Assembly: GCA_007859745.1 (NCBI GenBank)
Contig: SMLU01000001.1
Coordinates: 806,001 to 870,000, forward strand
From: Phycisphaerae bacterium RAS1
GTDB lineage: Bacteria; Planctomycetota; Phycisphaerae; UBA1845; Fen-1342
Direction: 5' to 3'
DNA: 64,000 bases
Part shown: positions 1 to 64,000 of the stretch, piece after piece
Numbering within the stretch: the stretch's first letter is position 1
How the letters are laid out: the number at the start of each line of letters is the position of its first letter
Translations under genes and position numbers: made by a program
Notes under the pieces: generated by a model
What the model was told of the DNA's origin: nothing
The model's database searches: none
The model's input: only the letters and a program-made list of their open reading frames with translations

Positions 1-1704
1 GAACGTCACTGGCGGCAGCGGCGTCTCGATCGAAACGGGGCCGACATGGATCGTACCGCGCGACGTGGATGACAGACCGGGGATTTCGCTGATGCGGATT
101 TCGCCGGTGGCGCCGAGCCCACCAGCGCGAACCAGGGAGAGCAACTGCGTCACGCCGCGTACATTGACAAGGCCGGCGCACTGCTGGTCGATGCGGACGC
201 GCCCCGTCGACGTCAGCGCTGCGTCAATCACGATGGTCCCCGCATGCCCCGCCTTGGTGTGTATGTCGCCGGAACAGGTGCCATCGACGTCGATGCTTCC
301 TTCAATGTCGTATTCCGACTCGATCAACCCGCTCAGATTCGCTCCGACGCTCACCGATCCCAGCAGTTTTCCGCCGACGCGAATGTCGCCAGGGCAATCG
401 CCGAGCACGTCGATCGCGCCGGAAAGATCGCCCGCCACGAGCATGTCGCCGGGACACTGGCCGAGCACGGCAATTGAACCGATGACGCCTCCGCCGACGA
501 CCATCTCTCCCTTCATGTTGCCGCCAATCTGCACGGTCCCGCGCGCGTCTCCGTCATACTGGTCGACGCGCGGCCACTCGAACCTGCCGCCCAGGTCTCC
601 GTCGATGGTGATCTGTGCGGACGCCGCCATGTTGCCGCCGTGCGCGCCGACGAAGCCCCCCGTTGCAACGTCGCCGAGAACGGTCATCGACCCCGAGAAC
701 ATTCCGCCGTGGGCGCGAAGCGCGCTCAACGCTCCGACGCTTTGAAACGTCGCATTGCCGGAGAACTCGCCCTCGGTGTTCAGCGTGACGAAACCGCCGT
801 CCCGGATGTCCCCTCCATTCACAATCTCGCCCGTCGCATCGCCGGTTATCTCGAACCACCCAACCACGTCCGCGCCGAGCAGGTCGACCACCCCGGAGAG
901 ATTGCCGACTTTCACCGTCTGACCCGCATCGACGCCGGTGTGAAGCAACAGTTGCCCGGCAAGATCTGACTCCGGAGAGCCTACCGCGAGTTCCAATTGG
1001 CACTTGCCGGGCATGCTCGCGATGTCGATGTTGACCTGAGAGTCAATCGATCCGCCGATGACGAAGTACGCGCCCGTTTCAACGTAGTTGGTGATCGCGA
1101 GGGCGGCGCGCAAGTCCCCGCTGAGTTGCAACCACTTGAGCACGGGCGCGCTGATCGCCGCCCCCGGCAGCACATCGCCGTCGATTGTCAGCGAGAGCTT
1201 CCCGCCGGCGCCATTGGCGTCGCTCTCAATCGTCAGCGGCCCGGTCAAGTCGCCGGCGATGTGCGAGCCTGAGCCGATTGACGAGTGGCCGGACCAGCTT
1301 CCGGCGTCGAGGTTGATCGTGCCCACGTCGGCGGCGCCGGCGCCGCCGTCTTTCGTGATTGCGACGGTGAAGTTTTGCGACGGTGAGCTCGGGTCGATCG
1401 TCAGAGACGCGATGTTGACGACGGTGTTCGTGGGCTGGCCGTCGACGAGCTCGACCGCGTAGACCTCCCAGCCCCCGTCGCCAGTCTTGAGCACGATATT
1501 CGGCTCGCCCCCGGCGTTGAACGTGACACGAAAATCGGTGTCGGGATCTGGGTTGGCTGCGAGGCTCCACTCGACGCAGGCGCGCACGCTTGTGCCGCTC
1601 ACGCACGCGGAGCCGCCTGCCCAGCAGGTCCCAGTGTGTGAAATCACGCACGTGAGCGCCAAAATCCCCACCAGGCAGGGCGGCTTCCCGAATTGCGTTG
1701 CCAT
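1..1704 (-). CDS. Secreted glycine-rich repeat protein, C-terminus off the left edge
   Basis: An uninterrupted frame of 568 codons starts at ATG 1704 and is still open at base 1, so the C-terminus is missing. The N-terminus looks like a signal peptide (MATQFGKPPCLVGILALTC..., probable cleavage near CWAGG). The rest is made of short, irregular repeats rich in Gly, Val, Asp and Ile, such as GDMLVAGDLSGAIDVLGDCPG and IRVGGKLLGSVSVGANLSG. This resembles right-handed beta-helix or bactofilin-like stacks. I do not recognise a catalytic motif. It is divergent from the dockerin-type gene at 1791, with only 86 bp between the starts. A surface or matrix structural protein is the most I would infer. The frame is certain; the function is unknown. 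Confidence 0.75.
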   Translation of the reverse strand, partial: MATQFGKPPCLVGILALTCVISHTGTCWAGGSACVSGTSVRACVEWSLAANPDPDTDFRVTFNAGGEPNIVLKTGDGGWEVYAVELVDGQPTNTVVNIASLTIDPSSPSQNFTVAITKDGGAGAADVGTINLDAGSWSGHSSIGSGSHIAGDLTGPLTIESDANGAGGKLSLTIDGDVLPGAAISAPVLKWLQLSGDLRAALAITNYVETGAYFVIGGSIDSQVNIDIASMPGKCQLELAVGSPESDLAGQLLLHTGVDAGQTVKVGNLSGVVDLLGADVVGWFEITGDATGEIVNGGDIRDGGFVTLNTEGEFSGNATFQSVGALSALRAHGGMFSGSMTVLGDVATGGFVGAHGGNMAASAQITIDGDLGGRFEWPRVDQYDGDARGTVQIGGNMKGEMVVGGGVIGSIAVLGQCPGDMLVAGDLSGAIDVLGDCPGDIRVGGKLLGSVSVGANLSGLIESEYDIEGSIDVDGTCSGDIHTKAGHAGTIVIDAALTSTGRVRIDQQCAGLVNVRGVTQLLSLVRAGGLGATGEIRISEIPGLSSTSRGTIHVGPVSIETPLPPVTF

Positions 1705-1790
1705 GTGCTGCTCCTTTGGCTAAAATAGACCTAGTTCTGGCGCGCCGACGACCGGCGCGTGCAAGCTCTTAGCAATCGGCGTACCAACGC

Positions 1791-2825
1791 ATGCTCCGTC
1801 AAGGACTCTTTTTCGCAGTTTCTTGTCAGGCCGCATTGGCCGGAGTGTTTGTGTACGAGTGTGACCAGACTCCGGCCAACGCTGGATGGGATGTTCTACA
1901 GGTCTGGTGCGCCCCGTTGGAGTGGGTCGTCCAGGGCTGGCTCTACCAACACGTCGAGCTCTGCCCAGGATACGATGAGCCCAACGGCCAAACGGCTAGC
2001 TATCGCCGATCGGCCGATGATCTCGCGGGTGCGGTAGACTCATACATTGAGTGGCGCTTGCAAACTGACGCGCCGCGAACTGAAATCCCCTGGGGTGGTG
2101 GTGCCGCGTTGGCTGTCGCTGATGATGTCTCCTGGTACAGCTTCAACGTCGCCAGCGATCAAGCCAAGTTGTTTCGCTCGAGTGATCTTCCGATCGTTTT
2201 CGTCGCCATCACGCACGATTTACCTCATACGTACCGTCTGGAGGTGCGCGGCACTTCGATGTACACCTGGTACGTCGATGGCGAGATAGCTGACTCTGGC
2301 GTACCCGTCGGGCCATTTCCGGGCGCAAACCCGCGCATCACTTGGCGCGCGAGGTCGGCTTATGAACCGAACACGACGCGCTGGGATTACATCCGCTACG
2401 GCACGATTCCCGCCGACGCCAGCGGCGACTATGACAGCGACGGCGACGTGGACGCGGACGATTTCTACTTTTTCGAGGAATGCGCCCTCGGCGACGGCGT
2501 GCCCAGCGGTCCCGGATGCCGGTTTGCGGATTTTGACGCAGACGGGGACACGGATTGCGACGACTGGGCCGAGTTCGCGGCCCGCTGGTCCGGCCCGCCC
2601 GAGACATTGCCGCTGCTTTCGCTCTGCGCCACCCAACTCGGCGACCTGAATTGCGACGGCAATGTCAACATTCTCGACATCAATGCCTTCGTTCTCGTAC
2701 TCTCCGATCCCGCCGCATATACCACCGCCTATCCCGGCTGCAACCCCGCCAATGGCGACATAAACGGCGACGACGCCATCAATGTCCTCGACATCAACCC
2801 GTTCGTAGCCTTGCTTTCACTGTAG
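1791..2825 (+). CDS. Secreted protein with EF-hand-like and dockerin-like C-terminus
   Basis: 344 residues. The N-terminus (MLRQGLFFAVSCQAALAGVF) resembles a signal peptide. Residues about 20-210 form a beta-rich region (SWYSFNVASD, YRLEVRGTSMYTWYVDG) that may be a concanavalin-like lectin fold, which is an inference. Residues about 212-270 carry acidic Ca-loop-like motifs (DYDSDGDVDADD, DFDADGDTDCDD). The last 65 residues are two dockerin-type repeats: GDLNCDGNVNILDINAF and GDINGDDAINVLDINPF. The same tail occurs on six other genes or pseudogenes here. The exported function is unknown. The stop codon lies at the edge of an inverted repeat that may end transcription. Confidence 0.8.
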   Translation: MLRQGLFFAVSCQAALAGVFVYECDQTPANAGWDVLQVWCAPLEWVVQGWLYQHVELCPGYDEPNGQTASYRRSADDLAGAVDSYIEWRLQTDAPRTEIPWGGGAALAVADDVSWYSFNVASDQAKLFRSSDLPIVFVAITHDLPHTYRLEVRGTSMYTWYVDGEIADSGVPVGPFPGANPRITWRARSAYEPNTTRWDYIRYGTIPADASGDYDSDGDVDADDFYFFEECALGDGVPSGPGCRFADFDADGDTDCDDWAEFAARWSGPPETLPLLSLCATQLGDLNCDGNVNILDINAFVLVLSDPAAYTTAYPGCNPANGDINGDDAINVLDINPFVALLSL

Positions 2826-2893
2826 GGTGGGCATTGCCAACCATTGCTCCCGTTGCGCGTCGGGGACCGAATAGTGGGCAGTGCCCACCCTAC
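2822..2893. repeat. Inverted repeat (gtagggtgggca ... tgcccaccctac)
   Basis: The arms gtagggtgggcattgcc and gggcagtgcccaccctac pair almost perfectly around a loop of about 35 nt. The left arm overlaps the TAG stop of the preceding dockerin gene. It lies between convergent genes, so a bidirectional 3'-end role is possible, but there is no T-run. Confidence 0.75.
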
Positions 2894-2914
2894 CGGCTGC
2901 GTGCTCTGCGGTTG

Positions 2915-5900
2915 CTACCGGTTGTGCGGTTGCGGGCCGCGAAGGTCCGTCCGCGCCGGCGGAAGCTGCGGCGCCGGACGATTGGCGAATTTCGCCGCGT
3001 CACGCGTGTGCTGGCTTTCGAGCGGCGTCGGCTTGCCGTGGATGAACGCGTAGCGCACGGCGCCGCCCGCCTGGCAGACGTGATCGGTTGTGATGATCAC
3101 GTTCGCCAGCTTGCCCGCGTCCAGTGAGCCGTAGCGGTCGGCGATGCCCAGAATCTCGGCCGAGGTCAGCGTCAGGCTGCGCACCGCCGCGTCCGGGTCG
3201 AGGCCGTGAGCGACGGCCATGCCGGCGTCGATCGGCAGCAGCTTGGCCAGGTCGGCCTCGCGGTGGCCGAAGCAGAACCTGACGCCCGCCGCCGCCATCA
3301 CCGCCGGGGCGCGGTAGTTGCAGTCCCACTCGTCCTCTTCGCGCGGGTTGCCGAAGACGCCTTCATAAATCACCGGAACGCGCCGGGCCGCCAGCAGGTC
3401 CGCCATGCGCCATGCGTCGCGCCCGCCGACCAGGATCGGCCGCACGCCAACCTGCTCGGCAAAGAGTAGCGCTTCCAGCATGGGCTTGTAGCTGTTGACA
3501 TAGAACAGGACCGGCTTTTCGCCGCTGATAAAGGGGCGCATGGCTTCAAAGCGGGCGCTGACAGCGATGTCTGGACCGGTCGTTCGTAACGACGTCAACC
3601 CCGTGCTTGGCGCACGGGGTTCGGACAGACCGCCCGCCGCCGCTCTTTCCGAACCCGCCGCGCCAAGCGGCGGGGTGTCGTTCTTTCTCGCAGGCGTCAT
3701 CTCCGCGTAGCGCTTCGCATCGCGGAAGAACCGCTCCGTCCGTCGAAGCTGCTTTTCCCAGGGCTGCTCTTCGGCGCGGTCGCGGCGGAAGTCTTCCGGC
3801 GGCGGGGCTTCGATGATCGGCTTAGGCGGCGCCGACGGCAGGTTCACGACCAACCCCAGCCGCACGTCGGCGACCATCTCGTCGGTCGTCCAGCCGTGCA
3901 TGCGCAGCAATCCGGCCTGGCCGGCGACGAGCGGCCCCTCGGGCACGACTAGGGAAAGCAACACGCCTTCCGCACGCACAACGTCGATCATTCGGCTATG
4001 GGGATTGAAGGCTGAGACGGCCATCAGGTCCGGCTGGAACGTGCCGATCTCGCTGTTGTCGTTGGTGACGTCCGCCTGGCCGACTTCCTGCAAGCCGGTC
4101 GTCGTCGCCGCGTTGATCAGCCCCGGCCAGACGTGCAAACCGGCGGCGTCGATGACGTGTGCGTCCTTCGGCGCCTGGCCGGCTTTGCCGACGGTCTCGA
4201 TCTTCTCGCCGCGGATCACCAGCATGCCGCGCTCGATCGCCGGACTGCTGACGGGGTGGATCGTCGCGTTCATAATCGCGTAGGCGGGCGCAGCAGGCGG
4301 CGCGGGCGCGGCGACCGGCTCGGCGCCGCTGCCCTTGGCAACTTTCGCGGCGGTCGGCGGAGTGGTGGCGGGACGGCGCGCGGCCTTCGGCGAAGCGGGA
4401 TCGAAATCACGATGAACGAAGTACACCTCGCCATCGACCAGTGATATCACGCAACGGCCGAACGTGTCGAGCGGATGACCGTCGAACACGGCCAGATCGG
4501 CGTCCTTGCCGACTTCGATGCTGCCGATGTGCTTTTCCAGTCCGAAGAGCCTCGCGGCGTTCAGCGTGATCAACCGCAGCGCCTCGGTGCTCGTCAATCC
4601 TGAGAACTTCATGCACTTGGCGGCTTCGAGGTTCATGTGCCGCATCAGCTCGCCCGAATCGGATTTGATGGTTGAGTTCACGCCCGCCCGCAGCAGCATG
4701 CCGGCGTTCTGCGGGATCGCGTCGTAGGCTTCCAGCTTGTAGGCCCACCAATCCGAGAACGTCGCCGTACCGGCCCCGTGCCGGGCGATCTCGGGCATGA
4801 TGCGGTAACCCTCCAGCACGTGATGCAGGGCGGCGATACGTACTCCGAACTCCTCCGCCACGTCCATCAGCCGCAGGATTTCGTCATGCCGGTAACAGTG
4901 CGTGTTGACCCACAGCTTGCCGTCGATGATGTCGGCCAGGGCTTCGAGGCGGATGTCGCGCCGCAGCGGCGGCACGTCCCGCCCGGCGGCCTTGGCGCGG
5001 GCGTACTCGGCGCGGCGGGCGGAATACTCCTGCCCCGCAGTCAGCGCGCGGCGGAGCGTCGCTTCGACGCCCATGCGCGTGCCGGGGAAGCGCAGGATTT
5101 CAGGCGGCTGGCCGAAGCGGCCGGGTGAGGGCATTCCGCCGCGCTTCACGTTTTCGCCCAAGGCCCATTTCACGGTCCGCGGCGCGTCTGGGAAGATCAT
5201 TTCGTCGGCGCTGCGGCCGTACTTGAGCTTCAGGATCACGTTCTGCCCGCCGATCGAGTTGGCCGAGCCGTGCATAGCGTGGATGCTGGTGCACCCGCCG
5301 GCGAGGGCGTCGAAGACGGTGCGGTCGTCGTGGCGGATGACGTCGGCCTCGCGGACTTCGCAGGTGACGCTGCCGGAGAATTCGTTTACGTCGTCGAGCG
5401 CGATGTGGGAGTGCGGATCCAGAATGCCGGGCATCAGCACGTAACCGGTCAGGTCGATCGTCTTCACGCCTTCGGGGGCGGCCAGGTCCTTGCCGATCGC
5501 CGCGATCTTGCCGGCCTTCACCAGCACGGACGTGCCGGGCAGGTCATCTCCCGAGATGGTCAGGACCAGCGCGTTTTTCAGAAAGACATTTCCGCCGGTT
5601 GAAACGGGCGGCTTGCGCATGGACTCGTTTTCGATCGGCCAGCGCGGCTCGTGCATCGCGATTTCTTCAAACGCATTCGCCGGCGCGGAAGATGAGGCGG
5701 GCTGTGTGCCGGGCGCGCTGGCCGGCGCGGATGCAGGTTGCGATTCACTGCCGGGCGCGCTGCTCGTTGCCGGCTGCGACGTGGGACCGCCTTTGCCCTC
5801 TTTTCCGCGGCCGCCAGGGCCTTTCTTGTCGTCGCCTTCGGCGTCGAATTCGAACAGCCGGCCGTCGACGATCGTAAAGCGGATCTGCGATTCCTTTTCC

Positions 5901-7240
5901 GAGAATGGTTTGTCGAAGACGACCAGATTGGCGCGCTTGCCGGTCGCGACCGAGCCGGCCTGTCCGTCGATCGCCGTGAGCCCCGCGGGCGTGATCGTCA
6001 ACGCCTTGAGCGCCGCATCGGCGGGCAGCCCGGCGGCGATCATTTCGCGAATGTTCTTGAGCGCGTCAGCGGGTTTCTTCGATTCGTATCCGGCGAAGCA
6101 CCACGTCACCCCCGCGGCTTCGAGCTGCTTCGCATTGTTGACCTGCTCGTCGCGCTGCCGAACTGCTTCGTCGTAGGCCGCCTTGGATTGGAACGGCCGC
6201 TCTTCCCAGTTCTTCCCAAACACCGACGAGTCGCCGGCCGCCTTGCGCAGCTTCTCCGGCTCCCACTTGTACTCGCGGGGCTTGTCCGGAATCTGCGTGG
6301 TGGCGAAGACAGGGACGTTGTCGGCCTTGAGGCGATCGGCGACTTTCCACGCCTCGCGCCCGCCGACGATGATGGGCTTGACGCCCAGTTCGCGCGACAG
6401 GTTCAGCGCCCGCAGGATTTCATCCGCCTGCTGGACTTCCCAGATGAAAACCGGCGCGGCGCCTTCCGCGGACTGCAACGCTTCGAGATCAGGATCAGCG
6501 GCAAGTTCGAGCGCCGCGTCAGCGTGCCGCGCAACGAACGCGCGAAGCTCATCGCGCCATTCGCGATCCCAGAAGAACTGCCGCAGGTGAGCCATGGCGC
6601 CCAGCGTCGTCGCCGGATAGCGCCCGCGGACGAACCCCGCCCCGCGCCGCCGCACAGGTTCGAGTGAAGCCGTCTGCGCCACGTCGGCGCGCAGCACACT
6701 TCGCCGCAGCGGCTCGGTCCCAAGCTGAACGACCGCCGCCCTCCCGCCGATGATCGCCCGCGGCGGCGCGAGCAGCGCCGTGGTGAACCCGGCCTTGCGG
6801 GCGGCGTCAAGGGTCGATTCGTCGGTCGTCAGACAATCGAGCACGCTGCGGCGGGCGTAGATTCCATTGCGATTCGCCTCGGGCATCGCGACCAGCGGCC
6901 CCTCGGTGATGGAGAGCGCCTCGCCCTCGGCCCGCTTTTCGTCGTCCTCTGTGTCTTTCGGATCGTTCACGCCGATGCGGCTGAAACCGTCGATGAATCC
7001 GGCGTAGACGTGCATTCCGGCCGCGTCGATGACGCGCGTGCCGGGCGGCAGCGTCACATCCGCGCCCACCGCGGCGATCCGGCCGCGCACGACGAGCACC
7101 GTTCCCGCGTCAAACGACTGACCCGGCGCCGCGACAATCGTCGCGCCGCGCAGCGCCAGCGGCGCGTCCAGCTCATATTCGTCGGCGCAAAGCAGAACGG
7201 GGAGTGCCCAAAGGCACACGGCGGCCAGAAGTCGCGGCAT
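2915..7240 (-). CDS. Giant three-module amidohydrolase-superfamily protein, exported
   Basis: 1441 residues, about three times a usual imidazolonepropionase-like amidohydrolase. A signal peptide (MPRLLAAVCLWALPVLLCADE) is followed by three modules, each opening with the composite beta-domain pattern (GATIV, VLVKAGKIAAIG, MNATIHPV). Module 2 (about 555-970) has the metal motif DPHSHIALDD near 610, further His at THCYRH and AALHHVLEGY, and Asp in IKSDSGEL, so it is probably the active one. At the HxH position module 1 (27-460) has GFIDGFSRIG and module 3 (1010-1410) has GLINAATTTGL, so both look inactive. A Pro/Ser/Ala linker (about 470-535) joins modules 1 and 2. Residues about 1189-1216 are encoded by an inserted REP-like element. 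Start: ATG 7240 with GAGG seven bases upstream. The substrate is unknown; cyclic amides or dipeptides are typical of the family. Confidence 0.85.
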   Translation of the reverse strand: MPRLLAAVCLWALPVLLCADEYELDAPLALRGATIVAAPGQSFDAGTVLVVRGRIAAVGADVTLPPGTRVIDAAGMHVYAGFIDGFSRIGVNDPKDTEDDEKRAEGEALSITEGPLVAMPEANRNGIYARRSVLDCLTTDESTLDAARKAGFTTALLAPPRAIIGGRAAVVQLGTEPLRRSVLRADVAQTASLEPVRRRGAGFVRGRYPATTLGAMAHLRQFFWDREWRDELRAFVARHADAALELAADPDLEALQSAEGAAPVFIWEVQQADEILRALNLSRELGVKPIIVGGREAWKVADRLKADNVPVFATTQIPDKPREYKWEPEKLRKAAGDSSVFGKNWEERPFQSKAAYDEAVRQRDEQVNNAKQLEAAGVTWCFAGYESKKPADALKNIREMIAAGLPADAALKALTITPAGLTAIDGQAGSVATGKRANLVVFDKPFSEKESQIRFTIVDGRLFEFDAEGDDKKGPGGRGKEGKGGPTSQPATSSAPGSESQPASAPASAPGTQPASSSAPANAFEEIAMHEPRWPIENESMRKPPVSTGGNVFLKNALVLTISGDDLPGTSVLVKAGKIAAIGKDLAAPEGVKTIDLTGYVLMPGILDPHSHIALDDVNEFSGSVTCEVREADVIRHDDRTVFDALAGGCTSIHAMHGSANSIGGQNVILKLKYGRSADEMIFPDAPRTVKWALGENVKRGGMPSPGRFGQPPEILRFPGTRMGVEATLRRALTAGQEYSARRAEYARAKAAGRDVPPLRRDIRLEALADIIDGKLWVNTHCYRHDEILRLMDVAEEFGVRIAALHHVLEGYRIMPEIARHGAGTATFSDWWAYKLEAYDAIPQNAGMLLRAGVNSTIKSDSGELMRHMNLEAAKCMKFSGLTSTEALRLITLNAARLFGLEKHIGSIEVGKDADLAVFDGHPLDTFGRCVISLVDGEVYFVHRDFDPASPKAARRPATTPPTAAKVAKGSGAEPVAAPAPPAAPAYAIMNATIHPVSSPAIERGMLVIRGEKIETVGKAGQAPKDAHVIDAAGLHVWPGLINAATTTGLQEVGQADVTNDNSEIGTFQPDLMAVSAFNPHSRMIDVVRAEGVLLSLVVPEGPLVAGQAGLLRMHGWTTDEMVADVRLGLVVNLPSAPPKPIIEAPPPEDFRRDRAEEQPWEKQLRRTERFFRDAKRYAEMTPARKNDTPPLGAAGSERAAAGGLSEPRAPSTGLTSLRTTGPDIAVSARFEAMRPFISGEKPVLFYVNSYKPMLEALLFAEQVGVRPILVGGRDAWRMADLLAARRVPVIYEGVFGNPREEDEWDCNYRAPAVMAAAGVRFCFGHREADLAKLLPIDAGMAVAHGLDPDAAVRSLTLTSAEILGIADRYGSLDAGKLANVIITTDHVCQAGGAVRYAFIHGKPTPLESQHTRDAAKFANRPAPQLPPARTDLRGPQPHNR
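3591..3672. repeat. REP-like double hairpin inside a coding sequence
   Basis: Two hairpins, cgtcaaccccgtgcttggcg/cacggggttcgga and tccgaacccgccgc/gcggcggggtg, belong to the same family as the intergenic elements at 52527, 58465 and 59603, but in back-to-back order. They are read in frame within module 3 of the amidohydrolase, giving PPLGAAGSE and GLSEPRAPSTG. Confidence 0.85.
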
Positions 7241-7338
7241 GGAGAGGCCTCGCAGAAAACGCCCGAAACATAGCGGGAAAAATGCTCGCGGGCGGAAGTG
7301 TAGTGGTCGCGAATGGCGCCCGCAAACCGCGCAGCGAC

Positions 7339-8103
7339 CTAGTCTTCCGCGCGATGGCTCGTTTGCAGCAGAGCCAGGTCGGTGGTCGCCCTGCTCAGCA
7401 GCGCCTTCATCTCGCGCACCGCCTCGCGCAGGCCGACGAACACCGCTCGCGAAACGATGCTGTGGCCGATATTGAATTCATCCACGCCGCCCAGGTGCGC
7501 TACCGGCTCGATGTTGCGGTAAGTCAGCCCGTGACCGGCATGCACGGTCAGGTTGCAGGCGAAGCCATGTTCCAGCCCTTCAGCCAGCGTGTTAAGCGCG
7601 CGGCGGCTGGCTGCGTCGGTGCGGGCGTGGGCGTAGGCGCCGGTCCAGAGCTCGATGGCGTCAAAGCCGCAGTCGGCGCAGGCCTCGATCTGCTCGCGGA
7701 TCGGCTCGATGAACGCGCTGGTCACGATGCCCGCGCCGTTCAGCTTTCGAACGACTTCGCGGACGCGCTTGCGAAACCGAACCACGTCCAGTCCGCCCTC
7801 GGTCGTCAGTTCCTCGCGCCGCTCGGGCACCAGCGTGCACTGGTCGGGCCGCAGCTTCGTCGCGATTTTCACGATCGCCGGCTGAATCGACATTTCCAGG
7901 TTGAACTTCACGGCCACCGTCTGTTTCAGAAGTTGCACATCGCGGTCGTTGATGTGCCGCCGGTCCTCGCGCAAGTGGACCGTGATTCCGTCGGCGCCGC
8001 CCAGCTCCGCCTCGGCCGCCGCCCAGACGGGGTCGGGCTCGTTCGTTCGCCGCGCCTGGCGGACGGTCGCCACGTGGTCGATGTTCACGCCCAGCTTGTT
8101 CAT
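7339..8103 (-). CDS. pdxJ: Pyridoxine 5'-phosphate synthase PdxJ
   Basis: 254 residues, close to the family length (about 240). PdxJ condenses 1-deoxyxylulose 5-phosphate with 3-amino-2-oxopropyl phosphate, the last ring-forming step of DXP-dependent vitamin B6 synthesis in the cytoplasm. Diagnostic motifs are present: LGVNIDHVATVRQAR at the N-terminus (catalytic His), VHLREDRRHINDRD, LVPERREELTTEGGLD, ELWTGAYA and VHAGHGLTYRN (His). The ATG at 8103 follows GGAGAGG. It is on the same strand as the amidohydrolase, 98 bp upstream of that gene's start, and could be co-transcribed with it; no functional link is known. The C-terminal 15 residues are variable. Confidence 0.97.
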   Translation of the reverse strand: MNKLGVNIDHVATVRQARRTNEPDPVWAAAEAELGGADGITVHLREDRRHINDRDVQLLKQTVAVKFNLEMSIQPAIVKIATKLRPDQCTLVPERREELTTEGGLDVVRFRKRVREVVRKLNGAGIVTSAFIEPIREQIEACADCGFDAIELWTGAYAHARTDAASRRALNTLAEGLEHGFACNLTVHAGHGLTYRNIEPVAHLGGVDEFNIGHSIVSRAVFVGLREAVREMKALLSRATTDLALLQTSHRAED

Positions 8104-8245
8104 GGCCTCTCCACGACGCCGCGCCGCGTCGGACTAGCGGACGGACGCGGATATTAGCGCCGTCGCGGACGCGCGTCACTGCGCGACTGGCGCGGGCGTG
8201 ACGCCTCTGGCGGACCGCACAACACAAACGGCGGCGGCGTTTTCA

Positions 8246-8463
8246 GCCCCGTCAGGGGAGAAAGAGTAAAGCCCACGGCGTAAGCTGTGGGGTAGCGGCC
8301 CGCGGCGTACGGCAGCCCCGGAGGGGCGAAACAACCGGGGCGCCTCCCGCGTCCGTCGCTTCTTTCGCCCCTACGGGGCTGCGTATTTCGAGGATACGGA
8401 GGTTCCCGGCCGCGATCCCACGGCTTACGTCGTGGGCTTTACTCTTTCGCCGCTCCGCGGCTG
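8246..8463. repeat. Long nested inverted repeat, about 218 bp
   Basis: The outer arms gaaagagtaaagcccacgg (from 8259) and ccgt..gggctttactctttc (to 8448) are inverted copies. Inside them a second pair, ggcagccccggaggggcg and cgcccctacggggctgc, forms another stem. It occupies most of the 8104-8634 gap and I see no gene in it. It looks like a miniature mobile or REP-type element; no transposase is nearby. Confidence 0.75.
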
Positions 8464-8548
8464 CCTGGTGTGTTCGCGGACGTCGGTCCAAACGAGGCCA
8501 AATGCGAGCCAAAACTGTCACGCACCCGCGACCGGCGCGTGCGTTGCA

Positions 8549-8577
8549 TTGAGTTCACGGCGCCGATCGGCTATCGT
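8549..8577 (+). promoter_or_regulatory. Candidate sigma-70 promoter for the M16 peptidase
   Basis: TTGAGT (8549-8554), a 17-nt spacer and TATCGT (8572-8577), each matching the consensus at four of six positions. It lies about 58 bp before the ATG at 8635. Pattern match only. Confidence 0.4.
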
Positions 8578-8634
8578 GCCATTTGAGCCTTTCTCCACGA
8601 GACTCGTTCGACACGCACTCTGGGAGCCACTCCG

Positions 8635-11499
8635 ATGAATCGTCCTCTGCGCATCGCGCGTTCCGGCGCGATCAGCCTCTGCCTTGCGCTGCTTTCACTG
8701 CCGATCGCGGTCGCTCAGACACTGCCCACCGATCCGTCGCTGGTCACGGGCGAGCTGGACAACGGACTGCGCTACATCGTCCGCCGGCACGCCGAGCCGC
8801 CGGGAAGGGCGACCGTCTGGATTCACTTCCACACCGGATCGCTGAACGAGACCGATGCACAGCGCGGCATCGCGCACTACCTGGAGCACATGGCCTTCAA
8901 CGGCTCTGAGAACTTCCCGCCCGGGTCGGTCGTGCCCTTCTTCCAGTCGCTGGGCATGACCTTCGGCCGCGACCAGAACGCGTTCACGAGCTTCGAGCAG
9001 ACGACCTATCAACTTTCGCTGCCGGATGCAAAGCCCGAGACCATCGCGAAGGGGCTGACGTTCTTCTCCGACGTCGCGGCCGGGCTCGCGCTATCGGCGA
9101 AGGAGATCGACGCCGAGCGGCAGATCATCCAGGAGGAGCGCCGCCGCGGACTTTCCGGGCGGCAGCGCGTGTCCAACTACGTGCTGGAGCGGCTCGCGCC
9201 GGGTTCGCTGTATGGCGTGCGGCTGCCGATCGGGACGGAAGAGACGATCAACAGCGTGAACGAAAAGGACTTTCGCGACTACTACGGCAAGTGGTACGGC
9301 GCGTCGAACGCGACGCTCATGGTCGTGGCTGACGCCGACCCGGCCGAGGTGACCCAGGCGATCAGCGCGAAGTTCGCGGGCCTGGCGAAGAAGCCGCGCC
9401 CCGCGCCGCAGGCGGTGAACGTCAGGCCGTATGAGAAGAGCGTCGCGATTGTCGCCAGCGACGCCGAGGTGAAATCGGAGGACGTGCGCATCACGAAGAT
9501 CGGCCCGCCGCGTCCACCGACGACCAGCGTGCCGCAGTATCGCGAAGACCTGGTGGCGCGCCTCGCAACGATGGCGATGAACGCACGGCTGGGGGACAAG
9601 GTCGCCCGCGGCGGAACCAGTTATCAAAACGCGCGCGTTTCGCTGGGCAATGACCCGGGGATCATGTATTCGGCCGAGATGTCCGCCCGCGCGGCGAGCG
9701 GAAAATGGCAGAATGCGCTTGAAGAGGCGGCGCTGGAGCTGCAGCGGGCGCGGGCCTTCGGCTTTACGCAGCGCGAGTTCGAGGACGCGACCAAGGAGAT
9801 CATCAGCGGCGCGGAGCGGGCGGTCGAAACCGAAAGCACGATTCCCGCCGGGGCGCTGATCGGCCGGCTGAACGGCGCGGTAACGTCCGAGGAACCGACG
9901 CTCTCTCCGCAGCAGCGGCTCGACCTGGTGAAGAAGCTGCTGCCCACGATCACGCGCGAGGAGGTTTCCAAGTGCTTTGCGGACGAGTTCAACCCCACCG
10001 CGGTCGCGTTCATCGCCACGCTGCCGGCCGGAGATAACGTTCCGACCGAGGCGACCTTGCTGGAGATCGGCACGAAGGCGCTGGCCGTGAGGCCGACCGC
10101 CGAAGCGGAGATCGCGCACGCCACGGAACTGATGGCGGGCAAGCCGATCACGGGGCAAGTCAAGGAAGGAGCCGAGCACGTCGAGAGCACCGTCTGGTCC
10201 GGCTGGCTGAGCAACAATGTCCGCGTTCACCACCGCTTCATGGACCAGCGCAAGAACGAGGTTTCATTCAACATCTCGCTGGTGGGCGGCGAGCTGCTGG
10301 AGACCGCCGACACGCGCGGCATCACGCAAGCCGCCCAGGTCGGCTGGTCACGGGCCGCCACGCAGAAACTCTCCTCCACCGACATCCGCGAGCTGATGAC
10401 CGGAAAGAAAGTCGACGTGCGCGGCGGCGGCGGGTTCGGGGGCGGCGGGCGGCGCGGACGCGGCGGCGGAATGGGCGGCCCCGGCGGCGGCGACGGAATC
10501 TCGCTCAACATCTCCGGCAACCCGGACGAGATCGAAACCGGCCTGCAACTGGCCTACCTCCTGCTCACCGAGCCGAAAATCGAGCAGGCGGCCTTCGACC
10601 AGTTCAAGACGGCCACGCGCGAGCGGCTCGAAGAGGCGAAGCTCAACCCGATGATGCTCGGAATGCAGACCGTCATGGCCGCCCCGTATCCGGATGACGA
10701 AGTTCGGACCAGGCCGCTGACCGTCGAGCAGGTGGACAAGCTTACGCTTGCAGCGGCGCAGGCCTGGCTGGAAAAGCTGATTCAGACTTCGCCGATCGAG
10801 GTGGTCGTCATCGGCGACATGCCGCGCGAACGGGCGCTGCAACTGGCGGCGCAGTATCTGGGCGCCCTGCCGGCCCGCGAGCGCATCAGCCCTGAAAGCT
10901 ACGCTTCCCTGCGGAAGCTGAAACGGCCGGCCGGCCCGCGCGTGATCGAGAAAACGCTCGCCACGCCGACGGAGCAGGCGTTCGTCCTGTCCGGGTTCTA
11001 CGGGTGCGACGAAACCAACCGGACGGACGTGCGCGCGCTGAACATGGCCTCGCGGATTCTCTCAACGCGCATGGTGAAGGAGGTTCGCGAGGAGGCGCAG
11101 CTTGTCTACAGCATCAGCGCCAGCTCACGCGCCGCCAGTACGTATCCGGGTTTCGGCGTCTTCTCCGCGGCCGCCCCGACCGAGCCGACCAAGGCCGGCC
11201 CGCTGGTGGAAAAGCTGGCGGAGATGTTCGCGACGTTTGCGAAGAACGGGCCGACGGATGAGGAGATGGACGTGGCCCGCAAGCAGATGGCCAAGACCTT
11301 CGAGGACCAGATGCGCGAGCCGGGCTACTGGTCCGGCCGGCTGAATCAGCTCACGTTCAGAGGCATCAGCCTGGATGACATTCTGAGCGAGCCGGCGGCG
11401 TACCAGTCGATGACCGCGGCGCAGGTTCGCGATGTTTTCGGCAAGTACTATTCGAAGGAAAACTCGATCGTCGTGAAGGTCGTGCCGACTGGAAAGTAG
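8635..11499 (+). CDS. Secreted M16 (insulinase/pitrilysin) zinc metallopeptidase
   Basis: 954 residues in the two-repeat M16 layout, most like PqqL-type peptidases (about 930 residues). A signal peptide (SLCLALLSLPIAVAQ) ends near residue 28, so it acts in the periplasm. The inverted zinc motif HYLEH is at residues 81-85, and the distal Glu lies in AKEIDAERQIIQEE about 75 residues later. The C-terminal half carries the usual inactive repeat with the R/Y region (ARAASTYPGFGVFSAAAPTEP). A Gly/Arg-rich insertion (about residues 598-622) interrupts the linker region. The start has GGAG eight bases upstream. It stands alone on its strand. The substrate cannot be told from sequence. Confidence 0.93.
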   Translation: MNRPLRIARSGAISLCLALLSLPIAVAQTLPTDPSLVTGELDNGLRYIVRRHAEPPGRATVWIHFHTGSLNETDAQRGIAHYLEHMAFNGSENFPPGSVVPFFQSLGMTFGRDQNAFTSFEQTTYQLSLPDAKPETIAKGLTFFSDVAAGLALSAKEIDAERQIIQEERRRGLSGRQRVSNYVLERLAPGSLYGVRLPIGTEETINSVNEKDFRDYYGKWYGASNATLMVVADADPAEVTQAISAKFAGLAKKPRPAPQAVNVRPYEKSVAIVASDAEVKSEDVRITKIGPPRPPTTSVPQYREDLVARLATMAMNARLGDKVARGGTSYQNARVSLGNDPGIMYSAEMSARAASGKWQNALEEAALELQRARAFGFTQREFEDATKEIISGAERAVETESTIPAGALIGRLNGAVTSEEPTLSPQQRLDLVKKLLPTITREEVSKCFADEFNPTAVAFIATLPAGDNVPTEATLLEIGTKALAVRPTAEAEIAHATELMAGKPITGQVKEGAEHVESTVWSGWLSNNVRVHHRFMDQRKNEVSFNISLVGGELLETADTRGITQAAQVGWSRAATQKLSSTDIRELMTGKKVDVRGGGGFGGGGRRGRGGGMGGPGGGDGISLNISGNPDEIETGLQLAYLLLTEPKIEQAAFDQFKTATRERLEEAKLNPMMLGMQTVMAAPYPDDEVRTRPLTVEQVDKLTLAAAQAWLEKLIQTSPIEVVVIGDMPRERALQLAAQYLGALPARERISPESYASLRKLKRPAGPRVIEKTLATPTEQAFVLSGFYGCDETNRTDVRALNMASRILSTRMVKEVREEAQLVYSISASSRAASTYPGFGVFSAAAPTEPTKAGPLVEKLAEMFATFAKNGPTDEEMDVARKQMAKTFEDQMREPGYWSGRLNQLTFRGISLDDILSEPAAYQSMTAAQVRDVFGKYYSKENSIVVKVVPTGK

Positions 11500-11503
11500 G
11501 AAT

Positions 11504-11588
11504 TGGGGAGTGCGGGCGTCTCGCCCGCTCGAACGGACAGGTTGCCGGTTGCTCGTCTGCACGGCGGGCCAGAGGCCCGCACTCCCCA
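11504..11588. repeat. Inverted repeat (ggggagtgcgggc ... gcccgcactcccc)
   Basis: The outer arms tggggagtgcgggc and gcccgcactcccca are perfect complements, with inner hairpins gggcgtctcgccc and gggccagaggccc. The same family recurs at 54261. It lies between the convergent M16 and dioxygenase genes. Confidence 0.8.
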
Positions 11589-11602
11589 CAGTGTACGCGG
11601 CG

Positions 11603-12391
11603 TTACAGCTCGTGCCGGATGGCCCACAGGTCGGGAAACACCGGCTTGAAAAGCGATTCTTTGAGGAATGCCACGCCCGGTGAGCCGCCGGTGCCCTTCT
11701 TCGCGCCGATCGTGCGTTCGACCGCCTTCACGTGGCGGTAGCGCCACTCCTGCAAGCCCTCGTCGAAGTCGGTCATCAGCTCCAGCAGAATCGCCAGGTC
11801 GGGCCGCTGCTTGTAGATGCGCAGCAGCTCGGCCTGCACGCGCGCGTCCGGCTGGTTTGACTGCCGCGCGTCGCGGTTCTTCAGGTCGGCCGGCACGGTC
11901 GCCCCGACGCATTCGAGAAAATCGTAGAAGTGATCGATGACGCTTCGCTCGGCCAGCCGCCGCAGGAGCGCCTGGTAGCCGCGCGACTCGGGGCCGTAGA
12001 GCGCGGCGAAGTTCATGTCCGGCCGCTTGTAGCCCAGCACGAATTCCAGCTCGCGGAACTGGGCCGACTGGAATCCGGAGGCGGTTTCGAGCCGGTCGCG
12101 GAAGCTGGTGAAGGACATGGGAGTCATGGTTTCGAGGATGTCGAGCTGGCCGACGAGCGTCTTGAGGATCGTGCGGCAGCGCTTGAAGGTGTGCAGCGCG
12201 CCGTACACGTCGCCGGCGGAGAAATCGCGTTTCACCTTGTCGAGCTCGTGCAGGATCAGCTTGAACCAAAGCTCGTAGACCTGGTGAATGACGATGAACA
12301 GCATCTCGTCATGCTCCGGCGGGCTGGAGCGCGGGTGCTGCAGATCGAGCAGGCGGTCGATGTCGAGGTAGGCGCCGTAGGTGAGGGCCAC
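11603..12391 (-). CDS. kynA: Tryptophan 2,3-dioxygenase
   Basis: 262 residues, normal for bacterial TDO (about 260-300). It is a haem enzyme that opens the indole ring of L-tryptophan to N-formylkynurenine, the first step of the kynurenine pathway. Family motifs are LTYGAYLDIDRLLDLQ, HDEMLFIVIHQVYELWFK (distal His near residue 36), MTPMSFTSFRDRLETASGFQ, and WRYRHVKAVERTIG (proximal haem His near 220) followed by KKGTGGSPG. It is the last gene of a minus-strand group with kmo and an unknown gene, with a 42-bp gap upstream. This supports a tryptophan-degradation or NAD-precursor role; formamidase and kynureninase are not in the window. Confidence 0.96.
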   Translation of the reverse strand: MALTYGAYLDIDRLLDLQHPRSSPPEHDEMLFIVIHQVYELWFKLILHELDKVKRDFSAGDVYGALHTFKRCRTILKTLVGQLDILETMTPMSFTSFRDRLETASGFQSAQFRELEFVLGYKRPDMNFAALYGPESRGYQALLRRLAERSVIDHFYDFLECVGATVPADLKNRDARQSNQPDARVQAELLRIYKQRPDLAILLELMTDFDEGLQEWRYRHVKAVERTIGAKKGTGGSPGVAFLKESLFKPVFPDLWAIRHEL

Positions 12392-12433
12392 GCGATTCTC
12401 CTCGCGGTTGCAGTGGGACAGGGCCGTCCCCGA

Positions 12434-12868
12434 TCAGGGATCGGATTTGTGTCTAATCTCGGCAGCGGCCAACGCGGCGAACGCCCGGCGAAACGCGTCC
12501 GGCGTCAGTCCCTCCATTGGAACCGCGGCGTGCGCCGGCAACGAACGTGACCCGAGGCAGAGCTTGTCGTCGCGCAACGCGATCGTGGCCTCGATGCTGC
12601 CGCCACGCTCGAGGGGCTCGATTGCCTTGAAGACTTCAACGATCCGGCGCCAGTCCTTGGGCCGCGTCGGGGCAAGACAGAAGAACACCTGGATGATTCC
12701 GCGCCTCACGCGATAGAAGCCGCTCTCATCTTCAAAGGTCGGCGTCCACTCCCCAGCGGAGGCGCTCACGGGAAACTTGTAGACCCAGGCCTCGCCGATC
12801 GGCGATTGCTCATACTCAATGGTCCAGTCATGTTCGAATGCGAACCGTTTGGCGCTGGGTTCAGGCAC
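12434..12868 (-). CDS. Unknown protein between kmo and tryptophan dioxygenase
   Basis: 144 residues. GTG 12868 is chosen because AGGAGAG sits six bases upstream; longer in-frame starts would overlap the end of kmo. The sequence (WTIEYEQSPIGEAWVYKFP, YRVRRGIIQVFFCLAPTRP, LTPDAFRRAFAALAAAE) has no signal peptide or membrane segment and no motif I recognise. It lacks the HxHx(3-4)E pattern of the cupin 3-hydroxyanthranilate dioxygenase, so it is not an obvious missing pathway enzyme. Its position between two kynurenine-pathway genes, 55 and 42 bp from them, suggests co-transcription and possibly an accessory role. Confidence 0.75.
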   Translation of the reverse strand: MPEPSAKRFAFEHDWTIEYEQSPIGEAWVYKFPVSASAGEWTPTFEDESGFYRVRRGIIQVFFCLAPTRPKDWRRIVEVFKAIEPLERGGSIEATIALRDDKLCLGSRSLPAHAAVPMEGLTPDAFRRAFAALAAAEIRHKSDP

Positions 12869-12923
12869 GTGGGCTCTCCTACTCGCCACCGGAAACGCGG
12901 CATTCTTCGTTCGACATCGGGTG

Positions 12924-14381
12924 TCACGGATCGCGGACGCCGATCGAGCGGAGCATCTCGCGGCCCGACCGTCCGTTTTGGTGGATGATCCATGCCGCAA
13001 CGCCGACCAGCAGCGCCGCGAGCGTTGCGCTCAGCGTCCAGCCGCCGCGAAGCGCCAGGAAGAGCGCCACGCTCAGCAACAGAGCGGCCACGACGGCCAT
13101 GACCGCCGCCAGCACGCGGTCCTGCCGCCGCGCCCGCCTCACGGCATCGCCATACGGCACGAGCGAGAACGACACCATCGTATACAGCGGCGTGTAAACG
13201 CCCGGCAGCGCGCGGTGCAGTGTGCGGTCGATCCGCTTGTACATGCGGAACGCCCGCGAGGCGGTCTTGTCGCGCATCTCGATGAAATTCTTCAGCGCCA
13301 GGTCGGCGATCGCGTCTGCGTGCGGCTTGCGGCGGCCGGCGTAGTCGCCGAAGACGCGCGGCCAATCGGGCGCCAGTTCGCGGATGCACTCGTCCAGCGC
13401 CACGCAGTCCTCGAAGCTCGCGTTCGCGCCTTGCCCGTAAAACGGCACGACAGCGTGCGCGGCGTCGCCCAGCAGCACGATCTTGCCCTGGTAATTCCAC
13501 GGCGCGCAACGGACCGTCATCATCGCCCCGGTCGGATTCGCGCGGAAATCCTCGACAAGCGTGGGCATCAGCGGCACCGCATCCGGAAACTGCGTGATGA
13601 AGAACTGCCGCACGTCGGCATCCGTCCGCAGCGACGCGAAGCTCAGCGGTCCGTCATGCTGGAAGAACAGCGTGCAGGTATAGGAGCCGTCGAAGTTCGG
13701 CAGAGCGATCATCATGAAGCTGCGCCGCGGCCAGATATGCAGGGCGTTGCGCTCCATGCGGAAACCGCCGCCCTCCGCCGGCGGGATGGTCAGCTCCTTG
13801 TATCCGTGCGCCAGGTAGTGCTGCGAGTAATCGAAGCGGTCGAGCCGCTGCATCGAGCGGCGGACGGCCGAGAACGCCCCGTCCACGCCGAGAACGACGT
13901 CGCCGGCGCTCTCGAGGGTTTCGTTTGTCTCGGTGTTGATCAGCCGGGCGGCGGGGCGCTCCAGATCGACGTCGGTGCAGCGGTGATTGAAGTGCACGGC
14001 AACATTGGGCATGGCGCGGGCGGCGGCGATGGTGACGCTGTTCAGCGTCGCCCGGCCGATCGAGTTGATGCAGCAGTTCGGGTCCTTGTCGTAGGGTTGA
14101 AAATGCAGGCCGCCATCCAGCGAATGAATCATGCGGCCGCGCATCGGGACGGCGGACTTGAGGATCTCGTCAGCCAGGCCGACCTGTTGCAGCGCGTGAA
14201 TGCCGCGGGTCGAAATCGCGAGGTTGATCGAGCGGCCGCCGACGAGATTGCCGGCGTGCGGGTCGGCGCGGCGTTCGTAGAGGTCGACCTTGTAGCCGCG
14301 GCGGCCGAGGTAGGTGGCCATGAGCGCCCCGGCCAGGCCGCCGCCGATGAGCGAGAATCGCGGTTCTTGAGCGCCGGGCAT
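12924..14381 (-). CDS. kmo: Kynurenine 3-monooxygenase with C-terminal membrane segments
   Basis: 485 residues from ATG 14381. It is an FAD-dependent aromatic hydroxylase converting kynurenine to 3-hydroxykynurenine with NADPH and O2. The Rossmann motif (FSLIGGGLAGALMATYLGRR) is at the N-terminus, and GRSINLAISTRG, GVDGAFSAVRR and GDAAHAVVPFYGQGANASFE are typical of KMO. The last 70 residues hold two hydrophobic helices (VLAAVMAVVAALLLSVALFL and LSATLAALLVGVAAWII), so it is probably membrane-anchored like eukaryotic KMO. A further upstream in-frame ATG (14495) would translate an inverted repeat and is rejected. It is the first gene of the kmo / unknown / dioxygenase group. Confidence 0.94.
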   Translation of the reverse strand: MPGAQEPRFSLIGGGLAGALMATYLGRRGYKVDLYERRADPHAGNLVGGRSINLAISTRGIHALQQVGLADEILKSAVPMRGRMIHSLDGGLHFQPYDKDPNCCINSIGRATLNSVTIAAARAMPNVAVHFNHRCTDVDLERPAARLINTETNETLESAGDVVLGVDGAFSAVRRSMQRLDRFDYSQHYLAHGYKELTIPPAEGGGFRMERNALHIWPRRSFMMIALPNFDGSYTCTLFFQHDGPLSFASLRTDADVRQFFITQFPDAVPLMPTLVEDFRANPTGAMMTVRCAPWNYQGKIVLLGDAAHAVVPFYGQGANASFEDCVALDECIRELAPDWPRVFGDYAGRRKPHADAIADLALKNFIEMRDKTASRAFRMYKRIDRTLHRALPGVYTPLYTMVSFSLVPYGDAVRRARRQDRVLAAVMAVVAALLLSVALFLALRGGWTLSATLAALLVGVAAWIIHQNGRSGREMLRSIGVRDP

Positions 14382-14453
14382 GCAGGCGAATTTAACGTCA
14401 GCAGGGCCGGAGCGGCAACTCGCAGCGAAGGGTGAGAACTGGTCAAGATTTCC

Positions 14454-14516
14454 GGGGAGCATCGGCGTCCCGCCGGTGCAATTCTGCACTCGCACCGGCG
14501 GGACGCCGATGCTCCC
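14454..14516. repeat. Hairpin repeat (ggggagcatcggcg ... cgccgatgctccc)
   Basis: A near-perfect hairpin with 25-nt arms (gggagcatcggcgtcccgcc/ggcgggacgccgatgctccc) around attctgcact. The same sequence recurs at 51182, and a variant at 27901. Upstream, gaactggtcaagat matches the outer arm of the copy at 51167. Confidence 0.85.
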
Positions 14517-14522
14517 TGTGCG

Positions 14523-14581
14523 GCCGACGATGTGCCAAGACGCCTCGAAATCCGCCGTCGGCCACTGAGGGCCGACGTTAC
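14523..14581. repeat. Repeat related to the element at 61149
   Basis: gccgacgatgtg, then about 20 nt, then gccgtcggccactgagggccgacg. The same order of blocks occurs at 61168-61225. This copy lacks the left outer arm. Confidence 0.6.
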
Positions 14582-14621
14582 CGGCGCCCGCAGCGGCGTG
14601 CGGATTGCCCCGGCCGCACGA

Positions 14622-16313
14622 TCAGGCCGGCCTGGCGAAGTGCCGTGAGCCGAGCGTCAGGGACGACGCGCTGATGATCAGGCTGAACGCGACCAGGGCC
14701 AGCACCGTGCGATACGTCCGCACGCTGAACTCGCGCGGCAGCTCGAGCGAATTCTGAATCTCGTTCAGGCTCAGGGCCCCGACGCCCGCGACCACCACCG
14801 CCACGAACAGCATGCTGCAGATCAGGTTCAGCGTGCCGCCGAAGCTGGAAGCGATGCGGGCCGGGTTGCGCTCTCCCAGGACCGGGAAACGCGCTCCCAG
14901 GCCGACCGACAAGCTGCACAGCCCGGCGCAGATGAGCGCGCTGACCAGGAGGTGCAGCCGCACCCAGTTGGCGGGCAACCCCAGCATGCTCGTGGCCAGA
15001 CCCATGACGCCGATGGAACACAGGCCGGTCACAGTGAACGCGAACAGGAACTTGGCGGACAGGAGCGTCACCGGCCGCAGCGGCAGGAGCCCCAGCAGCC
15101 AGCGCTGCTGGCTTTCGAGCGAAAGCAGGGGATAGACGAAGCGGCTCGTGAACGTCGCCAGGATCAGGCTGACGGTGGTGAGGTTCAAAAACGCGATCAG
15201 CCCCTTGATGCGTGCGTCCTCCAGGTCGAGCGGCAGGCGCTTGAGGTTCAGGGCGTAGACGATGAGCAGCCCCAGCATGATGACCATCTGGCTCCACTGC
15301 ATCGCATCGCGCGCGAACGTGCGCATGTCCTTGAGCATCACGCTCCGCATGCGGGTCGGCACGTAGAAGAACAGGACGGTGCACGCGGCCTGCGTGATCC
15401 ACCCGCTGCGGATCGCCCCGCTGCCGCGTCCGCCCTGTGCCCGGCTGTAGGCTTCGGGCCAGGTGGCGCCCAGCAGGTTGATGGTCATCCAGGCCAGGAA
15501 CGCCGAGTTGGCCGCGACAATGCCCAGCCAGTAAATGCTGCCGGCGACATCGCGATCGATCGCGGCGATGACGCCCTGCGCGGTCCAGGTGCTGGGCAGC
15601 AGGCGTGTGCGGACCATGCCGATCTGGGCGAATAGCGTCTTGAGCCAGTCTTCCGACGATAGATCGCCGTGCGAGACGCGCCACATGTAGGCCACCAGCG
15701 TGGCAAACAGCAGCGTGCCGATCACGACCGCCAGGCGCATGGGCCGATGCGGAGCGAACATGGCCACGCCCCAGGCGATCAGCAGCCCGACGGTGCCGGG
15801 GATCAGCATGAATCCGAGAAAATGGGCCACGAAGAGCGGGTAATAGGTCCAGTCGACCGGCGTATTGCGGACGATGGCGAGCATGAGCGGCACGCCCATC
15901 AGCATGAACGACCAGCTCGACATCAGCATGCACTCGATCCACTTCACGCACACCGCGTGGCGCGGATTCACCGGCATGGCCAGCAGGTGCGTCGGTTCGC
16001 TCTGCCCATAGAGGCTGCCGAAGGCGAGGATGGCGTCGGAAAAAATCAGCATCACCGCCAGGAGCAGAAAGAAGTGCATCAGGATCTGCTGGTTGGCGAC
16101 GATCGCCACCAGGTCCCACGCGCGCACCTGGCGAAAAACGGCGGCGATCAGGAAATAGAGCGCCGCCCAAATCAGCGACAAAAGCGCCAGCACGACGAAC
16201 GTGCGCCAGGGCGCCTCGCGCAGGAGCTGGTCAAACGCATTGCGGAGCTGCGTCAGGCGCGAGAGGACCAACACGGTGAAATCGGAGCGGCGGCGATCAG
16301 GCGAGGGTCTCAT
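14622..16313 (-). CDS. Multi-spanning membrane protein, ABC-2 permease-like
   Basis: 563 residues from ATG 16313 (MRPSPDRRRSDFTVLV). A longer frame would start inside an inverted repeat and is rejected. About twelve hydrophobic stretches occur in two clusters: residues about 35-290 (VVLALLSLIWAALYFLIAAVF, LLLAVMLIFSDAILAFGSLYG) and 310-560. The organisation resembles ABC-2-type permeases with a long cytoplasmic middle. The loop LYGQSEPTHLLAMPVNPRHA is typical of such permeases, where it precedes the coupling helix. No ATP-binding subunit lies next to it, so its partner must be elsewhere. The substrate is unknown. Confidence 0.75.
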   Translation of the reverse strand: MRPSPDRRRSDFTVLVLSRLTQLRNAFDQLLREAPWRTFVVLALLSLIWAALYFLIAAVFRQVRAWDLVAIVANQQILMHFFLLLAVMLIFSDAILAFGSLYGQSEPTHLLAMPVNPRHAVCVKWIECMLMSSWSFMLMGVPLMLAIVRNTPVDWTYYPLFVAHFLGFMLIPGTVGLLIAWGVAMFAPHRPMRLAVVIGTLLFATLVAYMWRVSHGDLSSEDWLKTLFAQIGMVRTRLLPSTWTAQGVIAAIDRDVAGSIYWLGIVAANSAFLAWMTINLLGATWPEAYSRAQGGRGSGAIRSGWITQAACTVLFFYVPTRMRSVMLKDMRTFARDAMQWSQMVIMLGLLIVYALNLKRLPLDLEDARIKGLIAFLNLTTVSLILATFTSRFVYPLLSLESQQRWLLGLLPLRPVTLLSAKFLFAFTVTGLCSIGVMGLATSMLGLPANWVRLHLLVSALICAGLCSLSVGLGARFPVLGERNPARIASSFGGTLNLICSMLFVAVVVAGVGALSLNEIQNSLELPREFSVRTYRTVLALVAFSLIISASSLTLGSRHFARPA

Positions 16314-16317
16314 CAAT

Positions 16318-16484
16318 CGTAGGGTCCGCCGTGCGGACCGACTCAGGTAGGGTCCGCTGTGCGGACCGACGCGCGGCCGGGCCACTCTCAATATCATACG
16401 CGACGCGCGTTGGAATGCTCTCGCGATCCATGGCCCGCACAGCGGACCCTACCGGATTCGACGGTCCGCACAGCGGACCCTACC
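16318..16484. repeat. Cluster of four 'gggtccgctgtgcggacc' hairpins
   Basis: Two copies of gtagggtccgc(c/t)gtgcggaccgac (16319, 16347) face two inverted copies (cggtccgcacagcggaccctacc, to 16453 and 16484). Each unit is itself a hairpin, and together they form a larger inverted repeat. Two more units lie at 18399-18473. Confidence 0.85.
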
Positions 16485-16493
16485 GATCATCTC

Positions 16494-16985
16494 TCAGGCC
16501 CCGCGCGTCGATCGCAGCGCTTCGCGCAGAAGATCGCGCAGAGAATGGAACTGCTCGGGCGGAAGCGGCAAGCGGGCTTCCTTCGGCCGGGCCCAGATCG
16601 GTCGGCCCCACCAGCCGTCATCCGCATAGCGCGGGATGACGTGGCCGTGCAGATGCGGCACTTCGTTGCCAAGGATGGCATAGTTGAGCTTGGCCGGCCG
16701 GCAGACGGCGTGCACGGCCGCAGCCAAGGCCGTCACATCCTTCATGAACTGCTTGCGCTCCAGGATCGAAAGCTCGAACAGCTCGGTGAGGTGCCGCGGG
16801 AAGACGAGGATGCAGTACCCGCGAAACGCGGCGTCATCCTGAAGCAGGATTCGTCCGGAGGGGCAGGCGGCGACCAGAGCCGGATCGTCCGCGGTCGCGG
16901 CGTCGTTGGCGCGGCACATCGGGCAGCCGGTCCCATCGATGAGTCCGGTCCACTTTGCTTCGTCAAACACGGGGGCATGCTCCAT
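16494..16985 (-). CDS. HIT-family nucleotide hydrolase/transferase
   Basis: 163 residues from ATG 16985 (MEHAPVFDEAKW). Further upstream in-frame ATGs add a poorly conserved-looking extension. The histidine-triad signature HLHGHVIPRY is at about residues 115-124, preceded by LNYAILGNEVP, which is diagnostic of HIT proteins. An N-terminal TGCPMCR and the triad region could bind zinc, as in several HIT proteins. Such enzymes act on nucleoside phosphoramidates or dinucleoside polyphosphates; the exact substrate is unknown. It ends ten bases from the hairpin cluster and is on the same strand as the permease downstream. Confidence 0.9.
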   Translation of the reverse strand: MEHAPVFDEAKWTGLIDGTGCPMCRANDAATADDPALVAACPSGRILLQDDAAFRGYCILVFPRHLTELFELSILERKQFMKDVTALAAAVHAVCRPAKLNYAILGNEVPHLHGHVIPRYADDGWWGRPIWARPKEARLPLPPEQFHSLRDLLREALRSTRGA

Positions 16986-17150
16986 CAGGCCGGTCCTGGC
17001 CGTCGTCCGCAGGGCAGCATATCCGCGCCGGGCGCGGCCGGGGACGCAAAGTTCAGAGTTCAAAGTAGCAAGTCGAAGTTTGGCAACTCGCTCCTCTGAA
17101 CTCGCCTTGAACCCGCCCGACTTCGACAAATACGACGACGACTGATTCTC

Positions 17151-17180
17151 CGTGCCTCTGTGCCTCTGTGGTTGTTTTCC
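17151..17180. repeat. 'cgtgcctctgtgcctctgtgg' dispersed repeat
   Basis: Followed by ttgttttccg. The same word recurs at 59815 within the recO 3' end and, inverted, as an array at 59496. I know this word as a common dispersed repeat in planctomycete genomes. No gene is evident in 17130-17260. Confidence 0.7.
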
Positions 17181-17296
17181 GGATTCAAGTTCGAAATAGG
17201 TGTTGGTCTCCGACGGGCTACTGCGGCTGGGCGGGGCAAGACGGCCCGCCTTGACGGGCGCGCGGTGTGCAGCGAGACTCTGATCCGAAGCGGCCT

Positions 17297-18385
17297 ATGC
17301 TGCGGCAACTGAACATCGACCAACTGCACGTCTCGCGCCGCCGCCGCAGGCCGATCCTGACGCGCCTGTGGCGCGAGTGGTGCTTCGTTCGCGTCGCCGT
17401 TGCGCTGTTTTTTCCGCGTGTTCTGATCCTCGGCGTCGTGCTGGCCGGGGGAGCGCTGCTCTTCCAGCGATTCGAGCCGGAGAAGCAGCATTCGTTCATC
17501 AAGGCTGCTTATCTGGTCTGGTCGCTGGTCTTCGCGCAGCCGGGTGAGGACTTCCCCGCGCACCCGCTGCTGCAATCGCTGTTCTTCATCGTGCCGGTGC
17601 TGGGGCTGACGGTCCTGATCGAGCTGATCATCGAGCTGTCGCGCATCCTGCGCGACCGCCGGAGCAACCAGGTCGCCTGGTCGAAAGTGATGGCCGCGTC
17701 CATGCAAAACCACATCGTGCTGATCGGCTGCGGAAAGCTCGGTTTTCGCGTGTTCAAGCTGCTTCGGCGGCTGGGGGAGCCGGTGGTCGTCATCGAGCGC
17801 GACCAGAACATTCCGTTCCTGGAAGAGGTTCGCCGCGAGGGATCGCCGCTGCTGGTCGGCGACGCGCGCGACGATCGCATGCTGATTGACGCCCATGTCG
17901 CGTCCGCCCGGAGCATCATCCTGGCCTCGAGCGACGACCTGGCGAACCTGGAAATCGCTCTCGACGCGCGGCGGATGAACCCCGGCATCCGCGTCGTGCT
18001 GCGGATGTTCGATCAGAACCTGGCCGACAAGGTGCGCGAGGGCTTTCACATTCACATTGCCATTTCGCAGTCGGCCATGTCCGCTCCGGCGTTCGCCATG
18101 GCCGCGGTCGACAAAGCCAATCTCAACAGCCTGGTGGTCAACGATCAGCTTGTCGTCATGCAGCGCTGGAAGGTCTATGCCGACGGGCCGATTGCTGGAA
18201 AAAGCGTCGGCGACCTGACGGCGACGCACGGCATCGGCGTCATGGAGCGGCGTTCGGTTCGCGGCGGAGCGCAGCTCTTCCCCGCGCCGGCGGCGAAGAT
18301 CGAAGCCGGCGACGAACTGCTCGTGCAGGGGCCGTTCGAGGCGATCACGGCGCTGCGCCGCAAGCTCGGGGCGCAGCCCGGCTGA
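17297..18385 (+). CDS. Two-helix membrane protein with RCK (TrkA-N/TrkA-C) domains
   Basis: 362 residues from ATG 17297; an in-frame GTG at 17267 is possible. Two membrane segments (about 40-60 and 100-120) flank a pore-like stretch, as in 2-TM K+ channels. The selectivity filter TxGYG is absent, and that region reads VWSLVFAQPGEDFP. A TrkA-N Rossmann domain follows (HIVLIGCGKLGFRVFKLLRR near 135, acidic end VVVIERD), then a TrkA-C domain (SVGDLTATHGIGVMERR ... GDELLVQGP). RCK domains usually sense NAD(H), nucleotides or ions. The protein is channel-like in layout, but what it conducts, if anything, is uncertain. It is flanked on both sides by hairpin repeats and looks monocistronic. Confidence 0.85.
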   Translation: MLRQLNIDQLHVSRRRRRPILTRLWREWCFVRVAVALFFPRVLILGVVLAGGALLFQRFEPEKQHSFIKAAYLVWSLVFAQPGEDFPAHPLLQSLFFIVPVLGLTVLIELIIELSRILRDRRSNQVAWSKVMAASMQNHIVLIGCGKLGFRVFKLLRRLGEPVVVIERDQNIPFLEEVRREGSPLLVGDARDDRMLIDAHVASARSIILASSDDLANLEIALDARRMNPGIRVVLRMFDQNLADKVREGFHIHIAISQSAMSAPAFAMAAVDKANLNSLVVNDQLVVMQRWKVYADGPIAGKSVGDLTATHGIGVMERRSVRGGAQLFPAPAAKIEAGDELLVQGPFEAITALRRKLGAQPG

Positions 18386-18398
18386 GTGATCGGCGCGG

Positions 18399-18473
18399 TG
18401 GGTCCGCACAGCGGACCCTACCGTTGCTGACGGCGTGACCGGCGCGGTTGGTCCGCACAGCGGACCCCACGGT
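18399..18473. repeat. Two further 'ggtccgcacagcggacc' hairpins
   Basis: Units gtgggtccgcacagcggaccctacc and ggttggtccgcacagcggacccc lie between convergent genes. They are the same family as the cluster at 16318. A 3'-end role is plausible from placement only. Confidence 0.8.
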
Positions 18474-18475
18474 TG

Positions 18476-20272
18476 CTACCGTCGCCGCAGCACGTGCACC
18501 GCGTACGTCTCCGTTGTGAACTCGCCGACGATGTCGTACTTGCCCATCAGCCATTCGGCGATTCCCCTGGCATAGTCCACGCCGAATCCCTCGGCGCCGT
18601 ACTCAGACACGTTGCGGGCGGTGATGACGGCGTACTCCGGATTGGCCGTGGCCAGCCGCTGGATCATCGCCGCTTCGCTGTACTGCCCGGAAAAATCGAG
18701 CGGGAGAAATGTATGCACACCGAGTGGATTTGAAGCGCCCGCCACGAAGGTCAGGCCGGCGCCTTCGGGCAGGACGACCACGCGCGCCCCGCGTGCGTGC
18801 TGCGCCAGATACGCAGCCGCCGCGTCAACGGCGCCGGCCTGAATTTCCTGCACCGGCAGCCGGCCGCGCGGCCCCACGGCCCACCTCGGCTGCCCGCCGA
18901 ACACCGCGGCGTCGGTCGCACGTGACTGAACCAAATGCGCGATGCACAGCGTCGCAAGCCACAGCGCCGGCGCGACGCTTCCGACCCCCGCCGCCGCGCA
19001 CCGCCCGCCCCGGCGGTCGCTGTTTCCCGCCGGCGCGATCGCCCGCCCACCCAGCACCGCCAACGCGACCAGCGCCGGCGGCAGCAGATAGAAACCATAA
19101 TGGCCGGCCTGGCATTGCAGCAGCATGCGCGCGATCGCGGCGCCGGCGAACGCGGTGAGTACCAGCTCGGCCGCCAGCCGCGTGTCGCTTCGACCGTTCC
19201 GGAGCCACGACGCGGACATCACGCCGGCGCCGGCCAGCAGCAGCAAGGGCGCACCGGCAAACACAGTCTCCGTGCCGAGCCACGCCGCAACCGCGACGCC
19301 GGGAGAGGCGGCGACAACTTGCACGAGAAATACGCCGCGAGCCTGCACGCGTGCGTCCACCGTCCGCGCGTACCAGCGCTGCGCGAGCGCCGCCATCCCG
19401 CAAGCGATTATCAACGCAGCGGCGGAAAGCGCCACGTTGGCCAAAGACCCGTAGGGATTGTCCAGCCCGCTGTGCCTCAGCGAAAAGACGTTGGCCGAGA
19501 GGTTTCCGGGCAGGAACAGGTTGTCGTGCCATAGGGCGTCGCCGCACATTGCGTAGAAACGCCCGAACGTCACGACCGGCGTCAGGAGCGCCGCCGCGTA
19601 GCCCACAAGGTGCACCGGCCGCCACGGCTGCCGCGCGATCAGACGCAGGAGCACGAACAGCGCGTGGGCTGCAACGCACGCGAACAGGGGCTCGATCTTG
19701 GTGAGCGATGCGGCGGCTAATCCCGCCGCCGATGCCGCGAAGTCGAGACTCCTGCCGCGCAGCATGTGTCGAAGCAGGAAGTAGACGCTCGCGGTTGCGA
19801 GCAGGATGCCGTAGGTCGTGGGAAAGGCATAGGGCAGGACGAAGTTGAACGCGTTCAGCCGGGTCAGGTGCGCGAAGGCGCAGGTGCAGAGGAATGCCGC
19901 GGCGCACGCGGTCGCGGTCAGCCGGTCGGCGAGCAGGCGGGCGGTGCGGTAGATCAGCCCGGTCATGAGGGCGGCGACGATCAGGCCGGCGGAGGTGAGC
20001 GTCTGCGTGTGCGCGCCGCAGGCGGCGTAGAGCCACGAGTTCAGGGTGGGCGCGAGCGGGCCGTACCAGTAGCGCACATCGCGATAGAGAATTTTTCCCT
20101 GCGACAACTGCAGCGGCACGTCCAGCTCGCGGCCGCAATCGATGATCGCGTCGCCCCAGAGGTTCCAGGTGCTCAGAGTGTTGGCGGAAAAAACGGCAGC
20201 GAGCAGGGCGACGACGGCGAGGCGTCGTGACGTTGCGCTGCGATGCGCGGCGGCGGGCGTCGGGGTGGTCAT
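18476..20272 (-). CDS. Polytopic membrane protein, GT-C glycosyltransferase-like
   Basis: 598 residues from ATG 20272 (MTTPTPAAAHRSATSRR), with AGGAA upstream. About eleven hydrophobic helices run from residue 17 to 420, followed by a soluble C-terminal domain (QAGAVDAAAAYLAQHARGAR...TAETYAVHVLRRR region). The first extracytoplasmic loop has acidic residues (WNLWGDAIIDCGRELDVPLQ), followed by RDVRYWYGPLAPTLNSWLY. This matches GT-C/GT39-type enzymes that transfer sugars from polyprenyl-phosphate donors. Acceptor and donor are unknown. It is convergent with the RCK gene. Confidence 0.75.
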   Translation of the reverse strand: MTTPTPAAAHRSATSRRLAVVALLAAVFSANTLSTWNLWGDAIIDCGRELDVPLQLSQGKILYRDVRYWYGPLAPTLNSWLYAACGAHTQTLTSAGLIVAALMTGLIYRTARLLADRLTATACAAAFLCTCAFAHLTRLNAFNFVLPYAFPTTYGILLATASVYFLLRHMLRGRSLDFAASAAGLAAASLTKIEPLFACVAAHALFVLLRLIARQPWRPVHLVGYAAALLTPVVTFGRFYAMCGDALWHDNLFLPGNLSANVFSLRHSGLDNPYGSLANVALSAAALIIACGMAALAQRWYARTVDARVQARGVFLVQVVAASPGVAVAAWLGTETVFAGAPLLLLAGAGVMSASWLRNGRSDTRLAAELVLTAFAGAAIARMLLQCQAGHYGFYLLPPALVALAVLGGRAIAPAGNSDRRGGRCAAAGVGSVAPALWLATLCIAHLVQSRATDAAVFGGQPRWAVGPRGRLPVQEIQAGAVDAAAAYLAQHARGARVVVLPEGAGLTFVAGASNPLGVHTFLPLDFSGQYSEAAMIQRLATANPEYAVITARNVSEYGAEGFGVDYARGIAEWLMGKYDIVGEFTTETYAVHVLRRR

Positions 20273-20322
20273 CGGGTTCCTGCGGGTCGGGATTCTAGAG
20301 TCATGGTGCAAGGTGCGCAAGC

Positions 20323-20391
20323 GTGCCGGGCGAACCAGCGTCGCAGGCGCGGCGTTTCATGCGTGCCGTAGTTCTCCAGCACCAGTTGAAT
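20323..20391 (-). pseudogene. IS630-type transposase remnant
   Basis: A short stretch translates as IQLVLENYGTHETPRLRRWF followed by ARH, matching the characteristic DNYxTHKxPxVRxWLxxHP block around the second catalytic acid of IS630-family DDE transposases. The first residue of the DN pair reads E here, and the frame leaves the family pattern immediately after. No other transposase parts or terminal repeats are visible. It is a decayed fragment in the 20273-20629 gap. Confidence 0.6.
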
Positions 20392-20629
20392 TGACCTGTC
20401 CGCTCCGCCGGACGACGCGAGCGGAAATAACCGCGATTTCCCGATGGATCCAACCAAACAGAACGAGAGTGGTTAACGGCGTTGCATGGCACCCATGGCA
20501 CCCGAACTTGACCAGTACCATCCGGATGCCGCGCGAATTCGCTTCGTTGCGCGGCCTTCGCGGGGTATGCTGCGTTGAGCAGGGCCTGACCTGCGATCGT
20601 TGTGTTAATGCGCGAAAGGATGGGATTCT

Positions 20630-22057
20630 GTGAGCCGGATTCAGTTTGCAACAGCGCTCCTTTTCTGCGGCGTTCTGGCATCGACCACCCCCGCCGGCGG
20701 AACGCCGCTCACCACCACGCGCGTGGCGGTCGGCTTCACGCAGCCGGTGCTGGTGGTGCCCTCGCCGGGCGACGACAGCACGCTGTACGTGGTCGAAAAG
20801 CCCGGGCGGATCAAGATTCTACGCAACGGCGTGATCCTGCCGACCCCCTTCCTCGACATCACCAGCATTGTGAATTCTTCAACGTTGGAGTGGGGACTGC
20901 TGGGCATGGCCCTGCACCCGGACTTCCTGGTCAACGGGTATCTATACGTTAACTACAACGACAGCGGCGGAAACACGGTCATCGCCCGCTTCCAGCGCTC
21001 CGGCGGCAACCCCGATTTCGCGGACATCGCGACGCGCGTCGTCGTGCTTTTCCTGGCGCAGCCCAACGCCAACCACCGCGGCGGCTGGCTGGCGTTCGGC
21101 CCGGACGGCTACCTGTATGACTCGCAAGGCGACGGCGGCCCACAGAACGACACCAATAACCGCGCCCAGAATATCAACCTGCTGCAAGGCAAGATTCTGC
21201 GGCTCGATGTCGACGGTCTGGACGACATACCCGGCAACGCCGACGACGACACCGTCGCGGACGTCAATCGAAACTACTCTATTCCTCCGGGCAATCCCTA
21301 CGTCGGCGCTAGCGGCGAGGACGAAATCTGGGCCTACGGCCTCCGGAATCCCTGGCGATGCAGCTTCGACCGCCTGACCGGCGACCTGTGGATCGCCGAC
21401 GTGGGCCAGAACACGCGCGAGGAGATCGACTTTCAGCCAGCCGGCGCGCTCGGCGGCCGGAACTACGGCTGGCGCTGCACGGAGGGTACGTTCTGTACGG
21501 GCTTCACGGGCTGCACCTGCAACGGGCCGACGCTCACGCCGCCGATTCACGAATACAACCACACTCTGGGAGTCTCGGTCACGGGCGGTTACGTCTATCG
21601 CGGTTGCGCCATTCCGGATTTGCAGGGGACCTATTTCTTCGCCGACTACCAGACCAGCCGCATCTGGTCGCTGCGCTACAACGGTTCGGTCGTCAGCGAA
21701 TTCCAGGAGCGCACCACCGAGCTCGACCCGCCCGCAGCGCTGGCGATCAACGGTCCGGCGGGTTTCGGCGAGGACAACTTCGGCGAAATCTACATCTGCG
21801 ATTACAGCGGCGGCGAGATCTTCAAGATCGTGCCCAGCGGCGTGCCCGCCGTCCCCTGCCGCGTGCCGGGCGACTGCAACTGCGACGGCGTGATCGATAT
21901 CCTCGACATCAATCCGTTCACGCTGGCGCTGAGTGATCCTGCGGCGTACGCGGCGGCCTATCCGAACTGCAATATTCTAAACGCGGATGTGAACGGCGAC
22001 GGCGTCGCGGACATTCTGGACATCAACCCGTTCGTCGATCTGGTCGCGGGGCGCTAG
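20630..22057 (+). CDS. Secreted PQQ-dependent sugar (glucose/sorbosone) dehydrogenase-like protein with dockerin tail
   Basis: 475 residues from GTG 20630, with AAAGGA upstream. A signal peptide (FATALLFCGVLASTTPAGG) leads into a six-bladed beta-propeller of the soluble aldose/glucose dehydrogenase type. Motifs include TLYVVEKPGRIKIL, LLGMALHPDF, NHRGGWLAFGPDGYLY (H and G typical of the PQQ/Ca site), GKILRLDVDG, WAYGLRNPWRCSFD and LWIADVGQNTREEID. The last 70 residues are paired dockerin-type repeats (CNCDGVIDILDINPF, DVNGDGVADILDINPF). Probably an exported sugar oxidoreductase; a substrate-free structural role cannot be excluded. A paralogous catalytic domain without the dockerin is at 49855. 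Confidence 0.88.
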   Translation: MSRIQFATALLFCGVLASTTPAGGTPLTTTRVAVGFTQPVLVVPSPGDDSTLYVVEKPGRIKILRNGVILPTPFLDITSIVNSSTLEWGLLGMALHPDFLVNGYLYVNYNDSGGNTVIARFQRSGGNPDFADIATRVVVLFLAQPNANHRGGWLAFGPDGYLYDSQGDGGPQNDTNNRAQNINLLQGKILRLDVDGLDDIPGNADDDTVADVNRNYSIPPGNPYVGASGEDEIWAYGLRNPWRCSFDRLTGDLWIADVGQNTREEIDFQPAGALGGRNYGWRCTEGTFCTGFTGCTCNGPTLTPPIHEYNHTLGVSVTGGYVYRGCAIPDLQGTYFFADYQTSRIWSLRYNGSVVSEFQERTTELDPPAALAINGPAGFGEDNFGEIYICDYSGGEIFKIVPSGVPAVPCRVPGDCNCDGVIDILDINPFTLALSDPAAYAAAYPNCNILNADVNGDGVADILDINPFVDLVAGR

Positions 22058-22064
22058 GGCGCTG

Positions 22065-22117
22065 GGTGGGACGGGCGTCTCGCCCGTCCCGCGCCACGGG
22101 CGAGAGGTTCGTCCCAC
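22065..22117. repeat. 'gtgggacgggcgtctcgcccgtccc' hairpin repeat
   Basis: A gggacgggcgtctcgcccgtccc hairpin followed by an inverted gtcccac end. Related copies are at 31674 and 62203. It sits just after the dockerin-dehydrogenase stop. Confidence 0.8.
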
Positions 22118-22149
22118 ACGAATACGATGCGAACAGCGACCAAGTAAAC

Positions 22150-22264
22150 TAGAAGCTATCCCAGAACCCTGTTTTTCGATCCGAGCCGCGCGCGTAAGCA
22201 AGCGGTTCCTAAGTCCCCGCTCCCTCGCGGTCGCGGCTCGGAAAGAGCTTTGGGATAGTTTCTA
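22150..22264. repeat. 115-bp element with tagaa.ctatccca inverted ends
   Basis: The outer ends tagaagctatccca and tgggatagtttcta are inverted copies. Inside, gatccgagccgcg pairs with cgcggctcgg. The right end overlaps the TAG stop of the DCC gene. It looks like a miniature inverted-repeat element. Confidence 0.75.
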
Positions 22265-22678
22265 GCGTACGTCGCACGCGCCGTCGTCGCAGCGGCGGGC
22301 GAAGCGATGGCGATTGCGGGCGATCCACGCGTACAACGCCCGTGCAACGGCGCGCAATCCCGGAACGTGGTAGAGCCACGCCAGCCGCCGCCAGCGCGGC
22401 AGCCGCCGGGCGATTTCGTACACGCCGTCCGCCCCGACGCGAATCCTTCCGTCAGGCAGAATCAGCCGCAGGCCGGTATCGAAGTCGCCCTCGCGCAGCG
22501 CCGGAAAGCGCTCGTCGAGCCCGGGAGACTGGCGCGGCGTGAATTCGAAGAGCTGCGATCGATCGCGGGCAGCGATCCAGGCGACCTGGCGGCGGCAGAA
22601 TCCGCACGCGCCGTCGTAAACCAGGACGCAGCGCGGCGCCTGGCCGGCGGGCTTCGTCGCGTGCGACGCCTCGCTCAT
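22262..22678 (-). CDS. DCC-family thiol-disulfide oxidoreductase-like protein (DUF393)
   Basis: 138 residues from ATG 22678 (MSEASHATKP). An upstream in-frame ATG at 22864 would read through a REP-like element and is rejected. The signature VYDGACGFCRRQVAWIAARD contains DGxCxxC, the redox-like motif that names the family. GLDERFPAL, GRIRVGADGVYEIARRLPRW and LYAWIARNRHRFARR are typical of the remainder. The biochemical role of the family is not well established. It is convergent with the dehydrogenase gene, and its stop lies in an inverted-repeat element. Confidence 0.88.
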   Translation of the reverse strand: MSEASHATKPAGQAPRCVLVYDGACGFCRRQVAWIAARDRSQLFEFTPRQSPGLDERFPALREGDFDTGLRLILPDGRIRVGADGVYEIARRLPRWRRLAWLYHVPGLRAVARALYAWIARNRHRFARRCDDGACDVR

Positions 22679-22845
22679 CACAGCAGCATCGCCTCCACCG
22701 CCGGCGGCGGGTCGAATCCGAGCGCCGGCGCCGGTCTGCACCGCACTCGCGTTGCAGACGCTTGATGATACTCCGGCAAGAGGCTTGCCGGCGGCGCCTG
22801 TCGCGGCTGGGTGTGCCCAGAAATCCGGGCAAACCCGCTGGTTTA

Positions 22846-22964
22846 TCCGAACCCGCCGCGCCAAGCGGCGGGGTGACGTCCGGGCGCATTCGCGGCGGCG
22901 CGTGATGGGCTGACGCCGAGCGCCGTGCGCACCTCAACCCGCCGCTTGGCGCGGCGGGTTCGGA
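22846..22964. repeat. REP-like double hairpin, full copy
   Basis: The left arm tccgaacccgccgcgccaag and the right arm cttggcgcggcgggttcgga are perfect inverted copies around about 60 nt of non-conserved sequence. The left arm ends gggtgac and the right begins caaccc. Each arm also folds on itself (cccgccgc/gcggcggg). Confidence 0.9.
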
Positions 22965-23097
22965 AAGAAAGGTCGCCCGCGCGGAAAACTGGACGCAGCG
23001 GCGCGGTCGGATAACCGCCTGACCCTCTCCGTGATAATTCCCGCCGCCCACCTAGCCGATGCACAGGGCAGCAGAGTATCCCTGGAGAGGCTCACCT

Positions 23098-23274
23098 ATG
23101 CCCGTGACGATGATTTGTCCAAATCTCAAATGCGGGCGCACAATCATCACGCCCGACAACTCGCGCGGAAAGGTGATGCGCTGCGCCCACTGTGATCAGC
23201 CCTTTGTCGTCCCCGGGCCGCCGCAGCCGCCGCCCGAGCCGGCGGCCGCCGGCACAAAGCCCGGAAAAAAATAA
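23098..23274 (+). CDS. Small zinc-ribbon protein
   Basis: 58 residues. ATG 23098 is preceded by GGAGAGG at good spacing; the frame opens further upstream but without a signal. MICPNLKCGRTIITPDNSRG and VMRCAHCDQPFVVPG give Cys-x4-Cys and Cys-x2-Cys, a ribbon like the MJ0042-type motif that opens many planctomycete proteins. The tail is Pro/Ala-rich. It is 33 bp before a TPR gene on the same strand. Function unknown; protein- or nucleic-acid binding is an inference from the fold. Confidence 0.75.
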   Translation: MPVTMICPNLKCGRTIITPDNSRGKVMRCAHCDQPFVVPGPPQPPPEPAAAGTKPGKK

Positions 23275-23307
23275 GTCCCGTGAACCATTCCGGCGCCAGG
23301 AACCCAC

Positions 23308-23832
23308 ATGCGCAGACCCGAATCGCTCGCGCGCGAAAGAAGCCGGCTGGCGGCGATATTCGCCGCCGAGCCGGAGTTGATTCAGGCGTTCATTGAATCC
23401 GACGCGCGGCTTCGCACGCAGTCGGCGCTCATTCATCAGGCCGCGCTCGAGTCGGTCACGGCCAATCCGGACTCGGCCGAGCTGTGTTTCTACGCCGCTC
23501 ACGCCGCGCTGCATCACGCCGACCCGTCCGGCGCCGAGCAGCTTCTGCGCCGCGCCCTGGCCATCCTCCCGACCCACCGGGACGCCCTGATCCTCGCGGG
23601 GCGGCTGGCCATCGACGCCGGTCTTCCGGAACGGGCGGAGTGGCTGCTTCAGCAGGCGCTGGCCGCAGGCGGAGACTATCCGGACGTGCATTTCCTGCTG
23701 GGGCAGTCGTGGCAGAAACAGGGTCAGCTCAGCCGCGCCCGCGAGAGCTACCAGCGGGCGCTGGCGCTCAATGAAAAGTACGACCGGGTGCGCGACGCGC
23801 TGCAGACGCTCACGGATCGGGGGAGCGCATGA
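23308..23832 (+). CDS. TPR-repeat protein
   Basis: 174 residues from ATG 23308 (AGGAA upstream). The C-terminal two thirds form about three tetratricopeptide helical pairs, for example AEQLLRRALAILPTHRDALI and ARESYQRALALNEKYDRVR. No signal peptide is evident. Its stop overlaps the start of the next TPR gene as ATGA (23829-23832), so the two are translationally coupled. It probably acts as a protein-binding scaffold; the partner is unknown. Confidence 0.85.
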   Translation: MRRPESLARERSRLAAIFAAEPELIQAFIESDARLRTQSALIHQAALESVTANPDSAELCFYAAHAALHHADPSGAEQLLRRALAILPTHRDALILAGRLAIDAGLPERAEWLLQQALAAGGDYPDVHFLLGQSWQKQGQLSRARESYQRALALNEKYDRVRDALQTLTDRGSA

Positions 23833-25508
23833 GCTATCTGCTGGAAACGCTTGGACGCGGGCTGCTGGCCAACCTGCTGCCCGCGTTTGAACCCTCCTTT
23901 CCTCTGGTCGAGGAGGACGAGATCGACGCCCTGCGCCAGCGGGTCGGTGCGTCGCCGCGCTCGGGCGACCTAGCGATCCGTTTCGGACTCGTCTGTCTCA
24001 AATCGCTCCGCCTGACCGACGCGCGGCACGCCTTCGAGACGGCGCTGACCAGCGACGATTCCCGCCGGCACGCGGCCCTCGGCCTGGCCTGCGTCTACGA
24101 CGAGCTGGGCAAGCTGGACGATGCGCTCAGGATGCTGGACACCGCCGCCGAGTGCGACCCGCGCGACCCGGCCATCGCCTTCGGCATGGGCTTTTGCTGC
24201 GAGCGCAAGGGCGACACCGCCGGCGCGATCAGCAAATATCGCCGCGCGATTTCGCTTTGCCCGCAGCTTCGCAACGCCTACGAGCGGCTGGCGGCGATCG
24301 CGGTAAGGCAAGGCGACTGGGATGAGGCGGCGGCCTGCTACGAAAAGCTGACGGAACTGGAGCCGGACGATCTGGAGGCGCGGCTGCTCCTGGCGAACCT
24401 CTACCTCCAGGACGATCGCCCGGACGACGCGGCCGAGCAGTATCAACGGGCGCTGCTGGTCGATCCGGAAGCGACGGATGGCGGGGTCGAGGCGGTCGAC
24501 AAGATGACCGCCCAGGACGATTTCGATGGGGCCATCGCGGCGATGGAAGAGCTGGTGCAGCGCTACCCCGGCATGGCGGTCTTCCATGTGCACCTGGGCG
24601 ACCTGTACGTGAAGACCGGCCGCGACGAGCAGGCTCTGGAAGCCTATCGCACCGCGCTCTTGACGCAGCCGCACTTCCTCGAGGCGACGGTCAAGCTCGG
24701 CACGCAGTACCTCCGCAAGCAGCAATACGTCGACGCGGCCCAGACGTTCAACCGCGCCATCGAGCTGAATGACCGGCTGATGACGGCGTTCGTCGGTCTG
24801 GGCGTGGCCCAGCAGCGCAGCGGGATGGTGGACGAGGCCCAGGCCACGCTGGACCTGGCCGCCAGCCTGGAGCCGAGCACGACGCTGCTCTTCGCCGAAG
24901 CCGCGCGCCTGCACGTGCGCGCCGAAGGCGCCGCGGGCGGCGCGGGCGCCGGACGCGACGAGCCGCCGGCCGCACCCGCGCCGGACGACCTGTTGGCCGA
25001 GACGGTTCGCCGGCATCGTCAGGCGGTGGACGAGAATCCCAGCCATGCCGACCTGCAGTATCGCTACGGGCTGCTCCTGCGGCAGATCGGAGAATACGAA
25101 GCGGCGATTGGCGCGTTTCGCAACGCAGTCCGCATCAACCCCAACTACAGCAAGGCTCTGATCAAGCTGGGCATCAGCCTGAAGGAAGTCGGCGAGGTGG
25201 ACGAGGCGATCGGCTGTTTTCACCGCGCCCTGACGCTGAGCGGCGGCTTCGTGGACGTGCACTACCAGCTCGGGCTGCTCTACGCGCAGCGGAATCAGTT
25301 CGACCTCGCGATCGAGCAGTTCGAGCAGGTGCTGGCCGCACAGGACGTCCGCCCGGCGTTTCGCGAAAACGTGGCGCTGATGTTGCAGAACATCGGAATG
25401 GTGGACAAGGTGGCGTCGACGTGGCGTTCGATCTGCGAGCTGTCACCGGGGGCGGATCAGCAGCTCGCACGGCGTGAGTCCGCGCTCCATCGCACCAAGC
25501 CGGGGTAG
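23829..25508 (+). CDS. Large TPR-repeat protein
   Basis: 559 residues, with about ten or more tetratricopeptide repeats across residues 45-540 (for example ALEAYRTALLTQPHFLEATV, AIGAFRNAVRINPNYSKALI, AIGCFHRALTLSGGFVDVHY). An Ala/Gly/Pro linker (about 365-390, EGAAGGAGAGRDEPPAAPAP) divides the array. The start overlaps the upstream TPR gene by four bases. No signal peptide or catalytic domain is visible. It is probably an adaptor for a complex with its small neighbour, as an inference from coupling. Confidence 0.88.
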   Translation: MSYLLETLGRGLLANLLPAFEPSFPLVEEDEIDALRQRVGASPRSGDLAIRFGLVCLKSLRLTDARHAFETALTSDDSRRHAALGLACVYDELGKLDDALRMLDTAAECDPRDPAIAFGMGFCCERKGDTAGAISKYRRAISLCPQLRNAYERLAAIAVRQGDWDEAAACYEKLTELEPDDLEARLLLANLYLQDDRPDDAAEQYQRALLVDPEATDGGVEAVDKMTAQDDFDGAIAAMEELVQRYPGMAVFHVHLGDLYVKTGRDEQALEAYRTALLTQPHFLEATVKLGTQYLRKQQYVDAAQTFNRAIELNDRLMTAFVGLGVAQQRSGMVDEAQATLDLAASLEPSTTLLFAEAARLHVRAEGAAGGAGAGRDEPPAAPAPDDLLAETVRRHRQAVDENPSHADLQYRYGLLLRQIGEYEAAIGAFRNAVRINPNYSKALIKLGISLKEVGEVDEAIGCFHRALTLSGGFVDVHYQLGLLYAQRNQFDLAIEQFEQVLAAQDVRPAFRENVALMLQNIGMVDKVASTWRSICELSPGADQQLARRESALHRTKPG

Positions 25509-25578
25509 GGGATCGCCAGCGGCCATGTGCCTCGATTCGCGCGCGGGGAGCCATCCCTGTAGAGACCGCCGGCGTCTT

Positions 25579-25678
25579 TCCGAACCCGCCGCGCCAAGCG
25601 GCGGGTTGACGGTCGCTAGCGATCGGCGCCCCACAGGCCGCAGATGTCACCCCGCCGCTCGGCGCGGCGGGTTCGGAC
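25579..25678. repeat. REP-like double hairpin, full copy
   Basis: Arms tccgaacccgccgcgccaag (left) and ctcggcgcggcgggttcgga (right, one mismatch) enclose about 36 nt including gtcgctagcgatcggcgccc, close to the core of the copies at 52527 and 58465. It lies between the large TPR gene and the small lipoprotein genes. Confidence 0.9.
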
Positions 25679-25731
25679 GGATTGTCGCCTGCGACCGGAT
25701 GCCCTCACGCCGTCATGTTGCCGCGACGGTC

Positions 25732-25875
25732 TCAGGTTGCCGGGCGATTCAGCAACTGATCCAGCGCAAAACCGGCCAGGTTCTGGAACAGCGAGCTGAC
25801 CAGGCAGCCGACAAACTGCATCAGAAACCCGCCGCAGATGATCAGTGCGGCGGCCTTGTAGTAGCGACGATTCAT
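25732..25875 (-). CDS. Small secreted/lipoprotein-like peptide, paralogue B
   Basis: 47 residues: MNRRYYKAAALIICGG, then FLMQFVGC, then LVSSLFQNLAGFALDQLLNR. ATG 25875 has GGAG six bases upstream. The layout (Arg-rich start, hydrophobic helix, then GC) matches a lipoprotein signal peptide with a very short mature part. It aligns with the next upstream gene at MxRRYxKxxALxxxGGxLxQxxGC, so the pair arose by duplication. It is 74 bp after that gene on the same strand. Function unknown. Confidence 0.75.
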   Translation of the reverse strand: MNRRYYKAAALIICGGFLMQFVGCLVSSLFQNLAGFALDQLLNRPAT

Positions 25876-25949
25876 GCTTGTCTCCGCCCGCGACAGGCGG
25901 CAGGCCGGGGCGGCGCCCGGCTGCCGCGCTCGTGCGGCTGGGAAATTCC

Positions 25950-26123
25950 CTACTGCGCCTGTTGCGTCGCGCCCGTGACCACGGCCGACAGGATCGTGCC
26001 CACAAAGATGCCGATGACGTTCTGGACCACGGTGTCCAGCAGCAGCGTGCCGCAGCCCGCGAGCTGCAGCAGCATCCCGCCCGAGCACACCAGAGCCGAC
26101 AGCTTCAAGTAACGACGCTTCAT
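25950..26123 (-). CDS. Small lipoprotein-like peptide, paralogue A
   Basis: 57 residues: MKRRYLKLSALVCSGG, MLLQLAGC (a good lipobox), then LLLDTVVQNVIGIFVGTILS. ATG 26123 follows GGAG with a seven-base gap. The mature part is a single hydrophobic stretch. A TTGTAT-16-TATATT promoter lies about 60 bp upstream. It is paralogous to the gene at 25732. Function unknown; the tandem pair suggests a small envelope component. Confidence 0.78.
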   Translation of the reverse strand: MKRRYLKLSALVCSGGMLLQLAGCGTLLLDTVVQNVIGIFVGTILSAVVTGATQQAQ

Positions 26124-26184
26124 TTCAGTTCTCCGAAATCGCCCCGCCCGTCCGGGCAGGACGCGATGGACCGCGCTGAGCGGC

Positions 26185-26212
26185 AATATAACCTCGCGGC
26201 GTCGGCATACAA
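26185..26212 (-). promoter_or_regulatory. Candidate sigma-70 promoter for the small lipoprotein pair
   Basis: On the minus strand TTGTAT (26212-26207), a 16-nt spacer and TATATT (26190-26185). The predicted transcript start gives a leader of about 55 nt to ATG 26123. Pattern match only. Confidence 0.5.
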
Positions 26213-26253
26213 GTTCGCGTCCGCTTCGCGATATGGGCATAATCCCGCCCACG

Positions 26254-27873
26254 ATGCCCCTTACCGTGACCGTCGCCCCATGCCGTCCCATTTGTGGCGC
26301 GGCGTTCTTGCTGCTCTCGGTCATCGGCTGCGGCCACGGCGGGCCGATTCGAGCGACGCTGAAAAACGGGGTTGAGCGGCCCCAGCCGGCCGTCATCCTG
26401 TTCATCGCCGACGGACTCGGCGCCGACATGCTCGAGCGCGGCTGCGCCGAAGGCTGGCTGCCGAACATCCAGCGCCGCTTCGTCCAGGCCGGGCTGCGCG
26501 TCGAAAACGCCATGACGGCCGTTCCGGCGATTACCTATCCATCGATCGTAACGCTGCTGACCGGCGCGTCGCCGGCGCGGCACGAGATCGTCGGAAACCG
26601 CTGGTTCGATCCGCGCGACTTCCGTTTCCGCAATTCGCTGACCATCAACACGTACCGCGCCGTCAATCGCGACTTCGAATCCCCCACCGTGTACGAACGG
26701 CTCGCGCCAGCGCCAACCGCCGGCATCCAGTGCCCCATCCGCCGCGGCGTCACGAAGAACTTCGCCAACTGGGCCGCCTCGGGCGTGATGTGGTTCTTTC
26801 GTGACTACACGGCGGTCGACAAGCTGACGGTGGATTCGCTGCCGCGCGTGGTGTTGTGGGCCAACAGCCTCAGCCGCTGGCCGTCGCTTCTGACGGTCTA
26901 TTTTCCAGGGCTGGATACGGTGGGCCACGTCCACGGGCCGGAGTCGGAGAAATATCGGTGGGCGGCGTGGCACGTGGATCACCAGGTCGGCCGCGTGTGC
27001 GACTGGCTGGAGTCGCAGGACCTGCTGAAGTCGAGCTACATAGTCCTCACCAGCGATCACGGGCAGGTCGAGATTCGGTCCGACGGCCGGGTCGACCTGA
27101 TGGCGCTGCTTCGCGACGCCGGCCGCTCACCGACCGACCGGCAGATTCAGGACGGAAAGCTCGAAGATCGCCGGCGGCACTTCAACGCGTTCGACACGGT
27201 TGCGTGCTGGCGCGACGGGCGGTTTGGAATCGTCCACTTCAAAGGCGCGGGCGGATGGAGCGATCCGCCGACCTTTGCCGAGGTGGAAGCCGTCGCGGCG
27301 CGGTTCTGTCAGGGCTCGCAGCGCGGTGCGGCGGCCGCGCCGCACGGAATTCAACTGGTCGCGTATCTACGGTCGCAGTGCGAAGCGGGGTTGATCGGAC
27401 CAGACGGCGCGGCGCGGATCATCGAGCGCGAAACAACGGCGGGCGTTGAATATGCCTACGCGCCACAACCCGCTGACGTGTTCGGTTATCTGGCGACGCC
27501 CGAACTGGCCGGCTTCGTCGCTGCCGGGTTCCACTCCAGCCGGGATTGGCTCGGCGCAACGTGCCGGGCTGCGATTCCCGACGTGGTTCCGCACCTGATT
27601 CCCCTGCTGCGCTGCCGCCGCGCGGGACAAATGCTGGTTATCTGTGCGGACGGGTACTCGCTGAGCGGCGAGCGGGGCGGACACGGCGGGCTGCTCAGGC
27701 GCGAAATGCGCGTGCCGCTGCTGATCGCCGGTCCGGGCATCGCGCCCGGCTCGTCGCTGGAAATGTCGCGGGCCGTGGACCTGACGCCGACGTTGCTTAC
27801 ACTGTTAGGCCGGCAGGCGGCGATCGGCGATGATCTCGAAGGCCGCGCGCTGCCGCTGCGGAGCGCGGACTAG
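26254..27873 (+). CDS. Alkaline-phosphatase-superfamily phosphodiesterase, lipoprotein
   Basis: 539 residues from ATG 26254; ATG 26233 in frame is also possible. A hydrophobic start ending LLLSVIGCGHGG is a lipobox, so it is probably an outer envelope lipoprotein. Metal and nucleophile motifs of type I phosphodiesterases/nucleotide pyrophosphatases are all present: ILFIADGLGADM (Asp), AITYPSIVTLLTGASPARHEI (Thr nucleophile), YFPGLDTVGHVHGP (Asp, His), VLTSDHGQVE (Asp, His) and GGHGGLLRREMRVPLL (distal His). The substrate could be a nucleotide, phospholipid head group or phosphonate. It stands alone, divergent from the small lipoproteins. Confidence 0.9.
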   Translation: MPLTVTVAPCRPICGAAFLLLSVIGCGHGGPIRATLKNGVERPQPAVILFIADGLGADMLERGCAEGWLPNIQRRFVQAGLRVENAMTAVPAITYPSIVTLLTGASPARHEIVGNRWFDPRDFRFRNSLTINTYRAVNRDFESPTVYERLAPAPTAGIQCPIRRGVTKNFANWAASGVMWFFRDYTAVDKLTVDSLPRVVLWANSLSRWPSLLTVYFPGLDTVGHVHGPESEKYRWAAWHVDHQVGRVCDWLESQDLLKSSYIVLTSDHGQVEIRSDGRVDLMALLRDAGRSPTDRQIQDGKLEDRRRHFNAFDTVACWRDGRFGIVHFKGAGGWSDPPTFAEVEAVAARFCQGSQRGAAAAPHGIQLVAYLRSQCEAGLIGPDGAARIIERETTAGVEYAYAPQPADVFGYLATPELAGFVAAGFHSSRDWLGATCRAAIPDVVPHLIPLLRCRRAGQMLVICADGYSLSGERGGHGGLLRREMRVPLLIAGPGIAPGSSLEMSRAVDLTPTLLTLLGRQAAIGDDLEGRALPLRSAD

Positions 27874-27900
27874 CGCTCGGTCAGTCGTGTTTTGAGGGAT

Positions 27901-27952
27901 GGGGAGCATCGGCTTCCAGCCGGTGCACACCGGCGAGACGCCGATGCTCCCC
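27901..27952. repeat. Variant 'ggggagcatcggc' hairpin
   Basis: ggggagcatcggcttcc and the inverted end agacgccgatgctcccc enclose a short agccggtgcacaccggc stem. Same family as 14454 and 51182, shortened. Confidence 0.8.
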
Positions 27953-28045
27953 GTCAATTCAGCATTGAGGGAGCACTAGCCGCGTTCCGGCGTCGGTGCA
28001 CTGTGCGCGGGCGCCGGTGTGTGTCCCAATCACGGTTGGACTTTA

Positions 28046-29185
28046 ATGACCCGTGTTCTCGTATCGTTGAGCGCCGTCGGACTCGCACTGGCGGCTTGCA
28101 CCCTTCTGATTCAGCGCGACGCGGCCCCCGCCGTGGCGGCCGCGCCGCTGGGCGCGGCGGCGCGGCCTGCCGCGGCGGCTTCCGGCGACGGCCAGCCGGC
28201 GGCCGCGACCGGGGCCTACCGCGGCCTGGCGATTCAACTCCGCACCGGCTTCGGCCCGGTGGAGCGCTACGGCCCGCTGTTGCGCGAGATCGCCGACCTG
28301 GGCGCCGACACCGTGATGCTCTGCCCCTGCGGCTTCATGGAGCACGCCCGCTCGCAGGGCATCTTCGTCGACGTTCGCAAGACGCCCTCGCCGCCCGACC
28401 TGGTGGCGCTCACCAAGGAAGCTCGCAGACTCGGCTTGCGGCCCATCATCATGCCCATGCTGCTGCTCACGAATCCACGCGGCAGCGAGTGGCGCGGCGT
28501 CATCGAACCGCCCGAGTGGAACGACTGGTGGCGGCAATATCGCGAGTTCATTATTCACTTCGCCGACATCGCCCGCGACGGCGGCGCCGAGGCGCTCATG
28601 GTCGGGTCGGAACTCGTGACAACCGAGAAGTACACCGCGGAGTGGATTCGGGTCATCGAAGCCGCCCGCGAGCACTATCCCGGCGGCAAGCTCGGCTACT
28701 CGGCCAACTGGGATCACTACAAGCCGGTGCAGTTCTGGGACAAGCTCGACCTGATCGGCATGACCAGCTACCACACGCTCGCGGACAAGAAGAATCCCAG
28801 CGTTGATGAGATCGCGGCCAAGTGGAAGCCGATCTGCGACGAAGTCGCCGCGTGGCAGAAGAAAATCGGCCGGCCGATCCTGATGACGGAGGTCGGCTGG
28901 TGCAGCCAGGAGGGGGCGGCGATGGCGCCGTGGAACTACTACGCTAACCAGGTCGCGACGCCGGCCGGCCACGAAGAGCAGCGACGGCTGTACGAGGCCT
29001 TCATTCGCGCCTGGAACGGCAGCGGCGCGCTGGGTGGCGTGATCTGGTGGGAGTGGCAGGAAACCGGCGGCGAGAAGGACTACGGATATACGCCGAAGGG
29101 CAAGCCGGCTGAGACCGTTTTGCGCCGCTGGTTCAGCGAGTCGCGAACCTCGCCGGCCGACGCCGCAACTAACGGCGGTCGCTGA
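28046..29185 (+). CDS. GH113-like glycoside hydrolase
   Basis: 379 residues from ATG 28046 (MTRVLVSLSAVGLALAACTL, a lipoprotein-like signal). An Ala-rich spacer follows to about residue 55. The rest is a TIM barrel with clan GH-A features: RGLAIQLRTGFGP at the start, MVGSELVTTEKY (acid/base Glu), DLIGMTSYHTLADKK, LMTEVGWCSQEGA (nucleophile Glu) and GVIWWEWQETGGEKDYGYTP. This spacing is closest to GH113 beta-mannanase-like proteins. It is probably exported to degrade or remodel polysaccharide. A GH5- or GH53-like assignment is possible. Confidence 0.8.
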   Translation: MTRVLVSLSAVGLALAACTLLIQRDAAPAVAAAPLGAAARPAAAASGDGQPAAATGAYRGLAIQLRTGFGPVERYGPLLREIADLGADTVMLCPCGFMEHARSQGIFVDVRKTPSPPDLVALTKEARRLGLRPIIMPMLLLTNPRGSEWRGVIEPPEWNDWWRQYREFIIHFADIARDGGAEALMVGSELVTTEKYTAEWIRVIEAAREHYPGGKLGYSANWDHYKPVQFWDKLDLIGMTSYHTLADKKNPSVDEIAAKWKPICDEVAAWQKKIGRPILMTEVGWCSQEGAAMAPWNYYANQVATPAGHEEQRRLYEAFIRAWNGSGALGGVIWWEWQETGGEKDYGYTPKGKPAETVLRRWFSESRTSPADAATNGGR

Positions 29186-29201
29186 GGACCACGCATCGCC
29201 G

Positions 29202-29828
29202 TCACGTCGGCGACCCCAGTCCGCCGGTCTCGCCCAGCCAGGCGACCACGCGATCGGCGGCGAGGTCGAGATCATCGTCCGTCACGTCTATTTCTAACGA
29301 CCGCAACGTGGATCGCCGGACGGCCTCTCGAAACTGCCCCTGCTCGACGATGAAACGTGAGAGGTCGTCGTATTGCCGCGGATTCCCGGAAACGGCCAGC
29401 CGCGCCGTCCGGGCGGCGGCGAAGGAGCCCGGGTCGCGGGTGCACAGAATGATGCGGAAGTCGATCGCGGCCAGACGCGCTTCCAATTGGAAAAATTCGT
29501 AGTGTGCACCGCGGGCGGCCATCTGATGGACCTGGGTCGAGATGTGAAAACGGTCCACGATCCACGAGTAATAGCGCAGGAGCTCGAAGAGCCGCACCCA
29601 CGTGTTGTATGTCTCCAGCGCCCGGGACTCCTCCTCGGGGTTGAAATTGATGAGTCCGCGCCCCCACGGCGTATTTGTGAACCCGCACCACTCACCTGAA
29701 ACAACGGGTGAGTGGTAGCGGTATTTGCGCGGGCCGACGAAGCCGGGGTGCTCGTTAAGTCGGAATGCAAGCTCGGTCTTATGCGTGAGGCGCGTGCCTT
29801 CGAGAATGACGTGCGGACAGAGTTTCAT
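29202..29828 (-). CDS. P-loop kinase-like protein with degenerate Walker A
   Basis: 208 residues. The N-terminus MKLCPHVILEGTRLTHKTEL sits where a dTMP-kinase-type protein would have ILEGxDGxGKTT. K-T remain, but the second glycine is His. A later block IILCTRDPGSFAAARTARL resembles the lid/DRX region of nucleoside kinases. No signal peptide or membrane segment. It is convergent with the GH113-like gene, 16 bp away. Nucleotide binding is a weak inference; I do not recognise the family. Confidence 0.65.
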   Translation of the reverse strand: MKLCPHVILEGTRLTHKTELAFRLNEHPGFVGPRKYRYHSPVVSGEWCGFTNTPWGRGLINFNPEEESRALETYNTWVRLFELLRYYSWIVDRFHISTQVHQMAARGAHYEFFQLEARLAAIDFRIILCTRDPGSFAAARTARLAVSGNPRQYDDLSRFIVEQGQFREAVRRSTLRSLEIDVTDDDLDLAADRVVAWLGETGGLGSPT

Positions 29829-29902
29829 GTCGCAATCTCATCCTACCGTCGGCCTTTCGGGGCCGGTTCCAAAAAAAGCGGTCGTCTGGACGTGCTTTTC
29901 AG

Positions 29903-29930
29903 TTGCAACGGCCTGGAAATCGGCTACACT
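29903..29930 (+). promoter_or_regulatory. Candidate promoter for the RRM gene
   Basis: TTGCAA (29903-29908), 16 nt, TACACT (29925-29930), each four of six to the sigma-70 consensus. This predicts a leader of about 158 nt before ATG 30095, long enough for RNA-level control as seen in some cold-responsive RNA-binding genes. Pattern match only. Confidence 0.45.
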
Positions 29931-30094
29931 TTCAGCAGGTGGATCTGACGACAGTCCGGAAGCCGCGTCTGACATTGCTACGCCTTCTCGCCTCGTTCGC
30001 CTGCTCCTACCTGTGGGCCACTGTCGGCCCCTTTCACGGACCCTGAAAGAGAAACGCAGCGGGTCAATCGCCCTGTTCAGGAGATGAAGGGCAA

Positions 30095-30466
30095 ATGGGC
30101 AAGAAACTGTACGTTGGAAACCTCGCCTACTCGGTCACAGACGCCGACTTGCAGCAGCTTTTCGGAGCGCACGGCAACGTCACGTCCGCACAGGTCATCA
30201 TGGACCGCGACAGCGGTCGCAGCAAGGGCTTCGGTTTCGTCGAGATGAGCTCGCCGGAAGAGGCCCAGGCCGCGATTACTGCGCTGAACGGCCAGCAGCA
30301 CGGCGGCCGCACCCTGACCGTCAATGAGGCCAAGCCGAAGGAGAGCGGCGGCGGTCGCGGCTTCGGCGGCGGCGGCGGCGGTCGCGGCGGCTATGGCGGC
30401 GGCGGTGGTGGTGGCCGCGGCGGCTATGGCGGTGGCGGCGGCGGCGGCGGCCGCGAACGCTGGTAG
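30095..30466 (+). CDS. Glycine-rich RNA-recognition-motif protein
   Basis: 123 residues. One RRM fills residues 3-80, with RNP2 (KLYVGNLAYS) and RNP1 (SKGFGFVEM) intact, and the usual beta4 HGGRTLTVNEAKP. The tail (about 85-123) is Gly/Arg-rich RGG-like sequence (GGGRGGYGGG repeats), common in cyanobacterial and planctomycete RRM proteins. It probably binds single-stranded RNA as a chaperone. The start has a GGAG-like site (caggagatgaagggcaa). It is transcribed alone: a promoter candidate at 29903 and a clear terminator at 30504 frame it. Confidence 0.95.
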   Translation: MGKKLYVGNLAYSVTDADLQQLFGAHGNVTSAQVIMDRDSGRSKGFGFVEMSSPEEAQAAITALNGQQHGGRTLTVNEAKPKESGGGRGFGGGGGGRGGYGGGGGGGRGGYGGGGGGGGRERW

Positions 30467-30503
30467 GCCGGCATCGGATGCAATCGAATCGCTGATTCTG
30501 CAC

Positions 30504-30537
30504 CGGGAGGTTGCTTCGCAACCTCCCGTTGCTTTTT
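30504..30537 (+). terminator. Intrinsic terminator after the RRM gene
   Basis: A perfect 11-bp stem cgggaggttgc/gcaacctcccg with a TTC loop is followed by ttgcttttt. It lies 38 bp after the stop codon. Confidence 0.85.
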
Positions 30538-30587
30538 CCCGTTGCTTTCGTTGGCAGGGCAGTTCCTTGAGCGCCACTGAACCCGCC

Positions 30588-30634
30588 ACGGAAGTGGCGG
30601 GCAGGCATACCCCGCACTCCCGTGCGGGGTTCTG
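30588..30634. repeat. REP-like double hairpin, divergent variant
   Basis: gaacccgccacggaagtggcggg and ccccgcactcccgtgcggggttc are two hairpins in inverted order with the same gaaccc/gggttc ends as the main family. The loops and stems differ. Confidence 0.65.
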
Positions 30635-30685
30635 ACAGGCCCCCGCTCCCGATTCTGACCCTGCTGTCTTCGGCTGGTATGAACG

Positions 30686-31666
30686 ATGGCGCCTCCGACG
30701 GCCGTTCGAGTGTGCGCGGCGGACGCCCGCATCGTGCGGCGCGGGCAGCCCTGCCGAGAGCATGTTGAGCTCGAGTGCGTGCTTCCGGGGTTTCCGGCCT
30801 CAACCGCGGGGCAGTTCGTCCAAATCCTCTGCCATGATCCTCAAGGAAGTGCGGCGACAGGGCGCGATTGGGTGGAGGGTTGTTTTGCTGCGCTTTACAC
30901 CGGGGACGCGGGTCTCCCGGTCATGCTGCGGCGGCCGTTCAGCATCGCCGACCGTTGGGATGAGGCTGACGGGGCGCACGTGGTCGTGATTTCGCGGCGC
31001 GTCGGGCCGGGAACGGAGTGGCTGGAGCGGCGAGCCGTTGGAGACGTGCTGAATCTGACCGGTCCGCTCGGTCGCGGATTTGTTGAGCCGGAGCACACAA
31101 CGCCCGTACTGCTGGTCGGCGGCGGCGTGGGGATTCCGCCGCTGCTGTACATGGCGCGACAGCTCGCTTCACTCGGATTCTCTGACGTCACGGCGGTGCT
31201 GGGCGCAACCACGCGCGACTTGTTTGCCGTAGAACTCATCTCGGAGCCGGCCCGCGATGGGAGCGCGACGCGCTGCCTGAAGTTGCCGGGCGCGGCGCCA
31301 TTCGGAGCGATCGTCACGACGGATGATGGTTCGCTGGGCGTGCGCGGCGTGGTGACGGCGGGAATGGCGGCGTGGGCGCGGAGCCGCGGAAGCCAGGATG
31401 GCCCGCGCCGCTCGGTCGATCGCGCGCCGCTGGTCATGGCGTGCGGGCCGCAGCGGATGCTGGCGGCGGTGGCGCACGAAACGCGACAGCGCGGCTGGGC
31501 GTGCCAGGTTTGCATCGAGACGACGATGGGTTGCGGGCTGGGGACGTGCCTTTCGTGCGTGGTGCGCGTGCACGACGCGTCGCGCGACGGAGGCTGGCGC
31601 TGGGCGCTGTCCTGCACCGAGGGGCCGGTGTTTGATCGCGATGTACTGATCGAGATGAGCCTGTGA
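30686..31666 (+). CDS. pyrK: Dihydroorotate dehydrogenase electron-transfer subunit PyrK-like
   Basis: 326 residues, longer than usual PyrK (about 250-270). The ferredoxin-reductase layout is intact: FAD-binding barrel (PVMLRRPFSIADRW, RxxS/T motif), NAD-domain glycine run VLLVGGGVGIPPLLYMARQL, then the 2Fe-2S cluster cysteines in QVCIETTMGCGLGTCLSCVV and a last Cys in WALSCTEGPVF. PyrK passes electrons from dihydroorotate oxidation by PyrD to NAD+ in pyrimidine synthesis. No pyrD is adjacent. Extra length is in loops near residues 50-65 and 225-250. Another ferredoxin-reductase-type subunit is a less likely alternative. Confidence 0.88.
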   Translation: MAPPTAVRVCAADARIVRRGQPCREHVELECVLPGFPASTAGQFVQILCHDPQGSAATGRDWVEGCFAALYTGDAGLPVMLRRPFSIADRWDEADGAHVVVISRRVGPGTEWLERRAVGDVLNLTGPLGRGFVEPEHTTPVLLVGGGVGIPPLLYMARQLASLGFSDVTAVLGATTRDLFAVELISEPARDGSATRCLKLPGAAPFGAIVTTDDGSLGVRGVVTAGMAAWARSRGSQDGPRRSVDRAPLVMACGPQRMLAAVAHETRQRGWACQVCIETTMGCGLGTCLSCVVRVHDASRDGGWRWALSCTEGPVFDRDVLIEMSL

Positions 31667-31673
31667 ACTTCTT

Positions 31674-31738
31674 CGGGTGGAACGGGCATCTTGCCCGTTC
31701 CTTCAAACGCGGGGACGGGCGGGACGCGCGTCCCACCC
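31674..31738. repeat. 'gggtggaacgggcatcttgcccgttcc' hairpin repeat
   Basis: A gaacgggcatcttgcccgttc hairpin plus an inverted gggacgcgcgtcccaccc end. It is related to 62203, which carries both stems, and to 22065. It lies between convergent genes. Confidence 0.8.
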
Positions 31739-31771
31739 AAAGGCGCTCACGCTCAGACGCACGCACGCCCC

Positions 31772-33277
31772 TTAGCGCAGCTTCAGACGCCAGAAGGCAA
31801 ACCAGCTCATCTTCAGCAAGAGCCATCCGTGCCGGAACCGGCTGATGTTGGTGGTGCCGTACGTGCGGGCCTTGTAGCGGACGGGGATCTCGACGATTTT
31901 CAGGTTGGCCTTGGCCGCGCCCAGCAGCAGGTCGAAATCGCCGAACGGGTCGAAGTCGCCGAAGAAGTGCCGGTTGGCCGCGATCGTGTCGTAGTTCTTC
32001 TTCGACAGCACCTTGGTGCCGCACAGCGTGTCGCGCAGCGGCTGGCTGAGCAGCCAGGTGAACACCATGCTGAAGAAGCGGTTGCCCAGCTTGTTCAGGA
32101 AGCGCATCGCCTGGTCTTCCATGGGATAAACCAGCCGCGTGCCGTTGATGAACTCGCCGCGGCCGCTGGTGATGGCTTCGACGAAGCGCGGCAAGAGCTC
32201 GGGCGGGACGGTCAGGTCGGCGTCGAGGATCATCAGGATGTCGCCCGTTGCGGCGGCGAAGCCCTTGCGGACGGCGTCGCCTTTGCCGCGGCCGTCGCCC
32301 TGCGGAATGAGCTTCATGTTGCGCTGCGGTCGGGCGGCGATCTGCGCTTCGATTTCATCCGCCGTGCCGTCCGTGCTGTTCCCGTCCACGAAGATGATCT
32401 CGGTTCCGGCGCCCATTTCGGGCGTGCGCTGGATGGCGGCTTCGATGTTGCCGCGCTCATTGCGGGTCGGGATGACGACGCTGACGCGCGGCGCCCGCAA
32501 CTCGGGCGGCGCGGCCACGGCGCGGGCCACCAGCACCTGGACCAGGCCGAGATGGCCAAAGGGCCAGAAGCGGGCCACGAAGCGATTCATGAGCCCGGCC
32601 AGCAGCGGAATCGGCGCCGGCATGAGCACCTCGCCGGATTTTCGGATGATCTCCAGCCCGGCCAGATAGGCCAGGTTGCTCAGATCGTGCAGCGAGAGCC
32701 AGTTCTGCTCGCCGGTGCGCTTGCGCAAGCCCACGCGCGTCGCCAGCTTGAGCAGCGGCTCCCACAGCGCGTTGTGGTAGGCGATGACGATTCGCGTGTC
32801 GGCGCGACAGGCGTGCCCGACCCGTGCGAACAAACTCTGCACGTCCTCGGCGGTGGCCAGCGCGGTCGAGACGATGATGAAATCGAATCGCCGCGGACCC
32901 AGATCGAACCGATCCAGCGGCGCGTGAACAAAGGTCAGGCCCGGATGACGCGCCTGGGCCTCGCGGATGACCGCCTCGTCGGCGTCTACGCCGACGCCTT
33001 CGCCGGGCTTGAGCGAGGCGAGCAGGTCGCCGGCGTCACGGACGCCAACCTCGAGGATGCGCCCGCCCGGCGGAATGTGGAGCTCGAAGAGACGAAACAA
33101 CTGCCGCGTGTAGTAGCTCAATCGCCGCGGGCGACCGCCTGCGCCGCCCGGTGCGCCGCCGCCCTCGGCCGTCGTGGCGGCTGGGCCGCGGTCAGTGCGG
33201 GCGGGTTCGATCAAGTCCATAAGCGCTCGCGCAGATCCGGAAAGTCCAACGGGCGACGGGTACGCGTCGTGGGTCAT
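31772..33277 (-). CDS. Methyltransferase-like / GT2 glycosyltransferase fusion
   Basis: 501 residues from ATG 33277; a GTG five codons upstream is possible. Residues about 50-250 look like a SAM-dependent methyltransferase: GGRILEVGVRDAGDLLASL is motif I, followed by VGVDADEAVIREA, FDFIIVSTAL, and the H/N-rich region AYHNALWEPLLKLATR. Residues about 262-501 are a GT-A family 2 domain: SVVIPTRNERGNIEAAIQ, EIIFVDGNSTDGTADEI, DILMILDADLTVPPE (DxD), and NGTRLVYPMEDQAMRFLN, as in dolichyl-phosphate-sugar synthases. Likely role: adding a sugar to a lipid carrier or surface glycan, with a linked methyl transfer. The start is 56 bp from aroB's stop on the same strand. Confidence 0.85.
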   Translation of the reverse strand: MTHDAYPSPVGLSGSARALMDLIEPARTDRGPAATTAEGGGAPGGAGGRPRRLSYYTRQLFRLFELHIPPGGRILEVGVRDAGDLLASLKPGEGVGVDADEAVIREAQARHPGLTFVHAPLDRFDLGPRRFDFIIVSTALATAEDVQSLFARVGHACRADTRIVIAYHNALWEPLLKLATRVGLRKRTGEQNWLSLHDLSNLAYLAGLEIIRKSGEVLMPAPIPLLAGLMNRFVARFWPFGHLGLVQVLVARAVAAPPELRAPRVSVVIPTRNERGNIEAAIQRTPEMGAGTEIIFVDGNSTDGTADEIEAQIAARPQRNMKLIPQGDGRGKGDAVRKGFAAATGDILMILDADLTVPPELLPRFVEAITSGRGEFINGTRLVYPMEDQAMRFLNKLGNRFFSMVFTWLLSQPLRDTLCGTKVLSKKNYDTIAANRHFFGDFDPFGDFDLLLGAAKANLKIVEIPVRYKARTYGTTNISRFRHGWLLLKMSWFAFWRLKLR

Positions 33278-33333
33278 TGGGGGGACCGCCACCCGGCCGG
33301 AACATTCTATCGGCTGTCATCAGTTCTGAGCAT

Positions 33334-34407
33334 TCAGGGAGCCAAGGCGACAAGCGCCGCCGCGATTTCCGCGTCCGTTGCGTCGGTGACGCGCTGCACC
33401 GCGCCGATTTCGCGCAGCAGCATGAAATGAATCGCGCCGCCGCGGTTCTTCTTGTCCATGCGGCAGGCGTCGATGACCGCAGCCGGGTCCAGCGGGCGCG
33501 GCAGGCGCGTCGGAAGCTGAAGCGCGGCAAGCGCATCACGGATGCGCTCGGCCGAGCCGGGCGAGAGCAGGCCCCGCGCCTGGGCCATGGCGTTCTCCGC
33601 GATCATGCCCAGCGCCACGCACTCGCCGTGCCGCAGCTCGTAGCCGAGCAGGTGTTCGAACGCGTGGCCGAGCGTGTGGCCGTGGTTCAGAATCGCACGC
33701 AAATCGGCCTCGCGCTCGTCGGCCGCCACGACCGCGGCTTTAATCGCGACGTTTCGCGCCAGGAGCGGCTCGATCACCGCGGGCTCGCGGGCGACGATTC
33801 GCGCGGCGTTTTTTTCGTGAAAGGTCAGCAGATCCGGGTCGCGGATGGCGGCGTGCTTGATGCTCTCTGCCAGGCCGGCGGAGAAGTCACGCGCGGGCAG
33901 CGTCGCCAGGAATTCGCTGTCGATAATGACGCCCAGCGGCTGATGAAACGCGCCGACGAGGTTCTTGCCGGCGGGCAGGTTCACACCCGTCTTGCCGCCG
34001 ACGGAGGCGTCGACCGCGGCTTCAGTCGTCGTCGGAACCTGAATGTACGGCACGCCGCGCAGCCAGGTGGCGGCGGCGAATCCGGTCAGGTCGCCGACGA
34101 CGCCGCCGCCCAGGCTCAGCAGGACGTCGCTGCGCTCGATACGAAAGGCGGCGAGCTGGTCATAGAGCTTCGCCAGTCGCGCGATGGACTTGCTTTGCTC
34201 TCCCGGCGGAACGCGGATGGACAGTGCGTTGCCCGGTAAGACTTCGAGCAACGATTGCAGATGGAGAGCGGCGACGACGTCGTCCGTGATGACGACGACG
34301 CGCCCGCCGCCTGCCGGCGCGAGAAGCGCGCGAAGCTCGAATCGGGCGCGCGGGCCGATCCAGACGTCGTAGCGCTTTCCAGGAACCGCAACCGGGACGC
34401 AAGTCAT
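33334..34407 (-). CDS. aroB: 3-Dehydroquinate synthase
   Basis: 357 residues from ATG 34407 (MTCVPVAVPGKRYDVWIG), with CTGGAG six bases upstream. An in-frame extension to 34494 lacks such a site. It is the second step of the shikimate pathway, using NAD+ and a divalent metal. Motifs: PPGEQSKS, LSLGGGVVGDLTGFAAATWL, PTTTEAAVDASVGGKTGVNL, GLAESIKHAAI (metal Glu), and NHGHTLGHAFEH (metal His). It precedes the methyltransferase-GT2 fusion and is divergent from folC. Confidence 0.97.
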   Translation of the reverse strand: MTCVPVAVPGKRYDVWIGPRARFELRALLAPAGGGRVVVITDDVVAALHLQSLLEVLPGNALSIRVPPGEQSKSIARLAKLYDQLAAFRIERSDVLLSLGGGVVGDLTGFAAATWLRGVPYIQVPTTTEAAVDASVGGKTGVNLPAGKNLVGAFHQPLGVIIDSEFLATLPARDFSAGLAESIKHAAIRDPDLLTFHEKNAARIVAREPAVIEPLLARNVAIKAAVVAADEREADLRAILNHGHTLGHAFEHLLGYELRHGECVALGMIAENAMAQARGLLSPGSAERIRDALAALQLPTRLPRPLDPAAVIDACRMDKKNRGGAIHFMLLREIGAVQRVTDATDAEIAAALVALAP

Positions 34408-34633
34408 TCGAACTCCAGAGATCGCGGCGAACAACAACCAGCTCCGCGGCGTAGCAATTCCGTCGGCGAGCCAGCGGCGCGCGGGCACAGGCAAATTCTG
34501 TGCCTGCGGAATTCGGAGCGATCCGGTCTGAATTCGTCAACGGGCCAAGCTCGTCCGCGTAATCGGGTCCGAATCGGCGACAAACTACTACCTATTGGTG
34601 TCATCGTCACGATCTATACGACAGGTAGCATTG

Positions 34634-34662
34634 TTGACGAATTGGCAAGACGGCAATATAAT
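34634..34662 (+). promoter_or_regulatory. Strong sigma-70 promoter for folC
   Basis: TTGACG (34634-34639), exactly 17 nt, TATAAT (34657-34662): five and six of six matches. The expected start site, about seven bases on, falls at or next to ATG 34670, so the message would be leaderless. The rest of the 34408-34633 gap between divergent genes holds only short inverted words (ggcacag/ctgtgcc, ctacct/aggtag). Confidence 0.75.
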
Positions 34663-34669
34663 GCGACTT

Positions 34670-36112
34670 ATGACACGCACAGCAACCCGTCGGGCGGGCG
34701 CGCGGAAAGCCGCGCGGGTGAAGACAATTCGCAAGGCGCCGGCGGGGCGGCTGGCGAAGCCAGCGCCGGGCGGCATCCGCACCTACCGCAACGCGCTCAA
34801 CTTCATCAACGCGCGCACCAATTACGAAAAAATGCTGCGGGTGGGCTACAACGTCACCAACTTCAACCTCAACCGCATGCTGCGGATTCTGGCCGCTCTG
34901 GGCAATCCGCACAAGAAGCTGCGCACGCTGCACGTCGCCGGAACCAAGGGCAAAGGCTCGACCTGCAGCATGCTGGCGGCGATGCTTCAGGCCGCCGGCT
35001 TCAAGACCGGCCTGTACACCTCGCCGCACTTCATCGACCTGCGCGAGCGGATCGCGGTTGACGGCGCGCTGATCTCCGAGGCCGATTTCGTGCGCCTGAT
35101 GGCGAAGATCGCGCCGATCGTCGAGCGCATGGAGCGCGACGAGCCGACGTTCTTCGAGATCATGACGGCGGCGGCCTTCCTGCACTTCGTCAACAAGAAG
35201 GTCGAATTCGCCGTGATCGAGACCGGGCTGGGCGGGCGGCTCGACTCCACAAACGTCATCAAGCCGGAAGCGTGCGGCATCACCAACATCAGCTACGACC
35301 ACGTGCAGCAGCTAGGCAACACGCTCGAGAAAATCGCCGAGGAAAAGGCGGGCATTTTCAAAGCGGGCGTGCCGGTGATCAGCGCACCGCAGCCGGCCAA
35401 TGTCAAGCGGGTCTTCAAGCGCGTGGCCGAGTCGGTCGGTTGCGACCTGCGCTTCGTCGGCGAAGACCTGGAATTCAGCTACCGCTTTGAGTGCTCGCGC
35501 ACCACCGGCCCGCACACGCGCGTCTGCATGGCAACGCCCAGCAGCCGCTTTGACCATCTGCAGGTGCCGCTGCTGGGCGAGCATCAGGCCTACAACTGCG
35601 CCGTCGCCCTGGGCATGATTGACGCCCTGCGGCAAAGGCAGGTCAACATCCCCGAGCAGACGGCGATCGACGGCCTGGCCCGCGTGCGCGTGCAGGGCCG
35701 GCTGGAGACGATCCGCGAGCAGCCGCGCACGATCGTAGACGCGGCCCACAATGCCGCCAGCGTCGCGGCGCTGATGCGGGCGATCGGGCAGAATATCAGC
35801 TATGACTCGATGGTGGTGATCTTCGCCTGCTCGCTGGACAAGGACATCGACGGCATGCTGACGCAGCTCCAGCTCGGGGCTGACAAGGTGATCTTCACCG
35901 GCAACGGCACGTCGCGCTCGGCCGATCCGATGGACCTGCACGCGCGTTTCCTGGAGAAGACGCAGAAAATGTCGCAGGTGGCGCCAACCCTGGTCGAGGC
36001 GTACAAGATCGCGCGGCACTGCGTGACCCGTGAAGACATCATCTGCATCACCGGTTCGGTCTACCTCGTCGGCGAGGCCAAGAAGGCGCAGGCGGCCGGC
36101 CTGCTCGACTAG
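34670..36112 (+). CDS. folC: Folylpolyglutamate/dihydrofolate synthase
   Basis: 480 residues from ATG 34670. FolC adds glutamate to (dihydro)folate using ATP. The P-loop VAGTKGKGSTCSMLAAML is near residue 95, followed by TSPHFIDLRERIAVDG, FFEIMTAAAFLHF, VIETGLGGRLDSTNV and GITNISYDH. The C-terminal ligase domain has RLETIREQPRTIVDAAHNAAS. The first 50 residues form a basic extension (TRTATRRAGARKAARVKTIRK) ahead of the normal start region YRNALNFINARTNYEKM; a later start is possible. Its stop is two bases before rsmG, so they share a transcript. Confidence 0.95.
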   Translation: MTRTATRRAGARKAARVKTIRKAPAGRLAKPAPGGIRTYRNALNFINARTNYEKMLRVGYNVTNFNLNRMLRILAALGNPHKKLRTLHVAGTKGKGSTCSMLAAMLQAAGFKTGLYTSPHFIDLRERIAVDGALISEADFVRLMAKIAPIVERMERDEPTFFEIMTAAAFLHFVNKKVEFAVIETGLGGRLDSTNVIKPEACGITNISYDHVQQLGNTLEKIAEEKAGIFKAGVPVISAPQPANVKRVFKRVAESVGCDLRFVGEDLEFSYRFECSRTTGPHTRVCMATPSSRFDHLQVPLLGEHQAYNCAVALGMIDALRQRQVNIPEQTAIDGLARVRVQGRLETIREQPRTIVDAAHNAASVAALMRAIGQNISYDSMVVIFACSLDKDIDGMLTQLQLGADKVIFTGNGTSRSADPMDLHARFLEKTQKMSQVAPTLVEAYKIARHCVTREDIICITGSVYLVGEAKKAQAAGLLD

Positions 36113-36114
36113 CG

Positions 36115-36753
36115 ATGGGCGCCGCACCGGACGGCCTGGTCGATGACGCCGCCCGGGCGCGGTTGCAGCACTTCGCCGAACTCCTGCTCGACATCAATCG
36201 GCACCTGAATCTAACGGGGGCCCGCGATGCGGACGCGCTCTGGCGGGCGCACATCGCCGACAGCCTGGCGCTTTTCCCTTTGATTCACGAGGACCATCGG
36301 CTGCTGGACCTGGGCAGCGGCGGGGGTTTGCCGGGATTGGTGCTGGCGTGCACGCGGCCGAACCTGCACGTGACGCTGCTGGACGCTCGGCGAAAGAAAG
36401 TGGCGGCGCTCGAGCAGTTGATCGCCGCTCTCGCGCTGCCCAACGCGGCGGCCGTCTGGGGCCGGGCGGAGAAACTCGCGGAAGATGCGGCGCTGCGCGG
36501 GGTTTTCGACGTCGTAACCGCGCGGGCCGTCGCGGCGTTGCCGGTGTTGATCGAATGGTCCGCGCCATTCGTCCGGCCGGGCGGCGTGTGCTGGTTTTTC
36601 AAATCCACCGCTGCGCTGGAGCACGAAGTCGCCGCCGCGGCGACCCTGGCGGCGCGCCGCCGCATGGCCGCGCTGCCTGTGCATGAGTACCTTCTGAAAG
36701 GCGACGCGATTCCGCGTGTCTTGCTGGGGTACCGGAAACTCGCGTCGTCCTGA
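36115..36753 (+). CDS. rsmG: 16S rRNA (guanine-N7) methyltransferase RsmG
   Basis: 212 residues, standard for RsmG/GidB. It methylates N7 of G527 (E. coli numbering) in 16S rRNA using SAM. Motifs: FAELLLDINRHLNLTGARDA, HIADSLALFPL, LLDLGSGGGLPGLVLACTRP (motif I), VTLLDARRKKVAALEQLI, and DVVTARAVAALPVLIEW. It follows folC by two bases. The end is followed by the inverted repeat at 36783. Confidence 0.96.
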   Translation: MGAAPDGLVDDAARARLQHFAELLLDINRHLNLTGARDADALWRAHIADSLALFPLIHEDHRLLDLGSGGGLPGLVLACTRPNLHVTLLDARRKKVAALEQLIAALALPNAAAVWGRAEKLAEDAALRGVFDVVTARAVAALPVLIEWSAPFVRPGGVCWFFKSTAALEHEVAAAATLAARRRMAALPVHEYLLKGDAIPRVLLGYRKLASS

Positions 36754-36782
36754 CGGCGGTGCGCGATATGGCGCCATCGTCG

Positions 36783-36840
36783 GAACGCGAAGCGCCGGCG
36801 AGCGCAATTCGCCGCGGGCGCTCGCTGGCGCTTCGCGTTC
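36783..36840. repeat. Hairpin repeat (gaacgcgaagcgcc ... ggcgcttcgcgttc)
   Basis: Near-perfect 23-nt arms gaacgcgaagcgccggcgag and ctcgctggcgcttcgcgttc surround aattcgccgcgg. It lies 30 bp after rsmG and could end its transcript, but lacks a T-run. Confidence 0.85.
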
Positions 36841-36905
36841 TGAAATGTGGCGCCGGCTCGCGCACGCTGATTCATCTCTTAGCAAATGGCGTGCCACGAC
36901 CGTTT

Positions 36906-36934
36906 TTGTAGGTCAGGATAAAGTCAGCTATAAT
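36906..36934 (+). promoter_or_regulatory. Sigma-70-like promoter for the cysteine-peptidase-like gene
   Basis: TTGTAG (36906-36911), 17 nt, TATAAT (36929-36934). The leader to ATG 37146 would be about 205 nt. The -10 is a perfect match. Confidence 0.6.
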
Positions 36935-37145
36935 TCAGATATCCGGGCGGAGTCGGGCGACGAGCGGATGCGAAGCGCACCATGGGGCTGCCTGTGGAGT
37001 GCGCGTTCAGTCCGCTCGCCGCCGAATCCAGCGCGGCATCATCTCGATCTGTGTTCGATCGGGGGGAAGCGAGATCACGTGAATGCGGCCGTCGCAGGCG
37101 CACTCGCCTGTGCACCGTGCCGGCCGAGCCGAAAGGAGGCTGGTC

Positions 37146-38828
37146 ATGCGTATCGCATCGCACCTGCTGCGGGCGCCCCTCTTGCTTGGGCTCAGCCTGC
37201 TGTTGCCAACTCCGGCGCGAACGGAGTGGATCAAGCCGCTTGACCCGCCCGCCGCTCCGCCGGACGTCGACAAACTCCCGCACGGCGACTGCGGGCGGTT
37301 GACCTGTTTCATCGCGACGGCGGCCAACATGCTGGCCGGCGCCGGCTACGGCAATGGCGCCACCGTGCAGGCGCGGGCTGACGCGATCTACCTGCAGTTG
37401 CGATCGCACTTCGGGACGTTCGAGTGAGGGTGTCTCGACAGAGCCATCAGTTGGTGGCTTCAGTCCGAGCACAATACCTGGCCGGAAAACAAGTATGACG
37501 TGGTCACGATGTACGGCACGCGCGACCAGCTCACTCCGTGGGCCAACCCGGACGGCGCGATGTTCATCGGCAACCACCTGCGGGCGGGCGACTTTGTCGG
37601 GATCACGCTCTCGTGGCCGCTCGCTACGCCGAACAACGTCGTACACGTCGTGACGGTTTGGGGCGACAGCGGCGACGCTGACCCGCTGACTAACAACCCC
37701 GAGTTTTTCATCATGACCGACTCCGACCGGGAGGATCCCGACGCGACGCCCGATCTCCAGACCTACAACTATGACAACTTCTACTACCCGCCGGAGCCGA
37801 ACCGCGGACCGGGCTGGTACTTCGACTACACCTACCCGTCGGCATGGGGACACCCGTACATCATAAACGCCGTCACGCTTTCGCAGGTCGCGGACAACGA
37901 TCCGCAGGGCAACCGACGTGTCGTCCGCGCGACCGGCTCCTACCTGGCGACCAACGACCTGACGAGCGCGACCGGATTGCACTACGACGTGGGAACGGAC
38001 ACCGAGATTCTGTACTACGACACGCGCATCATGCCGCCCGTCTCCTCGCCGCCCACGATCGTCGAAATCGACGACCCGCCGACCTGGCTCACGGTCGATT
38101 GGACTCTGGATTTTCCGGCGCCGCCGGGCTACAGCGTGTTCATCACGACCGACTTCATCCTGCCGGCGTGGAACGCGGTGTGGTATGGCAACGTCCATTT
38201 CACGCCCGACGGCCTGATGAGTGTCCAGCCCGCGTTCAACTGGCAAGTCGACACGCCTGATCTGCCGCCGCCATTGGATGCCGCAGCTTGCGGCGGATTC
38301 GTGGTGGCCGCGTTCAAGGTGTACGCAGACCAGGCCGGTACGCAGGAGCTGTGCCAATACAGGCTTGAGCATGAGTACGCCTTCGATCAAGACCCCGAGT
38401 CGCACACTTTCACGCTGACGTCGCGGGAGAGCGCGACGACGCTTTACATCGGCGACCTGCACTTCGGCCACAGCCACGGCCTGCTGGACGAAAACGAACT
38501 GTGGGGATTCGAGAACTGGCTTACGTCACCGCAAGGCATTGTGGAGCTGCCGCCGCAGGAGCAGACCGTGACACTGCTGGACTGGAACACGCTGCTGCCC
38601 TATCCGCCCTATATCTGCGTCGGCCCCGGCGCCGGCTCGGCCGATCTGAACTGCGACGGCGTAGCGAACATCCTGGACATCAACCCGTTCATTCTCGCGC
38701 TGTCCAGTCCGGCGATGTACCAGCAGCAGTACCCGCTGTGCGAAATCACGCACGGCGACATGAATGGCGACGGAGAGGTGAACATCCTGGACATCAATGG
38801 ATTCGTCCAGAGGCTGACGGGAGGGTAG
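37146..38828 (+). pseudogene. Papain-like cysteine-peptidase/dockerin gene split by one in-frame TGA
   Basis: ATG 37146 has a strong AAAGGAGG site. A signal peptide (SHLLRAPLLLGLSLLLPTPART) leads to GDCGRLTCFIATAANMLAGAGYG, a papain/IdeS-type Cys-helix. Codon 94 is TGA (37425-37427), yet the same frame continues without a break to 38828: GCLDRAISWWLQSEHNTWPE, then NNVVHVVTVWGDSGD (likely catalytic His), a beta-rich region, and dockerin repeats DLNCDGVANILDINPF and DMNGDGEVNILDINGF. A TGG-to-TGA change (Trp) fits the context. Nonsense mutation, sequencing error or read-through are the options. Promoter and start site are intact, so decay would be recent. A shorter protein could restart at GTG 37500, but would lack Cys and signal. 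Confidence 0.8.
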
Positions 38829-38927
38829 CAGGCCGTCGAACAACTGTGGCACCGGTTTCCAACCGGTGCCGGCGCCGCTTGAAGAGCGGCGTCATGGTCC
38901 GCAGGCGCAACCGTTCGATGGGCTGGT

Positions 38928-39275
38928 GGCGACGGGGATCGAAGCCGGAGTTGCGGGGCGCCGAAAAAGCCATCCGCGCTTGGGGGAAGCAGGAGATGGT
39001 CTATGCACACCTCATTGCCAGAGAGTGACCAGGCGCCGTGCAAATCCGCCGACACCCGTTGTGTCCGAACCCGTCGCGCCAAGCGACGGGTTGACGTCCA
39101 TGCGACACGCGGGCGTCTGCTCCTGGTTGGCTTGCTTCTCTGTTTCGCCGCCGCGGCGCCCGCCGACATCCTCAACGTTCCCGCGGACTACCCGACGATC
39201 CAGGCAGCGGTCGACGCGGCCGCGCCGGGGGATCACGTCGTCCTTGCCCCGGGCGTCTACACCGGCCCAGGCAAC
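38928..39275. repeat. Direct repeat copy 1: leader and N-terminus of the beta-helix gene
   Basis: About 348 bp, starting ggcgacggggatcgaagccg, includes 75 bp upstream of ATG 39003, the start, the half REP element, the signal peptide and the first beta-helix turn (LNVPADYPTIQAAVDAA). It is almost identical to 43803-44148, with small indels and substitutions. Confidence 0.9.
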
Positions 39276-42200
39276 ACCAACGTGCTATTCTTCGCCAACT
39301 CCGTGACAGTGCGGAGCGTCAACCCCGACGACCCCGCGACGGTCGCGGCGACCGTCATGGACTGCGCGCAGGCGGCGAGAGGATTTTCGATCTACGGCTA
39401 CGCGCTCTTGGTGGGCTTTACCATCACCGGGGCCGCCGACTGGGCGATCGCCGCTGACGAAAGTTTTCTCGTGGTTCGCAACTGCATCATCACGGCCAAC
39501 GCCAATGGGCTCTCCATTTCTCGCGGCGGTCCCGTCTTCGCTTACGCCGGGATCGTCGAAGACTGCACGATCAGTGATAATGGCACCGCGCTCTCAGCGG
39601 GACGTTGCGGATTGACTGTGCGCAACTGCATCATCAGGAACAACCAGACTGGCGTCGTTTTTAACTATCCGCCGCCTTTCCCACCTCCAGGCCCGCCGCC
39701 TCCAACTACTAGGCTGGAAAACTGCCTGGTTTTCGGAAACATGGGTCCGGTGACTAGCTCGAACACGTACCTGAGCGTGCTCAACTGCACGGTTGTCGCT
39801 AATCCAGGGGGTGGGGTCGCCGGCGATCTTGACGTGGTCGCAAACTCAATCCTGTGGGGCAACGCGGGGTTTCAATTGCAGCTCACCCGCGGTGCGGTCC
39901 GCTACTGCGACATCGAAGGCGGCTGGAGCGACCCGACCTGCAAAAACCTCCTGCCGCTCTTTCTCGACGCCGACACTGACAACTTCCGGCTGCGGCCCGG
40001 CTCGCCCTGCGTGGATGCGGGCGACAATTCGCGCGTGCCGCCGGAGCTGACGACCGACCTTGACGGCCGGGCCCGGTTCCTTGACGACCCGACCACGCCC
40101 GACACTGGGGTGGGCCTCCCGCCGATTGTTGACATGGGCGGCTACGAGCGGCCGCCGCCGGCGATCCTTAATGTTCCCGCGGACTATCCGACGATCCAGG
40201 CGGCCGTCGACGCGGCTGTGACCGGAGACTACGTTGTCATCGCGCCGGGGACCTACAGCGGCCCGGGAAACACAAATGTCTTGCTCGGCAACAAGGCGAT
40301 CACGGTACGCGGCCTAAACCCGGACAACCCGGACACCGTTGCGGCAACCGTGGTCGACTGCGAAAACAGCGCCATGTTCGGTTTCGAGATTACCGGGGGA
40401 GGACGAGAAACCACTCTTAACGGGCTGACGGTGAAGCGCGCCGCGTACTGGGGAGTGGTAGCCCGAAACGCGTCCAGTCCGACCGTCCGGAACTGTGTCA
40501 TTTCGGGTTGCGGGAGAAGCGGAATCTCCTTCCAGGGTGGGTCAACGTCCTATCCGCTCGTTTCCGGCTGTACGATTACGGGAAACGGTCCGGCGGGCAC
40601 CTCCGAGGGTGGAGGAATCTCTGCGTTTCAGTGCGAGCTGACGCTGCGCGATTGCATCGTCACGCGTAACACGAGCACCGGCAACTCGGCTGGCGGCGTA
40701 TTCTTCTTCCACGATCCGGATGTAGGGCCGCGGCCGTATCCAAAGATCCAAAACTGCCTGATCGCGCAAAACCAGTGGGCCGACGACCCGCTGGGCTGGG
40801 GCGCCGGCGGGATAATGAGCCTATTCACTCCACTCCAGATCGCGAACTCGACGATCGCCGGCAACATCGGCGCGGGTGTATGGCAAATGGCCCCAACGGC
40901 CGAATCGACTATCGTCAACGCAATCGTGTGGGGAAACAGCCAGCCTCACTTGATTCTAGAAAACGGCTCAATCCGCTACTCCGACATCGAAGGCGGCTGG
41001 CCCGACCCAACCTGCAAGAACCTCCCGCCGCTCTTCGTCGATCCCGCGGCTGACAACTTCCGGCTTCAGCCCCACTCACCCTGCGTGGACGCGGGCGACA
41101 ATTCGCTCGTGCCGCCAGAGCTGACAACCGATCTCGACGGTCAGCCCCGGTTCCTTGACGACCCAACCACGCCCGACACTGGCGCCGGCGTCCCGCCGAT
41201 TGTCGACATGGGCGCTTACGAGCGGAAGCTGCCGGTCCTCAATGTCCCCGCGGACTATTCGACGATCCAGGTGGCGGTCGACGCCGCCGTGACGGGCGAC
41301 CATGTTGTCATTGCGCCGGGGACGTACACCGGCCCGGGCAACACGAACGTCTCGCTCGGCAACAAGGCGATCACGGTACGCGGCACAAACCCGAACGACC
41401 CGGCGACCGTCGCGGCAACTGTGGTCGATGGTGAAAATAGCGCAGCGGTCGGCTTTGAGATTGCTGGGGGAGGCCGTGAAACCACTCTGAGCGGACTGAC
41501 CGTGACGCGCGCCGCGTACTGGGGCATCGTGGCCCGGAACGCGGCCAGCCCCACCATCGAGAACTGTATCATTTCGGGTTGCGGGAGAAGCGGAATCTCC
41601 TTCCAACAAGGGTACCAGGGTCTGTTCACGTCCTATCCGCTCGTTTCCGGCTGTACCATTTCAGGAAACGGCCCGGCGTGGGATTTTGAAGGCGGAGGCA
41701 TCTCTGCTTTTCAGTGCGAGCTGACGTTGCGCGATTGCATCGTCACGCAGAATACGAGTACCGGCGACAGTCTGACGGCTGGCGGCGTGTTCTTCTTCTA
41801 CGACGCGGATGCAGGGCCGCGGCCGTATCCAAAAATCCAGAACTGCCTGATCGCGCGCAACCAGTTTGACCAAGACCCGCCAAGCGCATGGGGCGCCGGC
41901 GGGATACTGAGCGTAAGCGCGCCGCTCCAGATCACGAACTCGACCATCGTGAACAACACGGGGGGCGGAGTCGGATACGATGTCGACTTCGTTGTAAACT
42001 CGATTCTTTGGGGAAATGAGGGTTGGCAGATTTCAGGGGCTCCTGCGGTTCGCTACTGCGACATCGAAGGCGGCTGGGGCGATCCGACCTGCAAGAACCT
42101 CCCGCCGCTCTTCGTCGATCCCGCCGCCGACAACTTCCGGGTTCAGCCCCGCTCGCCTTGCGTGGATGCCGGCGACAATTCGCTCGTGCCGCCGGAGCTG

Positions 42201-43790
42201 ACGACCGATCTTGACGGCCAGCCCCGATTCCTTGACGACCCGAACACGCCCGACACGGGCGCCGGCGTCCCGCCGATTGTTGACATGGGCGCTTACGAGC
42301 TGCTGCCTCGGCCGCCGGCGGTCGTCAATGTCCCGGCCGACTACCCGACGATCCAGGCGGCAGTCGACGCCGCCCTGTTCGGCGACACGGTGCTGCTCGC
42401 GCCCGGCATCTACACCGGTACAGGCAACACAGACGTCGACTTTCGCGGCAAACCGATCACCGTGCGCGGCGCCGACGCGGACGATCCGAGCCTAACCGTT
42501 GTCGATGCCCAGGGCGTCGACGGCGGATTCCGTTTTCAGACCGGCGAGTCGCTCGGGTCAATCCTGCGCGACCTTAGCGTTGTACGCTCCGCCGACAACG
42601 CAATTCACGCGGTCAACGCGGGGCCGACGATCGAGAATTGCCTGCTCGTCGACAGCCTTGGCCACGGCATTTACGTCGGCGGCGGCAGCCCCATCGTGCG
42701 TGCCTGCACGATTTCAGGCAGCGGCGGAGCGGGCATCTTCACCGACGGCGGCGATCCAATCATCATCGCGTGTATCATTACGTCGAACAACGACAGTGGG
42801 CTGCATTTCGAGGGCGGCTGGCCGCGCGTGCGCGACTGCGTCATCTCGCAGAACAACGCGAACATGGGCGGCGGGATCTTCTCGTTCGGCAACCTGTACG
42901 CCGGTCCGGCGAACCTGTCTGTGCGCGGCTGCTACGTCACCGACAACATGGCGTACTCGGGCGGAGGGGGCATCGCCACGGCCAACTTCTTCGTGTCCGA
43001 CGTTGAGCTGCGCGACTGCGTAGTCACCGGCAATTCGGCCCACAAGGGCGGCGGGATATGGTGCTTTTTCGATCCCGCGGCGGTCCGCGACGGCGGCGAC
43101 CGGCCGAACTTTCCGCGCATTCAGAACTGCCTGATCGCGCGAAACGAGGCGCACACCGCCGGCGGCGTGTGGACCCTGATGAACGATGTGCGCGTCTCAA
43201 GCTCGACAATCACGCAGAACACGGCGTCGGAATACGGAGGGCTGCTTGGCTACGGCTCGATTCACAATTCGATCGTCTGGGGCAACCTGCCGGACTGGGA
43301 CCAGGTGTGGCCGCACGAGTCGTGGAGCTTGCAGTTCTCCGACATCGAAGGCTGCTGGTGGTGCGGCCCGACTTGCATCAGCCTGCCGCCGCAATTCGAG
43401 AACGCCGCCGCCGGCGACTTTCGGCTGACAACCGGCTCTCCGTGCGTCGACGCCGGCGACAATGCCGCCGTCCCATCCCAACTCATCGCCGATATCGCCG
43501 GTCGAAATCGCTTCTGCGACGACCCCAACACGCCCGACAGCGGCGCCGGCGACCCGCCGCTGGTTGACATGGGCGCCTACGAGCTGATCGTGCCGCGGCT
43601 GGCTGACATGAACTGCGACGGCTGGTCCGACATTCGCGACATCAACCCGTTCATCCTGGCCGTCACGAACCCGGTCGCCTATGCGCAGGCGTACCCGGAT
43701 TGCAGCTACTTGCTGGGAGACATGAATAGCGATGGCGTCGTGGACGTGCTCGACATCAACCCGTTTGTACAGCGGTTGGCAGGAGGGTAG
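39003..43790 (+). CDS. Giant secreted right-handed beta-helix protein, four modules plus dockerin
   Basis: 1595 residues; ATG 39003 has AGGAG seven bases upstream. The signal peptide is unusually long: a 42-residue n-region containing VRTRRAKRRVDV (encoded by a half REP element), then RLLLVGLLLCFAAAAPAD. Four modules each start LNVPADYPTIQAAVDAA and end IVDMGAYE-like: 39171-40150, 40167-41226, 41238-42309 and 42325-43590. Each is a parallel beta-helix with pectate-lyase-like rungs (ENCIISG, NSILWGN, RYCDIEGGW). Modules 2 and 3 are nearly identical. The C-terminus is a dockerin pair (DMNCDGWSDIRDINPF, DMNSDGVVDVLDINPF). No catalytic residues can be assigned. Likely a surface or matrix protein, possibly polysaccharide binding. 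Confidence 0.9.
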   Translation: MHTSLPESDQAPCKSADTRCVRTRRAKRRVDVHATRGRLLLVGLLLCFAAAAPADILNVPADYPTIQAAVDAAAPGDHVVLAPGVYTGPGNTNVLFFANSVTVRSVNPDDPATVAATVMDCAQAARGFSIYGYALLVGFTITGAADWAIAADESFLVVRNCIITANANGLSISRGGPVFAYAGIVEDCTISDNGTALSAGRCGLTVRNCIIRNNQTGVVFNYPPPFPPPGPPPPTTRLENCLVFGNMGPVTSSNTYLSVLNCTVVANPGGGVAGDLDVVANSILWGNAGFQLQLTRGAVRYCDIEGGWSDPTCKNLLPLFLDADTDNFRLRPGSPCVDAGDNSRVPPELTTDLDGRARFLDDPTTPDTGVGLPPIVDMGGYERPPPAILNVPADYPTIQAAVDAAVTGDYVVIAPGTYSGPGNTNVLLGNKAITVRGLNPDNPDTVAATVVDCENSAMFGFEITGGGRETTLNGLTVKRAAYWGVVARNASSPTVRNCVISGCGRSGISFQGGSTSYPLVSGCTITGNGPAGTSEGGGISAFQCELTLRDCIVTRNTSTGNSAGGVFFFHDPDVGPRPYPKIQNCLIAQNQWADDPLGWGAGGIMSLFTPLQIANSTIAGNIGAGVWQMAPTAESTIVNAIVWGNSQPHLILENGSIRYSDIEGGWPDPTCKNLPPLFVDPAADNFRLQPHSPCVDAGDNSLVPPELTTDLDGQPRFLDDPTTPDTGAGVPPIVDMGAYERKLPVLNVPADYSTIQVAVDAAVTGDHVVIAPGTYTGPGNTNVSLGNKAITVRGTNPNDPATVAATVVDGENSAAVGFEIAGGGRETTLSGLTVTRAAYWGIVARNAASPTIENCIISGCGRSGISFQQGYQGLFTSYPLVSGCTISGNGPAWDFEGGGISAFQCELTLRDCIVTQNTSTGDSLTAGGVFFFYDADAGPRPYPKIQNCLIARNQFDQDPPSAWGAGGILSVSAPLQITNSTIVNNTGGGVGYDVDFVVNSILWGNEGWQISGAPAVRYCDIEGGWGDPTCKNLPPLFVDPAADNFRVQPRSPCVDAGDNSLVPPELTTDLDGQPRFLDDPNTPDTGAGVPPIVDMGAYELLPRPPAVVNVPADYPTIQAAVDAALFGDTVLLAPGIYTGTGNTDVDFRGKPITVRGADADDPSLTVVDAQGVDGGFRFQTGESLGSILRDLSVVRSADNAIHAVNAGPTIENCLLVDSLGHGIYVGGGSPIVRACTISGSGGAGIFTDGGDPIIIACIITSNNDSGLHFEGGWPRVRDCVISQNNANMGGGIFSFGNLYAGPANLSVRGCYVTDNMAYSGGGGIATANFFVSDVELRDCVVTGNSAHKGGGIWCFFDPAAVRDGGDRPNFPRIQNCLIARNEAHTAGGVWTLMNDVRVSSSTITQNTASEYGGLLGYGSIHNSIVWGNLPDWDQVWPHESWSLQFSDIEGCWWCGPTCISLPPQFENAAAGDFRLTTGSPCVDAGDNAAVPSQLIADIAGRNRFCDDPNTPDSGAGDPPLVDMGAYELIVPRLADMNCDGWSDIRDINPFILAVTNPVAYAQAYPDCSYLLGDMNSDGVVDVLDINPFVQRLAGG
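39063..39097. repeat. Half REP-like element within the signal-peptide region
   Basis: tccgaacccgtcgcgccaag, then cgacgggttgac: a single arm of the REP-like family with compensating stem changes (ccgtcgc/gcgacgg). It is read in frame as RTRRAKRRVDV. Confidence 0.85.
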
Positions 43791-43802
43791 GGGAGGAGAG
43801 TA

Positions 43803-44148
43803 GGCGACGGGGATCGAAGCCGGAGTTGCGGGGCGCCGAAAAGCCATCCGCGCTTGGGGGAGCGGGAGATTGTCTATGCACACCTCATTGCCAAGAAGCG
43901 ACCAGGCGTCGTGCGAATCCGCCGACGCCCGGTCTGTCGGAACCCGTCGCGCCAAGCGACGGGCTGACGTCCATGCGACAGGCAAGCATCTGCTCCTGGT
44001 TGGCCATCTTCTCTGTTTCGCCGCCGTCGCGCCCGCCGACATCCTGAATGTTCCGGCGGACTATCCGACGATTCAGGCGGCGATCGACGCGGCTGTGCCG
44101 GGGGATCACATCGTCCTGGCGCCAGGAGTCTACACGGGTCCCGGCAAC
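43803..44148. repeat. Direct repeat copy 2 of the beta-helix leader
   Basis: The counterpart of 38928-39275, starting ggcgacggggatcgaagccg 13 bp after the stop of the giant gene. It carries over the ribosome-binding site, start, half REP element and signal peptide of the truncated paralogue. Confidence 0.9.
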
Positions 44149-44487
44149 TGGTGGCTGACCATCAACGGCGACATCGTGCTGCGTGGGACAGACCCGTGGG
44201 ACGAGTCCGTCGTGGCGGCGACGGCCATCGCCGGTGGGGACCCCAGTTGTTACTACCCAGGTTGTCCGCGTGTCACCCTGTCCAACGGCGCGACGATCGA
44301 GGGAATCACGGTGCGCGATGCTGGCCTGTGGGTTAATGCGTTCATGGCCGCGATCACCGATCCGGTCGGCTTCCCACAGGTCGTGCCCGGCTGCTCGGTG
44401 CTGCACGCAGACTGCAACGGTGACGGATGCGTCAACGTGTTGGACATCAACCCGTTCGTGCTGTGCGTCGTCGCCGGCGGGTGCTGA
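43876..44487 (+). CDS. Truncated beta-helix/dockerin paralogue
   Basis: 203 residues from ATG 43876 (GGGAG upstream), equivalent to ATG 39003 of the giant gene. The signal peptide and first rungs (ADILNVPADYPTIQAAIDAA, HIVLAPGVYTGPGN) match the giant protein. After about residue 150 (ATIEGITVRDAGLW) it joins directly to the end of a dockerin: VNAFMAAITDPVGF, then DCNGDGCVNVLDINPF. The first dockerin Ca-loop and nearly all helix rungs are missing, consistent with internal deletion after tandem duplication. The frame is intact and it ends in VVAGGC. It may be expressed as a small exported protein or be an early pseudogene. Confidence 0.8.
   Translation: MHTSLPRSDQASCESADARSVGTRRAKRRADVHATGKHLLLVGHLLCFAAVAPADILNVPADYPTIQAAIDAAVPGDHIVLAPGVYTGPGNWWLTINGDIVLRGTDPWDESVVAATAIAGGDPSCYYPGCPRVTLSNGATIEGITVRDAGLWVNAFMAAITDPVGFPQVVPGCSVLHADCNGDGCVNVLDINPFVLCVVAGGC
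43937..43972. repeat. Half REP-like element in the duplicated leader
   Basis: cggaacccgtcgcgccaagc, then gacgggctgac. It has the same altered stem as 39063, so it was duplicated with the leader rather than inserted independently. Confidence 0.85.
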
Positions 44488-44631
44488 CGGCGGCGGCCGT
44501 ACGGGATGGCGTGAAGGAATCTGTCCGGGTTTTGTCAGAACCGCCAGCCAGCGGCGCAGGATCTGATGAAGGGAATGATTGGTGTCGCCAGGATGAACGG
44601 ACGAACGAACGAGCAACGAAGGAGTACAGTC

Positions 44632-44931
44632 ATGAAACGACTGGCGAAGAAGATGAGAACGACGGCGGTCGCGACGCTGGCGGCCCTGGCGCTGGGCGCG
44701 GGCAGCGGATGCGACGAATACGGACTGGGCATGATGGGCATGCTCGGCGGCGGCGGTTGGAACCTCTTCGACCCCACCAGCATGATTCAGGACGCCTGGC
44801 AGTATCGCATGGACGTCATGGACAACACCATGAACGCCTGGGACCAGTACATCACTGGCGACTACTACGGCGGCGACAACGATGACCCCAGCACGCCGAC
44901 CTTTTACCCCGGCGGCGAGGAGTGGCCGTAA
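44632..44931 (+). CDS. Small lipoprotein of unknown function
   Basis: 99 residues; ATG 44632 has AAGGAG eight bases upstream. The signal MKRLAKKMRTTAVATLAALA ends LGAGSGC, a lipobox-like site. The mature part is Gly-, Met- and Asp-rich: LGMMGMLGGGGWNLFDPTS, a helical stretch DAWQYRMDVMDNTMNAWDQY, then an acidic tail. I do not recognise it. It is 144 bp downstream of the truncated beta-helix gene on the same strand. Confidence 0.75.
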   Translation: MKRLAKKMRTTAVATLAALALGAGSGCDEYGLGMMGMLGGGGWNLFDPTSMIQDAWQYRMDVMDNTMNAWDQYITGDYYGGDNDDPSTPTFYPGGEEWP

Positions 44932-45194
44932 GCGCCGGTGTCGGATTGAGAGCGGCCCGGCGAGAGTCCTGCGGCGCAGTAACTCGCCGGCCGCCGCGAC
45001 CGACGGAATAACTGGCGTCTCCACCAGGACGCTGCCGGTTTGGCAGGTTCGCACGTGGCCGGATTATGGGCGAGTTCGCCCGCTTCTCTCTAAGCCATAG
45101 TCAAATAGCGAGTTATGTTCATTCCCGCGGGGTCCATCAACTCGGCATGAGAATTGCCACGGCGTCGGAAGCTGTTGGCTACGAAAGATTCTGA

Positions 45195-45223
45195 TTGACG
45201 GGCCGCGCGGCCGTATTCAGAAT
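45195..45223 (+). promoter_or_regulatory. Candidate sigma-70 promoter for groES
   Basis: TTGACG (45195-45200), 17 nt, CAGAAT (45218-45223). It lies 30 bp before ATG 45253. I looked for a CIRCE element (TTAGCACTC-N9-GAGTGCTAA) in 44932-45252 and did not see one; nothing else identifiable is in this gap. Confidence 0.6.
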
Positions 45224-45252
45224 ACTCGCTGCTTACGTCGAAGGGAGTGTCC

Positions 45253-45549
45253 ATGGCGCGTTCGTCTCTCCGACCCCTGGGTGACAAAGTCCTGATCAAG
45301 CGGCTCGAGGCCGAGTCGCGCACCGCGGGCGGAATTGTGCTGCCGGACTCGGCGAAAGAAAAACCCAAACGCGGGAAGGTCTTAAGCGTCGGAAACGGCA
45401 AGCTGCTCGACACCGGCAAGCGTCAACCTCTTCAGCTCAGAGAGGGCGACCAGGTGCTCTTCAGCAGCTACGCCGGCACCGAGGTCAAAGTCGACGGCGA
45501 AGAGATGATCATCATGGACGAGAGCGACGTCCTCGCCGTACTGGAGTAG
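45253..45549 (+). CDS. groES: Co-chaperonin GroES
   Basis: 98 residues from ATG 45253, with GAAGGGAG upstream. GroES caps the GroEL folding chamber in the cytoplasm. Family hallmarks: [33 protein letters not shown] (N-terminal barrel and mobile loop), [28 protein letters not shown], and [15 protein letters not shown]. groEL does not follow; instead a short unknown gene starts six bases later. Planctomycetes often carry several chaperonin loci, so the partner is probably elsewhere. Confidence 0.97.
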
Positions 45550-45554
45550 AGCCG

Positions 45555-45806
45555 ATGTTGCTGGCCCACGAAGGCACAGAACTGAAACAGGCGGTCGCGG
45601 ACGCGGTCAACCTGGTCAACGCTCACTCGGGCAAGGCCACGATTCGGCTGCGCTTCGCCTCGGATGGCTTGAGCGACGAGCTCGATTTCGTCGCCAACTC
45701 CGCCCGGCTGAACGGAGACATGTTCACGTTTGTGTCGGGCTTTGAGACGTTCGGCGGAAAGGTCGCCGAGCTGGCCGGTATCTCGGCCGAAGTGATCAAG
45801 CACTGA
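45555..45806 (+). CDS. Unknown small protein co-transcribed with groES
   Basis: 83 residues, ATG 45555, five bases after the groES stop. It has no signal peptide or membrane segment. Sequence MLLAHEGTELKQAVADAV..., ATIRLRFASDGLSDELDF and FETFGGKVAELAGISAEVIK suggest an alpha/beta fold with a helix at each end, loosely like an HPr-sized protein, but without an HPr active-site His. I do not recognise it. A terminator follows 43 bp later, so groES and this gene form a two-gene unit. Confidence 0.7.
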   Translation: MLLAHEGTELKQAVADAVNLVNAHSGKATIRLRFASDGLSDELDFVANSARLNGDMFTFVSGFETFGGKVAELAGISAEVIKH

Positions 45807-45848
45807 ATTCGCTGCCGCCGCGCGGGTGACGCGCGGCCACGGTTGTCG

Positions 45849-45888
45849 AAGCCGCCTGGCGGTCTACGGACTGCGGGGCGGCTTTTTC
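45849..45888 (+). terminator. Intrinsic terminator of the groES unit
   Basis: The stem aagccgcc/ggcggctt with a 20-nt loop runs into cttttt. It is correctly placed between convergent genes. Confidence 0.75.
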
Positions 45889-45916
45889 CTTGACCTGATT
45901 CCCGCGTGCGGGTCCG

Positions 45917-47782
45917 TCACGGCCCCGCCAGGAGCGTGATGAACGGATTGATGTCCAGCACGTTGATGTCGAAGTCGCCGTTGAGGTCAGCCAGGAACAG
46001 GCAGCAGGTCGGATAGGCCTCCAGGTATGCGCCGCCGTCGGCCAATGCCAGCACGAAGGCGTTGATGTCGAGGATGTTCACCACTCCGTCGCAGTTCAGG
46101 TCGCCCGGATGCCCGTTGCAGGGATCCTCGCACGGGGCTTCGCCGCGGCGGAAGGCCAGCTTCCAACGGTGCAGCGCGCCGATGTCGCCGGCGGCGTTGA
46201 CCGTGATGCGCAAGCGCCACAGACCCTGCGCGAGCTGCCCGTCGAACGCCGAGAGCGCGCCGGCGTCGGGCGTCCAGCGGCCGGTGACGCTGGCGATGCC
46301 GGGAGTGGGCACGGCCCCGCGGTCGTAGCGCAATCCGATCGGCGCCTCGTCGTCCAGCGTGAAATCGACCCCGCCGCCGACGTCGCCGAAATCGTCCGCC
46401 GAGAATCCGAACGCATGCTGCGGCACGCCGGGGCGGCTGATGAGCGGGACGCTGGTTCCGAGCGGACTGACGAGGACGGCGTCGATGTCGCCTTGCCAGG
46501 TGTGCGCCAGCAGGAGCGACACGTCGACATCGACGATCGGGAAGTAGTCGCCAACGTCGAGCACGTCCTCCACCGCGACGCCGCCATTCCACTGCAACAC
46601 CAGCGGGGGGGCCAGCGTTCGGACGAATTCCTGGTCGGCGATGTCTTCGATGCAGGGTGTGCCGACGCCGTCGAAGATGCCGTTTTGTGCGGCGCACTGG
46701 CTGAAGCTGAGCTGGGTGCAGGTCAGCGTGGCCGGATGGCAGCAGCGGCCGGTGCAACTGATGTCCTGGCACAACGAACCGATTCGTCCGGGTGCACCGC
46801 CCGCGTTCAGGCACTCGATGTCGGTCAGGTCTTCGCGGCAGGTTCCGTCGGGCATGCAACATGGGCCGAACGGGACCGACGCGACCCGCATTTTCGCCCA
46901 GACCACCTCATACGCGCTCTCTTTGGCGCAAGCGATCCGCGCCGTGCCACGCGAGTCCGTGACCGCGAACGTCAGGATTCGATCGGCCGAGTTGCTGGAG
47001 CTGGCGGCGGCGTCGGGAAAATCCAGAACCGCGCCGGATCGCAAGTCGTCGTCCACCGGGCTGGCCAGGTGGTTGGCGAAGTTACGCTGGGTGACTGCGA
47101 TGTAATACACGCCGGGCGAGAAGAAGCGCGACAGACGCGACTGCGTGTGCGGTTCGCCGAGGGCGTCGTCATTGCCGAATCCGTCGACGGCCGCGAAGTT
47201 TGCGTCGTAAACCCAGAGGTCCGTGTCCGTGCTGTGACCCTGTCCCGCGGTGGTGAGCTCGATCGACCCTTCCATGAAGTCGCCGATGTCGATCGGCGTG
47301 ATCACCTCGGTCGCCATCAGGAGCACGTAGCCCGGCGACTGCGCCGACGAGCCGGTGACGCGGCAGTACAACTGCTCCCCGCGCCCGAAGCCGTACCACT
47401 GAACCATGTGCGGCGGCGACGAAAGCCCGGTGGAGGCCTGCACCTCGGCCTCGGCCGCGCCGATGACGCCGTTGCTCTGCGTCAGGCCGCGGAGCGAAAC
47501 AGTATGCGACGAAGCGCCTACCGTCAGCGCGAGCCGATGCCGGTAGAGGGCCGGGGTGGCGGCAGGAAGCGCCAGGCGAAAGTAGTCGGGCGCGGCGGGC
47601 GAGTCGCTGGTGCCGATGATCGTATCGCCGGCGACAGGCCCGGTAATCGGGGTGGCGGTGGGCTTGTCGTCGTTCGGCTCGACTTCAGGGAAGCTGACCT
47701 GGGCCGGGGCGAGCGACGCGGAGGCAAGCGCCAGAAAGAAGGCCGCCACCCATGACCGGGGTTGGCTCGAATATGAGTGCAT
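45917..47782 (-). CDS. Secreted P-domain (proprotein-convertase type) and dockerin protein
   Basis: 621 residues. ATG 47782 lies close behind GGAGGAG. Signal peptide: SWVAAFFLALASASLAPAQ. Residues 30-290 hold two PPC-like beta domains (SFPEVEPNDDKPTATPI, GDFMEGSIELTTAGQGHSTD, FFSPGVYYIAVTQRN). A Cys-rich segment (FGPCCMPDGTCREDLTDIEC, GRCCHPATLTC) follows. A P/homoB domain spans about 390-545 (VDVSLLLAHTWQGDIDAVLV, GLWRLRITVNAAGDIGALHR). The end is the dockerin pair (DLNCDGVVNILDINAF, DLNGDFDINVLDINPF). No peptidase domain is present, so the P-domain probably has a binding or structural role. It is convergent with groES. Confidence 0.88.
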   Translation of the reverse strand: MHSYSSQPRSWVAAFFLALASASLAPAQVSFPEVEPNDDKPTATPITGPVAGDTIIGTSDSPAAPDYFRLALPAATPALYRHRLALTVGASSHTVSLRGLTQSNGVIGAAEAEVQASTGLSSPPHMVQWYGFGRGEQLYCRVTGSSAQSPGYVLLMATEVITPIDIGDFMEGSIELTTAGQGHSTDTDLWVYDANFAAVDGFGNDDALGEPHTQSRLSRFFSPGVYYIAVTQRNFANHLASPVDDDLRSGAVLDFPDAAASSSNSADRILTFAVTDSRGTARIACAKESAYEVVWAKMRVASVPFGPCCMPDGTCREDLTDIECLNAGGAPGRIGSLCQDISCTGRCCHPATLTCTQLSFSQCAAQNGIFDGVGTPCIEDIADQEFVRTLAPPLVLQWNGGVAVEDVLDVGDYFPIVDVDVSLLLAHTWQGDIDAVLVSPLGTSVPLISRPGVPQHAFGFSADDFGDVGGGVDFTLDDEAPIGLRYDRGAVPTPGIASVTGRWTPDAGALSAFDGQLAQGLWRLRITVNAAGDIGALHRWKLAFRRGEAPCEDPCNGHPGDLNCDGVVNILDINAFVLALADGGAYLEAYPTCCLFLADLNGDFDINVLDINPFITLLAGP

Positions 47783-47885
47783 GCTCCTCCTTGCGGCAGT
47801 TTGTGCACGAGGTCCGGCCCCGACTCTTGTAATTGTGCCAAACTATGGGGTTTGAACGCAATCGAAATCTGCCGGGCGCGGATCC

Positions 47886-47915
47886 GTAGCGTCGGACGCG
47901 GAGGTCCGACGCTAC
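47886..47915. repeat. 'gtagcgtcggacgcgg' hairpin
   Basis: gtagcgtcggac and gtccgacgctac are perfect arms around gcggag. The same unit is at 63611. Confidence 0.8.
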
Positions 47916-47937
47916 GGGCGTCTTTCTCGACACCGAC

Positions 47938-47975
47938 GGTCACCCCGCCGCTTGGCGCGGCGGGTTCGGAAAGAC
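47938..47975. repeat. Half REP-like element
   Basis: The right arm only: gtcaccccgccgcttggcgc, then ggcgggttcgga, followed by aagacgg. It is in the 47783-48156 gap, otherwise without a recognisable gene. Confidence 0.88.
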
Positions 47976-48156
47976 GGACGGCTCGCGCCCGCCTCGCGGA
48001 CGGCTTGCGCACGGCTCGCAAGCGGACGGGATTTCGCTTCGACCTTGCGACGCGCTGCACTAGAATCAGGCAATTCGCGTCGGGCCTGATGCGAGTTTGT
48101 TTTTGCGCTCGGAGGAGGGTGCGGTTGCGCCATCCCCGGCGGGACAGGAGCGAGAA

Positions 48157-49023
48157 ATGCGCTATGGCGTTGGGTTGGGGGTGATCGGGGCGCTGGCGTC
48201 GGTCGCGCTCGCCGATCTGCGAACGTTCCGCGAAACGTACAGCGGTTCGACCAATCACGGGAACTGGAGCTACTTCGGCGACCCGGGGACGGGCATCGAG
48301 GTGGTGGAGACTTCGGGCGGCAATCCCGGCGCGTTCTGGCACAGCACCTGCAATCAGTCCGAACTGCTGTGCCTGGACACGTACGCCCCGCAGCCGCGAA
48401 CGCAACTGGGCGTCAACTCGCGCTTCGTCGGCAACTACCGCGCGCGGCAGGTGACGGCGCTGGGCATCGACTTGGTTCTCTTTTATGTCGATTTTTCGGC
48501 CGCGGGCCGGCCGCTGACGGTCATGCTGCGCGGCGACGCCGGCACGCCCGGCGACCCCTCCGACGATTACTTTGTCTATCGCCTCGAACCCTATTACGTG
48601 CCGGAGGTAGGTGATGGCTGGCGTTCGTTCACGTTCGCGATTCCGTCGCAGAACCTGACGCTGCCGCTCGGCTGGTCCGTCCTGAACGGCTCGGGCGACA
48701 ACAACGCCGACTGGAACGCGGCGATTACGAGCGTGGCGCAGGTCGTGTTCTTCTACGGCGACCCGGAGTTTTTCTTTATCTTCCAGCAGTGGGAACCGGG
48801 GCTGGACAACCCGCGAATCACGCGGAATGTGCTGGTGGGCGACCTCAACTGCGACGGCGAGGTGAACATCCTCGATATCAACGCCTTCACGCTGGCGCTG
48901 GCCGACGAAACGGCCTACGCCGCCGAGTATCCGAAGTGCGACAGCATCGCAGCCGACGTGAACGACGACGGCGAGGTGAACGTGCTCGACATCAACCCGT
49001 TCGTGGCGCTGATCGGCGGGTGA
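48157..49023 (+). CDS. Secreted dockerin-tagged protein
   Basis: 288 residues from ATG 48157, with AGGAG seven bases upstream. Signal peptide: MRYGVGLGVIGALASVALAD. Residues 20-215 are beta-rich (FRETYSGSTNHGNWSYFGDP, VTALGIDLVLFYVDFSAAGR, WRSFTFAIPSQN) and resemble a laminin-IV-A or carbohydrate-binding jelly roll, as an inference. The tail is a dockerin pair (DLNCDGEVNILDINAF, DVNDDGEVNVLDINPF). No catalytic motif. Its last 32 bp overlap the end of the convergent hydrolase gene. Confidence 0.82.
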   Translation: MRYGVGLGVIGALASVALADLRTFRETYSGSTNHGNWSYFGDPGTGIEVVETSGGNPGAFWHSTCNQSELLCLDTYAPQPRTQLGVNSRFVGNYRARQVTALGIDLVLFYVDFSAAGRPLTVMLRGDAGTPGDPSDDYFVYRLEPYYVPEVGDGWRSFTFAIPSQNLTLPLGWSVLNGSGDNNADWNAAITSVAQVVFFYGDPEFFFIFQQWEPGLDNPRITRNVLVGDLNCDGEVNILDINAFTLALADETAYAAEYPKCDSIAADVNDDGEVNVLDINPFVALIGG

Positions 49024-49846
49024 GGGATCGACGTTGGCGGCCGGCTCCCGCGCCGGCCGCAGACCTCGTGGTGAAGAGGGCGTTTTCGCGCAAAGAATGT
49101 CGCTCCGCAAGCAGCGGCGCCACAAACCGCCGATTCCACTCGTATCCCAGAATCCCCAGGTGAAATCCCATGTGTCCGGCGGCGCGCCACTCCTCTGACC
49201 AGCCGACCTGCACCAGCTTCTCGCGCAGCACGCGGTCCGAAACGCATTTTTCAGCCTGAAAGCTCTCTTTCCCGGCCGACGGGACGTATTTTCGATCCAT
49301 TGTTCCGAAGACCGTGGTGCCCGCCCCCAGAATCCAGGCGTCGTTGCCCGAGTAGAAGTTGAACAGGCGCCCATCAACGTGCCGCAGCGCGGTCGTCAGG
49401 TCGTAGTCCGGGCTCAGCGCCGGCTGCACCAGCACGATATGCCGCAAGCGCACGTCCTCCGGCAGCGACTCGGCCACCATCACCGCGACGCCGCCGCCGC
49501 CGGAGTAGCCCAGCAGATCGACGGCGGAGCGCGGATGTTCCTGCCGATAAGCGGCGATCTGCGCCGCGATGCGGGCCGCGTCGGCGCGATTCTGCTCATA
49601 GCTCACCAGGTTCACAATGGAGCCGAGCGGTTTCCACCACTCGTGGATCCGCACCGCCTGCGATGCGCCAGCGTCGCGCAGTGCACGGTATGGCCCCTCC
49701 AGCGACCACGCCCCGCCCTCCACGCCGGGGAACATCCAGATCAACCCGTCGTCAAGCTCCTGCCGCATCGGCTGCGGTGGCTGGAAGCAGCCGCAAAGCG
49801 CCAAGAGCGCCGTCGCGGCGGCAAACACCCGAATACGTGTACGCAT
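48992..49846 (-). CDS. Alpha/beta-hydrolase lipoprotein
   Basis: 284 residues from ATG 49846, chosen because GAGG is six bases upstream. MRTRIRVFAAATALLALCGC is a clear lipoprotein signal. The nucleophile elbow is VDLLGYSGGGGVAVMVAESL (Ser), the acid is probably in NFYSGNDAWILG, and the His in AGHMGFHLGILG. The preceding FPGVEGGAWSLEGPYRALRD fits an oxyanion region. Probably an envelope esterase/lipase; the substrate is unknown. The start is eight bases from the end of the upstream dehydrogenase gene, so the two are co-transcribed. The 3' end overlaps the convergent dockerin gene by 32 bp. Confidence 0.85.
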   Translation of the reverse strand: MRTRIRVFAAATALLALCGCFQPPQPMRQELDDGLIWMFPGVEGGAWSLEGPYRALRDAGASQAVRIHEWWKPLGSIVNLVSYEQNRADAARIAAQIAAYRQEHPRSAVDLLGYSGGGGVAVMVAESLPEDVRLRHIVLVQPALSPDYDLTTALRHVDGRLFNFYSGNDAWILGAGTTVFGTMDRKYVPSAGKESFQAEKCVSDRVLREKLVQVGWSEEWRAAGHMGFHLGILGYEWNRRFVAPLLAERHSLRENALFTTRSAAGAGAGRQRRSLTRRSAPRTG

Positions 49847-49854
49847 ACGGAACC

Positions 49855-51090
49855 TCATCTCGCTGCGCGGCATCGAGTGCGCCGCGCGCCGGCCGCCGCA
49901 AAGGTCAGCAGCATTCCAGCCATCGTTCCCGCGGCGCCGCAGCCGCACTGCGACGGCAGTTGAAACGGGCTCAGCGAGTCGTCGTCGGGCGCGCCGTCCG
50001 CGGCGTCCGGATCTTCGGGAGCGTAGCGGACGCGTTTGATCTGCCCGCCGAACAACTCGCAATAGTAGAGCGCGCCGTCGGTGCCCTGGGCGAGGTCCAC
50101 CGGGCCCAGTTCGCCCTGGACGAACGTGCTGTGGCTGACAACGCGGTCGCCATCGAGCACGGTGCGATACAGACGGTTGAGTTGGTAATCGAGGTGGAAC
50201 AGGTTCGAGTGATACTCGGCGGGAAAGGCCGTGCTCGTGTAGACGAGCGCGCCGACGGGTGCGGAACCCTCCTCCTGGTACGTGTAGATCGGCGCGAGAA
50301 ACTCGTCCTGCCCGGCCGGCGGCGCACCCTCGACGTTCGGCCAGCCGCCGTTATCACCTGCGCTGACGAGGTTGATCTCCTCGCGGCGCTGCGCGCCTTG
50401 GGAACCGACGTCGAGCACGAACAGCCGCCCGTCCGCACCGAAGCAGAACCGGAAGGGGTTGCGAAAGCCCAGGGCGAAGATCGCGCGAGGTTCATCGGTC
50501 GGCGTGCGAAAAGGATTGTCGTCCGGCGTCGAGCCGTCGGCGTTGATGCGGCAGATCTTCCCGGCCAGCGTGCTCATGTCCTGCGCGTTGTCGGGCACGG
50601 CGTTGTCGCCGATCGAGAAATACAGTTTGCCGTCGCCGCCGAAGTCCAGGCCGCCGCCGTTGTGATTGACGCCGCGCGTCGGCAGGTGATCGCGGATGAT
50701 GGTCTGCTGCGTACCGACGCCGCCGGACTCGGTCAGGCGGATGATCTGCTGCTCCTCGGCGGTGATCGTGATGAAGACGTAGACGAAGTGATTGGTGGCG
50801 AAGTCCGGATCGACCGCCAGGCCCAGCAGGCCGCATTCCGAAAGCGTAAAGGGCTGAAAGCGTGCGAAGGGCGGCTGCTGAACGACGCCGTCGACGATGA
50901 TCCACATCGCGCCGTCCTTCTCGCCGACCAGCAGCCGGCCGTCGGGCAGGCTCTCGATCGCCGTCGGCAACGCCAGGCCGGTGGCGTACGTTTCGACCAC
51001 GAATCCGGATTCGAGCGCCTCGGCGGCGAGTGCCGGCCGCGCCGGCGAGATGGCGAGCGCGGCGCAGATGACGATGGGACGATGCTTCAT
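49855..51090 (-). CDS. PQQ-dependent sugar dehydrogenase-like protein with C-terminal sorting-type tail
   Basis: 411 residues. Signal peptide: RPIVICAALAISPARPALAA. The soluble aldose-sugar-dehydrogenase propeller is recognisable: ALPTAIESLPDGRLLVGEKD, CGLLGLAVDPDFATNHFVYV, RGVNHNGGGLDFGGDGKLYF, LAGKICRINADGST, IFALGFRNPFRFCFG, and LFVLDVGSQGAQRREEINLV. The end reads SQCGCGAAGTMAGMLLTFAA followed by GARRTRCRAAR: cysteines, one membrane helix and an Arg cluster, as in MYXO-CTERM-type surface-sorting tags. It is a paralogue of the dockerin-tagged enzyme at 20630. It is followed by the hydrolase at 48992. Confidence 0.87.
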   Translation of the reverse strand: MKHRPIVICAALAISPARPALAAEALESGFVVETYATGLALPTAIESLPDGRLLVGEKDGAMWIIVDGVVQQPPFARFQPFTLSECGLLGLAVDPDFATNHFVYVFITITAEEQQIIRLTESGGVGTQQTIIRDHLPTRGVNHNGGGLDFGGDGKLYFSIGDNAVPDNAQDMSTLAGKICRINADGSTPDDNPFRTPTDEPRAIFALGFRNPFRFCFGADGRLFVLDVGSQGAQRREEINLVSAGDNGGWPNVEGAPPAGQDEFLAPIYTYQEEGSAPVGALVYTSTAFPAEYHSNLFHLDYQLNRLYRTVLDGDRVVSHSTFVQGELGPVDLAQGTDGALYYCELFGGQIKRVRYAPEDPDAADGAPDDDSLSPFQLPSQCGCGAAGTMAGMLLTFAAAGARRTRCRAAR

Positions 51091-51166
51091 GGATGAACCT
51101 CCGGCCCGCGTGATTTCGGCCGCCGGACCGCGGCGGCGCGGCTGCGGCAGATTGTAGCGGCCCGGT

Positions 51167-51269
51167 ACTGGTCAGGTTTGCGGGGAGCATCGGCGTTCCG
51201 CCGGTGCAATTCTGCACTCGCACCGGCGGGACGCCGATGCTCCCCGCGCCGGGAGTCAACTTGACCAGT
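51167..51269. repeat. Full 103-bp element with nested inverted repeats
   Basis: The outer ends ACTGGTCAGGTT and AACTTGACCAGT are inverted. Inside is the hairpin gggagcatcggcgttccgcc/ggcgggacgccgatgctccc seen at 14454. It is MITE-like in form. A loose aacttgaccagt end also occurs near 20508. Confidence 0.85.
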
Positions 51270-51366
51270 GCCGGCGGCCCAGAGACCATGTCGTGCACCC
51301 GGCGAGTCCGCCTTCATCCTGCTACAATGCCCCGCTCGAAATTCCATGAACCTCTGGTGAGGCCCT

Positions 51367-52476
51367 ATGACCGCTGTCTCGACTCCCGCAACCGACCCAT
51401 CCCCGCGCATCGGCGGGGTCTGGCCCGACGTGCCGCCGCAACGCTACATGATCACCGGCGGGGCCGGGTTTCTGGGCGTCAACCTGGTCCGCTACCTGCT
51501 GCAGCGCGGCCACCACGTGACCTCGCTCGACATCGCCCCCTTCGACTACACCGACTGCGCCGGACGGATCACCGAGGTCCGCGGCGATATTCGCGATCGC
51601 AAGGCGGTGGACCGGGCGACGGAGGGAGCGGATATCGTCATTCACTGCGCCGCCGCCCTGCCGCTGTACAAGAAACAGGACATCTACACCACCGACCTGG
51701 ACGGCACGCGGAACGTCATGCAGTCGGCGCTGGATCACAAGGTCGAGCGGGCGGTACACGTCTCTTCGACGGCGGTGTACGGCATACCCGATCATCATCC
51801 GCTGCTGGAGAGCGACCGGCTTTACGGCGTCGGACCGTACGGCGAGGCGAAGGTGGCGGCGGAGGATGTGTGCCTGGAGTTCCGCAGGAAGGGCATGTGC
51901 GTGCCGATCATCCGGCCCAAGTCGTTCATCGGTCCGGAGCGGCTGGGTGTGTTCGCGCTGTTTTACGATTGGGCCAAGGACGGCAAGGGCTTCCCGATGA
52001 TCGGCAGCGGGAAGAACCGCTATCAATTGCTGGATGTCGAGGATTTGTGCGACGCGATCTACCTGTGCTGCACGCTGGACAAGGCCCGCGTGAACGACGT
52101 CTTCAACATCGGCGCGAAGGAATTCACGACGATGAAAGAGGACTACCAGGCGGTGCTGGACGTGGCCGGATTCAAAAAGAAGATCAAGCCGTTTCCGGCG
52201 GCGCCGATGATCTGGACGCTGCGCTTTCTGGAGCTGCTGCGGCTCAGCCCGCTTTACAAGTGGGTGTACGAGACGGCCTGTGAAGACTCGTTCGTGTCGA
52301 TCGAAAAGGCCGAGACGGTGCTGGGGTACAAGCCGCGATTCTCAAATAAAGACGCGCTGATCCGCAACTACAAGTGGTATCTGGACAACCTGCCGAAGTT
52401 CCAGCACACCAGCGGCGTGTCGCACCGCGTGCCGTGGAAGCAGGGGATTCTGTCGGTCGCGAAGTGGTTTTTCTGA
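51367..52476 (+). CDS. NAD-dependent epimerase/dehydratase (extended SDR)
   Basis: 369 residues, ATG 51367 after GGTGAGG. Extended short-chain dehydrogenase fold: YMITGGAGFLGVNLVRYLLQ (GxxGxxG), LDIAPFDY, DIRDRKAVDRATEGADIVIH, VHVSSTAVYG (Ser), and VGPYGEAKVAAEDV (Tyr-x3-Lys). Together these give a complete catalytic set. The C-terminal region (ALFYDWAKDGKGFPMIGSGK, YQLLDVEDLCDAIYL) is typical of sugar-nucleotide or sterol/terpenoid-type 3-beta-dehydrogenase relatives. Substrate unknown. Monocistronic by context; hairpin elements flank both ends. Confidence 0.92.
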   Translation: MTAVSTPATDPSPRIGGVWPDVPPQRYMITGGAGFLGVNLVRYLLQRGHHVTSLDIAPFDYTDCAGRITEVRGDIRDRKAVDRATEGADIVIHCAAALPLYKKQDIYTTDLDGTRNVMQSALDHKVERAVHVSSTAVYGIPDHHPLLESDRLYGVGPYGEAKVAAEDVCLEFRRKGMCVPIIRPKSFIGPERLGVFALFYDWAKDGKGFPMIGSGKNRYQLLDVEDLCDAIYLCCTLDKARVNDVFNIGAKEFTTMKEDYQAVLDVAGFKKKIKPFPAAPMIWTLRFLELLRLSPLYKWVYETACEDSFVSIEKAETVLGYKPRFSNKDALIRNYKWYLDNLPKFQHTSGVSHRVPWKQGILSVAKWFF

Positions 52477-52526
52477 TGCGTGCGCGGAACGACGGGCGGG
52501 CGCCTCCGGTTTCAGGTGGCGATCCG

Positions 52527-52625
52527 TCCGAACCCGCCGCGCCAAGCGGCGGGGTGACATCCGCCGCCGGTGGGGCGCCGATCGCTAACGATCGTCACCC
52601 CGCCGCTTGGCGCGGCGGGTTCGGA
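52527..52625. repeat. REP-like double hairpin, best full copy
   Basis: The arms tccgaacccgccgcgccaag / cttggcgcggcgggttcgga, extended by cggcggggtgac / gtcaccccgccg, form a perfect 32-nt inverted repeat around a 35-nt core containing ggggcgccgatcgctaacg. The core is shared with 58465. Confidence 0.95.
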
Positions 52626-52830
52626 CCAGCCAGCGGGCCTACCGGGATTTCTGACGCCGCTGCACTCCCCACTGCCAGGCCCTTTTGACAATCGTCGGCG
52701 GCTGTCGCATACTGGCCGCCCGGCGTAATTCACAGGCCACACTGATGGGATCGTCCACGCACGGCTGAAGCGGACGCCCCGACGCCGACAGCGACCGATC
52801 AACCAGCGCTCGTAGTTCAGGAGTGAGCGA

Positions 52831-54240
52831 ATGGCCGGCAGACCTGTTGCCGCCCGCGGCGGCTTCAACGGACTGTTCTGGGGCATGATCAGCTTCGTCA
52901 TCGTCAGCGTCTTGTCGCTGGCCGGGCTGATTATGACCCTCACCAAGGTAAAAGACGCCGAGGACGCGGCGCGCGTCGCCAACACGGCCCTGGCCAAGGC
53001 GGGGACGGCCCCGGCCTACTTCTCGTCCGAAGCCGCGGCCCGCAACAGCCGTGTCTTTGACGTGGTCGCGGACCATCAGAAGCGCATCTCGCAACTGGTC
53101 GCCGGCGTGCCCGACCTCTACGCCCCTCAGCTTCAGAAGCAGGCGGCAGACGCGGTCGCGGCGACCAGCGCCGCCGCCGCAGGCGTCGTGGCCCCTACGG
53201 ACCCGCTGCTGACGGTGCTCCAGCGGATGGACGAGAAGATGGCCGAACTGACGGCGACCGCCGCCGCCGCACGCGCCGAGCTGCAGTCCGTTCAGGCCGA
53301 CAAGCAAGCCCTGACCAGCCAGCTCAAGGCGGTCCGCGACCAGTTCGAAGCGCAAACGGCCGAGTTGAACAAGCGCCTGCAGCAGAACGAAGAAGAGAAG
53401 GTCGGCGCGATCGCGGCCAAGGACGAGCAGCTCACCGAGCTGACGGCCAGCATGGACAGCACCAGCCAGCAGCTTCAGCAGGCGCGGCGCGACACGCAGA
53501 CGCGCGAGCGCGACTGCGAGTTCCAGGTCGCGCGGCTGACCAAGCAGGTCGAGGACCAGCTCAAGCAAATTCGAAACCTCAACCCCAGCCCGTTCGAGCC
53601 GGGCGCGATTCTGCGCAAGCCGGACGGAAAGGTCCTGCGGGCGATTCCCGGCAGCGACATCGTGTACATCAACCTGGGCGCTGCGGACAAGATCAAGCGC
53701 GGCTTCGGGTTTGAGGTCTTTTCGGCGACGCGCGAGGTGGCCCGTTCGCTGCGCGGCAAGGCGTCGATCGAGGTGATCTCGGTCAATGACTCCACGGCGG
53801 AGTGCCGCGTGACGCGCGGCACCTCCGGCCAGCCCATCATCGAGGGCGATTCGGTCGTCAACATCGCCTTCGAGCGTAATCGCAAGCCGAAGTTCGTCAT
53901 CCGCGGCGATTTCGACCTGGACTACGACGGCGACGTCGATCTCAACGGCGTCGAGGCGATCGCGACCATCGTCCGGCAGTGGGGCGGGCAGGTCGCCGCC
54001 GAACTCGATGAATCAACGGACTACGTGGTGATCGGCCTGTCGCCGCAGGTCGGCGCGGCCCTGGATGCCGATGGTCTCAGCGAAGTGGAGCGTGACTTGA
54101 ACCTGCGGCGGGAACTGGAGCGAACGCAGTTCGCGGAGCTGGTGAAGCGGGCGTCCTCGATGTTCATCCCGGTGATCACGCAGAACCAGTTTCTCTACCT
54201 GACCGGCTACTCGGGCGACACGACGCTGGTCTCGCGCTAG
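52831..54240 (+). CDS. Membrane-anchored coiled-coil protein with BRCT-like C-terminus
   Basis: 469 residues, ATG 52831 with AGGAG eight bases upstream. One membrane helix (FWGMISFVIVSVLSLAGLIM, residues 17-36) is followed by an Ala-rich region and a coiled coil (about 145-245; AELQSVQADKQALTSQLKAV, EQLTELTASMDSTSQQLQQA). Residues 255-350 are a beta-rich domain (ILRKPDGKVLRAIPGSDIVY). The last 120 residues (KFVIRGDFDLDYDGDVDLNG, IVRQWGGQVAAELDESTDYV, VIGLSPQ) have the rhythm of a BRCT domain. Function unknown; possibly an envelope scaffold. The gap upstream (52477-52830) holds only the REP element. Confidence 0.8.
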   Translation: MAGRPVAARGGFNGLFWGMISFVIVSVLSLAGLIMTLTKVKDAEDAARVANTALAKAGTAPAYFSSEAAARNSRVFDVVADHQKRISQLVAGVPDLYAPQLQKQAADAVAATSAAAAGVVAPTDPLLTVLQRMDEKMAELTATAAAARAELQSVQADKQALTSQLKAVRDQFEAQTAELNKRLQQNEEEKVGAIAAKDEQLTELTASMDSTSQQLQQARRDTQTRERDCEFQVARLTKQVEDQLKQIRNLNPSPFEPGAILRKPDGKVLRAIPGSDIVYINLGAADKIKRGFGFEVFSATREVARSLRGKASIEVISVNDSTAECRVTRGTSGQPIIEGDSVVNIAFERNRKPKFVIRGDFDLDYDGDVDLNGVEAIATIVRQWGGQVAAELDESTDYVVIGLSPQVGAALDADGLSEVERDLNLRRELERTQFAELVKRASSMFIPVITQNQFLYLTGYSGDTTLVSR

Positions 54241-54260
54241 TCTCGGTGTATTGCCGGACC

Positions 54261-54312
54261 GGGGAGTGCGGGCTTCCGGCCCGCACGCGCGGGCGAGACG
54301 CCCGCACTCCCC
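54261..54312. repeat. 'ggggagtgcgggc' inverted repeat
   Basis: ggggagtgcgggcttccggcccgc and gcgggcgagacgcccgcactcccc; same family as 11504. It is followed by tttcg and sits between the coiled-coil gene and ndk. Confidence 0.85.
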
Positions 54313-54359
54313 TTTCGCAAATGTCGCAGTCATGCTCAGCCTGACGCAACGGAGGCCAC

Positions 54360-54812
54360 ATGGAACGCACACTGATCATCATCAAGCCGGACGCCATGCA
54401 CCGCATGCTGGTGGGCCGGCTCTTGACCCGTTTTGAGGAGAAGGGCCTGCGCTTCGCGGCGATGAAGCTTCAACAATCGCCCCGAGCGCAGGTCGAGAAG
54501 CACTATGCCGTCCACAAGGAGCGACCGTTCTATGCCGCCTTGGTGGACTTCATGACCAGCGCCCCGGTGATCGTCGCGGTTCTCGAAGGGCCGGGCGCCA
54601 TCGGCGTCGTCCGGAACATCCTGGGGGCGACCGACGGCAAGCAGGCGGCGCCCGGCACGATCCGCGGCGATTACGGCATCGATAAGCAGTACAACCTGGT
54701 GCACGCCAGTGACAGCCCGGAGACGGCGAGGTTCGAGATTGAGCTGTTTTTCAAGCCTGAGGAACTGGTGAGCTATCAGCGCGCGCCCGACCGATGGATT
54801 GTGAGCAACTGA
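54360..54812 (+). CDS. ndk: Nucleoside diphosphate kinase
   Basis: 150 residues, ATG 54360 after GGAGG. Ndk balances NTP pools through a phospho-His. TLIIIKPDAMHRMLVGRLLT, KLQQSPRAQVEKHYAVHKER, PVIVAVLEGPGAIGVVRNIL, ATDGKQAAPGTIRGDYG and the active-site NLVHASDSPETARFEI (His near 118) are all canonical. It is 12 bp before the first TIR gene on the same strand, so all four genes 54360-56009 may be one transcript. Confidence 0.98.
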   Translation: MERTLIIIKPDAMHRMLVGRLLTRFEEKGLRFAAMKLQQSPRAQVEKHYAVHKERPFYAALVDFMTSAPVIVAVLEGPGAIGVVRNILGATDGKQAAPGTIRGDYGIDKQYNLVHASDSPETARFEIELFFKPEELVSYQRAPDRWIVSN

Positions 54813-54824
54813 CGGAAGCCAGAC

Positions 54825-55253
54825 ATGCCTCAAGGTGCATCGGGCTACTTGGTCTTTCTGAGCCACAGCGCGATCGACGCCTGGGTCGCCGGTCAGCTCA
54901 AGCGCGAGATCGGGCAGCGGGGTGCGGCCGTCTTCCTGGATGAGGCCTCGATCGACATCGGCGCCGATTTCGAGGAGGAGATTCTCGCCTCGCTTGAACG
55001 TGCAAACGAGCTCGTCGTCCTTCTGACGCCCTGGGCCATGGAGCGGCGATACGTCTGGGCCGAGATCGGGGCCGCCTGGGGCAGGCGCATGCCGATCGTG
55101 GTGCTGCTCCACGGAATTGCGATTTCGGAACTCACCCAAATGGCTAACGTGCCGCTGCTCCTGAAACGCCGCGATATGATAGAATTGAACGAGGTCGAGA
55201 CGTACCTGGACCAGTTGGAACGCCGGATCGCAGATCATGAGCGGAACTCATAA
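54825..55253 (+). CDS. Stand-alone TIR-domain protein A
   Basis: 142 residues, all one TIR domain. betaA is YLVFLSHSAIDAWVAGQLKR, the BB-loop region is GAAVFLDEASIDIGADFEEE, betaD is ELVVLLTPWAMERRYVWAEI, with the conserved Glu at residue 80 in the position used by NAD-cleaving TIRs. The fold continues PIVVLLHGIAI and LLLKRRDMIELNEVETYLDQ. No extra effector or membrane domain. The stop overlaps the next TIR gene by 17 bp. Bacterial TIRs of this kind cleave NAD+ or make cyclic ADP-ribose signals, often in phage defence; activity here is inferred. Confidence 0.9.
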   Translation: MPQGASGYLVFLSHSAIDAWVAGQLKREIGQRGAAVFLDEASIDIGADFEEEILASLERANELVVLLTPWAMERRYVWAEIGAAWGRRMPIVVLLHGIAISELTQMANVPLLLKRRDMIELNEVETYLDQLERRIADHERNS

Positions 55254-55659
55254 ATCGCTGTTTCTCTCATACTCGCGCGCGGATGCGGATGAGGCTTGGA
55301 TTCGCGCGCTCGACGAAGCACTGCAGGCACACGATCTCGCTCTCTGGCGGCATTCCGCCTCGATTGCCGCGGGGGACTCCATCCCGGATGCGATCTCCGA
55401 CGCCCTTCGACGATGTGACGCAGTGCTGGTCCTGTTGTCGGAGCAGTATCTGAAAAGTCCGTGGGCCGCGTTTGAACTTGGCGCCGCGCTCTCCCAGGGC
55501 AAGCGAATCATCCCGATCGTGCCCGACAACATCGAGCCCGCCCGCTGGCCGGCGCCGCTCCGAATTCGGCAGATGACTCCGATGCGAACGCCCGTGGAAA
55601 CCGCGGAGGCCATTGCGCGAGCGCTCCGAACAGACTCCCGCATGATGGAGGCCGGATGA
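55237..55659 (+). CDS. Stand-alone TIR-domain protein B
   Basis: 140 residues, single TIR domain: KSLFLSYSRADADEAWIRAL (betaA), LALWRHSASIAAGDSIPDAI (BB loop), DAVLVLLSEQYLKSPWAAFE followed by LGAALSQGK (Trp-x3-Glu, Glu 80), then RIIPIVPDN. It is only distantly similar to protein A, so the pair is not a recent duplication. It starts 17 bp inside the upstream TIR gene, and its last four bases (ATGA) overlap the cupin start. Such tight overlap suggests fixed stoichiometry and a joint function. Confidence 0.9.
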   Translation: MSGTHKSLFLSYSRADADEAWIRALDEALQAHDLALWRHSASIAAGDSIPDAISDALRRCDAVLVLLSEQYLKSPWAAFELGAALSQGKRIIPIVPDNIEPARWPAPLRIRQMTPMRTPVETAEAIARALRTDSRMMEAG

Positions 55660-56009
55660 GAATCGGGTCGATTCTGGAGAAGCGGCAGTCGCCCGTGACG
55701 ATGGACGGTTCCTCCGGCGCGAAGATGCGCATGCTGGTCGGCCCCACCGACGGCGCCCGCAATTTCCACATGCGGCATTTCGAGGTCGAGCCGGGCGGTT
55801 ACACGCCGCACCATCAGCACAACTACGAACACGAAATCCTGATCCTGCGCGGCGCGGGCGTCGCGCAGAGTGAGACGGGCGAGCGCGCGTTACGGGCGGG
55901 GGATGTTATCTGGGTGCCGCCCAACGAAATGCACCAGTTCCGCAACACCGGCGATCAGCCGCTCGAGTTCATCTGCCTGATCCCCGCCCCCATGGACTGC
56001 ACCCGGTAG
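55656..56009 (+). CDS. Metal-binding cupin coupled to the TIR pair
   Basis: 117 residues, one cupin barrel. Motif 1 is GGYTPHHQHNYEHEILILRG (His 53, His 55, Glu 58/60) and motif 2 is IWVPPNEMHQFRNTG (His near 92), a complete metal site. The ATG lies in the ATGA overlap with TIR protein B, so translation is coupled. Single-domain cupins can be enzymes, sugar/nucleotide binders or sensors. In this operon a role in binding or processing a TIR product is conceivable, but no direct sequence evidence exists. Confidence 0.88.
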   Translation: MRIGSILEKRQSPVTMDGSSGAKMRMLVGPTDGARNFHMRHFEVEPGGYTPHHQHNYEHEILILRGAGVAQSETGERALRAGDVIWVPPNEMHQFRNTGDQPLEFICLIPAPMDCTR

Positions 56010-56032
56010 CCACGACGCCGCAGCGAGCTGCG

Positions 56033-56136
56033 TTTCCGAACCCGCCGCGCCAAGCGGCGGGTTGACGATCCCAGGCGAGCGGCGCCACTTAGGCCGCGGA
56101 CGTCACCCCGCCGCTTGGCGCGGCGGGTTCGGACAG
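56033..56136. repeat. REP-like double hairpin, full copy with duplicated right end
   Basis: tttccgaacccgccgcgcca left arm and gtcaccccgccgcttggcgc, ggcgggttcgga right arm. The last cggcgggttcggacagaca is repeated once more at 56146-56164, which suggests slippage or a second partial insertion. Confidence 0.9.
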
Positions 56137-56226
56137 ACAAGCCCGCGGCGGGTTCGGACAGACATGGACGCCGGGCTTGCCAGGAAGAAGGCGGTCACAC
56201 CCTCGCGCACTTTCAGGCCGGCGCGA

Positions 56227-56257
56227 TTGACCGCGGTGGACGACTTGCGATTAGAAT
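56227..56257 (+). promoter_or_regulatory. Weak promoter candidate upstream of the thiolase-like gene
   Basis: TTGACC (56227-56232) and TAGAAT (56252-56257) with a long 19-nt spacer. Nothing else identifiable is in 56165-56534; the forward frame there lacks a ribosome-binding site. Confidence 0.3.
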
Positions 56258-56534
56258 CCGCGCGCAGGCCGCGGCGGCGAACGCCCCGTACGTCGCGAAC
56301 GCGCCGCGCCGGCTCCGGCGGTCGGTCGATTTTCATGGACCACCTCCCGCACATCGTCGTAGGCGTCGATTTTCCGCAGCAATCTCGCCGCGCCCGGATC
56401 CGCGACGCTTCGTTTTCAGGAGTCAGTCGGGCAAGCGGATTTTCCGGCCGCGCGCCGGGGCCGGGCGGACGTTCACATTCTGCCCGTCCGAAAGCGGCGG
56501 CGTTTCGGCGCGATCGAGCGAAAGGACAATTTCG

Positions 56535-57905
56535 ATGATCAAATTCGGACCCCAGAATCTGCGCATTCCGAAGTTCGAGCGCCCGGTCTATGTCGTCGCC
56601 GGCGGCCTGACCGACTATCGCAAGCGTTATCCCGAGAAAAACACCTGTCAGTTGTGCACCGAAGCGCTGCGCATGGCGGTCGAGGAAAACGACCTGAAGC
56701 TCGATCCCGAGGAAGTTCGCCGCAGCGTGAACTGGTGCGTCTACTCGCAGTTCGCGGATCACTTCGGCGATCAACTGCTGGCGGCCGCGAAGGTGCACGA
56801 CTACCTCGGGTTTGACCCGCTCGGGAACATCGAGGTCAAAACGGGCGGCGCCACGGGCGGCTCGGCGGTGCTGGCCGCGGCGCAAGCGGTCGCCAGCGGC
56901 TACGCCTCGTGCGTTCCGGTGGTCGGCTGGGAGCGGATGGACGAGGTAAGCACGAAGGTGGGCAATTCGTACATCGCCAGCGCCGCGTGCAAGGACTTCG
57001 AGAGCGAGCTGGGCTGGATGTACGCCGCCTATTACGCGCTCATGGCGCAGCGCTACCAGTACGAAAACAACGTCCCGCGAGATACGCTGGCGCGGATTGC
57101 CTGCAAAAACCATGAGTACGCGCGACACTCGCCCTTCGCGCAGAACCCCGGCAAATACACGGTCAAGGAAATCCTGGAAAACGACATCGTCTCGCACCCG
57201 CTGTCGTTTCTCGAGTGCTGCGTAATGAGCGTCGGGGCCGCGGTCCTGCTGCTGTGCGACGAACCGACCGCCCGCCGCCTGACCGACAAGCCGGTGCAGC
57301 TCAAGGCCATCGCCGGCGGCTCGCACACGCTGCGGACGGCCGATCGGCGGCACATGCCGATTCTGCTATTGCCCAACGAGACGCCCGAGACGTACGCCGA
57401 TTACTTCGGGGCGAAGCGCGACGCGTGGCCGGGCTTCAGCTCGTTTCTCGCGTCGCGGACGGCGGCTTACCTGGCTTACCACATGGCGGGAATCAAGGAT
57501 CCGCTGGAGGACTTTGATCTGCTCGAGACGCACGATGCGTTCACGATCAGCGACGTGCAGACCTACGAGGACATCGGCCTGCGGCCCTACGGGCGCGGGC
57601 GCGAGTTCATCGAATCGGGCGACGCATACTTCGAAGGCCGGCTGCCCACCAACCTCTCCGGCGGGCTGATCGGCACGATGCACGCAGTCGGCGCAACCGG
57701 GATCTTTCAGATCGTCGAGCTGCTGTGGCAGTTGCAGGGAAAATACGACAAGTTCCACGGCGATGCGGCGCTGTGGCGGCGGTACGGCAAGGAGAAGCCG
57801 ACCGATTGGCGGAGCCTTCAGGTTCACAACGCGAAGCGCGGCTGCGCGATCAGCCACGCCGGGACCGGAAGTCACGTGACGTGCGCGATACTGGAACGTG
57901 TGTAA
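56535..57905 (+). CDS. Thiolase-fold protein, apparently lacking catalytic cysteine
   Basis: 456 residues from ATG 56535 (GAAAGGA upstream); a longer frame upstream is treated as non-coding. The thiolase fold of the SCP2/archaeal acetoacetyl-CoA type is recognisable: GNIEVKTGGATGGSAVLAAA, DLLETHDAFTISDVQTYEDI, LSGGLIGTMHAVGATGIFQI. Where active thiolases have a Cys (xxCASG), this has GGATGG. The C-terminal CxGGxG region reads AISHAGTGSH. It is followed after 47 bp by a DUF35 gene, the usual partner of such thiolases. It may be a scaffold, a Cys-independent enzyme, or misaligned by me. Confidence 0.85.
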   Translation: MIKFGPQNLRIPKFERPVYVVAGGLTDYRKRYPEKNTCQLCTEALRMAVEENDLKLDPEEVRRSVNWCVYSQFADHFGDQLLAAAKVHDYLGFDPLGNIEVKTGGATGGSAVLAAAQAVASGYASCVPVVGWERMDEVSTKVGNSYIASAACKDFESELGWMYAAYYALMAQRYQYENNVPRDTLARIACKNHEYARHSPFAQNPGKYTVKEILENDIVSHPLSFLECCVMSVGAAVLLLCDEPTARRLTDKPVQLKAIAGGSHTLRTADRRHMPILLLPNETPETYADYFGAKRDAWPGFSSFLASRTAAYLAYHMAGIKDPLEDFDLLETHDAFTISDVQTYEDIGLRPYGRGREFIESGDAYFEGRLPTNLSGGLIGTMHAVGATGIFQIVELLWQLQGKYDKFHGDAALWRRYGKEKPTDWRSLQVHNAKRGCAISHAGTGSHVTCAILERV

Positions 57906-57952
57906 CGCCGGTTGACGGCGCGGCTGCGCGGACAGCGGCGCCGCGGAGAACA

Positions 57953-58429
57953 ATGATGAGCATCGAATGGCCGAGCGCAACCCTGGAAGTGGTTCAGCAG
58001 CGCCCGCTGACGGTGAAGAATCCCAAGACCTGGCCGCACATTCACAGCTATGGCGGGTGGGGCCGGTTCTTCGCGGGCTTGCAGGAGCGGAAGATCCTCG
58101 CGACGCGCTGCGCGAACCCCAGGTGCGAAGAGAAACGCCTGTGGCTTCCGCCGCGTTGCGAGTGCCCGGATTGCTGGCACGCGATGGACTGGGTGGAGGC
58201 CCCGCAGCGCGGCCGCCTGTACACGTGGAGCATCGTGAAGTACCCAGGCGAGCTGTTCAAGCTGCCGCCGGATACGCCGCTAATCAGCGTCGAGCTGGAC
58301 GGCGTGTGCACGAAGGTGATGAGCTGGCTCAAAGAGGGCAAGCCGGAGATCGGGATGCCCGTGCGGGCGGTGTTCAACACGCAGCGGCCGACGCACACGA
58401 TTCTCGATCTGGCGTGGGTGCCGGCGTAA
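57953..58429 (+). CDS. DUF35 zinc-ribbon/OB-fold partner of the thiolase-like protein
   Basis: 158 residues from ATG 57953 with GGAG upstream. An N-terminal helix region (HIHSYGGWGRFFAGLQERKI) leads to a zinc ribbon (CANPRCEEKRLWLPPRC, CPDCW) and then an OB fold (GRLYTWSIVKYPGELFKLPP, PLISVELDGVC, IGMPVRAVF). DUF35 proteins bind acyl-CoA and bridge thiolases with HMG-CoA synthase in archaea. That pairing is retained here 47 bp downstream of the thiolase-like gene. Confidence 0.9.
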   Translation: MMSIEWPSATLEVVQQRPLTVKNPKTWPHIHSYGGWGRFFAGLQERKILATRCANPRCEEKRLWLPPRCECPDCWHAMDWVEAPQRGRLYTWSIVKYPGELFKLPPDTPLISVELDGVCTKVMSWLKEGKPEIGMPVRAVFNTQRPTHTILDLAWVPA

Positions 58430-58464
58430 CTGGGTTCCCGACAGAGGTCGCGATCGGCGGCGTC

Positions 58465-58566
58465 TTTCCGAACCCGCCGCGCCAAGCGACGGGTTGACGC
58501 CCGCGGTCTGTGGGGCGTCGATCGCTAACGACCGTCACCCCGCCGCTTGGCGCGGCGGGTTCGGAT
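58465..58566. repeat. REP-like double hairpin, full copy
   Basis: Left arm tccgaacccgccgcgccaag with cgacgggttgac, right arm gtcaccccgccgcttggcgc, ggcgggttcgga. The core ggggcgtcgatcgctaacga matches the copy at 52527. Confidence 0.92.
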
Positions 58567-58601
58567 GGATTGCGTTCTGACACCGGATGCATCGGGCATG
58601 A

Positions 58602-58629
58602 CTGACGGGCGTTTTGGGGGCGTTATAAT
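58602..58629 (+). promoter_or_regulatory. Candidate promoter for the membrane gene at 58727
   Basis: CTGACG (58602-58607), 16 nt, TATAAT (58624-58629). The -10 is perfect. A leader of about 90 nt would precede ATG 58727. Confidence 0.55.
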
Positions 58630-58726
58630 GGAGCCGGCCGCGATGGACCGCGGCCGGCGATGCTCCGCCGCGGGCGCCTGACGACCCGCGCCCGCTTGCC
58701 TGAAATACGCGAAGCGAGGTGGAACC

Positions 58727-59485
58727 ATGCTCTACGCGTCCCTCACGCTCTGGCTGCTGGTCATCATGTTCTCGGCCTGGGGAGTCCACCGCATCTGGAG
58801 CGCGATGGTCAAGCCGCGCGTCGTGAATTCCGTGCTGCTGCCGGGCACGCTCGTGGCCCAGCTTGGGCATGTGCTGGGGCTGCTCGTGACCGGCAACCCG
58901 GTGCAGAACACGGTGCTCATGGGCGACGACGACGCCGGCGAGCCGCAATCCGAGACGCCCGACCGGCAGCGCGTGCCGGTCGTCGGGCCGATCATCATCG
59001 GACTTTTGCCGCTGGTCGCCTGCACCGGCTGCCTGTACCTGGCGGCGAACCTGTGGGGCGGGTCAGTGCTGGGGCGAGTGGCGGCCGACACCGGCTTCGC
59101 GTTGCCGCGCGAGCTGCCGACCACACTGGCTGGTTTCTGGGCGCTGTTGCGGACGGGCGTCAGCGTGAGCGAGGCGATGCTCAATACAATCGTGAGCAGC
59201 GACCTGACGAACTGGCAGACGGCGCTGTTCGTGTACCTGGCGGTGTGCCTGACCGTCCGCATGGCGCCGTTCGAGGGCAATCGTCGCGGAGCGATCGCCG
59301 CGATTCTGCTGGCCGGCGGCGTAATCGCCATCCTGGCGTCGCTGATTCAGGGGTTGCAGGGGTTCATCGTGTCGAGTTGGCCGATTCTGAGCTTCGCGGT
59401 CGGCATGCTGCTGTTCCTGCTGCTCACCTCATTGTGCGTGTCGGGGCTGGCGGGGTTGATTCGGATTCTGGCGCGGAACGAATAG
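58727..59485 (+). CDS. Integral membrane protein of unknown function
   Basis: 252 residues with about five membrane helices: LTLWLLVIMFSAWGVHRIW, VGPIIIGLLPLVACTGCLYL, NWQTALFVYLAVCLTVRM, AIAAILLAGGVIAILASLIQ and FAVGMLLFLLLTSLCVSGLA. The segment VLLPGTLVAQLGHVLGLLVTG looks like a zinc-peptidase-type PGTLVHELGH motif in which the first His-Glu pair is lost (AQLGH), so it could be a degenerate site-2-like membrane protein. Function unknown. A good -10 TATAAT box lies 98 bp upstream. Confidence 0.75.
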   Translation: MLYASLTLWLLVIMFSAWGVHRIWSAMVKPRVVNSVLLPGTLVAQLGHVLGLLVTGNPVQNTVLMGDDDAGEPQSETPDRQRVPVVGPIIIGLLPLVACTGCLYLAANLWGGSVLGRVAADTGFALPRELPTTLAGFWALLRTGVSVSEAMLNTIVSSDLTNWQTALFVYLAVCLTVRMAPFEGNRRGAIAAILLAGGVIAILASLIQGLQGFIVSSWPILSFAVGMLLFLLLTSLCVSGLAGLIRILARNE

Positions 59486-59495
59486 TGAACTACCG

Positions 59496-59564
59496 GCGCC
59501 GAGGCGCCGAGGCACAGAGGCACAGAGGCACAGAAGCACGGAGGCGCAGAGGCACGGAGGCGCG
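59496..59564. repeat. Array of 'gaggcacagaggcacagagg' repeats
   Basis: Several 9-nt variants (gaggcacag, gaggcacgg, gaggcgcag) in tandem. This is the inverse complement of the cctctgtgcctctgtgg word at 17151 and 59815. Non-coding. Confidence 0.75.
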
Positions 59565-59602
59565 CAGGCCCATCAGTGGTAGACGTCGCCGGCCGGGCGG
59601 TC

Positions 59603-59705
59603 TTTCGGAACCCGCCGCGCCAAGCGGCGGGGTGACAATCGCACGCACGCGGCGACACACAGGCCGGGGACGTCAACCCGCCGCTTGGCGCGGCGGGTTC
59701 GGACA
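59603..59705. repeat. REP-like double hairpin, full copy
   Basis: tttcggaacccgccgcgcca left arm and gtcaacccgccgcttggcgc, ggcgggttcgga right arm, with a 40-nt core. It lies between convergent genes. Confidence 0.9.
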
Positions 59706-59795
59706 GATGTGCCCGCCGAGCACATGGGCCCGCCGAGCACATGCGCCGGCCGAGCCAGCCAAAGATGTGCCTGTCGCGCCCGCCAGAATCTCGGC

Positions 59796-60563
59796 TCACA
59801 CCTCTCCCTTCTTCTCGGTGCCTCTGTGCCTCTGTGGTTCGTTTTCCGCATTCGCGCGGGCGACGCTCTCCACAAACTGCCGGGCGGCGGTGAATTCGCG
59901 CCCGGCCACGTTTCGCGCGTGGTAATCAAGCAGCTCGAACCACGTTCGCAGCGCCGCGGCGTCGGTCGTGCGCGGGCTGAGCGACACGCGGCGTTTCTCG
60001 TGCTGGTGCATCTCGCAGTCGCGGCAGAGCAGGCCGCCGGCGGCGCTGCTGAAATAGGCAAACCCCCCGCCCGCCGCCCGGCCGCAAGAGACGCAGCGAT
60101 CGAACTCCGGCATCAGCCCGACCGCCGTCAGCAGTTGTCGCTGGAACGCGACCACCGCTTCAAGCGGCGGCGCGTCGCCTGCCAGGCCGCGCAGGGCGGC
60201 GACCAGCGCGTCAAAAAGCTCCGGATGCGGATCGTGCTCGCCCGTAAGCGCCCAAACCAGCTCGATCACGTACAGCCCGCCGTACAGCCGCGACAGCTCG
60301 CGCCGCAGGCCGCTGAACGCGTCGCACTGCGTCCAGGCGGTCAGCGTGCCCAGCCCCGCCTCGCCACGCGGCAGCACGAACCCGGCCTCGCCCAGTTCCA
60401 GCAGATCCAGCCCGGCCGAGAATCGCGTCTTCGTGCTGCGGCGGGCGCCCTTGGCGATCAGCCGCACGTGGCCGAGCCGGGCGGTGAAGAGCGCGACGAT
60501 CTGCGAGGTCTCGGAGTATTCCGAAAGACGGATGACAACGGCCTGGTCCTGCTCGATCGCCAT
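59796..60563 (-). CDS. recO: DNA repair protein RecO
   Basis: 255 residues. RecO loads RecA with RecR in gap repair. The OB fold (AVVIRLSEYSETSQIVALFT, LGHVRLIAKGARRSTKTRF) and zinc site (CVSCGRAAGGGFAYFSSAAG, LLCRDCE) are intact. The C-terminal residues NEPQRHRGTEKKGEV are encoded by the 'cctctgtgcctctgtgg' dispersed repeat and probably replaced the original end. The ATG is one base after the stop of the upstream membrane gene, so they are coupled. Confidence 0.95.
   Translation of the reverse strand: MAIEQDQAVVIRLSEYSETSQIVALFTARLGHVRLIAKGARRSTKTRFSAGLDLLELGEAGFVLPRGEAGLGTLTAWTQCDAFSGLRRELSRLYGGLYVIELVWALTGEHDPHPELFDALVAALRGLAGDAPPLEAVVAFQRQLLTAVGLMPEFDRCVSCGRAAGGGFAYFSSAAGGLLCRDCEMHQHEKRRVSLSPRTTDAAALRTWFELLDYHARNVAGREFTAARQFVESVARANAENEPQRHRGTEKKGEV
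59815..59845. repeat. Dispersed repeat overlapping the recO 3' end
   Basis: ctcggtgcctctgtgcctctgtggttcg, then ttttccgca; same word as 17151, including the trailing ttttcc. It encodes the last residues of RecO. Confidence 0.8.
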
Positions 60564-60564
60564 G

Positions 60565-61137
60565 TCAGCGGCGCAGCTCCTGCCAGGTCGGGCTTCGCAG
60601 CGGACCAGCCTGAATGCAGATGATCTCGGTGATTTTCCACTCGCCGGCGTCGCGCTCGAACGCCAGGCTCCAGCTCGACGGCACGCGCACGCGGCCTTCG
60701 TCGGCCAGCGTCAGGTCCGGCAGGTAGCCGACAACTACGCGAAACGCGTCCGCGCGGCTTTCGGCCAGGCGCAGGCCGGTGCGATCAGCGGCGTGAATGC
60801 GGACGCGCTCGAGCACGTCGCCGACGTACTGCGCGAAACGCTCGCGGTCCATGTCGGCGGCTCGAAAACGCGGCGACAGGGCGGCGGCCAACGCGGCCAC
60901 ACGGCCGTCGCACAGGTCGTCGACGATCGCGCTGAGAATCCGGCCGGCGTGCTCGCGCTGCGTCATGACGCAGGATTGCGTGATAAGCATGCCGCACGCC
61001 GCGAGCAGCGCGGCGAACAGCGGGCGAACGCTGCCGCCGCGCCGCCAGTACACGAGCAGCGTAAACAGCACCACGACCGTCACTGCCAGCAGTGCGGCGG
61101 GGCTTTCGAGGAAGATCCAGGTCAGCCAGGTCGTCAT
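60565..61137 (-). CDS. Membrane-anchored protein of unknown function upstream of recO
   Basis: 190 residues from ATG 61137 (MTTWLTWIFLESPAALL). Two hydrophobic segments near the N-terminus (LLAVTVVVLFTLLVYW, PLFAALLAACGMLITQSCVM) anchor a soluble domain of about 130 residues (REHAGRILSAIVDDLCDGRV, SSWSLAFERDAGEWKITEII). The latter ends in the strand pattern W.L.F.R..GEW.I..I of NTF2-like domains. The stop is one base before the recO start. Function unknown. Confidence 0.8.
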   Translation of the reverse strand: MTTWLTWIFLESPAALLAVTVVVLFTLLVYWRRGGSVRPLFAALLAACGMLITQSCVMTQREHAGRILSAIVDDLCDGRVAALAAALSPRFRAADMDRERFAQYVGDVLERVRIHAADRTGLRLAESRADAFRVVVGYLPDLTLADEGRVRVPSSWSLAFERDAGEWKITEIICIQAGPLRSPTWQELRR

Positions 61138-61148
61138 GCGAAGAAACC

Positions 61149-61225
61149 GTAGCGCCGGCCCTCTATGGCCGACGATGTGCGAAACCCGGCGAAAACCGCC
61201 GTCGGCCACAGAGGGCCGACGCTAC
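61149..61225. repeat. 77-bp inverted repeat (gtagcg.cggccctct ... agagggccgacgctac)
   Basis: The outer arms gtagcgccggccctctatgg and ccacagagggccgacgctac pair with few mismatches. The middle gccgacgatgtg is shared with 14523. It is followed directly by the PLP-enzyme stop. Confidence 0.8.
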
Positions 61226-62145
61226 CCACGGCGGTACACGTCCGTGCTCAGGTATTTCAGTCCGGAGTCCACCATCAGCGTGACGACGCGGGCGCCGCGG
61301 CCCAGTCGCTTCGCCACCTGGAGCGCCGCGAGCACGTTCGCTCCCGACGAGGTGCCGGCAAAGAGCGCCTCTTCCCGCGCCAGGCGGCGCGTCATCTGCT
61401 TGGCGTCGGCGGTGCTGATCGGGAGAACTTCGTCGATCAGGGCCGGCGCCCAGAGCGGGGGCGCATAGCCGACCCCGACTCCCTCGATCTTGTGAGGGCC
61501 GGGCGCGCCGCCGGACAGCACCGCGGACTCGGCCGGCTCCACGGCGACGATGCGGACGCGCGGATTGCGCTGTTTCAGCACGGTGGCGACGCCGCGCGAG
61601 GACGCTCCGGTGCCGACGCAGTGCACAAAGGCGTCCACCCGTCCCTCCGACTGGATCCAGATTTCTTCGCCCAGCGCTTCGTAGCCCGCGATGCTGTCGT
61701 AGTTCTCAAGCTGGTTGACCAGGTACGTGTGCGGCTCGCCCGCGAGGCGGCGGGCGGCCTCGATCATGTCCAGGATGAGCTTGCGAGTCGTGAGCCCGCC
61801 CTCGCTGGGAACGAGCGTCAGTTCGGCGCCCAGCGCGGACATCTGATCGAGCTTGTCGCGGCTGAACGCATCGGAAGTGACGATCCGCAGGCGGTAACCG
61901 CGCGCCGCGCAGACCAGCGCCAGGGACGCGCCGGTGCTGCCGCCGGTGTACTCGACGACGGTGTCGCCGGGGGCCAACCGGCCGGACTGCTCCGCGCGGG
62001 AGATCACGGCGAGGGCCATGCGGTCCTTCATGCTTCCGGTGGGATTCTCCCATTCGAGCTTGACGAAGATCTCCGCGCAGTCGGGCGGGACCACCCGGCG
62101 GAGTTGAACCATGGATGTGTGGCCGATGGCTTGGAGGATATCCAT
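61222..62145 (-). CDS. PLP-dependent cysteine synthase/cystathionine beta-synthase family enzyme
   Basis: 307 residues from ATG 62145 (AAGG upstream); longer in-frame starts run through a hairpin repeat. Fold type II PLP enzyme: MDILQAIGHTSMVQLRRVVP, KLEWENPTGSMKDRMALAVI (Schiff-base Lys 40), VVEYTGGSTGASLALVCAAR, HCVGTGASSRGVATVLKQ (phosphate loop), and TSSGANVLAALQVAKRL near the end. It makes cysteine from O-acetylserine and sulfide, or cystathionine from homocysteine and serine; sequence alone does not decide. No CBS regulatory domains. Monocistronic by context. Confidence 0.92.
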   Translation of the reverse strand: MDILQAIGHTSMVQLRRVVPPDCAEIFVKLEWENPTGSMKDRMALAVISRAEQSGRLAPGDTVVEYTGGSTGASLALVCAARGYRLRIVTSDAFSRDKLDQMSALGAELTLVPSEGGLTTRKLILDMIEAARRLAGEPHTYLVNQLENYDSIAGYEALGEEIWIQSEGRVDAFVHCVGTGASSRGVATVLKQRNPRVRIVAVEPAESAVLSGGAPGPHKIEGVGVGYAPPLWAPALIDEVLPISTADAKQMTRRLAREEALFAGTSSGANVLAALQVAKRLGRGARVVTLMVDSGLKYLSTDVYRRG

Positions 62146-62202
62146 GATCGGGACCTTCGCCGGCGTTGTCACAATCGACGGGCGAGAGAGCTTGTGCACA
62201 TT

Positions 62203-62272
62203 TGGGTGGGACGGGCGTCTCGCCCGTCCCCGCGGTCTCAGGAACGGGCAAGATGCCCGTTCCACCCGAAAA
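62203..62272. repeat. Double hairpin (gtgggacgggcgtctcgcccgtcc, gaacgggcaagatgcccgttcc)
   Basis: Two stems bounded by gggtggg and ccaccc. The first stem equals 22065 and the second equals 31674. Flanking tgtgcacattt and aaatgtccaca extend the inverted symmetry. Confidence 0.85.
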
Positions 62273-62282
62273 TGTCCACAGA

Positions 62283-63110
62283 TTAGGCGCGCTTGGCCTG
62301 GCTCGAATCGTCGCACGACGGGCGCTGCCGCGTCGAAACAAAGACTGCCAGGCGCACGGCTGCGACGACGCCGACGAGAATCGCCGTGCCGCAAAGCGGA
62401 ATCATCGCGAAAATCAGGACAACGGCGAAGGACGCTCCAAGCCGGATCAGCGCGGCCGTGATGAGCGCCAGCGGCGCGGTCACGGTGAACGTGAAGCACG
62501 CGGTCTGCGCCAACTCGATCGCCGCATGGCAGCCGAAGCCCTCGGCCATATCCTCGACCAGGTGGTACAGCAGAGCAATCAACACCGAGAGCAGCACCCA
62601 AAGAAGCCAGAACGCAGCGTCAGTGACGCCCGCAACGGTCGCCGCGCGAAGTGTGAGCGCGGGTGCAAGCGGCGACAGGAGAAGCGCCAGGACGGCGGCA
62701 ACGATGATCGCGGCGATGCCCACGGTGTGCGCCGCACGCCGCACCCAGGCGTCTTCGTCGGGCCCGCCGGCGGGCCGCCTCGGAAGCAGCACCCACGTGC
62801 CCGCCGTCATCGCGGCGGCAGCGATCAAACCCAGGAATATCCCCGATCCGGTGCTCGGCGGAATAACGCGCGCCGCAAGCATCGCCAGCACGAGCGACAG
62901 AGGTACTGCTGCGCCCGCGGCGAGCAGTGCTGCGGCGATCCGCCAGCGGCGCCGCGGATCCACCAAGGCCAGTGCGGCGGACTGGAATGAACGTTCGACC
63001 GCCTCGGCGCATTCGGGGCACCGGCCCGAGCGAATCAGGCCGCGGAGGTTGTAGCCGCAAGCGGTGCAATAAAGGTCGCGCTCGATCGCTGAAGCCACGC
63101 GGTTGTCCAT
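62283..63110 (-). CDS. Multi-spanning membrane protein with N-terminal zinc ribbon
   Basis: 275 residues. The N-terminus LYCTACGYNLRGLIRSGRCP, ECAEAVERS is a zinc-ribbon signature common in planctomycete membrane proteins. About six membrane helices follow (WRIAAALLAAGAAVPLSLVL, GIAAIIVAAVLALLLSPLAP, FWLLWVLLSVLIALLYHLVE, LIFAMIPLCGTAILVGVVAA). There is no enzymatic motif and the role is unknown. It is 19 bp downstream of the ferredoxin gene and probably co-transcribed with it. Confidence 0.85.
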   Translation of the reverse strand: MDNRVASAIERDLYCTACGYNLRGLIRSGRCPECAEAVERSFQSAALALVDPRRRWRIAAALLAAGAAVPLSLVLAMLAARVIPPSTGSGIFLGLIAAAAMTAGTWVLLPRRPAGGPDEDAWVRRAAHTVGIAAIIVAAVLALLLSPLAPALTLRAATVAGVTDAAFWLLWVLLSVLIALLYHLVEDMAEGFGCHAAIELAQTACFTFTVTAPLALITAALIRLGASFAVVLIFAMIPLCGTAILVGVVAAVRLAVFVSTRQRPSCDDSSQAKRA

Positions 63111-63129
63111 CGCCGGCTCGTGGGCCGTC

Positions 63130-63507
63130 TCATCGTACGCCGCCCAGAGAAACGGCGCCGCCGCGGTGCGGGCAGCGCGGCGTGTTCAAACATCCGTCCG
63201 GGAGCATCAGCCGCTGCACCGGCTCGCCGCCGATCAGGTGCTTTTCGACGATTTCGGCCACGTCCTCGCGCTTCACAAAGCCGTACCAGACGCCGTCGGG
63301 GTACACGACCAGCGTCGGGCCGTGCTCGCATTGATCCAGGCAGCCGGCGTGATTGGCGCGGATGCGGCCCTTCATGCCGCGCTTTTCCAACTCGGTTTTG
63401 AGCGCCTCGCGGATGGCCTCGCTGCCCTTGTCCGTGCAGCAGCCGCGCGGGTGGCCGGCGTCGCGCTTGTTGCCGCAGACGAAGATGTGCCGTTCGAATC
63501 TGGGCAT
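63130..63507 (-). CDS. Thioredoxin-like 2Fe-2S ferredoxin
   Basis: 125 residues, an ordinary length for the Shethna-type family. RHIFVCGNKRDAGHPRGCCT and RANHAGCLDQCEHGPTLVVY place the four cluster cysteines (about 11, 23, 55 and 59). VWYGFVKREDVAEIVEKHLI is the usual end of the domain. A small electron carrier in the cytoplasm; its partner is unknown. The C-terminal 25 residues (LMLPDGCLNTPRCPHRGGAV) hold further cysteines. Confidence 0.94.
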   Translation of the reverse strand: MPRFERHIFVCGNKRDAGHPRGCCTDKGSEAIREALKTELEKRGMKGRIRANHAGCLDQCEHGPTLVVYPDGVWYGFVKREDVAEIVEKHLIGGEPVQRLMLPDGCLNTPRCPHRGGAVSLGGVR

Positions 63508-63610
63508 GGTTTGCTCCGATGCCGGGAAGTGTAACGGCCAGGTACGGACCGCGGGTAACCGGCCAGCCGTTGGCGGCCCACGGTCGGCACGGGGGCCGGC
63601 CGCTACCCAA

Positions 63611-63640
63611 AGCCGTCGGACGCGGAGGTCCGACGCTACC
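63611..63640. repeat. 'cgtcggacgcgg' hairpin
   Basis: agccgtcggacgcggaggtccgacgctac, a near-copy of 47886. The adjacent 63538-63607 also has imperfect symmetrical ggccggccgctac words. No gene is seen in 63508-63635. Confidence 0.75.
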
Positions 63641-64000
63641 GCAGCGTGAAACGAACGCCGTTGATCTGAATCGCTTCGAGCCGCCGCAGGCCTTCGACGA
63701 ACGCGACGGCGGCGTATGCGCTGCCGTCGGGCTGAAAGCTGCCGCCGTTGAAGGTGAAGCTCAGCTCACCGCGCTCGCCGCTGCCGCGGGCGGCCACGCC
63801 GTCGAGCGGGGTCGGCCCGTCAATCGGCGTGCCGGCGAGACTGATCACAGCGATGACCATGCCGCGCCGCAGATCCGGCGCCGGGCCGATCGCCGGCAGC
63901 GCGGTTGACAGGCGCTGCCAGTCGGCCGCACTGCGGATGCAGGCCACTCCCAGTCGCGGGCTGAGGAGCGTGCAAATCGGGCGCAGCGCGGTGAAGTCGC
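63636..64000 (-). CDS. Unknown protein, N-terminus off the right edge
   Basis: The frame is open from base 64000 (DFTALRPICTLLSPRLGVAC) to the stop at 63636; at least 121 residues. The internal GTG at 63947 is not needed as a start. The visible part is beta-rich (GMVIAVISLAGTPIDGPTPL, GELSFTFNGGSFQPDGSAYA, AIQINGVRFTLR) and may belong to a secreted protein. No family recognised. Confidence 0.6.
   Translation of the reverse strand, partial: DFTALRPICTLLSPRLGVACIRSAADWQRLSTALPAIGPAPDLRRGMVIAVISLAGTPIDGPTPLDGVAARGSGERGELSFTFNGGSFQPDGSAYAAVAFVEGLRRLEAIQINGVRFTLR

Follow-up and report, generated by a model that had tools for sequence, protein, structure and literature searches.

How does a palindromic repeat that populates mainly the extragenic DNA of a genome come to lie inside the reading frame of an enzyme, and what has it added to the protein? 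The question is raised by a window of 64,000 nt (contig C1, positions 806001-870000, of a 5.5 Mb planctomycete genome; "the window" denotes this entire stretch), in which an amidohydrolase-like gene reads straight through a double hairpin. We consider it about 90% probable that a lineage-specific family of REP hairpins, organized mostly as inverted doublets, has proliferated in this planctomycete, that an outward-facing doublet of 93 nt entered the amidohydrolase gene within its third module, where the added Pro/Gly/Ala/Ser-rich residues would form a tolerated flexible loop between two helices, and that about ten other genes were hit by the same kind of insertion. The gene would have stayed open because the length of the element is divisible by three and it reads without a stop. 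The features concerned are collected in Table 1.

Table 1. Amidohydrolase-like gene, its internal element and the REP copies of the window (window coordinates).
Feature	Position	Strand	Basis or remark
Three-module amidohydrolase-like gene, 1441 aa	2915..7240	-	Element sits in third module; open frame, Pfam, homologues, coding score
In-frame REP doublet, 93 nt = 31 codons, encodes approximately NDTPPLGAAGSERAAAGGLSEPRAPSTGLTS	3591..3683	-	Homologue gap; gapless 88% match in C1:926k; low-confidence loop in model
REP unit 2, stem variant CCCCGTGC/GCACGGGG; sense reading SEPRAPSTGLTS	3589..3626	-	Profile score 27.4; variant census
Spacer between units	3627..3646	.	Alignable to spacer of C1:926k repeat
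REP unit 1, canonical stem CCCGCCGC/GCGGCGGG; antisense reading TPPLGAAGSE	3647..3684	+	Profile score 54.2
Convergent REP doublet (+ unit 22863, - unit 22947)	22845..22965	.	
Canonical convergent REP doublet, intergenic	25578..25677	.	
Single REP unit (GTCGC/GCGAC stem), 5' edge of called frame	39063..39090	+	
Single REP unit (GTCGC/GCGAC stem), near 5' edge of called frame	43936..43963	+	
Single REP unit, intergenic	47944..47971	-	
Canonical REP doublet, intergenic	52526..52626	.	RNA fold z = -9.2
Canonical REP doublet, just upstream of gene	56034..56134	.	
Canonical REP doublet, intergenic	58466..58566	.	
Canonical REP doublet, intergenic	59604..59704	.	

The element in the amidohydrolase gene

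The host gene has Pfam matches to Amidohydro_1/3 and a coding score of 281 (gene calls on 2.4 Mb), and its frame is uninterrupted from end to end, element included. Relatives recovered by protein search belong to Planctomycetota, the top match among those with a name being a Phycisphaerae bin, and full-length homologues in the same family share 50-55% identity. An earlier note on this DNA had described a double hairpin within an unbroken amidohydrolase frame, with its arms in reversed order and about 27 residues added. The hairpin, which resolves into two profile-matched units, the open frame and the arm order are all borne out here, while the addition has to be corrected to 31 codons. The two units face outward ('-+') with their centres 57 nt apart; the + arm alone is canonical, the - arm carrying paired changes in its stem. 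A chance hairpin was ruled out: the REP profile is silent in control sequences, and the RNA fold of window positions 3585-3690 reaches -66.3 kcal/mol (z = -5.7).

Comparison with homologues, as the earlier note had proposed, reveals the gap expected of an insertion. Between conserved anchors the window protein has 65 residues, compared to 28-37 in about 35 alignable homologues from several phyla, none of which has the residues of the element; the refuting case named in the earlier note, the same residues without the repeat DNA, was not encountered. The nearest two homologues have 34 residues there, and the difference of 31 equals the length of the element. Including its spacer, the 93-nt element aligns without gaps (82/93, 88%) to the repeat unit of another gene of this genome, C1:926k, in which a variant and a canonical arm are paired just as in the window doublet. 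The exact borders of the element rest on the protein gaps and on this sister copy. As a candidate target-site duplication we considered GTCGTTC (3579-3585 and 3677-3683); it was dropped, because a distance of 98 nt between its copies would disrupt the frame and the right-hand one overlaps the REP consensus.

When the structure of the third module is modelled (mean pLDDT 86.8), the element comes out as a low-confidence loop (pLDDT about 46-55) between two confident helices, 176-204 and 245-254. If the element is translated, tryptic peptides including NDTPPLGAAGSER and AAAGGLSEPR are predicted. The module had also been noted to lack its HxH motif. This absence stands, but it is a trait of the whole family: the motif is missing from the third module of all homologues, where the consensus reads GLINAG, and the insertion is thus not the cause of its loss.

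A lineage-specific REP family

The repeat unit is a 38-nt hairpin with the profile consensus KTCCGAACCCGCCGCGCCAAGCGGCGGGKTGACGTCCG, the profile being built from local copies. This profile detects 225 copies over 1.2 Mb, 399 over 2.4 Mb, and no match in mono-shuffled or reversed sequence; a pattern search over the whole 5.5 Mb genome gives 847 matches (about 850 copies). The stem is Watson-Crick paired in 95-99% of copies over eight core positions, with compensatory paired variants. Two units are present at 152 of the 202 loci found in 2.4 Mb, and the typical doublet is convergent ('+-') with a spacing of 62-65 nt. Among neighbouring units in 1.2 Mb, 97 pairs are '+-' versus 13 '-+', the arrangement of the window copy. 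These are imperfect palindromes within the 20-40 bp range, in high copy number, mostly extragenic and frequently arranged as inverted dimers, as is characteristic of REPs.

In 113 other genomes of the order the pattern has no match, and scanning the family for a shorter version of it returned a single two-mismatch site outside the source genome. A search of viral contigs gave no exact match, and one of plasmids no match. Judged by this sequence distribution, the insertion in the window gene is lineage-specific, since the whole repeat family is missing from those 113 genomes.

REP units within other genes

Gene calls made with a home-made order-4 Markov model on 2.4 Mb, equivalent to 44% of the genome, place 112 REP units within called genes. 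Most of them lie at the 5' edge and were not counted as insertions, being probable upstream DNA in which an open REP extends the frame upstream; REP DNA beside start codons can thereby inflate gene calls. Internal REPs occur in 11 genes, hand-picked by the position of the REP in the gene, six of which were afterwards confirmed by homology. Besides the window gene and C1:926k, they comprise UvrA, a spermidine-synthase-like membrane protein, CarB, a TPR/TMTC-like protein, an AddA-like helicase, Mfd, RecG, a copper-ATPase-like pump and MnmE.

The homologue gap is verified in the window gene, RecG (89 residues versus 7 in the solved RecG structure 1gm5), CarB (51 versus 8 in 1bxr), the TMTC-like protein (57 versus 6 in relatives), the AddA-like protein (49 versus 2 in relatives) and MnmE, whose TrmE_N domain stretches over 140 residues for a profile of 117 positions. 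In the Cu-ATPase the REPs lie within a metal-binding domain that matches its profile from position 25 only, which would fit an insertion; in Mfd and UvrA the homologue gaps are ambiguous. For the gene C1:926k neither a homologue within the family nor a Pfam match was found, and the insertion there is accordingly putative. The gene contains the REP-doublet unit 5.3 times in tandem (C1:925978-926702, inside a frame of 1400 codons) with a period of 138 nt (46 codons), 98% matches and all units in one frame, an array that on sequence grounds is a recent in-gene expansion.

Additional repeat-like peptides were seen in CarB (C1:425000-428803), CcoG (C2:39864-41687), Mfd (C2:562197-565910) and the Cu-ATPase (C2:43198-45981). 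These peptides (SRDREG/PTRDREG, LPHGRGSD, EGAREEG, ESEQGL) may be translations of other dispersed repeat families.

The internal copies are read in a restricted set of frames. Across the 399 copies, five of the six REP frames stay open in 94% or more. Nine of the 11 internal genes nevertheless read either SEPAAPSGG (sense) or TPPLGAAGSE (antisense), compared to an expectation of two in five (P = 0.006; CcoG, with an N-terminus that is possibly non-coding, is left out of the count). UvrA and CarB, as exceptions, are read in the PNPPRQAAG frame, one that is terminated by a stop in most copies, and the arginine-rich and Trp/Phe-containing frames are unused in all 11. The spacing of internal '+-' doublets is 63 nt in four of four cases, while other doublets peak at 64 nt (P = 0.005); this is the same constraint seen differently and not independent evidence. 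Selection appears to retain mainly insertions read as SEPAAPSGG or TPPLGAAGSE over those in arginine-rich or hydrophobic frames, and the likely cause of the bias is the loss of insertions that were read in harmful frames. A synonymous/non-synonymous comparison of the internal copies gave no sign of constraint beyond this.

The GTGC/GCAC stem variant

The stem variant of the second window arm, GTGC/GCAC, is rare: ten units at six loci genome-wide, a count from which less strict matches, their stem being CTGC or TTGC, are excluded. All nine units situated in fully read sequence fall within called genes, in phase 2 and in the two mild frames, SEPAAPSGG or TPPLGAAGSE. The five genic loci are the window gene, C1:926k, RecG, the Cu-ATPase and the N-terminus of CcoG, where the site could be upstream DNA; the sixth (C3:101749) is intergenic. 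With CcoG taken as non-coding, the association of the variant with internal sites gives a Fisher P = 7e-5, a post hoc value derived from few loci that possibly share ancestry. The outward doublet with 57-nt spacing was seen only within genes, of which there are two; the nearest spacing among non-coding outward pairs is 59 nt.

This distribution is what a REP sub-lineage would leave if it were specialized for coding sequence, or survived better there, and moved between genes in the same frame. One of the six loci is nevertheless intergenic, the association is subject to the reservations just given, and we know of no mechanism by which a REP would prefer coding sequence. We therefore hold such specialization to be doubtful, although it fares best among the alternatives. 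The fuller scenario, in which a coding-adapted sub-lineage spreads from gene to gene with one protein frame kept and is amplified in C1:926k to a five-fold tandem of 46 residues, is to be taken as speculative. If it were true, an "extragenic" palindrome would be turning into a source of protein segments.

Alternative explanations

Instead of being merely tolerated, the insertion could have been co-opted, with its loop or its strong mRNA hairpin regulating the enzyme or its expression. The stability of the hairpin would suit such a role, and so would the share of DNA-repair genes among those with internal REPs (UvrA, Mfd, RecG and AddA-like, 4 of 11, a descriptive count without genome-wide background), a bias like that published for other phyla (PMC3733652). 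Against co-option, the loop is predicted to be disordered, the host genes are functionally unrelated, and a synonymous/non-synonymous test on the internal copies detected no protein-level constraint (P = 0.15). We judge it improbable.

The earlier note had suggested from the reversed order of the arms that two halves were inserted separately, and the differing stem sequences and the rarer order do lend this some appeal. It is contradicted by the repeat unit of C1:926k, which matches the window element from end to end, spacer included, and shows the same pairing of a variant with a canonical arm. Such a match argues for insertion in one piece and makes separate insertion very unlikely. That the residues are ancestral and were lost in other lineages, or that the REP match is fortuitous, has a negligible probability, because the homologues lack the residues, the profile finds nothing in the controls and the repeat is missing from the rest of the order; ancestral residues were accordingly rejected.

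Relation to known systems

The insertion of a doublet from a lineage-specific REP family recalls the Rickettsia palindromic elements (RPE), the protein-coding palindromes described by Ogata et al. (reviews: PMC2229807, PMC10969869), to which the earlier note had likened the window element. The likeness holds as far as the comparison goes: in both cases lineage-specific palindromes of about 100 nt lie in frame in unrelated conserved genes, are absent in homologues and encode a recurrent peptide. The two differ in phylum and lifestyle of the host, and the planctomycete copies are mostly extragenic and presumably translated where they lie in genes, whereas for one decorated enzyme of Rickettsia (gmk) the element peptide has been demonstrated in the expressed, active protein (PMC2229807). 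The planctomycete REP may work like an RPE, in the sense of a functional analogy only.

In-frame intragenic REPs as such have already been published. A catalogue of GTAG- and CGTC-tagged REPs within genes spans several phyla (Di Nocera et al. 2013, PMC3733652), examples being Opitutus terrae, R. conorii and Thauera; DNA-repair genes stand out among the targets, with uvrA, helicases and recB. Similar to the copies described here, they are intragenic, often dimers encoding 20-30 aa, and their clusters encode longer stretches. The results section of that study reports CGTC repeats in five phyla, Planctomycetes not among them. The present family shares with the CGTC super-family the CGTC end (its reverse-complement consensus starts with CGTCA, the tag columns being 94, 91, 87 and 79% conserved) and a loop within 4-5 nt, here the 5-nt GCCAA. 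The super-family stem has 8-9 bp with A-T at positions 1-2; here there are eight G/C-rich core pairs, the first A-T is found in 86% and the second position pairs in 45%. The tail is CGGA instead of CCA, and the tag lies inside most dimers (TT), whereas HH predominates in the super-family, the window copy being of the rare tag-outside form. Based on the differing tail and the opposite dominant orientation of the dimers, we file the repeat as a new REP family and not under CGTC-1 to 4. The planctomycete family is new and its coding signature unusually clear.

With REPINs/BIMEs (PMC3116915) the repeats have in common the inverted doublets, structured spacers and hundreds of copies. No REP-flanked RAYT transposase was found among ten examined of the 20 genes matching Y1_Tnp (PF01797) genome-wide; the REPs closest to any of the ten lie at distances of 1.4 and 2.3 kb. 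CGTC REPs are likewise said to be without a dedicated transposase (PMC3733652), and the planctomycete family would presumably have been mobilized by some enzyme. ERIC, Correia and YPAL MITEs (PMC2229807) are likewise small palindromes that have become joined in frame with genes, but they are longer and have terminal inverted repeats and target duplications, none of which were recognized at the window copy.

Protein-coding palindromes have classically been a Rickettsia curiosity along with scattered cases. This planctomycete offers a second dense system, measurable in a new phylum: a GC-rich genome with at least 11 decorated genes. Comparison of the two could address the selection of frames, the recurrence of repair genes as targets in unrelated phyla and the retention of the peptides in mature proteins.

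Other repeats in the window

The window carries several further repeats. A second palindromic family, GGTCCGCACAGCGGACCCTACCG, is represented by four copies in two pairs (16417-16496 and 18386-18483), and two palindromic copies of 76 nt (14446-14521 and 51174-51249) are 93% identical at a distance of 36.7 kb. Large direct repeats with a spacing of about 1.07 kb and 64-87% identity occupy 39893-43598. Dockerin-like repeats (about GDxNxDGxVNxLDINxFV) occur in several frames, at 2640-2807, 21869-22036, 38640-38807, 43602-43769, 44407-44460 and 48838-49005.

What the first reader, a model, noticed from the sequence alone, without database searches (positions are those of the whole stretch)
37425..37427. 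Single in-frame TGA splits an otherwise intact cysteine-peptidase-like/dockerin gene
The same frame is open from ATG 37146 to 38828 except for this codon. Promoter, ribosome-binding site, signal peptide, Cys-helix, His motif and dockerin are all in place. The context FE*GCLDRAISWWLQ suggests Trp (TGG to TGA). A small hairpin agcca/tggct begins 16 nt after the TGA, so recoding should be considered, though UGA is a normal stop in many genes here.
Basis: partly seen in the sequence, partly recalled or inferred. Interest (0 to 1): 0.55.

Follow-up and report, generated by a model that had tools for sequence, protein, structure and literature searches.

The report
New selenoprotein, secreted cysteine-peptidase-like enzyme
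The stop codon inside this gene is very probably read as the rare selenium amino acid selenocysteine, which would make it a new kind of selenium protein: a secreted protease-like enzyme of little-known bacteria.

Summary
The frame is open from ATG 37146 to TAG 38826-38828 except TGA 37425-37427. In 114 genomes of the same order, four others hold a full homologue of this region (39-50% identity); all four carry one in-frame TGA at the same codon. The five form one clade (95/96). Coding continues past the TGA under purifying selection. A hairpin 21 nt after the TGA fits the published bacterial SECIS model in all five, and synonymous codon conservation peaks there. The genome has SelA, SelB, tRNA-Sec and a SelD that itself contains an in-frame TGA. 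Best reading: UGA = selenocysteine (Sec).

In 17 close homologues without TGA the aligned residue is Gly (14), Ser (2) or Thr (1), not Trp or Cys. The fold is papain-like, nearest TDE0362, IdeS and staphopain. By motif spacing Sec takes the papain Gly65 position beside the catalytic Cys; a Se-S redox lock is proposed, inference only. A 2026 table of 119 prokaryotic selenoprotein families lists no peptidase.

The parts
37132..37139 (+). Shine-Dalgarno-like aaaggagg, 6 nt before the start codon
   Evidence: sequence
37146..38828 (+). Whole gene: 560 residues with Sec at residue 94, then TAG
   Evidence: homologues
37146..37223 (+). Signal-peptide-like N-terminus (boundary approximate, by eye)
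   Evidence: sequence; similar starts in the four TGA homologues
37305..37307 (+). Catalytic Cys54 codon (TGT)
   Evidence: invariant in alignments of 16 and 17 rows
37425..37427 (+). UGA read as selenocysteine, residue 94
   Evidence: same column in 5 of 5 TGA members; clade 95/96
37430..37472 (+). SECIS-like element (whole predicted fold); the lower stem is not conserved in the homologues
   Evidence: -21.0 kcal/mol, z -3.6; lower stem 66.7% of cells paired
37441..37460 (+). Upper stem with loop AGUU (37449-37452), 21 nt after the UGA
   Evidence: inner 6 pairs formed in 30 of 30 cells of 5 sequences
37644..37646 (+). Catalytic His167 codon
   Evidence: invariant
37719..37721 (+). Catalytic-type Asp192 codon (DSD motif)
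   Evidence: invariant
38634..38825 (+). Dockerin-like C-terminus (residues 497-560)
   Evidence: Pfam Dockerin_1 E 7.9e-4, 20.0 bits under cut-off 22.9; 50-67% identical to many other C-termini of this genome

Best explanation
UGA 37425-37427 is decoded as selenocysteine: SelB with Sec-tRNA-Sec acts on the hairpin right after the codon and one full-length exported protein of 560 residues is made. Shown by computation: the conserved UGA, coding constraint after it, a SECIS-compatible hairpin with synonymous constraint, the Sec machinery in the genome. Inferred: that insertion really happens. The product has a papain-fold, IdeS/staphopain-like catalytic domain with Cys54, His167 and Asp192, further beta-rich parts and a dockerin-like tail (fold and conservation shown; activity and export inferred). 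By motif and spacing Sec94 stands where papain has Gly65, in the S1 wall beside the catalytic Cys. Proposed role, inference only and about 0.35 taken alone: Sec94 and Cys54 form a reversible Se-S bond that holds the peptidase off when oxidised and frees it when reduced. The confidence given is for Sec insertion.
For: Same in-frame TGA in 5 of 5 TGA-region homologues of the order at 39-50% identity, one clade 95/96 in 97% of 200 bootstraps. dN below dS after the TGA in 4 of 4 window comparisons, e.g. 0.52 against 1.22 with L049. The 24 residues between the TGA and the first in-frame start of the window hold family-invariant residues such as W103, W104, L105. Hairpin -21.0 kcal/mol, z -3.6; loop AGUU at 21 nt in all five, within the published model: loop 3-9 nt, stem 4-16 bp, G in the first two loop positions, spacing 16-37 nt, energy at most -7.5 (PMC13188914, Fig. 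2 legend). Identical codons at identical residues: 44 of 61 near the TGA, 653 of 1443 elsewhere; non-TGA members 142 of 345 and 5010 of 11127; best 12 of 225 windows all start -5 to +8 around the TGA. tRNA-Sec, SelB 322.2 bits, SelA 533.5 bits, SelD with its own in-frame TGA at CAGUAGK. SelB over cut-off in 5 of 5 TGA genomes and 8 of 15 others. Fold: TDE0362 Z 15.9, IdeS 15.4, staphopain 12.9.
Against: No experiment. Close non-TGA homologues have G, S or T, never Cys, at the column, unlike nearly all known selenoproteins. The hairpin shows no two-sided covariation, its lower stem is not kept, half of the upper stem is fixed by two Trp codons, and the same upper stem occurs without TGA in L055/L081 and L082. 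The five genomes are relatives, so the TGA is one event kept, not five. SelA was not found in G090 (selB there runs off the contig end) and tRNA-Sec not in G049.
Confidence: 0.87

Rival explanations
1. Sec is inserted, but it does not lock the catalytic Cys: it acts alone as a peroxide-reducing, metal-binding or substrate-contacting residue in the cleft.
For: The residues on either side of Sec vary (E or G before, G, E or H after), and no fixed partner motif such as CxxU is present. A Cys two residues on (UGC) is only in the window's protein.
Against: Cys54 is the only Cys kept in all five and, if the papain mapping holds, lies across the S1 wall from Sec.
Confidence: 0.45
2. Programmed readthrough without selenium: a near-cognate tRNA reads the UGA at some rate, giving a short and a long product.
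For: UGA is the leakiest stop (general knowledge); a stem after a stop can favour readthrough.
Against: All five TGA genomes have SelB; the codon is TGA in 5 of 5; the loop and spacing fit the SECIS model. The 93-residue short product would end before the His and Asp.
Confidence: 0.06
3. Two genes: the UGA is a true stop and the rest is made by re-initiation, as a split enzyme.
For: In-frame starts exist downstream (GTG 37500 in the window; an ATG only 5 codons after the TGA in L051).
Against: In the other four the first start lies 25-38 codons after the TGA, beyond conserved residues (WWL, N, Y); no clear ribosome-binding site before GTG 37500 by eye.
Confidence: 0.03
4. Pseudogene, assembly error, or a Trp codon turned into a stop.
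Against: Same TGA in four other assemblies; no other stop or frameshift; constraint after the TGA; the aligned residue is not Trp in any of 25 rows without TGA.
Confidence: 0.01

Closest known systems
Bacterial selenoproteins decoded by SelB and a coding-region SECIS (SelD and others)
   Same: In-frame UGA, stem-loop directly after it with G in the loop, SelA/SelB/tRNA-Sec/SelD in the genome; own SelD carries an in-frame TGA
   Different: Close relatives without Sec have Gly, Ser or Thr, not Cys, at the site; peptidase fold rather than a redox or metal enzyme; not in the table of 119 families
IdeS/Mac-1 (C66), TDE0362 and staphopain, papain-fold cysteine peptidases
   Same: Fold (Z 15.9, 15.4, 12.9), Cys/His/Asp order; weak profile match to Mac-1 2au1, E 0.003
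   Different: 16-17% identity in the fold alignments to the first two groups; no Pfam match for the catalytic part at E up to 1 in the window protein; carries a dockerin-like or IPTL-type tail, and a Sec
FmdB-type selenoprotein with Gly homologues in planctomycetes (PMC4807772, passages)
   Same: A Sec protein for which Gly-containing homologues are reported in planctomycetes
   Different: An unrelated cytoplasmic enzyme

Membership tests
Bacterial selenoprotein | In-frame UGA conserved in homologues, with coding constraint on both sides | tested here: met
Bacterial selenoprotein | Stem-loop after the UGA that fits the bacterial SECIS model | tested here: met
   against the model; specificity modest, no covariation
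Bacterial selenoprotein | SelA, SelB, tRNA-Sec and SelD in the same genome | tested here: met
   window's genome. Of the other four TGA genomes: SelB 4, SelD 4, SelA 3, tRNA-Sec 3
Bacterial selenoprotein | Selenium found in the protein | not testable with these tools
   needs expression and mass spectrometry
Bacterial selenoprotein | Usual but not defining: Cys in place of Sec in homologues | tested here: not met
   17 close homologues: G 14, S 2, T 1; 8 remote: S, L, L, P, P, A, Q, C
Papain-fold cysteine peptidase | Fold | tested here: met
   AF2 model pLDDT 80.2, Z up to 15.9 over about 200 residues
Papain-fold cysteine peptidase | Catalytic Cys and His, with Asp | tested here: met
   Cys54, His167, Asp192 invariant in 16 and 17 rows; activity not tested
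Peptidase family C66 (IdeS/Mac-1) proper | Clear sequence membership | tested here: inconclusive
   2au1 E 0.003 over 69 profile positions; no Pfam hit
Type I dockerin | Pfam Dockerin_1 over its cut-off | tested here: inconclusive
   20.0 bits against 22.9

The most novel reading that the evidence does not exclude
Selenocysteine entered this protein without a cysteine forerunner: in one clade a glycine of the substrate cleft (papain Gly65 position) of a secreted cysteine peptidase became Sec, setting a selenol against the catalytic thiol as a reversible Se-S redox lock. A SECIS-like stem already present in Gly-coding relatives would have eased the step. Detection methods that demand Sec/Cys pairs cannot see such proteins, so more may exist.
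Probability: 0.35. Interest if true: 0.85.

Novelty: new variant of a known kind. Interest (0 to 1): 0.72.

Why it matters
If true it adds an exported peptidase-fold family to bacterial selenoproteins, and it departs from the working rule that Sec has Cys counterparts. The deep-Sep authors write that all known selenoproteins now seem to have Cys homologues and that their homology filter may drop ones without (PMC12013277, passages). It also offers a case for how Sec arises: the nearest non-TGA group has GGA at this codon, and a SECIS-like upper stem exists in some Gly-coding relatives. A redox-locked secreted protease would be a new use of Sec.

Tried and rejected
Trp mutated to stop, assembly error, pseudogene: rejected. 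A changed genetic code: rejected, TGA ends 14 of 30 long ORFs. Split gene with re-initiation: disfavoured. Peptidase_C1 (PF00112) in the genome: 0 matches. Homologues in phages, plasmids and viral contigs: no match. First genome-contig scan with the single protein confirmed none of 7 stretches; the alignment gave 17 loci. A phylum search of 392 genomes gave no further TGA member. Covariation in the hairpin: looked for, not found. Literature searches that gave no peptidase-type selenoprotein of this kind: in a library that lacks most subscription papers and preprints. A 'trypsin-like serine protease' candidate stands in a 2022 table (PMC9312934, passages); the words protease and peptidase do not occur in the main text of the 2026 review.

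What I saw of papers: PMC13188914 passages, abstract with outline, section 7 parts 1-2 of 3 (which hold the whole table), section 8; PMC12013277, PMC1088965, PMC4807772, PMC9312934, PMC7658999 passages only. Recalled, from no call: papain numbering Cys25 and Gly65.

Full report
What is there. Searches confirm one frame from ATG 37146 to TAG 38826-38828, interrupted only by TGA 37425-37427. The genome (G000, 5.50 Mb, 7 contigs, 99.18% complete) gave one place for residues 119-485 of this protein and one for residues 1-490.

The TGA is conserved. A search of 114 genomes of the order with the protein minus its dockerin part matched 7. Besides the window's own, four carry exactly one in-frame TGA (G026 50%, G047 44%, G090 43%, G049 39% identity). 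G022 matches only in the C-terminal part (residues 429-487), and G103 is a distant relative without TGA. Reading the frames puts the TGA at the same codon in all five. In 397 genomes of the class 22 matched; no further TGA member was among them. In 392 genomes of the phylum 5 matched, and only the window's genome had the TGA. Of 17 loci from 84,980 species genomes, 4 have the TGA, the same four. A tree of 25 rows puts the five in one clade (95/96; 97% of 200 bootstraps); its nearest group, at moderate support (88/86), is two Verrucomicrobia rows with GGA here. L095 has a very long branch (2.55). So the TGA is one event that was kept through deep divergence.

The part after the TGA is translated in frame. 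dN is below dS after the TGA in 4 of 4 window comparisons (0.52 against 1.22 with L049), though dS is near saturation. The 24 residues between the TGA and the window's first in-frame start (GTG 37500) contain residues invariant in 17 rows (W103, W104, L105, S107, N110, N115, Y117). Against this, L051 has an ATG five codons after the TGA.

The hairpin. The 51 nt from the TGA fold at -21.0 kcal/mol, z -3.6. All five share the upper stem with loop AGUU, 21 nt after the TGA, and meet the published bacterial SECIS model (PMC13188914). Against over-reading: 1.5% of 1500 sampled coding positions equal the window on stem and energy together, and 21% of 15879 have a 6-bp stem. In the upper stem 30 of 30 cells pair, against 17-83% when slid, but 4 of 6 pairs never vary and 2 vary on one side only; the lower stem keeps 66.7% of cells. 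Gly-coding L055/L081 and L082 have the same upper stem. The stronger signal is synonymous: among the five, codons at identical residues are identical in 44 of 61 comparisons at codons +1 to +14 and in 653 of 1443 elsewhere; ten non-TGA members show 142 of 345 and 5010 of 11127. Fisher p is 3.7e-5, but the comparisons are not independent. The best 12 of 225 overlapping windows all start between -5 and +8. Seven non-TGA members with near-duplicates dropped give 59 of 159 near and 1897 of 4819 far. The loop's Ser codon is AGT in all five, a codon used for 4.8% of 652 Ser in window genes.

The machinery. tRNA-Sec (67.8 bits, anticodon tca), SelB (322.2 bits), SelA (533.5 bits, C1:796643-798127, about 8 kb before the window), SelD (379.9 bits). 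SelD of this genome, G026 and G090 has an in-frame TGA at the Sec site (CAGUAGK), a positive control; in G047 and G049 that site reads Cys (GLGCACK). Over 20 genomes SelB passes its cut-off in 13: 5 of 5 TGA genomes, 8 of 15 others; SelA in 11: 4 of 5 and 7 of 15. G090 lacks SelA in the assembly; its selB runs off the contig end on the side where selA follows selB in G047 and G049. tRNA-Sec was found in 6 of 8 genomes searched, not in G049 or G378.

What residue is replaced. In 17 close non-TGA homologues the column holds G 14, S 2, T 1; in 8 remote ones S, L, L, P, P, A, Q, C. The C is in L068, one of the two weakest class matches (E 1.9e-5), where the alignment is doubtful. Trp never stands there. 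PMC12013277 says all known selenoproteins now seem to have Cys homologues. PMC4807772 mentions Gly homologues of a planctomycete FmdB selenoprotein, so Gly opposite Sec has been noted elsewhere.

What the protein is. The catalytic part of the window protein matches no Pfam family at E up to 1 and no NCBIfam family at E up to 0.1. The AF2 model (17 sequences, pLDDT 80.2, pTM 0.75) matches TDE0362, IdeS/Mac-1 and staphopain (Z 15.9, 15.4, 12.9); the best Foldseek E-value is 9.7e-4. A profile search of PDB sequences gives Mac-1 2au1 at E 0.003. Cys54, His167 and Asp192 are invariant. The Cys-to-column distance is 40 residues in 13 of 17 rows, the window included, as from papain Cys25 to Gly65 (recalled). 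PMC7658999 (passages) describes the S1 subsite as formed by Gly24, Cys26 and Gly65 in bromelain, with Asn at 64 in papain, Gly66 holding the P2 backbone and an aromatic residue next; the family motif N-G-G-W fits. So Sec94 probably lines S1 beside the catalytic Cys; this mapping rests on motif and spacing, not on a residue-level structural alignment. Cys54 is the only Cys kept in all five, the natural partner for a Se-S bond. That last step is inference.

Verdict. Selenocysteine insertion is the best reading (0.87). The family is not in the table of 119 prokaryotic selenoprotein families of the 2026 review. Selenium content, protease activity, export and redox role are untested.

Noticed in passing
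G000 whole genome: Very many proteins end in a dockerin-like tail like this one: the list was full at 150 matched places, one of them the gene itself, so at least about 149 others.
   Followed up: no
L055/L081 and L082, at the aligned codon: Gly-coding homologues (GGC) carry the same SECIS-like upper stem GCCATC-AGTT-GGTGGC without a TGA; G402, the genome of L055, has SelA, SelB and tRNA-Sec. A stem that came before the UGA, or a lost Sec, is possible.
   Followed up: partly
G000:C2:159537-160460, L112: SelD of the window's genome is a Sec-type SelD (in-frame TGA), as in G026 and G090; in G047 and G049 the site reads Cys.
   Followed up: yes
L094 and other TGA members, C-terminus: Three TGA members end in an IPxVSxWG-hydrophobic-RRR tail instead of a dockerin; one of 17 rows matched IPTL-CTERM (E 5.8e-5), a sorting signal.
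   Followed up: partly
L058-L061: Class members with a long insert (roughly 350 residues) after about residue 358 of the query.
   Followed up: no
L084-L086, L088-L092, L096: Non-TGA homologues sit in records labelled Aegiribacteria, Bacteroidota, Verrucomicrobia, Acidobacteria, Chloroflexi and Desulfotomaculum, which suggests transfer between phyla or mislabelled bins.
   Followed up: no
G000:C1:875029-875823: 5 kb past the window end, a frame matches residues 308-560 (31%) with dockerin, without the catalytic domain.
   Followed up: no
window 28043-29275 (-), 31691-33430 (+), 49663-51096 (+): Long ORFs without a Pfam match at 1e-5. Neighbours of the gene are a Mur-ligase-type (folC-like) protein at 34595, gidB at 36115 and a beta-helix protein at 39003.
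   Followed up: no
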